From: Gluconacetobacter johannae
GTDB taxonomy: Bacteria > Pseudomonadota > Alphaproteobacteria > Acetobacterales > Acetobacteraceae
Direction of reading: 5' to 3'
Length of the DNA: 35,542 nucleotides
Assembly (NCBI RefSeq): GCF_014174305.1
Contig: NZ_JABEQH010000029.1
Coordinates: 1 to 35,542 of the forward strand
Position numbers and translations under genes: made by a program. This document shows, piece after piece, positions 1 through 35,542 of the stretch (position 1 is its first letter; every line of letters begins with the position of its first letter). A model generated the notes under the pieces. That model was given only the letters and a program-made list of their open reading frames with translations, was not told the origin of the DNA and searched no databases.

Positions 1-243
1 CGTCGTCGAGACCGCGTCCACCGTCTCGGCCCGCAGTTCCTCGGCCAGCTGCTTCAGCTGCTCCACCGACAGGTTCCGCAGGTCCGCCGGATAGGCCACC
101 CGGTCCAGCAATGGAAAACGCCCGTGCGTCGGAACCGATGCCGTACGCGCGCTTCCCGTCGGCTGCCCCTCTGACTTCTGCCGGGTGCGGCCGGTCACGA
201 CGCCGGTGGGGCCGGCGGGCGGGGTGGGGTTCGGTTGATCCAT
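1..243 (-). CDS. dxs: 1-deoxy-D-xylulose-5-phosphate synthase, N-terminal fragment
   Basis: Reading from an ATG at 243 back to the window edge gives 81 codons with no stop, so the gene continues outside the window. After a low-complexity, Pro/Thr-rich first 40 residues comes [19 protein letters not shown], then a stretch ending [15 protein letters not shown]. This is the conserved start of DXS, just before the family's GGHLG segment. DXS is the thiamine-diphosphate enzyme that condenses pyruvate with glyceraldehyde-3-phosphate, the first step of the MEP isoprenoid pathway. It lies divergent from hpnH, as expected where isoprenoid supply and hopanoid synthesis genes cluster. The 40-residue extension before the conserved part is longer than in many DXS proteins, so a later start is possible, but no better Met is seen in frame. 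Confidence 0.85.
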
Positions 244-641
244 GGCGACGACGTCCATTGTGATTTGCCGGGATATCGCCCGGGGGCGGGCGGATCCTGG
301 TCCGGTTTGTATGTGACGTTTCCCGAGCCGGACACTCGTAACGCCCCTGGGTCTGTTACGGTTCGGGATTTACTCCCGCGCCGGAAGCAAGGACAGACAC
401 TCCCCTGACAGGTGTGGTGATTAGGGCACAGTGCACGCGATGGGAATTGAGTATAAGACCCGACTTGTCCTATACCCCCCGGAACGGGATCGCGTGGCGT
501 AACATGTCCGCAACCTCGATATGTCTTTCGCGCACGGCTTGGAGCCGGCGGGGTTGTTAACTGTCGTACGGACGTGTCCATAATAAGGCCACTCGATTGG
601 AAGAAGGCCGGCGATCACGCCGGCGCAGGAGCAGAGGTTTC
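244..641. promoter_or_regulatory. Divergent dxs/hpnH intergenic region
   Basis: This 398-bp gap separates the dxs start from the hpnH start and must carry promoters for both. It is visibly richer in A+T than its surroundings, especially at 440-590. I see no convincing gene in it. Two weak sigma70-like candidates point toward hpnH: TTGAGT at 447-452 with TATACC at 471-476 (18-bp spacer), and TTGTTA at 554-559 with CATAAT at 579-584 (19-bp spacer). Neither is a strong match and no dxs promoter stands out. The hpnH 5' leader ends in a hairpin just before the ribosome binding site. Confidence 0.4.
607..624 (+). other. Hairpin in the hpnH leader, directly before the ribosome binding site
   Basis: GCCGGCG (607-613) and CGCCGGC (618-624) form a perfect 7-bp stem closed by the four bases ATCA. 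It ends two bases before the Shine-Dalgarno AGGAG (627-631) of hpnH. There is no T tract, so it is not an intrinsic terminator. A stable stem here could slow ribosome access or protect the 5' end of the message; that role is inference. Confidence 0.45.
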
Positions 642-1826
642 ATGGCCGTTCCTATTATGCAGGCTGTCAGGGTTGGTGCTTACGTCGTGAAGCAGCACGT
701 GACGGGCCGGAAGCGTTATCCGCTTGTTCTGATGCTCGAACCGTTGTTCAGGTGCAACCTGGCCTGCGCGGGATGCGGCAAGATCGACTATCCGGCGCAG
801 ATCCTGAACCAGCGCATGAGCGTGCAGGAATGCCTCGACGCGGATACCGAGGCCGGCGCCCCCGTCATCGCCGTCGCGGGGGGCGAGCCCCTGCTGCACA
901 AGGAAATGCCCGAGATCGTCCGGGGGCTGATCGCGCGCAAGAAGTACGTCTATCTCTGCACCAACGCCCTTCTTCTTGAAAAGAAGATGGACGATTACGA
1001 GCCTTCGCCCTTCTTCTCGTGGGACGTGCATCTGGACGGCGACCAGGACATGCATGATGCCTCGGTCTGCCAGGATGGCGTGTACGAACGCGCCGTGGCC
1101 GCGATCAAGAAGGCCAAGGCCCGCGGCTTCCGCCTGTCGATCAACTGCACGGTGTTCGACGGTACCGACCCCAAGCGCCTCGCCGCCTTCTTCGACGAGG
1201 TCATGGCCATGGGCGTGGACGGCATCATGACCGCGCCGGGCTATGCCTACGAGCGCGCGCCCGACCAGGCGCACTTCCTGAACCGCCAGAAGACGAAGCA
1301 GCTGTTCCGCGACGTCTTCCGCCTGGGCAAGGGCAAGAAGTGGCGCTTCACGCAATCGCCGCTGTTCCTGAACTTCCTTGCCGGGAACGAGGAATATCAT
1401 TGCACGCCGTGGGGCAAGCCCCTGCGTAACGTCTTCGGGTGGCAGCGTCCGTGCTACCTGCTCGGCGAAGGGTACGCCAAGACCTTCAACGAGCTGATGG
1501 AAGACACGAAGTGGGATGACTACGGCACCGGCAACTATGAAAAATGCGCCGACTGCATGGTCCATTCCGGATACGAATCGACGGCGGTGATGGATGCGGT
1601 GCGCCGTCCGTGGCACATCGCCAAGGTCGCCCTGTTCGGGCCGGAGACCGAGAAGCCGATGGCGCCCGAGATCTCGCTGGCCAACCAGCGTCCGGCCGAA
1701 TACGTCTTCACCCAGCATGTCGATGCGCGCATGGCCGAACTCGCGGCCGCCAAGAAGCCGGCCAAGCCGCCGCGCGTCACGGTCGTCGACACCCCGGCGG
1801 TCGAGGCCGCCGACGCCGCGGACTAG
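642..1826 (+). CDS. hpnH: Adenosyl-hopene transferase HpnH (radical SAM)
   Basis: HpnH joins the 5'-deoxyadenosyl group of S-adenosylmethionine to diploptene, the step that starts the extended side chain of C35 hopanoids. The 394-residue protein starts MAVPIMQAVRVGAYVVKQH. Near residue 45 it has the radical SAM cluster motif CNLACAGC (CxxxCxxC), followed by AVAGGEPLL, the usual GGEP element. The C-terminal part holds more conserved Cys (around CTPWGKP, RPCYLLGEG and KCADCMVHSG), typical of the HpnH family. I placed the start at the ATG 11 bases after AGGAG rather than at a TTG 15 codons upstream, because family proteins begin MAVP. A strong terminator follows. Its neighbour dxs supplies the isoprenoid building blocks. 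The C-terminal tail is Lys/Ala/Pro-rich and looks variable. Confidence 0.93.
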   Translation: MAVPIMQAVRVGAYVVKQHVTGRKRYPLVLMLEPLFRCNLACAGCGKIDYPAQILNQRMSVQECLDADTEAGAPVIAVAGGEPLLHKEMPEIVRGLIARKKYVYLCTNALLLEKKMDDYEPSPFFSWDVHLDGDQDMHDASVCQDGVYERAVAAIKKAKARGFRLSINCTVFDGTDPKRLAAFFDEVMAMGVDGIMTAPGYAYERAPDQAHFLNRQKTKQLFRDVFRLGKGKKWRFTQSPLFLNFLAGNEEYHCTPWGKPLRNVFGWQRPCYLLGEGYAKTFNELMEDTKWDDYGTGNYEKCADCMVHSGYESTAVMDAVRRPWHIAKVALFGPETEKPMAPEISLANQRPAEYVFTQHVDARMAELAAAKKPAKPPRVTVVDTPAVEAADAAD

Positions 1827-1853
1827 AGACCGGCAAGGACGGATGAACGATGG

Positions 1854-1881
1854 AATGGCGGGACCTGGTTCCCGCCATTTT
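1854..1881 (+). terminator. Intrinsic terminator after hpnH
   Basis: AATGGCGGGA (1854-1863) and TCCCGCCATT (1870-1879) form a perfect 10-bp stem with a 6-base loop, running into TTTT (1878-1881). It lies 27 bp after the hpnH stop and makes hpnH a likely monocistronic unit. Confidence 0.8.
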
Positions 1882-1961
1882 CATGTCTGCCTTCCGGCCT
1901 GGGGCCTTTCGCCCGGGGTGGATTTGCGCCGGGGGCGCGTTGATCTAGGATCGCGGCCATC

Positions 1962-3251
1962 ATGATCGTGCCGTTTCTCATCATTTTCTTTCTTGTCATC
2001 CTCAATGGCGTGTTCGCCATGGGGGAGCTGGCGCTGATCTCGGCCCGCCCGGCGCGTCTGGCGGTGCTGCAGCGCAAGGGGGTCAAGGGCGCCGAGCGGG
2101 CGTTGCGCCTGGCCGGGGATCCGCAGAGTTTCCTGCCCACGGTGCAGGTCGGCATCACCCTGGTGTCGATCCTGGAAGGCACGTTCGGCGGCACGCGGAT
2201 CGAGGCGTACCTGACGCCGTGGCTGGCCCGCTTCGCCCTGCTGCGCCCGTTCGCCGCCGAACTGTCGATGGCGGTGGTGGTGGTGGCGATCACGTCGCTG
2301 ATGCTGGTGCTGGGCGAACTGGTGCCCAAGCAGCTTGCGCTGCGTCATCCCGAAACCATCGCGGCGCGTCTGTCCCTGCCGCTGGAGGGGCTGGCCCTGC
2401 TGACCCGCCCGGTGGTCTGGCTGCTGGGCCATTCCTCGGGGCTGGTCCTGCGGCTGATGGGCGCGGGCACGATGACGCGCGAGGCCCTGACCGAAGAGGA
2501 ACTGAAGGCCTATATCGCCGAGGGCGCCCAGTCCGGCGTGCTGGAGCAGGAGGAGCGCGACATGATCGAGCGCCTGCTGCGCCTGGCCGACAGGCCGGTG
2601 CGCGCCATCATGACCCCGCGCAACGAACTGTTCTGGATCGAGCGGGGGGCCAGCCGCGAGGAGCTGCGCCGCGTGCTGCGTACCACGGCGCATACGCGCA
2701 TCGTGGTGTGCGACGGCGGCGTCGACAATCCGGTCGGCGTCATCCTGGCCAAGGACATGCTGGACCGCATGCTGGACGGCAAGCCGGTCTCGATCGAATC
2801 GGGCCTCCGCAAGCCGGTGGTGGTGCCGGACACGATCTCGGCCTTCGACATGGTCGAACGGATGCGTTCGGTTTCCATGGGCATCGCCCTGGTGCTGGAC
2901 GAGTACGGGTCGTTCGAGGGGATCGTCACCGCATCGGACCTGTTCGCCGCCATCGTGGGCGAACATCACGAGCCCGGCAGCACGCCCAAGCGGCTGCTGA
3001 CACAGGAGGACGTGCTGATCCTGGACGGATTCATGCCCGCCGACGAGGTCAAGGACCGGCTGGGCCTGGCGGACCTGCCGCAGGAAGGCAGCTACCACAC
3101 GCTGGGCGGGCTGATCCTGGCGCTGCTGCGCCGGGTGCCGGCGGCCGGCGACAAGGTCGTGTTCTCGGGCTGGCTGTTCGAGGTGATGGAAACCGAACAG
3201 CGCCGCGTGGTGAAGGTGCGGGCCAGTCGCCAGATCCTGGCCGAAAACTGA
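1962..3251 (+). CDS. CNNM/CorC/HlyC-family membrane protein with CBS domains
   Basis: This 429-residue protein has the three-part build of the UPF0053/HlyC-CorC family. An N-terminal DUF21 (CNNM) membrane domain covers about residues 1-180, with hydrophobic segments at 1-20, about 105-125 and 145-170 and the signature GELVPKQLALRHPE. A CBS pair follows at about 205-330 (RAIMTPRNELFWI ... VLDEYGSFEGIVT). A CorC_HlyC domain ends the protein at about 345-425. Members act in Mg2+/Co2+ efflux or homeostasis; some were named haemolysins on thin evidence. The ATG has a modest AGGA 11 bp upstream. The gene stands alone between the hpnH terminator and a long palindromic element whose first base is the last base of its stop codon. 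The exact substrate cannot be told from sequence. Confidence 0.88.
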   Translation: MIVPFLIIFFLVILNGVFAMGELALISARPARLAVLQRKGVKGAERALRLAGDPQSFLPTVQVGITLVSILEGTFGGTRIEAYLTPWLARFALLRPFAAELSMAVVVVAITSLMLVLGELVPKQLALRHPETIAARLSLPLEGLALLTRPVVWLLGHSSGLVLRLMGAGTMTREALTEEELKAYIAEGAQSGVLEQEERDMIERLLRLADRPVRAIMTPRNELFWIERGASREELRRVLRTTAHTRIVVCDGGVDNPVGVILAKDMLDRMLDGKPVSIESGLRKPVVVPDTISAFDMVERMRSVSMGIALVLDEYGSFEGIVTASDLFAAIVGEHHEPGSTPKRLLTQEDVLILDGFMPADEVKDRLGLADLPQEGSYHTLGGLILALLRRVPAAGDKVVFSGWLFEVMETEQRRVVKVRASRQILAEN

Positions 3252-3414
3252 AAATCCGGCTGGAGACGCGGTTTGCCGGCGATCCGACGCGCTTTTCCTG
3301 TGCTTCGATGCTCACGGCCATCAAGGCCGCTCCGCTTCGATGCTCGGAAAAACACGCCGGGCGCGCCGCGTGGCGGCGCTCTCGCTCGGCAAACCGCGTC
3401 TCCAGCCGGATTTT
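3251..3414. repeat. Long imperfect palindrome with 28-bp perfect arms
   Basis: Bases 3251-3278 and 3387-3414 are exact reverse complements (28 of 28). The 108 bp between the arms holds further pairing: GCGCTTTTCC near 3289 against GGAAAAACACGC near 3347, and GGCC-atcaa-GGCC near 3318. The word GCTTCGATGCTC occurs twice inside, near 3302 and 3333. The element fills the gap between two convergent genes, starting on the last base of the stop codon of the CorC-like gene. It could serve as a bidirectional terminator or be a dispersed palindromic (REP- or MITE-like) element. No second copy was seen in this window. Confidence 0.75.
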
Positions 3415-3425
3415 AGGTGGCTTCC

Positions 3426-3440
3426 AGGGGCAACGCCCCT
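3426..3440. other. Short hairpin after the lytic transglycosylase gene
   Basis: AGGGGC-AAC-GCCCCT is a perfect 6-bp stem with a 3-base loop, flanked by further partial pairing (CC before, GG after). It sits 28 bp beyond the stop of the minus-strand transglycosylase gene and could help end its transcript. No T tract follows on that strand. Confidence 0.4.
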
Positions 3441-3467
3441 TGGCTCCTGCCGCTTGGCCCGGAGGGA

Positions 3468-5438
3468 TCAGTGCAGGGTGTGGAAATGATGTCCGGCCAG
3501 GTCGCGTTCGGCGGCGAAGGCCGGCCATTCGCCGTGGGCCAGGGTGTCCAGCGACGGGGTGGGCAGGCCCAGCCGGTCGGCATAGATCCACAGATAGGTG
3601 AAGGCGCGGTGGACATAGTCCCGCGTTTCCGGATTGGGCAGGCTCTCGATGAACAGCAGCGGGTCGTCGCCGCAATCGTTCAGGGCGTCCTGGCGCGAGA
3701 TGGCGGACGGCCCGGCGTTGTAGCTGGCCAGCATGCGGATCATGTCGCCGCCCGGCGTCCGCCGGCCGGCATTATGCTGTTCGGTCAGATGCGCCAGATA
3801 GAGGACGTAAAGCTGCCCGATCTCCAGGTTCAGGGCCGGGTCATGCAGCAGCGCCGGGGCGGCCGCGTATTGCCGCGCGCGTCCGGTCACGAATCCGGCG
3901 GTCACCGGCATGATCTGCAACAGCCCGTGCGCGCCGGCCCCCGAGACCGCGCCGCTGTCGAAATTCGATTCCAGCCGTGTCAGCGCATAGACCAGCGCCG
4001 GGTCGATCCTGAAGCCGTGGCTGGGGGCGAGATGGGGCGTGGGGAAGCGGGCCTGCGTGGTCGGCGGGGTCGCGCCGCGCGCCAGCAGCAGGGCGGATAG
4101 CTGGTCGGACAGGTCCTTCAGCCCGGCGGCGTCGGCCACCAGTTGGATCGAGCGGCAGAGCGCCGCGTCCCCCTGCACGTCGGGCCACAGGCGGCGCAGG
4201 GCGGCTTCCGCCCGTCCGGTTTCGCCGACCTGGAGCAGGGCGAAGGCCCTGCGGCCGGCCGGCGTGGCGGCGACGGCCTCGACGTCGATTTCACCCAGGA
4301 CCGGCGCGCCGGCCACCAGCAGCGTCCGGTCGGCGGCCAGCGTCGCGCCGTCGGGCAGGTGGCCCTCGGTGGCGGCGGGCCGGGCCGGACGCTGGCCCAG
4401 CATCTGGGCGGCCAGCAGGCCGTAGAAGGTGTGCGGCGCGGCCGCGGCGCGGTGCAGCCACGGCCGGAAGGCCGCGATGTCGCCGGTGTCGCGGTGCGCC
4501 CGCGCGGCCCAGAAGGCGGCGCCGGCGCGAATGCCGGCCGGGGTCAGTTCGGCGCGCGACGCGGCCTCGAACAGCGATTCGGCGATGTCGGGCCGTCCGC
4601 GCCGCCAGGCAGCCAGGCCGGCGACATACCCCGCCAGGCCGATCCGGCCGGCGGACTGGGTGAAGGCGTCCTGGCCGGTACGCAGGGCGAAGGCGGTCTC
4701 GCCCGCGCTGAACATCGCCATCGCGACCTCGGCGCGCAGTTGCGCCGCGTACAGGTCGCTCATGCCGGGGGTGATCTTGATGAGGTGCAGGGCGCTGCGC
4801 GCGCCCTTCAGCCCTTGCTCGGCGCGTTCGTGGACGGTGCGGTCCAGCAGGGCGCTGCGGGTGAAGGCGCGGCTGGCCGGGTCGTCTTCCTCGGGCGCGC
4901 GGCCGGGCGCGGCCTCGGCGCCGGGGGCCAGGGCCACGGCGGCCGGGCCTGGCGGCACGCTGCCGCGCGGCGACAGGCCGGCCAGCAGCGCATGGATCGC
5001 CGGGGCATCCGCCAGGGTGGAAAATGTCCGCAGCCACAGGCGCAACTGGCCCGGTGTGGGATGATAGGCGGGGTTCAGGTAGCGATCGGCCAGGATGTCG
5101 GCCAGCAGGGTATCGTCCGGCAGGGAGGCGGTCTCGCGGATCGCGGCGTCGAACGCCCCGGCCCGCTGCAGGCCGAAGATCCGGCGGACGCGGTGTGCGA
5201 CGTCGGGGGGCAGCGGCTGGGCCAGCCCGACCGCCCCGCCGCCCGGGGGGGCGATCCGTGGCATGGCCAGGGCCGTTTCCTCGTTCCGCTCGCCCGGGCC
5301 GGACGGTCTTCCGTCGGGGGTCTGGGCGTTGGCGCTCGGGCTACGCAGCGGAACCATCGCTGCGCCTGCCAGAAATGCGGCGCCGGCCAGGAAGGCCCGA
5401 ACCGCGAACTGGGGGGGGGTATGTGTTGTCCCTCGCAT
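3468..5438 (-). CDS. slt: Soluble lytic murein transglycosylase (Slt70-like)
   Basis: The 656-residue protein starts with an export signal: FAVRAFLAGAAFLAGAA as the hydrophobic core and ANA just before QTPDG as a likely cleavage site. A long alpha-helical superhelical region (about 90-470) leads to a C-terminal SLT domain (about 490-620). The catalytic Glu lies in TRLESNFDSGAVSG, followed by the GLLQIMP element and the AGPSAI stretch near MLASYNAG. These enzymes cut the MurNAc-GlcNAc bond of peptidoglycan without water, leaving 1,6-anhydro ends, in the periplasm. The uracil-DNA glycosylase gene lies upstream on the same strand, 205 bp away. A run of nine G (5411-5419, C on the coding strand) falls within the first ten codons and could slip. 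Confidence 0.9.
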   Translation of the reverse strand: MRGTTHTPPQFAVRAFLAGAAFLAGAAMVPLRSPSANAQTPDGRPSGPGERNEETALAMPRIAPPGGGAVGLAQPLPPDVAHRVRRIFGLQRAGAFDAAIRETASLPDDTLLADILADRYLNPAYHPTPGQLRLWLRTFSTLADAPAIHALLAGLSPRGSVPPGPAAVALAPGAEAAPGRAPEEDDPASRAFTRSALLDRTVHERAEQGLKGARSALHLIKITPGMSDLYAAQLRAEVAMAMFSAGETAFALRTGQDAFTQSAGRIGLAGYVAGLAAWRRGRPDIAESLFEAASRAELTPAGIRAGAAFWAARAHRDTGDIAAFRPWLHRAAAAPHTFYGLLAAQMLGQRPARPAATEGHLPDGATLAADRTLLVAGAPVLGEIDVEAVAATPAGRRAFALLQVGETGRAEAALRRLWPDVQGDAALCRSIQLVADAAGLKDLSDQLSALLLARGATPPTTQARFPTPHLAPSHGFRIDPALVYALTRLESNFDSGAVSGAGAHGLLQIMPVTAGFVTGRARQYAAAPALLHDPALNLEIGQLYVLYLAHLTEQHNAGRRTPGGDMIRMLASYNAGPSAISRQDALNDCGDDPLLFIESLPNPETRDYVHRAFTYLWIYADRLGLPTPSLDTLAHGEWPAFAAERDLAGHHFHTLH

Positions 5439-5643
5439 GGTCGGGGGGCGTCTAAGGGGTTATCGCGGGAAAGGCAACCCTTATGATCGGGCACCTGGAA
5501 ATACGCACGCAGAACAGTTGGGTAAACGGGGCTAAAAACGGCCTGTTAGCGGTGGGTCCCGACGGGTGAATAAATCGTGTGTTGTGATGGTATGGCCACA
5601 GTTCGAACACAATTCGCGCCGTGTTCGCATCTTACTGTTACAT
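5439..5643 (-). promoter_or_regulatory. Gap upstream of the transglycosylase gene
   Basis: These 205 bp lie between the stop of the uracil-DNA glycosylase gene and the start of slt and are locally A+T-rich at 5520-5645. CGAACAC (5604-5610) and GTGTTCG (5621-5627) form a 7-bp inverted repeat with a 10-base loop, which could be a weak hairpin or a protein-binding site. No clear promoter hexamers were found. Confidence 0.3.
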
Positions 5644-6480
5644 TTACGTATCCGGGTCCGCATCCAGTGTTGTGCGTAGCAACAAAAGGTCTTTCCATGC
5701 GTCGCGCCGGGCGGCGGGACTGGCCCCCAACTGGGAGGGATGGCGCATCGGCAGGGCAGGCAGGGGCTGCGCCCGGCCGGGGATCGTGATGTCGCGCCAG
5801 CGTCCCCGCAGCCGGGCGATGCCCCCCTGTTCGCCGGTCAGCAGCCTGGCCGGCATGTTGCCCATCAGGACCACCCGTCGGGGGGCGGCCAGCACGATCA
5901 GGCGATGCAGGAACGGTTCGCAGATCCGCAGTTCGGCGGGCGAGGGCGGACGCTCGCCGGGGGGGCGCCACGGAATGACCGGGGCCAGCAGCAGGTCGTC
6001 GCGCCGCAGCCCGATGCTGGCCAGCATGCGGTCCAGCATCTGTCCCGGCGGCCCGGCGAAGGGGGCGCCGCCCCGGTCTTCGGTCGCGTCGGGTGGCTCG
6101 CCGATCAGCAACAGGCCGGACCCGGCCCGCCCGGCGGGGGCGATGGTATGGGTGGCGGTCTCGCGCAGGGCGCAGCCATCGAAGGCGGCCAGGGCGGCGT
6201 GCAGTTCGGCGATCGACGATGCGGCCTCGGCCACCTGGCGGGCGCGCAGGACCGCGCGGTCGATCAGCGTCAGGCCGTCGTCCGGCTCGGCCGGTCCGCG
6301 CGGGGACACGGCCCCGGAGGGGGAAGCCTGACGCGTGGGGGCTGCAGCGTTCCGGGACGGGGAGGCCGCGCGTGCCGGTGGCGGCTGAACAGGGGCCAGG
6401 CGATCGGTCGGGTCGTCGTCCAGCGCGGCATCCGCCCCCCAGTCCACATAAAGGCGCAGCAGGGCGAGGGCATCCATCAT
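5644..6480 (-). CDS. Uracil-DNA glycosylase, family 4-like
   Basis: The protein (about 278 residues from the chosen start) removes uracil from DNA as the first step of base excision repair. It carries GEPPDATEDRGGAPFAGPPG, which matches family 4 motif A (GEAPG..ED..G.PFVG..G), then VIPWRPPGERPPS and a C-terminal HPSQL with ARRDAWKDLL. Family 4 enzymes hold a [4Fe-4S] cluster. Here Cys is seen in FDGCALRETAT and RICEPFLHRL, at positions where alphaproteobacterial members have cluster ligands. I chose ATG 6480 (or its neighbour 6477, MDALALLRLYVDWGADAAL), where related proteins begin; ATG 6537 is an alternative and neither has a good ribosome site. The motif A Gly after Pro is Asp here (PPD), and motif C differs from the usual HPAYLLR, so activity may differ. 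Confidence 0.82.
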   Translation of the reverse strand: MMDALALLRLYVDWGADAALDDDPTDRLAPVQPPPARAASPSRNAAAPTRQASPSGAVSPRGPAEPDDGLTLIDRAVLRARQVAEAASSIAELHAALAAFDGCALRETATHTIAPAGRAGSGLLLIGEPPDATEDRGGAPFAGPPGQMLDRMLASIGLRRDDLLLAPVIPWRPPGERPPSPAELRICEPFLHRLIVLAAPRRVVLMGNMPARLLTGEQGGIARLRGRWRDITIPGRAQPLPALPMRHPSQLGASPAARRDAWKDLLLLRTTLDADPDT

Positions 6481-6583
6481 CCGGTCGGTGCGGCCTTGTC
6501 CGTAAAACGAGTAGGGCCGATGGGCGTGGGGATCCATCGGCAGGGTTTGGCAGTTTACCCGACGCAGGGTAGGGTTCGCCATC

Positions 6584-8371
6584 ATGCAGTGTTTCCGCGT
6601 CGTGTGCACCTCCGTGCTTGCCGTCACCGTTTCAATGGCCGCGTGCCTGCCGGACCACAGGGCCGGGGCAACGCCGGTCGCCGCGACCGGTGCGGCGGCC
6701 GCGCAGCCGCCGGGTCTGGCGGGGGCGGTCCTGGTCGCGACCGTCGCGGCCCTGGAAGGCGACAACCACGCCGCCGGCCAGGCCTTTCGCGACGCCGCGC
6801 GGCTGGATCCGTCGCGTCCGAACCTGCTGCACCAGGCTTTCCTCTACAGCGCCCTGGCCGGGGACGACGCCGCCAGCCAACTGGCCACCCGGTTGCCGGG
6901 GCAGGCCATGGCCGAACTGGTGATGGGTGACGATGCGATCCTGGCCGGCCGGTGGGGGGAGGCGAAGGCCCATTACGGACGCGCGCCGCAGGACGCGATG
7001 CTGGCCATGCTGCGGCCGTTGCTGGAGGCCTGGAGCCTGGCGGGCGAGGGGCAGGTCGACGCGGCGCTGTCCGTCCTGGCCCCCTGGACCGGCGCGAATG
7101 CGACCGGGGCGGATAGCCGGGGCGGCTATTACGCGATCCATGCCGCGCTGATCGCCGAGGCGGCGGGGCAGCGGCAGCGTGCCGACGGGCTTTATCGCAT
7201 CGCCCTGGCCCTGTCGCCGGGGCATGATGTGTTCACCACCCGCGCCCTGGGCCACTGGCTGGTTGGGCAGGGGCGCCGGGACGAGGCGGTCGGGATGGCC
7301 GACAGGCTGGTTGCCGCCCTGCCGGGCCTGTCCCTGGCGCGCGGCGGCATCATCACGTCATTCGCCCGCCCGCCCGCGGCGACGCCGCGACAGGGGGTGG
7401 CGCAGGCCTATTTCTTCCTGTCCGCGCTGATCGGCCAGCAGGCGGCGCGCCTGGCGGATCCGTCGGGCCGGCCGGCCCACGACGAGGGCATGCGCGATAT
7501 CCAGATGCTGCTGCTGCGGTTCGCCCTGGCGCTGGACCCCGGTTGCGGACAGGGGCGGCTGATGCTGTCGTCGTTGCAGTCCGATGCCGGGCAGCCGGCC
7601 CTGGCGCGCGAGACGATTGGCCAGGCGGCCCCCGGCGACCCGCTTTCGACCCTTATCAACCTGCAGCAGGCGCGGCTGGATGCCGCGACCGGTCACCTGG
7701 CCGACGCGCAGCAGATCCTGACGCGCCTGGCCCGCGAATACCCCGATCAGCCGCAGATCTGGCAGATGCTGGGCAATCTGTATTCCGGACGGCAGGACTG
7801 GAATGCCGCGATTACCGCGTTCGACCGGGCCGTCGCCGTTTCGGGCCGTCTGGCCGGGGACGGCTGGACGCTGCTGTTCGAGCGCGCCGTCGCCTACGAC
7901 CGGTCGGGCCGGTGGCCGCAGGCCCAGGCCGATCTGCAGCGCGCGCTGGACCTTGCCCCCAACGAGGCCATGTTGCTGAATTATCTGGGCTATTCCCTGG
8001 TCGAGCGGGGACAGGATCTGCCGAAGGCCGAGGCGCTGCTGCGCCGGGCGGTGGCGATCGCGCCCGGTGACGCGGCGATTCGCGACAGCCTGGGCTGGGC
8101 GCTGGTGCGGCAGGGGCACATCGCCGACGGGCTGGGGCTTCTGGAACGCGCCGCCGAGCAGACGCCCGAGGACCCGGCGGTGAATTATCATCTGGGGGTC
8201 GCCTACTGGCAGTCGGGCCGCCCGCGCGAGGCGGTCAGCCAGTGGCACATGGCCGAATTGCTGCCCGCCGAGGCGTCGGACGCGCAAAAGATCCATGCCG
8301 CCCTTGCCGATGCCGCCCGATCCGGCCACGAAGAGGCGCTCGGCCAGCAGAGCGGCCAGAAGAAGGACTGA
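6584..8371 (+). CDS. TPR-repeat lipoprotein
   Basis: This 595-residue protein begins MQCFRVVCTSVLAVTVSMAAC, a lipoprotein-type signal with Cys21 as the likely lipidated residue (-3 Met is slightly unusual). Much of the rest is helical tetratricopeptide repeats. They are clearest at about 370-570, for example WQMLGNLYSGRQDWNAAITA, LLNYLGYSLVERGQDLPKAE, IRDSLGWALVRQGHIADGLG and VNYHLGVAYWQSGRPREAVS. TPR arrays mediate protein-protein contacts, and this layout resembles outer-membrane-anchored assembly factors. The stop lies 8 bp before the ispE start, so the two are probably cotranscribed. That pairing with an isoprenoid enzyme is likely positional rather than functional. No partner can be named from sequence. 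Confidence 0.8.
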   Translation: MQCFRVVCTSVLAVTVSMAACLPDHRAGATPVAATGAAAAQPPGLAGAVLVATVAALEGDNHAAGQAFRDAARLDPSRPNLLHQAFLYSALAGDDAASQLATRLPGQAMAELVMGDDAILAGRWGEAKAHYGRAPQDAMLAMLRPLLEAWSLAGEGQVDAALSVLAPWTGANATGADSRGGYYAIHAALIAEAAGQRQRADGLYRIALALSPGHDVFTTRALGHWLVGQGRRDEAVGMADRLVAALPGLSLARGGIITSFARPPAATPRQGVAQAYFFLSALIGQQAARLADPSGRPAHDEGMRDIQMLLLRFALALDPGCGQGRLMLSSLQSDAGQPALARETIGQAAPGDPLSTLINLQQARLDAATGHLADAQQILTRLAREYPDQPQIWQMLGNLYSGRQDWNAAITAFDRAVAVSGRLAGDGWTLLFERAVAYDRSGRWPQAQADLQRALDLAPNEAMLLNYLGYSLVERGQDLPKAEALLRRAVAIAPGDAAIRDSLGWALVRQGHIADGLGLLERAAEQTPEDPAVNYHLGVAYWQSGRPREAVSQWHMAELLPAEASDAQKIHAALADAARSGHEEALGQQSGQKKD

Positions 8372-8379
8372 CCATCGTC

Positions 8380-9327
8380 GTGACCGCGATCCTGCACGAA
8401 TCCGCCCATGCGAAAATCAACCTGCATCTGCATGTGACGGGACGGCGTCCGGATGGCTACCATCTGCTGGACAGCCTGGCGGTCTTCGCCGGGGCGGCGG
8501 ACCATCTGGCCGCGCACCCCGCCGAGGGCGCCCCCGGAGCGGTGACGCTGGAGATCACGGGGCCGTTCGGCGCCGGGCTGGTCGCCGAATCCGACAGCAA
8601 CCTGATCCTGCGGGCCGCGCGCCTGCTGCGCGCCACCGCCGACGCGGACGTGGCCGCGCGCCTGGCCCCGCTGCGGATCGTCCTGGACAAGCGTCTTCCG
8701 GTCGCCTCGGGGATCGGCGGCGGATCGGCCGACGCGGCGGCGGCGCTGCGCCTGCTGTTGCGCGCCTGGCCGGAGGTGCGCCTGCCGCGCGCGCGGCTGA
8801 TGGAGCTGGCGGCGGAGCTGGGCGCGGACGTGCCGGTCTGCGTCGATCAGGTTGCCGCGCGGATGGGGGGCGTCGGCGAGGTGCTGGAACCTGCGCCGGA
8901 CCTGCCGCCCTGCGGCATGATGCTGGTCAATTGCGGCGAGGGGGTGCCGACCCCATCGGTCTTCCGGTCGCGCGCGCCGGTCTTCCATCCGGCCGCCGCC
9001 CTGCCGGCCGGGTGGGCGGATGTGGGCGCGATGGTGCGGGACCTGTCGGCCCTGACGAACGACCTGGAGGATGCGGCCTGCGCCATCTGCCCCGCGATTC
9101 GCACGGTGTTGCAGGTCCTGGCGGCCGCGCCGGGCTGCCGGCTGGCGCGGATGAGCGGGTCCGGCGCGACCTGCTTCGCCCTGTTCGACAGCCCGCAGGC
9201 GGCACGCGATGCGCGGGGGGCGGTCGAACGGCCCGACTGGTGGGTCTGGGCCGGGGGGCTGCGCGGCGAAGAATGTGGCGCGCAGGCAGAGGGGCAGACA
9301 GAGGGTACGGTCGGCCGGGCGGTATGA
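8380..9327 (+). CDS. ispE: 4-diphosphocytidyl-2-C-methyl-D-erythritol kinase
   Basis: IspE phosphorylates the 2-hydroxyl of 4-diphosphocytidyl-2-C-methyl-D-erythritol with ATP, the fourth step of the MEP isoprenoid pathway. The 315-residue protein is a GHMP kinase. It has AHAKINLHLHVTGRRPDGYH at the N-terminus, the ATP-binding Gly-rich loop LPVASGIGGGSADAAAALR near residue 110, and the C-terminal MSGSGATCFALF. I chose a GTG start because it gives MTAILHESAHAKINL and has AGAAGGA 12 bp upstream, overlapping the end of the TPR gene. An ATG further upstream would run deep into that gene. The last 25 residues are hydrophilic and not conserved. With dxs at the left edge, two MEP enzymes are present in the window. 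Confidence 0.93.
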   Translation: MTAILHESAHAKINLHLHVTGRRPDGYHLLDSLAVFAGAADHLAAHPAEGAPGAVTLEITGPFGAGLVAESDSNLILRAARLLRATADADVAARLAPLRIVLDKRLPVASGIGGGSADAAAALRLLLRAWPEVRLPRARLMELAAELGADVPVCVDQVAARMGGVGEVLEPAPDLPPCGMMLVNCGEGVPTPSVFRSRAPVFHPAAALPAGWADVGAMVRDLSALTNDLEDAACAICPAIRTVLQVLAAAPGCRLARMSGSGATCFALFDSPQAARDARGAVERPDWWVWAGGLRGEECGAQAEGQTEGTVGRAV

Positions 9328-9389
9328 TATCCTTGTTCTGACCCCGCGCACCCGATGGCCGCGGCGCAAGGACGAAAAGGCCCAATCGC

Positions 9390-9782
9390 ATGAGTGCTCG
9401 AATGCAGGTCGGCTTGTCCGACGATCGCCGCACCGCGACCTTGACCTTTCTGGACGGCAGCGGCCTGGACGGGACGATTGCCCTTTCGCTGGACCAGATG
9501 ACGCAACTGATCGCAAGCCTGGGCGCGGTGCGGGCCGCGATGGTGGAACGCGATCCCCCGCCGCCGATCGAAGGCGTGCCCGTCGCCCCGGTGTTCCGGA
9601 CCAACTGGGCGGTGCAGCCTGAGGCGCTGACCGAGGGGTCGCTGATCGCGTTCCAGCATCCGGCCTATGGTCCGGTGGGGCTGGCCCTGCGCCCGGCGGA
9701 TGCGCGCCGCGTGGTCCAGGCGCTGACCCGCCACCAGGGCATGGTGCATCCCCGCCGCGGTCCGGCCAGCAAGCCGAACTGA
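9390..9782 (+). CDS. Conserved hypothetical protein, 130 residues
   Basis: I do not recognise this family. The protein starts MSARMQVGLSDDRRTATLTF and has no signal peptide or membrane segment. The first half (to about 50) looks like beta strands followed by a helix (LDQMTQLIASLGAVRAAMVE). A Pro-rich linker (DPPPPIEGVPVAP) leads to a second half with a helix (PADARRVVQALTRHQ) and a basic tail. It lies 62 bp after ispE on the same strand and converges on the SDR gene, with only 22 bp between their stops. AAGG-type sequences upstream give a plausible ribosome site. Codon use matches its neighbours, so I believe it is real. Confidence 0.7.
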   Translation: MSARMQVGLSDDRRTATLTFLDGSGLDGTIALSLDQMTQLIASLGAVRAAMVERDPPPPIEGVPVAPVFRTNWAVQPEALTEGSLIAFQHPAYGPVGLALRPADARRVVQALTRHQGMVHPRRGPASKPN

Positions 9783-9804
9783 GGTCAGCGCACGAAAGGG
9801 CCGG

Positions 9805-10797
9805 TCAGGCGTGGCCCCGGCGGCGCAGGGCGGACAGGATCGCCCCTGCGCCGGCCAGCAGCACGGCCGCGCCGATCGCGGTGCGGATCGTCGTCGTCAC
9901 CAGCGGGGGCATGGTCTTGCGGCTGATCGTGTCGAACCGCCCATGGGCGGCGTAGGCGCCGTGGACTGGTGCGAACAGGCTGTCCGGCGCGTCGGCCTCG
10001 GCGGCGTTCTTTTCCAGTTGCGCTTTATAGGCGTGGGTCGACAGCCGCCGGTCCCGCAGCGTGGGGGCGAACAGCCCCGCCAGCCAGCCGGCGACACCCG
10101 ACAGCCCCACCCACACGTCGCGATGGCGCCCGAAGGCGGCGCGGCTGATGGCCTCGGCCGCGATTTCGGGTTCGTAGACCGGGCCGGACGGGTGCAGCCG
10201 TTTGCCGGTATGGTTGCGCGTCCAGGAAAAGCGCGGCGTGTTGATGGCCGGCAGATGCACCAGGGCGACATGGATACGGTCGCCGTCGTGCAGGATCTCG
10301 GGCCGCAGGCTTTCGGTGAAGGCGCGGATCGCCGCCCGCGCGCCGCTTTCGATCGAGCGCAGCGGGCGGGGCAGCGCCAGCGCGTCGAGATTGACCACCG
10401 TGCCGTAACCCCGGCGCCGCATGCGGGCCAGCGCCGTCTGCGTGCCGTAGACGGTCCCCAGGTAGGTGACCTCGGTCGCGCGGCGGATCTCGTCGGCGGG
10501 CAGAGCGACCAGTTGCCCGGTCACGCTGGCGCCCGCGCAATTCACCCACAGGGTGATGGGGCCCAGCGCCGCCTCGACCTCGTCCGCCGCACGTTCGATG
10601 GCGTCCGGGTCGGCGACGTCGGCGCAGAGGACGACTGTGCGGATATGCAGGCCGGCCAGTTCGGCCGCCGCGTCGTCAAGCCGCGCGCGGTCGCGGCCGA
10701 TCAGGGCGACGTCGCATCCGGCCCGGGCGAGCGTCCGGGCGGTGGCCCGGCCGATGCCGGCCCCGGCTCCGGTAACGACGGCGACCTGTTGTGGCAT
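9805..10797 (-). CDS. SDR-fold protein lacking the catalytic Ser-Tyr-Lys, with C-terminal membrane anchor
   Basis: The 330-residue protein has a short-chain dehydrogenase/reductase N-terminus: VAVVTGAGAGIGRATA is the cofactor loop (TGxxxGIG), then LCADVADPDAI and VNCAGASVTG (the NAG element). Where active members of this subfamily have a Ser and YxxxK before the helix ending FTESLR, this one reads VNLDALA and SIESGARAAIRAFTESLR. Ser is replaced by Asp, Tyr by Glu and Lys by Arg. The downstream HLPAINTPRF and YEPEIAAEAI segments are well kept. Residues about 300-322 form a hydrophobic helix (AIGAAVLLAGAGAILSAL) before a basic end, a likely membrane anchor. It is probably a non-catalytic SDR or one using different chemistry. 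It is followed upstream by a DedA-family gene on the same strand. Confidence 0.85.
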   Translation of the reverse strand: MPQQVAVVTGAGAGIGRATARTLARAGCDVALIGRDRARLDDAAAELAGLHIRTVVLCADVADPDAIERAADEVEAALGPITLWVNCAGASVTGQLVALPADEIRRATEVTYLGTVYGTQTALARMRRRGYGTVVNLDALALPRPLRSIESGARAAIRAFTESLRPEILHDGDRIHVALVHLPAINTPRFSWTRNHTGKRLHPSGPVYEPEIAAEAISRAAFGRHRDVWVGLSGVAGWLAGLFAPTLRDRRLSTHAYKAQLEKNAAEADAPDSLFAPVHGAYAAHGRFDTISRKTMPPLVTTTIRTAIGAAVLLAGAGAILSALRRRGHA

Positions 10798-10926
10798 GGC
10801 GAAGGCTCCGCGATGATTCGGGCGGCTGCCGCCCGAAATGCTCTGTGACCCGACCGTGTTTGCGCCGGAAGCCGCCGCTTCGCAAGGTGCGGCGGCGTGT
10901 TTGGCGCGCTGGGCCGATTCGGGTCT

Positions 10927-11505
10927 TCAGAGATATTTGAGAGCCAGGACGCCGCCCACCAGCGTCACGCCGAAGACCGAGGCGACCAGCGTCAGGCGTC
11001 GTTCGATGAAGGTCTGGATCGGCGCGCCATAGAGCCGCAGCAGGCCGGCGATGAGGAAGAAGCGCGCGCCCCGGGTGATGAGGCAGGCCACGACGAAGGG
11101 CAGGATCGGGAAATGGGCGGCGCCGCTGGCGATGGTGACGATCTTGAAGGGAATCGGCGTCAGGCCCTTGATGAGAATGATCCACACGCCCCATTCGCGA
11201 AACCGCTCCTGCATGGCGGCGAGGCTGGCTTCGGCATGGTAGAAATGCACGATCGGCATCGCGGCGTACTGCAGCAGGAACGCCCCGATATACCACCCCA
11301 GTATCGCGCCGCAGACGCTGGCCAGGGTGCAGGTGGCCGCCAATTGCCAGGCCCGCTCGCGGCGCGACAGCACCATGGGGACCAGCAGCACGTCGGGCGG
11401 CAGGGGAAAGACGCTGGCCTCGGCGAAGGCGATGATGGCCAGCCACAGCCCCGCCCGGGGGGTGGCCGCCAGATTGAGGACACGGGTATAGAGACGGTCG
11501 AGCAT
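10927..11505 (-). CDS. DedA/YqaA-family membrane protein
   Basis: This 192-residue protein has four to five hydrophobic segments and the DedA-family pattern. EASVFPLPPDVLLVPMVLS near residue 30 carries the acidic residue and the P-[LI]-PPDVLL element of the YqaA branch. GAILGWYIG near 70 and IKGLTPIPFKIVTIASG near 115 match the family's F/LTPIPxK segment. DedA proteins sit in the inner membrane and are tied to lipid carrier transport and membrane homeostasis; some members flip undecaprenyl phosphate. The gene lies 129 bp upstream of the SDR-like gene on the same strand. Its cargo cannot be told from sequence. Confidence 0.85.
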   Translation of the reverse strand: MLDRLYTRVLNLAATPRAGLWLAIIAFAEASVFPLPPDVLLVPMVLSRRERAWQLAATCTLASVCGAILGWYIGAFLLQYAAMPIVHFYHAEASLAAMQERFREWGVWIILIKGLTPIPFKIVTIASGAAHFPILPFVVACLITRGARFFLIAGLLRLYGAPIQTFIERRLTLVASVFGVTLVGGVLALKYL

Positions 11506-11600
11506 GACGGGCCACCGGATCGGATGTCAGGGGAGCAGAGGCTGCGCGAAAAGCGGCCTCGCAGGCAACGCGATTCGCGACCCCGACCGGCAATCGTGGG

Positions 11601-13091
11601 TCAACACACCAGCGTGATCGTCGCGCGCAGGCCATGTGGCGTGCGGTTGCCCAGGCGGATGTCCCCGCCCAGCCCCCAGATGATGTTGCGCGTGATGGCC
11701 AGCCCCAGCCCGGTTCCGCCGGTTTCGCGGTTGCGGCTGCTCTCGGCGCGGACGAAGGGCTCGAACATCCGTTCCAGGTCCTCGGGCGGGAGGCCGGGGC
11801 CGTCGTCCTCGATCAGGATGGTCACGGTTTTCTCGTCCGTCGCCGCCCCTGTGCCGCTGGTTCCGCCGGGGCGGGGCGGTTGCAGGGTGATTCGCACCCC
11901 GCCGCCATAGAGGATCGCGTTCTGCACCAGATTGTTCAGCGCGCGTTTCAACGCCACGGGCCGCGCGTGGATCGTCACGGTGGGGGGCTCGGCGGCGAAG
12001 CCGATGGCGTCGGCGAGGTCGGGATGGGTTTCCGCCGCCTCGTCCAGGATGGTCTGCAGCAGGGCCGTCAGGTCCAGCCGCCCCATCGGCTCGCGCCGCG
12101 ACGTGTCGCGGCCGAAGGACAGGGTCGCGGCGACCATGGATTCCAGCTCGTCCAGGTCGGACAGGAACTTGCCCCGCAATTCGTCGTCGTCGATGAATTC
12201 CGAGCGCAGCTTCAGCCGCGTGATCGGGGTGCGTAGATCGTGCCCGATGGCCGTCAGCAGCAGGGTGCGATCGGTCAGGAAGCGCCGGATGCGGCTGGCC
12301 ATGGTGTTGAAGGCCCGCCCGGCCTGCGCGATTTCCAGCGGCCCGTCCTCGGGCATCGGCGGGGCGTTGACGTCGCGGCCCAGGGCCTCGGCGGCGGCGG
12401 CCAGGGCGCCGACCGGCGCGATCAGGCGCCGCACGCCCCAGACGATCAGGATGCTTCCGGCGACGGTCATCAGGACGAAGGCCGTGGGGAAGGTCGGCGA
12501 GCGGAACGGGTTGGGCGGCGGCGGGACGAAATGGATGGTCAGCCATCGGGTCTCGTCGGGCAGCAGGAAGGCCACCGCGCGGCGGGATGCATGGCGGTCC
12601 GGCTGGAACATGATGTGGCGCGGGCGCAGATGCGGCGGCAACGGCGGCAGATTGTCCGTCGGGTGCATCAGCACCATCCGCGTCATCCGGTCCATCCGGT
12701 CCATGCCCGGCGGGCCGGGGGGGCCGCCCACCGCGTGGTCGACCATGTCCGGGTCCGGCCCCGGGGTCAGGGTGGCATGGAAGTTCGGCGGCAGGTGCAG
12801 CGCCTCCAGCTCGCTCTGGCGATCGGCGGGCGGCGTCTCGACGATCGAGCGGTAGATCATGCCGACGCGGTTCTGGGCCTCCTGCTCGACCATGCGGCGG
12901 TCGAAGTCGATGCGGTCCAGCGCGTGGATGGTCAGGCCGATGGCCTCGATGATGCCCAGGCCCACGATCAGCAGCAGGCTGGTCCGCGCGGCCAGCGACC
13001 GGGGACGCAGCCGGGCGGCGGTACGGCGCGCCAGACCGCGCCCGGACCCCGGCGGGGCGTCCGGGCCGCCATCGACAGGCGACGCCCGCAT
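11601..13091 (-). CDS. Sensor histidine kinase with Met/His-rich periplasmic loop
   Basis: The kinase of a two-component pair, 496 residues from the chosen start. A first membrane helix (about 36-56) and a second (about 200-220) bracket a periplasmic sensor region of some 140 residues. A HAMP linker follows, then the dimerisation helix with the phosphorylated His284 in AIGHDLRTPITRLK. The ATP-binding domain has the N box (ALNNLVQNAILYG), G1 (EDDGPGLP) and G2 (GTGLGLAI). The sensor region at about 117-167 is full of Met, His and Pro, including MDRMDRMTRM. I chose ATG 13091, 7 bp after the regulator's stop with GGAG at a suitable distance; ATG 13115 would overlap the regulator. The build is EnvZ-like. 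The Met/His richness suggests a soft metal such as copper or silver as signal, which is inference. Confidence 0.9.
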   Translation of the reverse strand: MRASPVDGGPDAPPGSGRGLARRTAARLRPRSLAARTSLLLIVGLGIIEAIGLTIHALDRIDFDRRMVEQEAQNRVGMIYRSIVETPPADRQSELEALHLPPNFHATLTPGPDPDMVDHAVGGPPGPPGMDRMDRMTRMVLMHPTDNLPPLPPHLRPRHIMFQPDRHASRRAVAFLLPDETRWLTIHFVPPPPNPFRSPTFPTAFVLMTVAGSILIVWGVRRLIAPVGALAAAAEALGRDVNAPPMPEDGPLEIAQAGRAFNTMASRIRRFLTDRTLLLTAIGHDLRTPITRLKLRSEFIDDDELRGKFLSDLDELESMVAATLSFGRDTSRREPMGRLDLTALLQTILDEAAETHPDLADAIGFAAEPPTVTIHARPVALKRALNNLVQNAILYGGGVRITLQPPRPGGTSGTGAATDEKTVTILIEDDGPGLPPEDLERMFEPFVRAESSRNRETGGTGLGLAITRNIIWGLGGDIRLGNRTPHGLRATITLVC

Positions 13092-13098
13092 GGCGGCG

Positions 13099-13815
13099 TC
13101 AGCTCCGTTCGACATCGCAGGCCAGTACGTATCCGCCGCCGCGCACCGTCTTGATGAGCTGGGCATTGCGGCCGTTGTCTTCCAGCTTGCGGCGCAGCCT
13201 GCTGATCGCGACGTCGATCGCGCGGTCGAACGGCCCGGCCTGCCGCCCGCGCAGCAGGTCGAACAGCATGTCGCGCGTCAGCACGCGGTTCGCGCGGTCC
13301 AGCAGGGCCATCAGCAGATCATATTCCCCGCCGGTCAGCGGGACCTCGGTCCCTTCGGGGTTCAGCAGCCGCCGCCGCGTCGGTTCCAGCGTCCAGCCGG
13401 CAAAATGCAGGTTGCGCTGCTCGCCGGAGTGCGGGTCCGCCCCCTCCCCGCTGCGGCGCATCACGGCGCGGATGCGGGCCAGCAGTTCGCGCGGGTTGAA
13501 GGGTTTGGGCACGTAATCGTCGGCCCCCAGCTCCAGGCCGATGATGCGGTCCGTCTCCTCGCCCATCGCGGTCAGCATGATGATCGGCACGTTGGCCTGC
13601 GACCGCAGCCAGCGCGCCAGTTCCAGGCCGCTTTCCCCCGGCAGCATCAGGTCCAGCACCACGATCTGGTAATGTCCGCCCAGCCAGGCCTTCCGTGTCT
13701 CGCGCCCGTCGCGGGCGGTGGTCACGCGGAACTGGTTGCGTTCGAGGAAACGGGCCAGGAGGTCGCGGATTTCACGGTCGTCATCGACGACAAGGATATG
13801 CGGCAGGGGGTCCAT
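13099..13815 (-). CDS. OmpR-family response regulator
   Basis: This 238-residue regulator has a receiver domain (HILVVDDDRE acidic pocket, phospho-acceptor Asp55 in IVVLDLMLPG, Thr in MLTAMGE, Lys in DDYVPKPFNP). A winged-helix DNA-binding domain follows (ISRLRRKLEDNG and a stretch ending TVRGGGYVL). It is the first gene of a two-gene operon with the histidine kinase 7 bp downstream. The receiver closely resembles OmpR. The gene is divergent from an exported PRC-barrel gene, with 160 bp between, so that gene is a candidate target. In the gap are the palindromes ACACC-A-GGTGT near 13850 and ACACA-tcccc-GTGTGT near 13916. Confidence 0.92.
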   Translation of the reverse strand: MDPLPHILVVDDDREIRDLLARFLERNQFRVTTARDGRETRKAWLGGHYQIVVLDLMLPGESGLELARWLRSQANVPIIMLTAMGEETDRIIGLELGADDYVPKPFNPRELLARIRAVMRRSGEGADPHSGEQRNLHFAGWTLEPTRRRLLNPEGTEVPLTGGEYDLLMALLDRANRVLTRDMLFDLLRGRQAGPFDRAIDVAISRLRRKLEDNGRNAQLIKTVRGGGYVLACDVERS

Positions 13816-13975
13816 GCCGCCATCCTACCGTCAAAGCACCCGGCCGACACCAGGTGTTTCATTCGGTTGCAATCGGCCGCCTGGCGGTCGTTCGGGGCGG
13901 CGGAGGACGAAAAAAACACATCCCCGTGTGTCGAAGCCTGTGACAGGACGGCCCGGTTCGTGCACAGGATGGGGC

Positions 13976-14761
13976 ATGGAACATCCTCCTCTGTCCCCGG
14001 CCGGGTCCCAGTCCGGCCGTTCCGTACGCATGGCGGCCGCATGGCGCGGCATGCTGCCCATCCTGCTGCTGCCGTTCCTGATGCTGCCCCGACCCGGCCA
14101 TGCGGCGGAGCCGGCCGGCCCGGCCGTCCTGCCGGGGGCCGAGGGGGCGATACCGGGCAATCCGGCGGTCGACATGCCGACGGGGGACGAACCGGAGCTG
14201 GCCGGGCCGGCCACGCCCATGGCCCTTCCCGCGCCGCAGGCCGGGCATCCGGCCGCGACGACGGTGTCCAACCGCCATCTGGGCAGCCTGATCGACCGCG
14301 ACGTCGTGGCGCCCGACGGCAGCCATGTCGGGCAGGCCATCGACGTGCTGGTGGACCACGATGGGCACCCCGCCGCCGTGGTCGTGGATGTCGGCGGCTT
14401 CCTGGGCGTGGGCAACCGCCGCATCGCCATTGCGTGGGACCAGTTCAACCTGGCCGGCATGACCGAGAAAAGCCCGGTGACCCTGCGGATCGGCGCGGCC
14501 GAGGTCCGGTCCGCGCCGGCCTATGACGCCTCGTCGATGGACGTGACGGTCGTGCATGGCGCGCCGCCGCCACCACCCGCGCCGCCGCCCGTGGCGGCGG
14601 AAGCCGAGGTGCCGCCCGTTCCCGTCGAGGTGCCGCTGCCCCCGCCGCCCGCGGCGCTGCCGCCGGCCCAGCCCGCGCCGGCCCAGCCCGATTCGCCCAG
14701 CCGTGGCGGGTCGTCCGGCACGCGGCCGCCCGCCACACGCTCGGGGCAGATGGTGCGATGA
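13976..14761 (+). CDS. Exported PRC-barrel domain protein with Pro-rich tail
   Basis: The 261-residue protein has a signal sequence (MLPILLLPFLMLPRPGHA, cleavage likely at GHA-AEP) placed after a 25-residue charged N-terminus. ATG 14030 (MAAAWRGML) is a possible alternative start. The chosen ATG has AGGATGGGG just upstream. Residues about 95-180 are a PRC-barrel (NRHLGSLIDRDVVAPDGSHV, then VVVDVGGFLGVGNRRIAIAW). From about 195 on, Pro, Ala and Val dominate (PPPPPAPPPV and similar). PRC barrels are small beta barrels found in RimM and photosynthetic reaction-centre H subunits. Exported ones are common in alphaproteobacteria, with envelope or stress roles that are poorly defined. It is divergent from the OmpR-type regulator, which may control it. 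Confidence 0.82.
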   Translation: MEHPPLSPAGSQSGRSVRMAAAWRGMLPILLLPFLMLPRPGHAAEPAGPAVLPGAEGAIPGNPAVDMPTGDEPELAGPATPMALPAPQAGHPAATTVSNRHLGSLIDRDVVAPDGSHVGQAIDVLVDHDGHPAAVVVDVGGFLGVGNRRIAIAWDQFNLAGMTEKSPVTLRIGAAEVRSAPAYDASSMDVTVVHGAPPPPPAPPPVAAEAEVPPVPVEVPLPPPPAALPPAQPAPAQPDSPSRGGSSGTRPPATRSGQMVR

Positions 14762-14847
14762 CGGCGTGGCGCCTGCCCCCTTCCGCGCTGCGGCCGCCTT
14801 CCTGCCTGAACGCTTCGCGCCGGGACTCCGAAGGCGGTCCTGCGTGA
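14758..14847 (+). CDS. Possible 29-codon coupling ORF
   Basis: An ATG overlapping the PRC-barrel stop (ATGA at 14758-14761) opens a 29-codon frame whose TGA (14845-14847) overlaps the GTG start (14844-14846) of the MFS gene. The predicted peptide begins MTAWRLPPSALRPP and matches nothing I know. It may simply pass ribosomes from one gene to the next, or the double overlap may be chance. Confidence 0.25.
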   Translation: MTAWRLPPSALRPPSCLNASRRDSEGGPA

Positions 14848-16181
14848 GGCGTCCGCCACAGAACAGCCAGCGCGGGCTGGATTGGCTGAACTTCTTTGTC
14901 GCGAACCTTCAGGCCGCCTTCGGCTCGTTCATCGCGGTGTATCTGACCGGGGCGCACTGGACCCAGGGCCAGATCGGCTTCGCGCTCAGTATCGGGTCGA
15001 TCACCGCCATGGTCAGCCAGGTGCCCGCCGGCATCATGGTCGATCGCCTGCGCGACAAGCACCGGGTGGCGTTCCTGTCGATCCTGGCGGTGATCTTTTC
15101 CTGCCTGCTGCTGGCGCTGTTTCCCCAGCAACTGCCGGTGGCGGTGGCCGAGATCCTGCACGGGCTGGCCAGTTGCACGCTCAACCCGGCGATCAGCGCC
15201 ATCACGCTGTCGGTCGTGGCGACGCAGGTCATGCGCTCGAGCGGCACGGGGGCGGGCCTGCTGGGCGAGCGGTTCGGCCGCAATGCCAGCTTCGCCGCCG
15301 TGGGCAACGCCATCGCCGCCGGCCTGATGGGGGCGGTGGGCTATTGGGTGTCGGCCCAGGCCACGTTCTTCCTGGGGGCGGCGATGGCGGTGCCCGGCCT
15401 GCTGGCGCTGCTGCTGATCGAACGGTCCGAACCCCCGGCCTCGGTGAACACCGCGGCGATGGCCGAGGGCGAGCGGGCGCCCCGCGCGAAGGGACGGATG
15501 TGGGACCTGCTGCGGGACCGGCGCCTGTTCGCCTTTGCGGTGTGCGTGGCGTTCTTCCACCTGTCCAACGCCGGCATGCTGCCGCTGGCGGCCGGGCAGG
15601 TGACCCAGAAGGCCGGCAACGTGGCCGAGATCGTGATCGCCGCCTGCATCCTGCTGCCGCAGCTGGTGGGCGCGGCGCTGTCGCCGCATATCGGCCGGCT
15701 GGCGGAAACGGTGGGCCGCCGGCCGGTCATGCTGGTGACGTTCGCCGCGCTGCCGCTGCGCGGGGCGCTGCTGGCGACGACCAGCAACCCCTATCTGATC
15801 GTGGCGATCCAGATGCTGGACGGGCTCAGTTCGGCATCGTTCGGGGTGATGATGCCGCTGGTGGCCGCCGACCTGACCCGGGCCAGCGGGCGGTTCAACC
15901 TGTGCATGGGCATCCTGGGCTTGGCCATGGGGGCGGGGGCCAGCTTTTCCACCACCCTGGCCGGGACGGTGGCCGACCGGTCGATGGCGCTGGCCTTCCT
16001 GATGCTGGCCGGGGCCGGGCTGGCCTGCGTCATCCTGGTCTGGCTGCTGATGGGCGATACGTCGCGGCCGGACGGGGCGCGGTGGTCGCCGTTCCGGCGC
16101 GCCGCCCGGCCCCGTCGGTCATTCAACGATCAAGCCAGGCGGGAACCGGCAGGCTCCGTTCCCGCAGGAACGTCGGATTGA
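14844..16181 (+). CDS. MFS transporter
   Basis: This 445-residue permease has about twelve hydrophobic segments. The N-terminal half includes FVANLQAAFGSFIAVYLTGA, and the loop between helices 2 and 3 holds a family-typical VPAGIMVDRLRDKHRVAF. The second half starts after a hydrophilic stretch at about 200-230 (AEGERAPRAKGRMWDLLRD). The substrate is not evident; related proteins are annotated as drug or small-molecule exporters. I chose the GTG with GAAGG 9 bp upstream, which gives MRRPPQNSQRGLDWLNFF. No ATG lies before the first membrane helix in this frame. The last 19 codons overlap the end of the convergent cysteine synthase gene by 59 bp, so the hydrophilic C-terminus is probably variable. 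Confidence 0.85.
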   Translation: MRRPPQNSQRGLDWLNFFVANLQAAFGSFIAVYLTGAHWTQGQIGFALSIGSITAMVSQVPAGIMVDRLRDKHRVAFLSILAVIFSCLLLALFPQQLPVAVAEILHGLASCTLNPAISAITLSVVATQVMRSSGTGAGLLGERFGRNASFAAVGNAIAAGLMGAVGYWVSAQATFFLGAAMAVPGLLALLLIERSEPPASVNTAAMAEGERAPRAKGRMWDLLRDRRLFAFAVCVAFFHLSNAGMLPLAAGQVTQKAGNVAEIVIAACILLPQLVGAALSPHIGRLAETVGRRPVMLVTFAALPLRGALLATTSNPYLIVAIQMLDGLSSASFGVMMPLVAADLTRASGRFNLCMGILGLAMGAGASFSTTLAGTVADRSMALAFLMLAGAGLACVILVWLLMGDTSRPDGARWSPFRRAARPRRSFNDQARREPAGSVPAGTSD

Positions 16182-17160
16182 ACAGCTTGGACTGATACCG
16201 GCTGCCGCCGTCCGACAGGATGGTGACGATCCGGTGCCCCGGCCCCATCCGCCGGGCCACCCGGATGGCGGCGGCGACGTTGATGCCCGACGAACCGCCG
16301 ATGGACAGCCCTTCGTGGATCAGCAGGTCGTAGATCAGCTCCAGGGCTTCGGGGTCGGGGATCCGCTCGGCGTCGTCGATGGCGACGCCTTCCAGATTGC
16401 CCGGCACCCGCGACTGCCCGATCCCCTCGGTGATCGACGAGCCGGTGATGCTCAGGTCGTCGGTCTTCACCCAGCCGTAGAGGCCCGAGCCCTCGGGGTC
16501 GGCCAGGACGATGTGCGGCCGGGCCCGGCCGGCGGCGCGGGCGCAGTCCTCCAGCCCCAGCGCGACACCGGCCAGGGTCCCGCCCGTCCCGCACGCGCAG
16601 GTGAAGGCGTCGATCCGGCCGTCGGTCTGCGTCCAGATCTCGGGACCCGTGCTGGCCCGGTGTCCTTCGCGGTTCGCCAGATTGTCGAACTGGTTCGCCC
16701 AGACGCCGCCGATCTCCTCGGCCAGCCGGCGCGAGACGTGGACGTAATTGCCGGGGTCGCGAAAGGGCTTGGCCGGGACCAGCCGCAGGTCCGCGCCGAT
16801 CATGCGCAGGAAATCAATCTTCTCCTGGCTCTGCGTCTCGGGCATGACGATGACCGAGCGATAGCCCCGCGCGTTGGCCACCAGGGTCAGGCCGATGCCG
16901 GTATTGCCCGCCGTGCCTTCCACCACCACGCCGCCGGGCGTCAGCACGCCGCGCCGTTCGGCGTCGTCGATGATCGCCAGCGCGGCGCGGTCCTTGACCG
17001 ACCCGCCCGGATTCATGAATTCGGCCTTGGCCAGGATCTCGCACCCCGTCGCCTCGGACGCCCGCCGCAGGCGGATCAGCGGCGTATGGCCGATCGCGGC
17101 GGTCATGTCGGACGACGACGTGGTCCATCCGACAGCGGACGGATTTGCACTTTCGGCCAT
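16123..17160 (-). CDS. cysK: Cysteine synthase (O-acetylserine sulfhydrylase family)
   Basis: This PLP enzyme makes cysteine from O-acetylserine and sulfide. The 345-residue protein has the PLP lysine (Lys56) in MNPGGSVKDRAA, the substrate loop EGTAGNTGIGL, and the PLP phosphate-binding CGTGGTLAG. Near the C-terminus it has SIGGSSGINVAAAIRV. The NPGGSVKDR form is shared with cystathionine beta-synthase-like members, so a CBS-type or alternative sulfur activity is possible. The start at ATG 17160 has AGAAGG upstream. The gene is divergent from a rhodanese gene (100 bp), which also handles sulfur, and its 3' end overlaps the MFS gene. Confidence 0.88.
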   Translation of the reverse strand: MAESANPSAVGWTTSSSDMTAAIGHTPLIRLRRASEATGCEILAKAEFMNPGGSVKDRAALAIIDDAERRGVLTPGGVVVEGTAGNTGIGLTLVANARGYRSVIVMPETQSQEKIDFLRMIGADLRLVPAKPFRDPGNYVHVSRRLAEEIGGVWANQFDNLANREGHRASTGPEIWTQTDGRIDAFTCACGTGGTLAGVALGLEDCARAAGRARPHIVLADPEGSGLYGWVKTDDLSITGSSITEGIGQSRVPGNLEGVAIDDAERIPDPEALELIYDLLIHEGLSIGGSSGINVAAAIRVARRMGPGHRIVTILSDGGSRYQSKLFNPTFLRERSLPVPAWLDR

Positions 17161-17260
17161 AAGGCAGCACCTTCTCTGGATCGTGCGTGGCGGTCGGGCC
17201 GCCGGGTGCGCCCTCGCCGGGACGAAGGCGCGCGATTGGCGCACAATGTGCATTATTGCG

Positions 17261-17680
17261 ATGGGAAACAAGATGATCGAGGACGTAACGCCCACCGGAG
17301 CCTGGGCGGCGCTGGACGAGCGGCCGCAGGCGCAACTGGTCGATGTCCGGACGGATGCCGAATGGATGTTCGTCGGGCTGCCGGACCTGTCGGCCACCGG
17401 CAAGCGGGTCCTGCCGATATCGTGGCAGGGCCTGAACGGCCAGCCCAACGCCCGATTCGTGGAGCAGCTGACCTCGGCCGGCCTGACGCCGGAGAACGAG
17501 ATCTATTTCATCTGCCGGTCGGGCGCGCGCAGCCATTCCGCCGCCGTGGCGGCGCGGGAGGCGGGATTCGCGCATGTCTTCAACGTCGCCGGCGGGTTTG
17601 AAGGGCCGCCCGACACGGACGGCCATCGCGGCGGCGTCGCGGGATGGAAGGCCGACGGCCTGCCCTGGCGCCAGGGCTGA
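17261..17680 (+). CDS. Rhodanese-like sulfurtransferase
   Basis: A single-domain rhodanese of about 139 residues. It has the entry motif LVDVRTDAEWMFVGLPDL and the active-site loop FICRSGARS, whose Cys carries the persulfide. It also has the C-terminal AGGFEGPPDTDGHRG, typical of the GlpE/PspE-like branch of alphaproteobacteria. Such proteins move sulfane sulfur to thiols or cyanide. The start is uncertain: ATG 17261 (MGNKMIEDVTP) is used here, ATG 17273 (MIEDVTP) is equally good, and ATG 17246 is also in frame. The adjacent divergent cysteine synthase suggests a shared role in sulfur assimilation. Confidence 0.88.
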   Translation: MGNKMIEDVTPTGAWAALDERPQAQLVDVRTDAEWMFVGLPDLSATGKRVLPISWQGLNGQPNARFVEQLTSAGLTPENEIYFICRSGARSHSAAVAAREAGFAHVFNVAGGFEGPPDTDGHRGGVAGWKADGLPWRQG

Positions 17681-17694
17681 CGGCCCGCCTGAAA

Positions 17695-17737
17695 ACGCCT
17701 TTTGCCGGCGCGCCGATCGGATGGCCGGCAAAGGCGT
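17695..17737. terminator. Bidirectional terminator between rhodanese and cowN
   Basis: ACGCCTTTTGCCGGC (17695-17709) pairs with GCCGGCAAAGGCGT (17724-17737) with one bulged T. Read on the minus strand the stem is followed by TTTTC, so it fits best as the cowN terminator. It lies between the convergent rhodanese and cowN genes and could serve both. Confidence 0.7.
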
Positions 17738-17751
17738 GTTCGGCGCGGACG

Positions 17752-18027
17752 CTACATGCAGAGAACTTCCAGTTCCTCCAGGAGAAGGAGGGTCTCGGTG
17801 TCGTCCAGTTCTTCCAGCAGGTCGCGCAGGGTCGGCAGGAAATTATGCAGGACCCTCAGATCGTCCAGCCCCTGCTGGTGGCAGATGGACCGCTGCTTCA
17901 GGAAATAGGGCCAGAAAGGACTCGTCTCCTGATCGAAATGGGGCTGAAGCGCCGCGAAGATGCGGTCGGCGCGTTCCTCCCAGTTCAAGTCCTTGAAGGT
18001 CAGATAACGATCGAACTGCTCTGTCAT
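17752..18027 (-). CDS. cowN: CowN, protects nitrogenase from carbon monoxide
   Basis: CowN is a small soluble protein that lets nitrogenase keep working in the presence of CO; it was found in Rhodospirillum rubrum and the Gluconacetobacter diazotrophicus protein has been studied with its nitrogenase. The 91-residue protein has the family pattern: MTEQFDRYLTFKDLNWEERA, SPFWPYFLKQR in the middle, GLDDLRVLHNFLPTLRDLLE, and an acidic, Leu-rich C-terminus ending in Cys-Met. ATG 18027 is chosen, with GGGG about 8 bp upstream; a TTG two codons earlier is less likely. It is transcribed away from a CooA-like CO-sensor gene, and the gap holds a palindrome that fits the CooA operator. No nif gene lies nearby. 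The presence of cowN implies that the organism fixes nitrogen. Confidence 0.9.
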   Translation of the reverse strand: MTEQFDRYLTFKDLNWEERADRIFAALQPHFDQETSPFWPYFLKQRSICHQQGLDDLRVLHNFLPTLRDLLEELDDTETLLLLEELEVLCM

Positions 18028-18094
18028 ACTCAACCCCAGCTTGCAGGCCTCAAATACATGAGGGCACGTCCTAGTGCCTTTTGGCGGTCGTGTC

Positions 18095-18110
18095 TGTCAG
18101 ATGGGTGACA
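18095..18110. promoter_or_regulatory. Palindromic operator between cowN and the CooA-like gene
   Basis: TGTCA-GATGGG-TGACA is a perfect inverted repeat (extended by one more pair, C and G). It closely resembles the CooA site of R. rubrum as I recall it, TGTCA-N6-CGACA. Its centre is 75 bp from the cowN ATG and 109 bp from the regulator ATG. A cowN start site near 18061 would place it at about -41.5, the usual class II position. The same bases also satisfy TGT-N10-ACA, the NifA activator consensus, so nitrogen control is an alternative. No -24/-12 promoter with correct spacing is present. Confidence 0.65.
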
Positions 18111-18144
18111 GTCGGGCGGAGGGCCTTGGACGCCACGGCCATAA

Positions 18145-18173
18145 TTGACAGTCTTTTTCGTCTTCCGCACCAT
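18145..18173 (+). promoter_or_regulatory. Possible promoter of the CooA-like gene
   Basis: TTGACA at 18145-18150 is a perfect -35 hexamer. At 17-bp spacing the -10 is CACCAT (18168-18173), only three of six matches, which would suit an activator-dependent promoter. It is placed 39-67 bp before the chosen ATG. Confidence 0.35.
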
Positions 18174-18211
18174 TGCGCGATGGTAGCGTTGCAGCCTGGT
18201 TGCCACCGGAC

Positions 18212-18877
18212 ATGATCCCGCAGTTTCCCCTTCTCGACCTGATCGACAGCGAGGAAGGTGCGGGGCTGCGACGTATCTTTCATGAGAAACGTCTGGAGGC
18301 GGGCGCTCTTCTTTGCGCGCCGAGCGGAGAAGACCAGGTTTTCATCGTAAGATCGGGGCGCATCAGGGTCTATTTCGCCACGCCCGAGCAGGAGCTCAGC
18401 CTTGGCTATCTGACCGCGACCGACATGTTCAGCACGCACACCCGCGCCTTGCTCCAGGCCACGCAGCCGACCGAACTTCTGGTTGCGCGCCGGGAGGTGC
18501 TGGAGCGCCAGCTTGGCCACTATCCTGCGTTGCAGGCGACGATCGTGCGGGTGCTCGCCATGGTGCTGAGCCAGGCGATGACCTTGATCGAGGACCTGGC
18601 CTTCCATCCGGTCAAGCGACGGATCGCGCGTTATCTTCTACGCAGCGCCGCGCGCCACAAGGTCCCCGTCGCCGTGGACAGCCTGATTCTGGTCGAGCTG
18701 AGCATGGAGGAAATCGCGGCCCTGCTGGGGACGACGCGGCAGACGGCCTCGACCGAACTCAATGCCATGATCCACGCCGGCGGCATTGCCCGGCAGGGGC
18801 GTCGGCATATCCGCATCTGCGATCCCGAGCGCCTTTATCTGTGGGCCGGGGCCGATCATACGGCCGGTATCCAGTAG
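18212..18877 (+). CDS. cooA: CooA-like haem/CO-sensing Crp/Fnr regulator
   Basis: A 221-residue Crp/Fnr-family activator (R. rubrum CooA has 222). From ATG 18212 the N-terminus MIPQFPLLDLIDSEEGAGL aligns without gaps to that of CooA. The effector domain has VFIVRSGRIRVYF and LGYLTATDMFSTHTRALLQA, where CooA has DMFCMHSG. His76 therefore matches the ferrous-haem ligand His77, while Ser74 replaces the ferric ligand Cys75. Pro2 of CooA, the other axial ligand, is Ile here with Pro next. The C-helix (about 104-131) keeps small hydrophobic residues at the CO pocket and IEDLAFHPVKRRIA matches CooA's IEDLMFHDIKQRIA. The helix-turn-helix reads MEEIAALLGTTRQTAST, almost the CooA reading helix. There are no FNR-type cluster cysteines. 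A TTG start at 18173 is possible but fits the family worse. Divergent cowN is the obvious target. Confidence 0.75.
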   Translation: MIPQFPLLDLIDSEEGAGLRRIFHEKRLEAGALLCAPSGEDQVFIVRSGRIRVYFATPEQELSLGYLTATDMFSTHTRALLQATQPTELLVARREVLERQLGHYPALQATIVRVLAMVLSQAMTLIEDLAFHPVKRRIARYLLRSAARHKVPVAVDSLILVELSMEEIAALLGTTRQTASTELNAMIHAGGIARQGRRHIRICDPERLYLWAGADHTAGIQ

Positions 18878-18887
18878 ACCGGCCGCG

Positions 18888-19784
18888 TCAGTCGCGGCCG
18901 GGCGGTTCGGCGTCGGCGTCATAGAGGATCTGCAGCACCGCGCACCAGGGGTAGCGTGGGTCGTAGCTGTGGCCGGTCGGGTCGGCCAGACGCCCGTCCG
19001 CCCCCACCGGGACATGGGTCAGCGTCACCGCGTCGTCGACATTGCCGCCGACGATGCTGATCTGATGGCCGAAGGGCGGTCCGTTCTGGTTGGTGGCGAC
19101 CACGATTCCGCAATGGGCGGGAAAGCCGTAGGTGGTGGGCAGGTCGGCGAACTGGACGGCCTTGCTGGCGCCGCGTCCGACGCAGATCAGATCGCCCAGC
19201 AGGGGGGTGTAGGTCGCGGGATCACGCGCGCGCACGCCGCTTTCGGTGCCGGCGGCGGCGGCGTTGATGTAGGTGGAATGGTTGGGGGAGTAGGCGAACC
19301 GGTCGTTCGCCCCGGCCACCCGCATCACATAGGAAATGAAGGCCGCCGACCAGGCATAGAAGCCGTCATGCACGTAATCGGTCAGGCGTCCGCTCGCGTT
19401 GTGCTTGCCGGTCCAGCCGACCTCGGTCTCCGACGGGTCCTGGCCGATCCACCAATATTCGCCGATGCGTTGCCACAGGCCCGGCGCGCGCTCGGGCTTG
19501 ACGCTGGCCGAGTGGGCTTCGGGACGCAGTTCGGGGTCGTCGTCGTCGACCGGCTGGCCGAACAGCCGCCATTCCCGCAGGGCGATGGCCGCCACGTCCT
19601 GCCGGGTGAAGGGTTCGAAATTCCGCGTAGCGAAATCAGGGACGTGATCGTCCACCGCCAGCGGCCCCTGTCCGGCGGCGTATTGCGCCACCGGCGTGCG
19701 TGCCGGCGGGTGGGGCGAGACAGGCTGGGCGGCGCAGGCGGCCAGCAACGCCAGAGGCGCCAACGATACGATCTTGCGCGGCAT
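18888..19784 (-). CDS. DUF2272-family lipoprotein
   Basis: The 298-residue protein starts MPRKIVSLAPLALLAACAAQ, a clear lipobox (LLAAC, Cys17). A Pro-rich linker leads to a domain of about 200 residues with YVHDGFYAWSAAFISYVMR, FAYSPNHSTYI, LLGDLICVGRG and PAHCGIVVATN. This is the DUF2272 pattern. The conserved Asp-Cys and His residues are reminiscent of NlpC/P60- and CHAP-like cysteine hydrolases, so a cell-wall or amide-cleaving role is possible, but no function is established as far as I know. AGGAG lies 6-7 bp before the ATG. It converges on the CooA-like gene with only 10 bp between the stops. Confidence 0.8.
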   Translation of the reverse strand: MPRKIVSLAPLALLAACAAQPVSPHPPARTPVAQYAAGQGPLAVDDHVPDFATRNFEPFTRQDVAAIALREWRLFGQPVDDDDPELRPEAHSASVKPERAPGLWQRIGEYWWIGQDPSETEVGWTGKHNASGRLTDYVHDGFYAWSAAFISYVMRVAGANDRFAYSPNHSTYINAAAAGTESGVRARDPATYTPLLGDLICVGRGASKAVQFADLPTTYGFPAHCGIVVATNQNGPPFGHQISIVGGNVDDAVTLTHVPVGADGRLADPTGHSYDPRYPWCAVLQILYDADAEPPGRD

Positions 19785-20104
19785 TGCATCTCCTGTTCGG
19801 CGCGTGCCCGGTGGCGCGGTGACCGACCGCTCCCCACCTTCTACCCATAGGACGCGGCGTGGGCGTGGGGAAGAGGCGGCATCCGCCGGAAGGGACGCGG
19901 GTGATGACTCATGGAGTGTTCACAATAATGACAAATTGATAAAACCATTTTTTATTGTGCATTTCCCGATTCGGAGGACGATGGAAGGGGACGGAACATC
20001 CGTCACTTGCATACGAGGGAACACTTGGCCGGGGTGGCGACATCCCGGTCCTTTTTTTCGCATGTTCCGTCGTCCCGGCCTGAAAATGACAGGAAGGAAG
20101 AACC
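19785..20104 (+). promoter_or_regulatory. A+T-rich leader region upstream of the aldo/keto reductase
   Basis: This 320-bp divergent gap contains the most A+T-rich stretch of its neighbourhood (19915-19965), a probable promoter zone. CACAATAA (19921-19928) and TTATTGTG (19952-19959) are an exact 8-bp inverted repeat. GACGGAACAT (19990-19999) pairs with ATGTTCCGTC (20062-20071). Between those arms is a terminator-like hairpin. GGAGG at 19972-19976 precedes an ATG at 19981 whose frame runs past the reductase start, so a leader peptide is possible but unproven. No conventional gene was found here. Confidence 0.4.
20027..20058 (+). terminator. Terminator-like hairpin in the aldo/keto reductase leader
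   Basis: CCGGG (20029-20033) pairs with CCCGG (20044-20048), extended by GG (20027-20028) with CC (20050-20051) around one bulged T, and is followed directly by seven T (20052-20058). It lies 46 bp before the reductase ATG. It could end transcripts from upstream or act as an attenuator together with the longer-range pairing around it. Confidence 0.6.
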
Positions 20105-21085
20105 ATGTCAGTGGAAACCCTTGCCATTGCCGGCATCCCCTTTCCCATCTCGCGCATCGCGCTGGGAACCTGGGCGATCGGCGGCTGGATGTGGGGCGGT
20201 CCCGACGACCGCAAGGCGATCGCCACGATCCATGAGGCCCTGGATCTGGGCATCAACCTGATCGATACCGCGCCGGTTTATGGATTCGGCCATTCGGAGG
20301 AGGTGGTGGGCCAGGCTCTGGCCGGACGCCGCGACGGCGTCGCCATCGCCACCAAGGTCGGGCTGGACTGGAAGGACGGCAAGCCGTTCCGCAATGCCAC
20401 GCCTGCGCGCATCCGCCAGGAGATCGAGGACTCGCTGCGTCGGCTGCGTACCGACCGCATCGACCTGTACCAGGTGCACTGGCCCGACCCGTCGGTCCCG
20501 ATCGACGACACCGCGCGCGAGCTTGAACGCCTGCATCGCGCGGGCAAGGTGCTGGCGCTGGGGGTCAGCAATTTCTCGGTCGCGCAGATGGAGCTGTTCC
20601 GCTCGGTCGCCCCGCTGGCGGCGATCCAGCCCCCCTATAACCTGTTCGAGCGCGAGATCGAGAAGGACATCCTGCCCTGGGCGGCCGCGCAGGGCCTGGC
20701 GGTGCTGGCCTATGGGCCGCTGTGCCGGGGATTGCTGTCGGGCCGGATGACCGCCGAAACCGTGTTCGGCGCCGACGACCTGCGCGGGGCCGACCCCAAG
20801 TTCCGCGCGCCGCGCTTCACCCAGTACCTGGCGGCCGTGTCGGCCTTGCAGGATTTTGCCCGCCAGCGCGGCCGCACGATCCTGGCGCTGGCGATTCGCT
20901 GGGTGCTGGACCAGGGGCCGACGATCGCCCTGTGGGGGGCGCGCAAGCCCGAGCAGATCGCAGGCATCGACCAGGCCTTCGGCTGGACCCTGTCGGCGGA
21001 CGACAAGGCGGAGATCGACCGGATCCTGAACACCTGCATCACCGACCCGGTGGGGCCGGAATTCATGGCGCCGCCGGGCGCCTGA
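20105..21085 (+). CDS. Aldo/keto reductase
   Basis: A 326-residue NADPH-dependent reductase of the AKR superfamily ((beta/alpha)8 barrel). The catalytic set is visible: Asp in LIDTAPVYGFGHSEE, Tyr five residues later in VYGFG, Lys in IATKVGLDW, and His in YQVHWPDP. Further on are LGVSNFS, PYNLFEREIEKDILPWAA and the C-terminal cofactor region ALWGARKPEQIAGI. The close relatives I recall are YajO/Tas-like reductases and AKR11-12 types acting on aldehydes or sugars. The ribosome site AGGAAGGAAGAACC is strong. It stands alone, with a structured leader before it and a large hairpin after it. Confidence 0.9.
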   Translation: MSVETLAIAGIPFPISRIALGTWAIGGWMWGGPDDRKAIATIHEALDLGINLIDTAPVYGFGHSEEVVGQALAGRRDGVAIATKVGLDWKDGKPFRNATPARIRQEIEDSLRRLRTDRIDLYQVHWPDPSVPIDDTARELERLHRAGKVLALGVSNFSVAQMELFRSVAPLAAIQPPYNLFEREIEKDILPWAAAQGLAVLAYGPLCRGLLSGRMTAETVFGADDLRGADPKFRAPRFTQYLAAVSALQDFARQRGRTILALAIRWVLDQGPTIALWGARKPEQIAGIDQAFGWTLSADDKAEIDRILNTCITDPVGPEFMAPPGA

Positions 21086-21129
21086 ATTCCGCGTCCGCCG
21101 GGGCGCGGCGTATGCTGGCAGGACAGGTC

Positions 21130-21186
21130 GGGCCCTGCCCGAACCCGCCAGGGCCTGAGGCCCTTGGCGGGTTTAGGGCAGAGCCC
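21130..21186. terminator. Large hairpin between convergent genes
   Basis: Nested arms pair CTGCCC (21135-21140) with GGGCAG (21176-21181), AACCCGCCA (21142-21150) with TGGCGGGTT (21165-21173), and GGGCC with GGCCC around TGA. The structure is close to 25 bp long and separates the convergent reductase and small-lipoprotein genes. It has no long T tract, but its strength suggests a bidirectional transcription stop. Confidence 0.6.
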
Positions 21187-21206
21187 TGAGGCGACGCGGC
21201 CCGCCG

Positions 21207-21389
21207 CTAATGCGGGCTGCCCAGGCCGGGTGGATTGGCGGTGCGGTCGCCGTAATCGTCGAACCCGTATGAATTGTGACGGGCCATGTTGCGTTGGGCG
21301 GCCTTCTCGCCGGCCGGTTCCTTCTGTGCACATCCGCCAAGGACGATAAGAACGCCGATGGTCAGGAGGATCGTTGTCGAGGCGCGCAT
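21207..21389 (-). CDS. Small lipoprotein, 60 residues
   Basis: The protein starts MRASTTILLTIGVLIVLGGC, a lipoprotein signal with lipobox VLGGC and Cys20 as the lipid site. The mature part is only 41 residues, hydrophilic, with Asn, Asp and Gly (RNMARHNSYGFDDYGDRTAN) and no recognised domain. GAGGGA 5 bp before the ATG is a good ribosome site. It lies 63 bp upstream of lutC's stop side, on the same strand as lutABC, but is probably a separate gene. Function unknown. Confidence 0.65.
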   Translation of the reverse strand: MRASTTILLTIGVLIVLGGCAQKEPAGEKAAQRNMARHNSYGFDDYGDRTANPPGLGSPH

Positions 21390-21452
21390 GTATCCCTCTG
21401 TTCAGTCGCCATGATGACGCACCGGGCAGCGCAGGGTTTCACGACGGAGCCA

Positions 21453-22040
21453 TCAAACGGAATCGAAACAGACGGACAGGCTGCGGACCCCTTGTGCGCC
21501 CCGGATCAGGACGCCCTGGATGTCGGCGGTGGCGGACGGGCCGCTCATCAGCACGCCGTAGCGGGCGGTGCGGAATTCGGGCCGCTGATAGGCCGTGTGC
21601 AGGTTCGCCGTCAGCTGCGCCGGGTCCAGCAGCACGACCAGATGCTGGGCCAGGTGCGCCAGGGCGTTGAGATGCAGTTGCGCCTCGCTCAGGAAGATCG
21701 ACCCGGTTTCGGCGATGCCGAAGGCGGCGCGGACCACGGCGACGTCCACCGGGTCGGCCGCCTGGGCGTTGGGCAGATCCTGCACCGGCACCGCGCCGTC
21801 CACTCCGGGCACCGCCGAGCAGATCAGGCGCGCGTCGGGGAAACGGCGGGCGATCGCGGCGGCGAGCGGCTCGCCGGGCGCGCGTTCCAGCAGGTCGCCG
21901 CCCAGCAGGCGCAGGCCGGCGACGAAACGCGCCTGTCCCGCGTCGAGGTCGCCCAGCATCACGGGCGGCGGCAGCGGGTGCGCGGCCGGGTCGGGCCGGT
22001 TGCGACGCAGCGCGTCCAGGATGGTGTCGCGCGCGTTCAT
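21453..22040 (-). CDS. lutC: LutC, lactate utilisation protein (LUD domain)
   Basis: LutC (YkgG) is the third subunit of the LutABC iron-sulfur lactate oxidation complex. The 195-residue protein starts MNARDTILDALRRNRPDPA and has the LUD-domain core: FGIAETGSIFLSE, a stretch LAHLAQHLVVLLDPAQL, and a C-terminal SGPSATADIQGVLIRGAQG. Its ATG overlaps the lutB stop (ATGA at 22037-22040), the usual mark of a coupled operon. Together with LutA and LutB it converts L-lactate to pyruvate in many bacteria. The LUD domain itself has no metal-binding motif visible here. Confidence 0.9.
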   Translation of the reverse strand: MNARDTILDALRRNRPDPAAHPLPPPVMLGDLDAGQARFVAGLRLLGGDLLERAPGEPLAAAIARRFPDARLICSAVPGVDGAVPVQDLPNAQAADPVDVAVVRAAFGIAETGSIFLSEAQLHLNALAHLAQHLVVLLDPAQLTANLHTAYQRPEFRTARYGVLMSGPSATADIQGVLIRGAQGVRSLSVCFDSV

Positions 22041-23440
22041 CGTCCGGTGTCCGCCGTGCCGTTGCCTGACCGGGTGCGCCGGTACCAGGCGTGGAAGGTT
22101 TCCTCGACCGGATGCGGCAGTTCGCGCTGCTTGCCCCACGGGTTCAGCCAGCTGTACAGCGCAAAGCGCGGCAGCGTGCCCAGCGCCGTTTCGGCGCCCG
22201 CGATGGCTGCGCGATACAGGCGGGGTTGACCCATCAGCTTGCCGGCCATGTGCATGATCTCGCGCTTCACGAAGGGCATCTGGTGATGGTCCACCAGCAC
22301 CCGCCGCCATTTGTAGAGTTGGTCGTGAATGTCGATCCGCACCGGGCAGACATTGGTGCAACTGCCGTTCAGGGTCGAGGCGAACGGCAGGGTGCTGTAT
22401 TTCCGTTCGTTGAAGGTCGGGTCGATGATCGCGCCGATCGGGCCGGAATAGACCGCGCCGTACGACAGGCCGCCCGACCGGCGATAGACCGGGCAGGTGT
22501 TCATGCACGCGCCGCAGCGGATGCATTTCAGCGACGTCCAGAAATCCGCCATGCCCAGGCGCGCCGACCGGCCGTTGTCCACCAGGATGACATGCATCTC
22601 CCCGCCATCCTGCGGGCCACGGAAATGGGTGGTGTATTGCGTGATCGGCGACCCCAGGGCGCTGCGCGACAGCATGCGGACGAACACGCCCAGGTCGGAC
22701 ATGCGCGGCACCAGCCGTTCGATGCCCAGGGTGGCGATATGCACCCCTGGCACGGTGGCGCTGAGGTCGGCATTGCCCTCGTTGGTGCAGACGACGAAGG
22801 TCCCGGTCTCGGCCACCGCGAAATTGGCCCCGGTCATGCCGGCGTCGGCATGCAGGATGACGGGCCGCGCCGCCTGCCGCTGCGCCTCGGCCAGCTGGCG
22901 CGGGTCGTCGGCGTTGGGGTCGGTGCCGTAATGCGTCGCGAACACCCGCGCCACGTCGCCCGTCAGCTTGTGCACCGCCGGCACGACGATGTGGCTGGGT
23001 AGCTGGTCGTCCAGTTGCTGGATGCGTTCGCCCAGGTCGGTCTCGGTCACCGTGATGCCCCGCGCCGCCAGGTAGGGGCGCATGTCGCATTCCTCGGTCA
23101 CCATCGACTTGCTTTTAATCAGCGTCGTCGCGCCGCGCGCCTGCAGGATCTCGGCGACGATGCGGTTGTGTTCCGCGCCGTCGCGCGCCCAGTGGACATG
23201 GATGCCGTTGCGGGTCGCGTTGCGCTCGAACTGCTCCAGATAGTCCGGCAGGTTCGCCAGCGTGTGTTCCTTGATCTGCGACGCCAGGGTCCGCAGTTCC
23301 TGCCATTCGGGCAGCAGGTGCATCTGGGCGTCGCGCTTCTGCCGCATGTCCCACAGGCGTTCGTCGTGGAACGCCAGGTGCGGCGCGTCGGCGATGAAGG
23401 CCGCCGCCGCGCCGGCATGGTCGATACGCTTGTCCTTCAT
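22037..23440 (-). CDS. lutB: LutB, iron-sulfur protein of lactate oxidation
   Basis: The 467-residue LutB (YkgF) has an N-terminal LUD-like region (MVTEECDMRPYLAARGITV, DAGMTGANFAVAETGTFVV). A ferredoxin-type section follows with LKCIRCGACMNTCPVYRRS and the later CTNVCPVRIDIHDQLYKW. The two Cys clusters hold [4Fe-4S] centres. A C-terminal helical segment ends with NPWGKQRELP. The start is an ATG overlapping the lutA stop (ATGA at 23437-23440). It passes electrons from lactate toward the respiratory chain, probably at the membrane via quinone; that last step is from family knowledge. Confidence 0.92.
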   Translation of the reverse strand: MKDKRIDHAGAAAAFIADAPHLAFHDERLWDMRQKRDAQMHLLPEWQELRTLASQIKEHTLANLPDYLEQFERNATRNGIHVHWARDGAEHNRIVAEILQARGATTLIKSKSMVTEECDMRPYLAARGITVTETDLGERIQQLDDQLPSHIVVPAVHKLTGDVARVFATHYGTDPNADDPRQLAEAQRQAARPVILHADAGMTGANFAVAETGTFVVCTNEGNADLSATVPGVHIATLGIERLVPRMSDLGVFVRMLSRSALGSPITQYTTHFRGPQDGGEMHVILVDNGRSARLGMADFWTSLKCIRCGACMNTCPVYRRSGGLSYGAVYSGPIGAIIDPTFNERKYSTLPFASTLNGSCTNVCPVRIDIHDQLYKWRRVLVDHHQMPFVKREIMHMAGKLMGQPRLYRAAIAGAETALGTLPRFALYSWLNPWGKQRELPHPVEETFHAWYRRTRSGNGTADTGR

Positions 23441-24180
23441 TCCCGTGCCCCGTTCAGGATTTCGGCGATATGGATGAAGCGCAGCGGGATGCCGGCGCGC
23501 TCGGCGCAGCCCTGCTGGTGCATGATGCATGACGAATCGGCCGACACGATATAGTCGGCCCCCGCATTGTGATGGTCGCGGACCTTGTCCAGCCCCATGC
23601 GGGCGGACACGGCTTCCTCGGCGACCGAGAAGGTGCCGCCGAAGCCGCAGCATTCGTCCGGCCGCGCCGGGGTGGCGAAGCGGATGCCCCGGACCCCGGA
23701 GAGCAGGTCCATCGGCTTGGAGAACGGGGGTTCGCCCAGTTCCGACATGCTGGCGGTCCGCAATGCGCGCAACGTGCCGCAACTGTTGTGCAGCCCGACC
23801 GTGTGCGGGAATTCGGCCCACGGAAATGCGCGGACCTGCAGCACGTCGTGCAGGAATTCCACCAGTTCGTAGGTATGGGCGCGCACGTGGCGCACGGCGT
23901 CGGTCTGCGGGATGGCGTCGAAATGGTCGCGCACGTGATGGGCGCAACTGCCCGAGGGCATGACGATGGCGTCGAACCGTTCGAAATTGCGTACGAACAG
24001 GGCCTCGGCCGCGGCGGCGTCGGAATTGCAGCCCGAATTGGCCATCGGTTGCCCGCAGCAGGTCTGTTCCAGCGGATAATCGACCTGCTGGCCCAGCCGT
24101 TCCAGCAATTCCAGGGTGGCGATGCCGACGCGGGGATAGAATGCGTCGATGTAGCAGGGGACGAACAAGCCGACCTTCAT
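23437..24180 (-). CDS. lutA: LutA, CCG-domain subunit of lactate oxidation
   Basis: First gene of lutABC, 247 residues. It has two CCG (cysteine-rich) domains: EQTCCGQPMANSGCNS with MPSGSCAHHVRDHF in the first, and NSCGTLRALR with RPDECCGFGGTFSV in the second. Each binds an iron-sulfur or zinc-type cluster in relatives such as GlcF and heterodisulfide reductase. The start MKVGLFVPCYIDAFYP is family-typical. The ribosome site before it is weak. The gene is divergent from glcD across 209 bp, so lactate and glycolate use may be controlled from one region. Confidence 0.92.
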   Translation of the reverse strand: MKVGLFVPCYIDAFYPRVGIATLELLERLGQQVDYPLEQTCCGQPMANSGCNSDAAAAEALFVRNFERFDAIVMPSGSCAHHVRDHFDAIPQTDAVRHVRAHTYELVEFLHDVLQVRAFPWAEFPHTVGLHNSCGTLRALRTASMSELGEPPFSKPMDLLSGVRGIRFATPARPDECCGFGGTFSVAEEAVSARMGLDKVRDHHNAGADYIVSADSSCIMHQQGCAERAGIPLRFIHIAEILNGARE

Positions 24181-24389
24181 CAGGTACCATCCGTTCGGGG
24201 CAGGGACGGGCCGGCGGGCGTGGCCCGATGCGCCGCGTCGGTGGACGCTGTGGGGGAAACGTCGCGACCCGCCCGCGCGGAGCTTTTCGGCTTCTGTTTC
24301 CGTTGGCGGGACGTTATTACACAACGCCGCGCGGACTCAAGGTGGCGGCGCGCAGAGGCGCCATTCGGCGACGCGGGAGGGGATGAACC
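24181..24389. promoter_or_regulatory. Divergent lutABC/glcDEF promoter region
   Basis: This 209-bp gap separates the two substrate-oxidation operons. ATGGTACCTG, read toward lutA, holds the 6-bp palindrome GGTACC at 24183-24188. A locally A+T-rich patch (about 24310-24325, TTATTACACAACG) may hold the glcD promoter. No regulator gene lies next to it, and no clear GntR-type (LldR/GlcC) operator was found. Confidence 0.35.
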
Positions 24390-25883
24390 ATGCGTATGCC
24401 CGATCCGGATCAGGGGATCATCGCGCGGCGCGGCGAACTGGCCGCGCGGCTGCGCGCGATCGTCGGCGCGCAATGGGTCCTGGATGACGAGGCCGAGCGC
24501 CGCCCTTATCGCTGCGACGGCATCACCGCCTACCAGGCGACGCCGCTGCTGGTGGTCCTGCCCGCCAGCACCGCGGAAATCCAGGCCGTGCTGGCCGTGT
24601 GCCGCGAGCAGGGGGTGAAAATCGTGCCGCGCGGTTCGGGCACGTCGCTGTCGGGGGGCGCCCTGCCGCTGGAGGACGGGGTGCTGCTGGTCACGTCGCG
24701 GCTGTGCGCGATCGTGGCGATGGACGTGGAAAACCGCGTGGCGCGCGTGCAGTGCGGGGTGCCGAATATCCGGATTTCCGAAGCCGCGCGCCCGCTGGGC
24801 CTGTGCTACATGCCCGACCCGTCCAGCCAGATGATCTCGACCATCGGCGGCAATGTCGCCGAGAATTCGGGGGGCGTGCATTGCCTGAAATACGGCATGA
24901 CGTCCAACCACGTCGTGGGGCTGGAAGCCGTGCTGATGTCGGGCGAGGTCATACGCCTGGGCGGCGGCTTCCAGGGCGCCGCGGATGGCGAGCTGGACCT
25001 GATCGGCCTGCTGACCGGCTCCGAGGGCCTGCTGGCCGTCGTGACCGAGATCACCGTCCGCCTGGTGCCGCTGCCCGAGGCGGCGCGCGTCATGTCGATG
25101 GGCTTCGCCAGTGTCGAGGATGCCTGCCGCTGCGTCGGCGCCATAATCGGCGCGGGCATCATCCCGGCGGGCCTGGAATTCATGGACCGCAAGGTGCTGA
25201 ACGCGGTGGCGTCCCTGCTGCGCGAGGAGCACGACCCGCGCACGGCGGCGCTTCTGCTGTGCGAACTGGACGGCACGGCGGCGGAAATCGACGCGCTGAT
25301 CGAGCGGGTGAGGGGCCTGGCGGAACAGGCCGGCGCCATCGACATCCGCGCCAGCCGCACGGAAGAAGAACGCGAGCGGATCTGGCGCAGCCGCAAGCTG
25401 GCTTTTTCCGCCATCGGCAAGATGTGCAAGGATTATTACTGCACCGACGGCACCATCCCCCGCAACCGCCTGCCCGACATCCTGGACCGGATGGCGGAGT
25501 TGTCGCGGACCTACGGGCTGGATTACGCGAACTGCTTCCATGCCGGGGACGGCAACCTGCACCCCATCATCATGTACGACGCCGCCCGCCCCGGCGACCT
25601 GGACAAGGCCGAGGCCTTCGGGGCCGATGTGCTGCGCGCCTGCGTCGACATGGGCGGGGTGTTGAGCGGCGAGCACGGGGTGGGGGTGGAAAAGCGGGAC
25701 CTGATGACCCATCAGTTCGCGCCGGCCGACCTGCGGCAGCAGCAGGTGCTGAAATGCGCGTTCGACCCCGAGGAACTGCTCAACCCCGGAAAGGTCTTTC
25801 CCTCGCCCTGCCGCTGCGCCGAATTCGGCCGCATGCATGTGCGGGGCGGCGAGATGCGCTTTCCCGACATTCCGCGTTTCTGA
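24390..25883 (+). CDS. glcD: Glycolate oxidase subunit GlcD (FAD)
   Basis: GlcD is the flavin subunit that oxidises glycolate to glyoxylate (and often D-lactate). The 497-residue protein has an FAD_binding_4 domain with VPRGSGTSLSGGALPLEDGV near residue 78 and SSQMISTIGGNVAENSGG near 145. A C-terminal FAD-oxidase domain carries CFHAGDGNLHPIIMYD and GGVLSGEHGVGVEKRDLM, the usual His-containing active-site elements. The ATG is preceded by GGGAGGGG. It starts the glcDEF operon. Three copies of a GATTGGC motif fall at its stop and the gap to glcE. Confidence 0.93.
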   Translation: MRMPDPDQGIIARRGELAARLRAIVGAQWVLDDEAERRPYRCDGITAYQATPLLVVLPASTAEIQAVLAVCREQGVKIVPRGSGTSLSGGALPLEDGVLLVTSRLCAIVAMDVENRVARVQCGVPNIRISEAARPLGLCYMPDPSSQMISTIGGNVAENSGGVHCLKYGMTSNHVVGLEAVLMSGEVIRLGGGFQGAADGELDLIGLLTGSEGLLAVVTEITVRLVPLPEAARVMSMGFASVEDACRCVGAIIGAGIIPAGLEFMDRKVLNAVASLLREEHDPRTAALLLCELDGTAAEIDALIERVRGLAEQAGAIDIRASRTEEERERIWRSRKLAFSAIGKMCKDYYCTDGTIPRNRLPDILDRMAELSRTYGLDYANCFHAGDGNLHPIIMYDAARPGDLDKAEAFGADVLRACVDMGGVLSGEHGVGVEKRDLMTHQFAPADLRQQQVLKCAFDPEELLNPGKVFPSPCRCAEFGRMHVRGGEMRFPDIPRF

Positions 25884-25919
25884 TTGGCCCGTTTCCGATT
25901 GGCTCCGTCTCTGATTGGC
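25877..25919 (+). repeat. Three short direct repeats between glcD and glcE
   Basis: TTTCTGATTGGC (25877-25888), TTTCCGATTGGC (25892-25903) and TCTCTGATTGGC (25908-25919) lie at 15-16 bp spacing and fill the gap between the glcD stop and the glcE start. The first copy contains the glcD stop codon. They may be a replication-slippage product or a protein-binding array. Confidence 0.6.
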
Positions 25920-25927
25920 AGGAATTG

Positions 25928-27148
25928 ATGACCGCCCACTCTCCCGACCCGATCGTCTGCCGCCCCGCCTGCGCGGACGATGTGGCCGATGTCGTCCGTG
26001 CCGCGCGCTCCAAGGGCCAGGCGCTGGAGGTGGCGGGCAACGGCACCCGGCGGGGCCTGGGCAACCCGGTGGCCGCCGCCGTGCGGCTGGAACTGGGCGG
26101 GTTGGGCCATGTGCATTTCTACGAACCCGACGATCTGGTGATCCGCGTCGATGCCGGCGTGCCGCTGGCGGAGGTCGAGCGGATGCTGGCCGGGCGGGGC
26201 CAGTACCTGCCGTTCGAGCCGCCCTGCCACGCGGCGCTGTATGGCGGCGCGCCTGCGCGGGCGACCATCGGCGGGGCCATCGCCACCGGCCTGTCGGGGC
26301 CACGCCGTTTCCAGGTCGGCGCCGCGCGCGATTTCGTCCTGGGGGTGGACGGCGTGAACGGGCAGGGCGAAGCCTTTTCCGCCGGCGGCCGGACGATGAA
26401 GAACGTGACCGGATACGATCTGTCGAAGCTGCTGTGCGGTTCGTTCGGGACGATGGCGGTGCTGACCAGCCTGACCCTGAAGGTGCTGCCCGCGCCGGAG
26501 ACGGAGCGGACGATGCTGTTTCCCTCGGCAGGGCTGGCGCAGGACATCGCGGCGCTGGCGGCCATCCTGTCCCGCCCGCTGGCGGTGACCGGGGCGGCCG
26601 TCGTGCCCGAGGGAGAGGGCATGACGATGGCGGTGCGCCTGGAAGGCAGCGCGCCCGGGGTGGCCGAGCATGCCGGGCGGCTGGACGGGGCCGGCCTGCC
26701 GGCCGGGCGGGTGCTGGCGGCGGCGGAAAGCCGCGCCTTCTGGTCCCGCGTTCGCGAACTGGACGTGCTGGGGGCCGGGACGGACGACCTCCTGTGGCGT
26801 ATCCATGTGCCGGCGACGGGCGCGGCGGGCCTGGCCGCCGCCTTGCGGCGGGTGGGTCTGGTGTCGTCGCTGATGCTGGACTGGGGGGGCGCGCTGATGT
26901 TCTGCGCCATGCCCGCCGCCGTTTCGGGCGGGCTGGACGGCGCGGTTCCCCACCTGCGCGCGCTGGCGGCGAATGCCGGCGGACGGGCGATCCTGCTGCG
27001 CGCGCCCGACCCCATCCGCGCGGCCCACGGCGCCTTTCCCGCGCAGGCGCCGGGGGTGCGGGCGCTGGCGGCGCGCACGCGGCGCGTCTTCGACCCTGCC
27101 GGAATCCTCAATCCCGGCCGGACGGATTTTCTGGAGGCGGCATGCTGA
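25928..27148 (+). CDS. glcE: Glycolate oxidase subunit GlcE (FAD-binding)
   Basis: The 406-residue GlcE is the second flavin-domain subunit of glycolate oxidase. It shows EVAGNGTRRGLGNPV (the short FAD loop), RATIGGAIATGLSGPRRFQ, a segment ending GGRTMKNVTGYDLSKLLCGS and a C-terminal FDPAGILNPGR, the usual end of this family. ATG 25928 has GGAATTG just before it, a weak ribosome site, so translation may depend on glcD. Its stop overlaps the glcF ATG by 7 bp (ATGCTGA). It is needed together with GlcD and GlcF for activity in E. coli. Confidence 0.92.
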   Translation: MTAHSPDPIVCRPACADDVADVVRAARSKGQALEVAGNGTRRGLGNPVAAAVRLELGGLGHVHFYEPDDLVIRVDAGVPLAEVERMLAGRGQYLPFEPPCHAALYGGAPARATIGGAIATGLSGPRRFQVGAARDFVLGVDGVNGQGEAFSAGGRTMKNVTGYDLSKLLCGSFGTMAVLTSLTLKVLPAPETERTMLFPSAGLAQDIAALAAILSRPLAVTGAAVVPEGEGMTMAVRLEGSAPGVAEHAGRLDGAGLPAGRVLAAAESRAFWSRVRELDVLGAGTDDLLWRIHVPATGAAGLAAALRRVGLVSSLMLDWGGALMFCAMPAAVSGGLDGAVPHLRALAANAGGRAILLRAPDPIRAAHGAFPAQAPGVRALAARTRRVFDPAGILNPGRTDFLEAAC

Positions 27149-28437
27149 ACACGATTTCACCGGCGGCGAAGGCCGATCCGAACGTCGCCCTGGCCGGCGA
27201 GATCATCGGCGCCTGTGTGCATTGCGGGATCTGCCTGTCGCATTGTCCGACCTATCAGGTCCGGCATGACGAAAACGACAGTCCGCGCGGGCGTATTTTC
27301 CTGATGAAGGAAATGTATGAACGGGGTGGATCGCCCGATGCCCGCACGGTGGCGCATCTCGACCGCTGCCTGACCTGTCTGGCGTGCGAGGCGATCTGCC
27401 CCTCGGGTGTCGAATATTCCAAGCTGATCGGCCATGGGCGGGAACATGTGGCCGCGCACTATCGCCGCCCGCCGGCCCAGGCGGCCCTGCGCCGGGTGCT
27501 GGCGATGCTGCTGTCCCGGCCCCGGCTGTTCCGGATGGGGCTGGCCGCCGGGCGCATCGGGCGGCCGTTCCGCGCGCTGCTGTCCGGCCCGCCGCGCGCC
27601 ATGCTGGACATGGTGCCCACGGCGCCCCTGCCTGCGCCAAGCCCGGTCGACCGGCCGCAGGTCTTTCCGGCGGAAGGGACGCGGCGGATGCGCGTGGCCC
27701 TGCTGACCGGCTGCGTGCAGACGGTGCTGGACACCGCGATCAACGAGGCGACGATCCGCCTGCTGCGCCGCCATGGGGTGGAAATCGTGGTGGCGGCGGG
27801 CGCGGGGTGCTGCGGCGCGCCGGCCGAACATCTGGGCGACAGCGCCCGGGCGCTGCCGCTGGTGAAGGCGAACATCGCGGCCTGGCTGCGCGAGGCCGAC
27901 GGCCCGCAGGGGCTGGACGCGGTGGTGGTCAATGCATCGGGCTGCGGCACGTCGGTGAAGGCGTACGGCCACGCCCTGCGCCTGGACCCCGCCTGGGCGG
28001 GGCGCGCGGCGCGGATTTCGGCCATGACGCTGGATATCAGCGAACTGATGGAGCGGATCGGCCTGCTGCCGCCGGTCGTTCCCACCGGACTGCGCGTCGC
28101 CTACCACGCCGCCTGCTCGATGCAGCACGGCCAGCGCATCACCCGCCAGCCCCGCGCCCTGCTGGCGGCGGCGGGGTTTACGGTGCTGGACATCCCCGAC
28201 GGCTATATGTGCTGCGGCTCGGCAGGGACCTACAATCTGCTGCAACCCGCCATCGCCGGCGAACTGAAGCGGCGCAAGGTCGCCGCCATCCGCACGGTCG
28301 GCGCGCAGGTGGCGGCCAGCGGCAATATCGGCTGCATGACGCAGCTTGCGGGCGAGGTCGGCATTCCCTTCGTGCATACCGTGCAGTTGCTGGACTGGGC
28401 GACCGGTGGGCCCCGTCCGGCCGGGCTGGAAGGCTGA
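27142..28437 (+). CDS. glcF: Glycolate oxidase iron-sulfur subunit GlcF
   Basis: The 431-residue GlcF carries electrons from the flavins. Two [4Fe-4S] ferredoxin motifs are near the N-terminus (ACVHCGICLSHCPTYQ and CLTCLACEAICPSGVEYS). Two CCG domains follow (GAGCCGAPAEHLGD with NASGCGTSVKAYGH, and YHAACSMQHGQ with YMCCGSAGTYNL). The final part is a stretch with GNIGCMTQLA. The ATG overlaps the glcE end, so the three genes form one translationally coupled operon. It converges on the MFS gene with 11 bp between the stops. Confidence 0.93.
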   Translation: MLNTISPAAKADPNVALAGEIIGACVHCGICLSHCPTYQVRHDENDSPRGRIFLMKEMYERGGSPDARTVAHLDRCLTCLACEAICPSGVEYSKLIGHGREHVAAHYRRPPAQAALRRVLAMLLSRPRLFRMGLAAGRIGRPFRALLSGPPRAMLDMVPTAPLPAPSPVDRPQVFPAEGTRRMRVALLTGCVQTVLDTAINEATIRLLRRHGVEIVVAAGAGCCGAPAEHLGDSARALPLVKANIAAWLREADGPQGLDAVVVNASGCGTSVKAYGHALRLDPAWAGRAARISAMTLDISELMERIGLLPPVVPTGLRVAYHAACSMQHGQRITRQPRALLAAAGFTVLDIPDGYMCCGSAGTYNLLQPAIAGELKRRKVAAIRTVGAQVAASGNIGCMTQLAGEVGIPFVHTVQLLDWATGGPRPAGLEG

Positions 28438-28448
28438 CCCTCAGGGTC

Positions 28449-29684
28449 TCAGGTGATCGGTTCCCGAACCTCCGGCACGCCGCTCCGCTTCAGGAGCACG
28501 ACGGCGACAAGATAGACCAGCAGGCCCGTTGCGGAGAGAATCGCGCCGCCCATGCCCAGCGCGCCGTAGCCGAATTGCCGGGCCAGGAGAACGCTGCCCA
28601 GAAAGGCGCCAAGGGCGTTTGCTATATTGAACGCCGAGTGGTTGAGCGACGCGGCAAGCGTCTGCGCGTCCCCCGCAAAATCCATCAGCCGTGTCTGCAG
28701 CGCCGGGCCGAGCGCATTCACGAAGGCCGGAACCAGAAAGACGTCGATCATCAGGCCGATGTCGTTGTGCAGCATGGCGGGGAAGGCCAGCATGGCGACG
28801 GCGCTGCCCGCCAGGGCCAGGAGTGCGGCGAGATCGAGGTTGCGGTCCACCAGCCACGCGCCGATATTCGTGCCGGCGAGCATCCCCGCCCCCCAGATGA
28901 CCATATGGAGCATGACCTCCCATTCCGGGACATGCGTGACATTCTGAAGGACGCTGGTGAGATAGGTATAGATTGCGAACATGCCGCCAAAGCCGATGGC
29001 GGCGGTCAGCAGCGTCAGCAGCACCTGCGTATTTCCAAGCGCCCGGACTTCCTTGAGCGGCGAGTTGGTGCGGTTGGGGCGATCGGCGGGAATATAGCGC
29101 CAGACGCCAAGAAAGGTGACGAAGCCGAAAGCGCCGATGATGAGATAGGCGACACGCCACCCCAGATGATCGGCCGCGAAGGTCGAGAACGGCGCGCCGA
29201 CAAGGGTGGAGATGGCAATGCCGGAAAGGACCCGCCCCACGGCCCAGCCGCGTCGCGCGCGTTCCACCATCGAGGCCGCGACCAGGGCCGAAATGCCGAA
29301 CAGGGCGCCATGTGGCAGGCCGGTGACGAAGCGTGCGACCTCGATCAGCCCGGCCGTGGGCATCGCGATGCTCAGGATGTTCCCGAAGCAGAACAGAAGA
29401 AGCAGGATGAGGAGGAGTTCGCGGCGCGACAGGCGCGCGCCCAGGATGGTGATGAGCGGCGCGCCCACCACGACCCCCAGCGCATAGGCCGTGATCGCAT
29501 AGCCCGCGTCGGCGGGCGGAAGATGCAGGGACGCCGCGAATTCGGGGAGCATGCCCATGATGGCGAACTCCCCTGTTCCGACAACGAACGTGCCGAAGGT
29601 GAGGGTGAGCAGGGCCGCCGTTTTCCCGTGCGGAGGCGCGACTGGCGCGACACTGGTTTCGGGCACCGTGGTTTCTATTGTCAT
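28449..29684 (-). CDS. MFS transporter, DHA1 efflux family (AraJ-like)
   Basis: The 411-residue permease has twelve predicted membrane segments. The first loop shows the DHA1 pattern FGTFVVGTGEFAIMGMLPEFA, with YAITAYALGVVVGAPLITIL and the RFVTGLPHGALFGISALVAA segment that follow in AraJ/PbuE-like exporters. The central hydrophilic loop is near residue 205. This group exports sugars, purine analogues or drugs. It is the last gene of an operon led by an IclR regulator and a GlcG-like gene, 22 bp after the latter, so it may export or import the ligand sensed by that regulator. Confidence 0.88.
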   Translation of the reverse strand: MTIETTVPETSVAPVAPPHGKTAALLTLTFGTFVVGTGEFAIMGMLPEFAASLHLPPADAGYAITAYALGVVVGAPLITILGARLSRRELLLILLLLFCFGNILSIAMPTAGLIEVARFVTGLPHGALFGISALVAASMVERARRGWAVGRVLSGIAISTLVGAPFSTFAADHLGWRVAYLIIGAFGFVTFLGVWRYIPADRPNRTNSPLKEVRALGNTQVLLTLLTAAIGFGGMFAIYTYLTSVLQNVTHVPEWEVMLHMVIWGAGMLAGTNIGAWLVDRNLDLAALLALAGSAVAMLAFPAMLHNDIGLMIDVFLVPAFVNALGPALQTRLMDFAGDAQTLAASLNHSAFNIANALGAFLGSVLLARQFGYGALGMGGAILSATGLLVYLVAVVLLKRSGVPEVREPIT

Positions 29685-29706
29685 GGGACGTCCGGCGGAA
29701 GGGGGG

Positions 29707-30105
29707 TCAGGCGGTCAGGGCGTGCGCGGCGGCTTGTGCGATGGCGATGTCGTCTTCCGTGCTGGCGCCGGACACGCCGATCGCACCAAGCAGGCTGCCA
29801 TCCTTCGCCTTCAGCGCGATGCCGCCGCCGAAGCTGGTCAGGCCGCCATTGGTGTTTTCCAGCGAATACGCGCCGCCGCCGGGGCAGGCAATCAGCGCGA
29901 AATCGGCGCTGTCCATCTGGAAGAGGGCTGCTGTCCGCGCTTTCTTGTTGCTGACGTCGATCGCGCCGAGGATGGTGCCTTCCATGCGGATGAAAGCCAT
30001 GGGCCAGGCCGCGGCATCCACGATGGAGACGCAGACGGCGACGCCCAGCCTTTCGGCCTCGGCGCGAGCGGCGGCAAGCATGGCGGTTGCGGAGGAGAGC
30101 AGCAT
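29707..30105 (-). CDS. GlcG/HbpS-like protein (DUF336)
   Basis: This 132-residue protein has the GlcG/HbpS fold pattern: a starting helix, VAVCVSIVDAAAWPMAFIRM, GAIDVSNKKARTAALFQMDS, and a C-terminal LLGAIGVSGASTEDDIAIAQ. Members include GlcG of the E. coli glycolate operon (role unclear) and HbpS, a haem-binding protein in Streptomyces. Several catabolic operons include a copy. The ATG has GAAGG 8 bp upstream. It lies between the iclR gene (89 bp) and the MFS gene (22 bp) on the same strand. Confidence 0.85.
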   Translation of the reverse strand: MLLSSATAMLAAARAEAERLGVAVCVSIVDAAAWPMAFIRMEGTILGAIDVSNKKARTAALFQMDSADFALIACPGGGAYSLENTNGGLTSFGGGIALKAKDGSLLGAIGVSGASTEDDIAIAQAAAHALTA

Positions 30106-30193
30106 ACGATTGACCTTCGTCGTTCACCGAAAAGCCGCACCCTATCTTCCGTGACGCGCGAGGGAATGCGCCAAACGGTGAAATCGGTATTTA

Positions 30194-30208
30194 TTCAACA
30201 CTGTTGAA
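30194..30208. promoter_or_regulatory. 15-bp palindrome at the end of iclR, candidate IclR operator
   Basis: TTCAACA-C-TGTTGAA is perfectly palindromic around one central base and overlaps the iclR stop codon. It lies 89 bp before the GlcG-like ATG. Members of the IclR family bind palindromes of this length. A local promoter for the next genes could be controlled from here. Confidence 0.5.
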
Positions 30209-30926
30209 CAGCGGCGCGCTCGATATGTTTCATCATCATCCAGCTCAGACGGATGAGCCGATGACGGGGAAGGTCGGCCGCCGGCCCGGTCAGGCTGATG
30301 CTGGCCCGTACTTCGCCGTTTTCCCGCCAGGGTATGGCCACGCAGTTCCAGCCTGGACGATAGGCTTCGATGTCGAGCGCATAGCCGTTGATCCGGACGT
30401 CCTCGATACGGGTCAGAATATCGTCGTCAAGCGCGTCGGCCCGCATGGCCAGCACACGTTTGCCAAGGCCGGGAACGAACGCGAGGAACACCAGCCCGAC
30501 GGCCGATCCCTCCAGTTTTTCACGGCGATGCAGGCATGAGGTGGGGGCGGCCCGGCCGCCGGCGTCCGCGATGTCGAGATAGGCGGCCTCGTCACCGCTG
30601 GGTACGGCCAGGAAGACGGTTGCGCCACTTTCCTGGGCGATGGCGTCCAACGCGGGGCGCATACGCCTGCGTAGCGCATTGTCATCCCCCGCGACGCGAG
30701 CGAGGTTCAGGATCCGGCCGCCAAGGTGATAGCGCACGTCCCCCTGGCGGCGTTGCACGTAGCCCAGATGGCCCAGCGTCTGAAGGATGTTGTGGGCCGT
30801 CGTTTTTTCAAGGCCGGAGAGGGTGGCGATCTGTTGCAGACGTGCGCTCCCGCCCTCCTGGGCAATGATCTCCAAAATCGCCGCGGAGCGTTCGATGGAC
30901 TGGATCAGCTTCGGCGCTTTTCCCAC
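30195..30926 (-). CDS. IclR-family transcriptional regulator
   Basis: The 243-residue protein has a winged helix-turn-helix at the N-terminus (SIERSAAILEIIAQEGGSAR, then LQQIATLSGLEKTTAHNIL). The IclR ligand-binding domain follows from about residue 80 (MRPALDAIAQESGATVFLAV, YALDIEAYRPGWNCVAIPWR). The start is GTG with AGGAGAA 8 bp upstream. It leads a run of three same-strand genes with the GlcG-like and MFS genes, which it probably controls. The ligand cannot be named, but a small organic acid or aromatic acid is usual for the family. Confidence 0.9.
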   Translation of the reverse strand: MGKAPKLIQSIERSAAILEIIAQEGGSARLQQIATLSGLEKTTAHNILQTLGHLGYVQRRQGDVRYHLGGRILNLARVAGDDNALRRRMRPALDAIAQESGATVFLAVPSGDEAAYLDIADAGGRAAPTSCLHRREKLEGSAVGLVFLAFVPGLGKRVLAMRADALDDDILTRIEDVRINGYALDIEAYRPGWNCVAIPWRENGEVRASISLTGPAADLPRHRLIRLSWMMMKHIERAAVQQC

Positions 30927-31044
30927 GTGGTCGTTCTCCTGCCACCGGGCCGGTTCTGTATCCCCCAGTATGATAAACAGGTTTTCAAAAGGCAGGCATT
31001 CGCCGGATGGCGGCGCGGGGGCCGCGCCGCCAGGGCCGTGCGGA

Positions 31045-31677
31045 TCAGTCGCTCGATTTCTCGGTGATCTGATAGGTCAGGACGACATGGTTGTCGTGGT
31101 TGGGCTGGGTCGGCACGACCTGGATCGCGACGCCGATGCTCTTTTTCTGGTACAGTGCCTGAACGGCCTTCTGGTCGGCCATGACCGCGGCCTCGTCCAC
31201 CGGCGAACCGGCGCGCAGCTTGGTCGCCGCCGTCAGGTCGGCGGCCGAGACCGCCTTGTTGCCCTGGAACACGATCTGGTCGACCACCAGCGCCGCCGCC
31301 GGGGCCGCGGCCTGCGGGGCCTGTTCCTCGATCACCCACTGGACCTGGACGACGTTGCCGGTGAATTTCAGCTTCTCGCCGAATTTCAGGCCGACATTCT
31401 TCTTCTGGTAGACCCCCATGACATCCTGGGCGCCGGCGTCGATCTGGTTGCGGGTAACGGTGTCGCCCTCGTGGAACGGCACGGCGGCCAGGATATCGGC
31501 AGTCGGGACCTGCTGGTTGCCGACAATCGACAGCGACTTCAGCTTCAGCGGCGTCGTGGGCGACGGCGGGGCGGCGGCGAACACCGCCGCCTGCGGAACG
31601 GCCAGGGCAGCGGCGCCGCCGGAGGCGATCACGACAGCCAGCGCGGCGCGGGCAAGAATATGACGGGTGGTGTGCAA
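31045..31677 (-). CDS. Exported protein with two POTRA-like repeats
   Basis: The 210-residue protein has a signal sequence (ARAALAVVIASGGAAALAV, cleavage near VFA-AAP). Two related units follow: LKSLSIVGNQQVPTADILAA with YQKKNVGLKFGEKLKFTG, and VDQIVFQGNKAVSAADLTAA with YQKKSIGVAIQVVPTQ. Each looks like the POTRA fold of BamA- and ShlB-type proteins (the I.GN..V....L pattern then YQKKG-like turn). No beta-barrel follows, as it ends soon after the second unit. I chose the TTG at 31677 because GGGGAG lies 8 bp upstream and it gives a proper signal peptide; no ATG in frame does so. Its role is unknown, perhaps in outer-membrane protein assembly or a periplasmic chaperone. Confidence 0.72.
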   Translation of the reverse strand: MHTTRHILARAALAVVIASGGAAALAVPQAAVFAAAPPSPTTPLKLKSLSIVGNQQVPTADILAAVPFHEGDTVTRNQIDAGAQDVMGVYQKKNVGLKFGEKLKFTGNVVQVQWVIEEQAPQAAAPAAALVVDQIVFQGNKAVSAADLTAATKLRAGSPVDEAAVMADQKAVQALYQKKSIGVAIQVVPTQPNHDNHVVLTYQITEKSSD

Positions 31678-31804
31678 AACGGAAAACTCCCCATGACAGC
31701 AGGCGCGGGCAGGTGCCTGGCGCACCCGCCGAATGCCCGGCCCCTCATGATGCACACCTGTTGACGGATGCCAATGTCGCACCCGGCCCGAACGCGCGGC
31801 TTGG

Positions 31805-32374
31805 TCAGATCGAAACCTGGGCGCCCAGCGCTGCGATGAACTGGGCCAGCCAGCGCGGATGGGCGGGCCACGCGGGCGCCGTGACCAGAAGGCCGTCCGT
31901 CACCGCATCGTCCACGGCGATGTCGGCATAGAGTCCGCCGGCCAGCTCGATCTCGGGCCGGCAGGCCGGATAGGCGGAAACGGTGCGTCCCTCGATGATC
32001 CGGGCGGCCGCCAGAATCTGCGCGCCATGGCAGACCGCGGCGATGGGCCGGTCGGCGAAGGCGCGCACCAGGGCGATGACCCGCGCATCGAGGCGCAGAT
32101 ATTCCGGCGCGCGGCCGCCGGGGATCACCAGGCCCGCGTACTCCGCCTCGCGCACCGTGGCGAAATCGGCCGTCAGGGTGAAGCGGTGTCCCGGCTTCTC
32201 GCTATAGGTCTGGGCGCCCTCGAAATCATGGATTGCGGTCAGGACGTACTCCCCCGCCTTCTTGCCCGGACAGACCGCATCGACCTGGTACCCCAGCATC
32301 GACAGCGCCTGGTACGGCACCATGATTTCGTAGTCCTCGACATAGTCGCCGGCCAGCAGCAGCAGTTTCTTCAT
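31805..32374 (-). CDS. DJ-1/PfpI-family protein
   Basis: The 189-residue protein starts [20 protein letters not shown] (Glu in the EDYE segment) and carries the nucleophile elbow [17 protein letters not shown] with its catalytic Cys-His, and a [16 protein letters not shown] segment. These fit the PfpI/YhbO branch, reported as glyoxalase III or protein deglycases that deal with methylglyoxal damage, though deglycase claims are disputed. It lies next to moaB on the same strand (22 bp), probably in one transcript. Confidence 0.88.
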
Positions 32375-32396
32375 GCTCTTGATCCCCGTGTTCCGG

Positions 32397-32945
32397 TCAG
32401 TCGTGGGTGGGGTCCAGATGCTCGCGCAGGCGCGGCATCAGTTCCACGAAGTTGCAGGGCGTATGCCGGCTGTCCAATTGCCAGACCAGGATGTCGTCCC
32501 ATCCGTCCTTCACCGCACCGGACGAGCCGGGCAGCGCGAACAGATAGGTGCCGTTGGCGACCCCCGCCAGCGCCCGCGACTGGATCGTCGAGGTGCCGAT
32601 CTTCTGGTACGACAGCATGCGGAACAGTTCGCCGAAGCCTTCGATCCGCTTTTCGATCACGCGATCGAACGCCTCGGGCGTCACGTCGCGGCCGGTGACG
32701 CCGGTGCCGCCGGTGGAAATCACCGCGTCGATGTCCGGGTCGGCGATCCAGCCCGCCAGGCGTGCGGCGATACGATCGGCATCGTCCGGTTCGATGGCGC
32801 GGTCGGCCAGATGGTGGCCGGCGGCCACCAGCCGTTCGGCCAGGATGGCGCCCGATTTGTCGGTCGCCATCACGCGGGTGTCGGAGACGGTCAGCACCGC
32901 GATGCGGACCGGCAGGAAGGGGCGTGTATGATCCAGTCGTGACAT
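32397..32945 (-). CDS. moaB: Molybdenum cofactor protein MoaB/MogA
   Basis: The 182-residue protein has the MoCF_biosynth signature: [20 protein letters not shown] at the start, [20 protein letters not shown] in the middle and the C-terminal [19 protein letters not shown]. MoaB/MogA proteins adenylylate molybdopterin before molybdenum insertion. I placed the start at ATG 32945 ([15 protein letters not shown]), the usual family start; ATG 32954 is only three codons earlier. It is upstream of the DJ-1-like gene on the same strand. No other molybdenum cofactor gene is in the window. Confidence 0.9.
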
Positions 32946-32991
32946 GGGGCGCATGTTTCCCCCAGCCGGCCCCGCCGTCAATGCATTTGGA

Positions 32992-33009
32992 CGCCCCCGA
33001 TGGGGGGCG
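32992..33009 (-). terminator. Hairpin after oprB
   Basis: CGCCCCC (32992-32998) and GGGGGCG (33003-33009) form a perfect 7-bp stem with a 4-base loop, 13 bp after the oprB stop. No T tract follows on the minus strand, so it is a weak or Rho-assisted terminator at best. Confidence 0.4.
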
Positions 33010-33021
33010 CCCCTGCGCGGC

Positions 33022-34536
33022 TCAGAATGTCAGGCCGGTTTCCATGTCGATGATGAGGGCGTTGCGGTAGCGGTTGGTGCCGCCCGGATGCCACAGATAT
33101 TGCAGGCCCGGCCGCAGGGTCGCCCACGGCGTGGGCCGCCAGCCATAGTTCAGTTCGATCCCCGGTTCGTTCGAGGGGCGCAGGGCCTTTTGGCCCGCCT
33201 GCTGCAGGGTTGCGGCATATTCCCCCAGCTTCGGGTTCAGCACGGCCATCTTGCCGCCGAAGCTGATCGTGTCGTTGGGCCGGTCGGCGAACGTGCCCTT
33301 GCGGATGATGCCCCAGGTGGCGAAATACGGCGTGAGCGCGGTGCGGGGATCGCCCCAGATGAACGAGCCGAAGATGATCGTGCCGCGCCCGCTGCCGGAA
33401 TGGTCGCGCTGGATCATCTGGTCGGCTTCGAGCCATCCGCCGAAACGGCCGCGGATCTGGTTGTTGGGCAGGTCGATCAGGGTGACGCCGGGCGGCTGGT
33501 AGCCCCCGGTCTTGGACGAGACGATCGCGACCTCGGACGTATCCCAGTAACCGCCGAGCCGGATGTTGCCTTCCATCTCGCCGGTATAATCGTTGCCGTG
33601 ATGCCAGCCGAGCTGGAACGGCAGATAGACGCCCGTCGTGTTGTGCAGGCCCATCTTGAAGCCGTTATGCGTGTTCGAGATGGTGTTGTCGACGTTATAG
33701 ATACCCGCCGAGATCAGGTAATGGTCGTTGCCGGCCGGATACAGCTTCAGCCACGCGCCGGGGTGGGCCGTCGGGTACCAGCCATAGCCGCCGTTCATCG
33801 CCAGGCCCTGGGGCATGCCGCAGATGGCGTTGGTCTGGAACTGGCAATAGATCGACATGCCCCAATGCTGGGTCGACTGGCCGAAATCGTTTTCGGTGTT
33901 GATCCAGCCGGCTTCCATGGACACGTAGCGGTTGAAATTCTTTTCGAGCGACAGGCGCGTCAGGCGCACCGTCTCGCCCGAACCGAAGATCTGCTGCACC
34001 GAATCCACCGCGCCGCCCAGCGGACCGGCGGCGAGGCTGAGGCCCGCGCGTTCGGTCAGCAGGATATGCAGGGTGCCGATGTCGTGGTGGATCAGCCGGG
34101 CGAAATCAATGTCCGCGCCCAGGCCGAATTCGTGGGCGTAGCGCACGGCGGCATAGTTGCCGCCCACCGGGTTGCCGGACGCGTCCTCCAGGTAATGGCC
34201 CTGAAGATGCACGCCCCGGTTTTCCAGGTGGGTACGCAGCCCGCCCCAGTCCCCCGTCATGGTGCTGCCGCGAATCCAGTTCTGGTAGCTGTCGGGGAAA
34301 TACCCCGCCAGGGTGGGCGGCGGAACGTAATGATCGGTGTCGGGCGCCGGCGCGGGGGGCGGGACCAGCGGCGCCGGCGCCGGCGTCACGACCCGCCCGG
34401 GCACGCGGCCGGCATACCCCCCGACCCGCTTTCCGTCGGTGGTCGCCGGGACGGACTGTGCAAGGACGGAGCCGGCAGGCAACAGCACGCAAGATACGGA
34501 CAGCAGAAAGGCCGCCCCACACACACCTTGAATCAT
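33022..34536 (-). CDS. oprB: OprB-family carbohydrate porin
   Basis: The 504-residue outer-membrane porin has a signal peptide (FLLSVSCVLLPAGSVLAQS). A Pro-rich periplasmic stretch (residues about 50-75) leads to the OprB barrel: TMTGDWGGLRTHLENRGVHL near 95, many short beta strands, RFGGWLEADQMIQR, PYFATWGIIRKGTF, LNYGWRPTPWATLRPGLQY and a terminal Phe (METGLTF). OprB porins let glucose and other sugars or polyols into the periplasm, where acetic acid bacteria oxidise them. GGAG lies 6 bp before the ATG. Upstream is a 240-bp A+T-rich gap with a palindrome. Confidence 0.9.
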   Translation of the reverse strand: MIQGVCGAAFLLSVSCVLLPAGSVLAQSVPATTDGKRVGGYAGRVPGRVVTPAPAPLVPPPAPAPDTDHYVPPPTLAGYFPDSYQNWIRGSTMTGDWGGLRTHLENRGVHLQGHYLEDASGNPVGGNYAAVRYAHEFGLGADIDFARLIHHDIGTLHILLTERAGLSLAAGPLGGAVDSVQQIFGSGETVRLTRLSLEKNFNRYVSMEAGWINTENDFGQSTQHWGMSIYCQFQTNAICGMPQGLAMNGGYGWYPTAHPGAWLKLYPAGNDHYLISAGIYNVDNTISNTHNGFKMGLHNTTGVYLPFQLGWHHGNDYTGEMEGNIRLGGYWDTSEVAIVSSKTGGYQPPGVTLIDLPNNQIRGRFGGWLEADQMIQRDHSGSGRGTIIFGSFIWGDPRTALTPYFATWGIIRKGTFADRPNDTISFGGKMAVLNPKLGEYAATLQQAGQKALRPSNEPGIELNYGWRPTPWATLRPGLQYLWHPGGTNRYRNALIIDMETGLTF

Positions 34537-34777
34537 TCAGCTCCAACTATCTCTCGTTCTCCGGATGACGGCCAAGGGGCCGACCGGATGTCATCACGTC
34601 CGCGCGCGGTCGATTGTTTGATTTTCCGATACACACTCTGCCGCGGTACCGGTTCGGGCAGATCCGTATAACATTTTCATTACCGAACCACGAAAGAAGG
34701 TTAATTATAAATTAAATGTGATCGAGAAACTTCACCCGTCGTCCGTTCCGGGGCAAGCTATTGTTCCGACACAGATA
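34537..34777 (-). promoter_or_regulatory. A+T-rich gap upstream of oprB
   Basis: These 241 bp contain no gene I can support. An A+T-rich island at about 34660-34720 is striking in this GC-rich window and holds the perfect palindrome TTAATT-ATA-AATTAA (34701-34715). It is about 165 bp before the oprB ATG and could be a promoter/activator zone. No confident -35/-10 pair was found. The gap also holds the end of the ATPase transcript; no terminator was seen. Confidence 0.4.
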
Positions 34778-35542
34778 TTATCGGCCCTTTTCCATCGCCT
34801 CGACCGTCAGGGGCCGGGCGCCCAGGTCGGTGAACAGCTCGGCCCGGCAGGTCAGGACCAGGATCTGCATCCTGTCGGCCGCATCGGTCAGGATGTCGAA
34901 CAGCCGTTCCAGCCGCCCGGCGTCGGAATAGGTCAGCGCGTCGTCCAGCACCAGCATCGCCGGCCGGCCCCTGGCCCGCAGCAGGTCGGCCAGGCCCAGC
35001 CGGACCAGCACCGCGATCTGCTCGCGCGTGCCGTCCGACAGCGTGTCGAACGGTTCGTCCATGCGCCGCGTCAGGCGGGACACGCTGAAATCGGCCTCCA
35101 TCGTTACCCCGGCCCGGGGAAACAGCGCCGCCAGCGCCGGCTGGATCGCCCGGCAGAGCGGGGCCAGGTACCGTTCCGTCGCCGCGCGTTCCGCCGCCGT
35201 CAGGCTGTCGCGCAGGCAGTGCAGGATCGCGACCTCGCGCGCGCAGGCCGCGCGTTCGGCGGCGCAGGACTCGCGCAGCCGCTCCTGGCCGGCAATCCGT
35301 TCGTCGAGACCGTCGCCTTCGGCGGCACGGATTCGGGCCTCCAGCGCCGCCATATCCTGCCGCAGGGCGCCCAGCCGGGCCTGGCCGTCCTGAATAAGGC
35401 GTTCCTGCCGCCGGATCGCGGCGTCCGCCAGGGCTTCGGTCCCGTCGGGCCGCGCGGCCTCGGCCCGCTGCACGGCCTGCCCGGCCTCGGCCAGCGCGGC
35501 GCGCGCGGCCTCCAGCCGGGCGGACAGCGCCTCGTCGGCCTC
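34778..35542 (-). CDS. SMC/YhaN-like ATPase, C-terminal fragment
   Basis: The frame is open from the stop at 34778 to the window edge (254 codons), so the N-terminal part lies outside. The visible part starts with heptad-like coiled coil rich in Ala, Glu and Arg. It ends with the C-terminal half of an SMC/Rad50-type ATP-binding domain: signature LSDGTREQIAVLVRLGLADL, Walker B PAMLVLDDALTYSD, and a D-loop segment, then ILVLTCRAELF. This matches the YhaN group of AAA/SMC proteins linked to DNA ends and repair. A partner nuclease (SbcD/YhaO-like) would be expected beyond the edge. Confidence 0.82.
   Translation of the reverse strand, partial: EADEALSARLEAARAALAEAGQAVQRAEAARPDGTEALADAAIRRQERLIQDGQARLGALRQDMAALEARIRAAEGDGLDERIAGQERLRESCAAERAACAREVAILHCLRDSLTAAERAATERYLAPLCRAIQPALAALFPRAGVTMEADFSVSRLTRRMDEPFDTLSDGTREQIAVLVRLGLADLLRARGRPAMLVLDDALTYSDAGRLERLFDILTDAADRMQILVLTCRAELFTDLGARPLTVEAMEKGR

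Follow-up and report, generated by a model that had tools for sequence, protein, structure and literature searches.

A divergent cowN and cooA-type gene pair in Gluconacetobacter johannae with a predicted CooA-dependent promoter facing cowN

The locus described here raises the question of which gene is served by a single regulatory palindrome lying between two divergent genes, and through which regulator. In the stretch of Gluconacetobacter johannae DNA that was analysed (35,542 bp, a complete contig from a genome of 3.63 Mb; hereafter the window), cowN and a cooA-type gene face away from each other with an ATG-to-ATG gap of 184 bp, and the palindrome TGTCAGATGGGTGACA (TGTCA-N6-TGACA) lies between them (Table 1). 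The original prediction had read this arrangement as a shared operator at which CO is sensed directly for cowN. The arrangement itself is borne out by coordinates, profile matches and PDB matches alike, and the identities of cowN and of the CooA-type gene are firmly established.

Table 1. Features of the cowN and cooA region, in window coordinates
Feature	Position	Strand	Description
cowN	17752..18027	minus	N2-fixation sustaining protein CowN, 91 aa; ATG at 18027
Predicted -10 element TAGGAC of cowN promoter	18068..18073	minus	centre 32 bp from box centre; identical in G. azotocaptans
Predicted -35 element CAGACA	18091..18096	minus	overlaps cowN-side half of box; 17 bp to -10
CooA box	18095..18110	minus	TGTCACCCATCTGACA read towards cowN; centre 18102.5
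Conserved block	18142..18168	plus	fully identical in window and G. azotocaptans (two-sequence alignment); upstream of cooA
TGGTAGCGTTGCAGCC	18181..18196	plus	GG-N10-GC at -31 of cooA ATG; sigma54-like relic, very weak at best
cooA-type CO-sensor / Crp-Fnr activator	18212..18877	plus	ATG 18212, stop 18877; 221 aa from ATG

Gene identities, genome context and layout

CowN scores over both curated cut-offs, at 74.3 bits for PF20543 (cut-off 27) and 97 bits for the equivalog NF033689 (cut-off 48), with profile matches that span the whole protein (residues 3-92 and 6-92 of 92 translated). It is 96% identical to CowN of G. azotocaptans and 73% identical to that of G. diazotrophicus, the CooA proteins of the window and G. 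diazotrophicus being 42% identical. For the regulator, the best PDB sequence match by phmmer is R. rubrum CooA (1ft9), with residues 1-213 aligned on 1-214 (E 5e-38), followed by 2fmy (E 2e-33), 2hkx (7e-33), 6cpb (2e-21), 4k8f (1e-19) and 7ets (4e-15); C. hydrogenoformans CooA is also among the best matches, and 4k8f is labelled Crp/Fnr, yet its aligned letters agree with R. rubrum CooA. The regulator resembles CooA end to end, ahead of other Crp/Fnr proteins, and its AlphaFold model (pLDDT 83.9; domain placement unsure given a pTM of 0.54) returned CooA for all of the top four Foldseek chains, with 1ft9_B at TM 0.77 and 37% identity.

In R. rubrum CooA the Cys at the second position before the axial His serves as a ferric haem ligand, the corresponding Cys of C. 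hydrogenoformans CooA is not known to be a haem ligand, and the N-terminal Pro2 ligand of the CooA haem comes from the other subunit. His76 of the regulator aligns with the axial His77 of R. rubrum and is invariant in 17/17 aligned rows of cowN-linked CooA proteins. Two positions ahead of this His, the same 17/17 rows have Ser (FSTH; window 18428-18439) instead of the Cys of the two solved CooA proteins (FCMH in R. rubrum, FCTH in C. hydrogenoformans), and a CooA protein from a further locus, L070, has FVTH, with Val rather than Ser or Cys. This Cys was not treated as CooA-defining, because it is not known to act as a ligand in C. hydrogenoformans. Through this uniform Cys-to-Ser change the cowN-linked CooA proteins seen here stand apart as a subgroup, and they may not share the redox behaviour of the CooA proteins of CO oxidation. 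Haem and CO binding by the regulator are predicted from homology. Its N-terminus, which varies among CooA relatives, reads M-I-P from the ATG at 18212 and would read M-P-P from an in-frame TTG at 18200, the context of which (TTG-CCN-CCN-GAC-ATG) is kept in G. azotocaptans. TTG 18200 could be the true start, in which case the intergenic gap would be 172 bp instead of 184 bp.

The genome contains nifH over the cut-off and four PF00148 (Oxidored_nitro) matches on contig C7, together with one CooA match. The further expectation that the sensor has no CO dehydrogenase to serve was upheld, as the genome search gave no CooS match and no CoxL over the cut-off (best 111 bits, cut-off 991). Across 397 genomes of the bacterial family, nifH over the cut-off was found in 19, and the 10 genomes that carry cowN all fall within these 19. 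A search with the CooA alignment of 29 family genomes (the 19 nifH genomes and 10 same-genus genomes without cowN) found a strong match (E below 1e-90) in seven, beside cowN in all seven. The absence of any CooS match and of CoxL over the cut-off, together with the constant position of strong CooA matches beside cowN, fits a CO sensor that is retained solely to protect nitrogenase, although it may have other targets.

Cysteine synthase-type enzyme (16123-17304), DUF2272 protein (18888-19784), aldo/keto reductase (20105-21085) and LUD-domain iron-sulfur protein (22040-23434) genes neighbour the pair. Of 17 window proteins that were scanned, cowN alone hit a family whose name relates to nitrogen fixation or CO. 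Crp-like matches of lower strength (4e-34 to 9e-16) were present in the family genomes G143 (two more), G337 and G395. The more distant CooA-like match in G143 (C1:5220959-5221537, L058; E 4e-34) lies in a 611-codon open frame and shows no F-x-x-H motif where it aligns; the same genome also has a cooA-cowN pair and several nifH-type genes. Mobile or viral spread of cowN was considered and set aside, as no CowN relative was confirmed in viral contigs and none was found in plasmids. The genome-contig scan picks up only CowN relatives with two short peptides in common, and locus L066 (21 bits, under the cut-off) was left out of CowN counts.

In the set of loci compared, which includes the window and from which duplicates of one genome were removed, cooA lies beside cowN in 18 loci and is absent from the fetched flank (1 to 10 kb per side, as opposed to the genome) in 13. 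The cooA-adjacent loci are tandem, cooA before cowN, in 16/18 cases, and divergent only in the window and in G. azotocaptans LMG 21311 (L016), which has 93% DNA identity over about 20 kb, an identical divergent layout, box and -10, and no material difference. Class- and phylum-wide searches added seven cowN loci over the cut-off, one of them tandem (L070); in the other six no cooA lies within about 1.5 kb, and one of these six is on a short contig. The divergent layout is unusual and new here, whereas the gene pairing itself was already known; among the literature matches listed, covering titles, the starts of abstracts and few subscription papers, none dealt with a divergent layout or with class II geometry at cowN.

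In gene trees, the window CowN falls within the Acetobacteraceae set (96/95 with 23 rows, 93/91 with 17 rows), and the window CooA groups with L020, L022 and L023 (80/87). A common clade of the window and Acetobacteraceae CooA proteins was not rejected (p-AU 0.206), and a regulator swap is not claimed; the converse test for CowN, placing the window with L020, L022 and L023, led to rejection (p-AU 0.007) in a tree that contains long branches.

The palindrome and its geometry towards cowN

The box is the sole TGTC-N8-GACA in the 35.5 kb window, against 0.37 expected by chance, or about 0.002 for the intergenic stretch by a rough scaling from that figure. Genome-wide, TGTCR-N5-YTGACA gave three matches and a backward-read control four, such that the bare palindrome is not enriched; the box stands above chance because of its position and its conservation in relatives. 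An exact TGTC-N8-GACA starts about 67-83 bp before cowN in 17/18 cooA-adjacent loci, with one mismatch in L023, in agreement with the expectation of a CooA-type site before cowN, and occurs in 0/13 loci without cooA in the fetched flank, where one-mismatch versions are present in L024 (-166) and L032 (-80). The two other genome-wide matches to TGTCR-N5-YTGACA were considered as further CooA targets and set aside, as they lack the GAC extension and the total is no more than that of the control. The extended pattern TGTC-N8-GACAGAC has two matches in the genome (control 0), at cowN and at a NifA-type site in the nif cluster.

Aligning 17 rows of cooA-adjacent loci on the box (L012 dropped) revealed a signature that extends beyond the palindrome on the side of cowN. 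The pattern TGTCR-N5-CTGACAGAC is common to the 17 rows (with C for the first T in L023), TGACAGAC is invariant in 17/17, and GAC directly follows the box in 17/17. The -10 score peaks with the hexamer centre at +32.0 bp from the box centre, a peak reached by 0/5000 shuffles both in the full alignment and with 10 genus-level representatives; the best single A column holds in 15/17 rows (0/5000 shuffles) and in 9/10 rows of the reduced set (6/5000 shuffles). The rows are related and not independent, and the run with 10 representatives removes this kinship only in part. Two of the 17 rows, L021 and L039, depart from [TC]A at the -10 offset. L070, which was fetched later and not used in finding the pattern, has a cooA gene ahead of cowN and shows the box, the GAC and a -10 hexamer TATACT at +32.

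At class II activator promoters the activator box overlaps the -35 element and the -10 element keeps a fixed spacing to the box centre, about 32 bp. Judged by its predicted elements, the combination of box, -35 and -10 in the window has class II geometry facing cowN and not cooA, although its -10 element is weak and a sigma70 consensus scan of 17650-18950 called nothing. What is new here is the apparent membership of the site in a one-directional cowN promoter with class II geometry, and by the same signature the box appears built to drive cowN.

The cooA side of the intergenic region

If CO-bound CooA also activated its own gene from the same site, the box would be a bidirectional operator with a positive loop, as the divergent genes with a single palindrome between them might suggest. 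The conserved block upstream of cooA is in keeping with this, since it includes TTGACA at 18145-18150, a possible sigma70 -35 element of a cooA promoter with no promoter-scan call. Towards cooA, however, the hexamer at the class II -10 position reads GCCACG in the window and CCGTGG in G. azotocaptans, and the half-site is flanked by GTC and GTT, respectively, in place of GAC, which leaves room only for other geometries at cooA. Beyond the two divergent loci, the sequence before cooA contains an exact TGTC-N8-GACA only in L007 and a one-mismatch version in L039, and in 16/18 loci the site cannot serve a cooA promoter because it lies downstream of cooA. A bidirectional operator is therefore considered unlikely in the window. 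The shared operator of the original prediction is supported for cowN, through CTGACAGAC and the -10 at +32, and not for cooA, because the conserved promoter signature points only at cowN.

The L007 site (685-700; Acetobacteraceae) is a second TGTC-N8-GACA, TGTCGCAAACCCGACA, upstream of cooA and without the GAC and -10 signature; autoregulation of cooA is possible at that locus. The wider stretch 18142-18187 is nearly identical between the window and G. azotocaptans; in it TGACAGTC recurs, 40 bp away from the copy in the box, and there is also a short CCAT...ATGG inverted repeat that was seen by eye and not reported by the repeat finder.

A sigma54 site lies at -31 before cooA in 6/7 rows of the G. 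diazotrophicus, Komagataeibacter and Acetobacter group. In the window and in G. azotocaptans only TGG...GC is present at that offset and a sigma54 site is not recognisable. In the window copy, TGGTAGCGTTGCAGCC, 5/11 sigma54 consensus positions differ (by eye) at the same offset as the sites of the G. diazotrophicus group. This coincidence of offset was noticed after looking, TGG-N10-GC occurs at 0.3% of positions, and the coincidence vanishes if TTG 18200 is the real start.

Nitrogen control, known systems and the predicted switch

Sigma54 sites before cowN were sought with the pattern TGGCAC-N5-TTGCW, allowing up to two mismatches, in the 320 bp upstream. Such a site lies 45-63 bp before cowN in 10/13 loci without adjacent cooA (all except L006, L029 and L041), and these 10 loci have no exact palindrome, L024 and L032 having the one-mismatch versions. 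Among the 18 cooA-adjacent loci it occurs only in the window (-178) and in L039 (-60). The window site faces cowN at 18190-18205 with two mismatches, at a chance level of about 0.05 per such stretch; the 200 bp behind it hold no TGT-N10-ACA, it has more than three mismatches in G. azotocaptans, and no site with up to three mismatches lies between box and cowN except the box itself. A sigma54 promoter in the cowN direction was therefore rejected, the site lying behind the box and at chance level. The promoter rule suggested by these comparisons is that cowN beside cooA has a predicted CooA box of sigma70 class II type and cowN without adjacent cooA mostly a putative sigma54 promoter.

In the Rhodopseudomonas and Blastochloris loci (L024, L026, L027, L028, L030, L032, L034, L035 and L038) the cowN sigma54 site lies near -46, and an activator site is not obvious there because no TGT-N10-ACA is present within 320 bp. 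In the 40 kb around the nif genes of the window's genome there are four sigma54 sites that are perfect or one mismatch away, in a scan that kept near-perfect sites only and is silent on how weak a working site may be; three of the four have TGT-N10-ACA 68-77 bp upstream, and the fourth has none within 200 bp. In that cluster, the TGTC-N8-GACAGAC match (G000 contig C7:147033-147051, L067) lies about 76 bp before a one-mismatch sigma54 site. It fits both a NifA site and the extended CooA pattern, and cross-talk between CooA and NifA at nif promoters is therefore conceivable.

The closest described system is that of G. diazotrophicus, in the same genus, for which an algH-cooA-cowN cluster with a CooA site has already been published (Medina et al. 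2021, PMC8047169). It resembles the window in having a cooA-type gene beside cowN, a CooA-type palindrome about 60-80 bp before cowN and a CooA protein with the same Ser in place of Cys. It differs in that cooA and cowN are in tandem with cooA preceded by its own sigma54 site, in that algH was not among the 17 window proteins scanned (a set smaller than the full list of ORFs), and in that blastn found no flanking DNA common to the two outside cooA and cowN. According to the same report, G. diazotrophicus CowN keeps nitrogenase turning over in the presence of CO, nitrogen limitation raises cowN 30-fold with no CO added, and CO induces cowN in nitrogen-free medium and has no effect with ammonium, so that CO is not the sole gate of cowN in that species. 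As cited there, R. capsulatus and R. rubrum require cowN to grow on N2 when CO is present, and in R. capsulatus the gene is controlled through CooA and NifA. In Rubrivivax gelatinosus, as in the window, cooA adjoins cowN; strain IL144 and R. benzoatilyticus are described as having both genes without anaerobic CO metabolism genes, and R. gelatinosus CBS itself also oxidises CO (PMC4257681). The module in the window is thus known in kind, and is another example of it.

An alternative reading takes the palindrome for a NifA upstream activator sequence, with NifA and sigma54 driving cowN directly and CooA playing a minor part there. The box is an equally good, exact match to NifA TGT-N10-ACA, the NifA-type sites of the nif cluster look like it (e.g. 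TGTCGGACATCGGACA), and Medina et al., who report nitrogen-dependent cowN expression in G. diazotrophicus, suggest that NifA and CooA sites overlap and that RpoN controls cooA (PMC8047169). Nevertheless, direct NifA control is improbable given the lack of a convincing sigma54 site facing cowN in the window and of sigma54 sites in all but two of the cooA-adjacent loci, the missing exact palindrome in the 10 cooA-less loci that do have such sites, and the conserved sigma70-type -10 at fixed spacing. The promoter rule likewise argues against the NifA action at the overlapping palindrome put forward in PMC8047169, and suggests that in G. diazotrophicus sigma54 may drive cooA, with cowN following by read-through and CooA, without NifA at the palindrome.

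A very doubtful variant, in which the box lies 86 bp before the degenerate GG-N10-GC at -31 of cooA, has one 16-bp palindrome used by two regulators, leftwards by CooA and sigma70 towards cowN and rightwards by NifA and sigma54 towards cooA; if true, inversion of an older tandem cooA-cowN module would have brought the responses to CO and to nitrogen starvation together on one site. That the regulator is a CooA relative with a changed ligand (redox, NO or none) acting on cowN without CO sensing, as the Ser near the axial His and the uncertain N-terminus might allow, is highly improbable in view of the invariant axial His, the CooA fold with its identity to 1ft9_B, the position beside cowN in all seven genomes with a strong match among the 29 searched, and the CO response of cowN in G. 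diazotrophicus, whose CooA has the same Ser (PMC8047169).

The window therefore very probably encodes a CO-responsive protection switch in which CooA-CO activates cowN from the box through sigma70. In this switch, a haem-containing CooA dimer would bind CO, the CO-bound form would bind the palindrome and activate sigma70 RNA polymerase at the class II cowN promoter, with the -35 over the cowN-side half-site, and the CowN made would lower the affinity of nitrogenase for CO, as in the literature on a relative. Activation at the predicted cowN promoter is what we infer for the regulator.

The divergent layout excludes read-through from cooA into cowN. The route through sigma54, cooA and read-through looks broken or replaced in the window, and it is therefore predicted that nitrogen gating of cowN may be weaker here than where that route is intact. 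With neither a recognisable sigma54 site nor read-through, the divergent G. azotocaptans type would provide a natural test of the nitrogen route.
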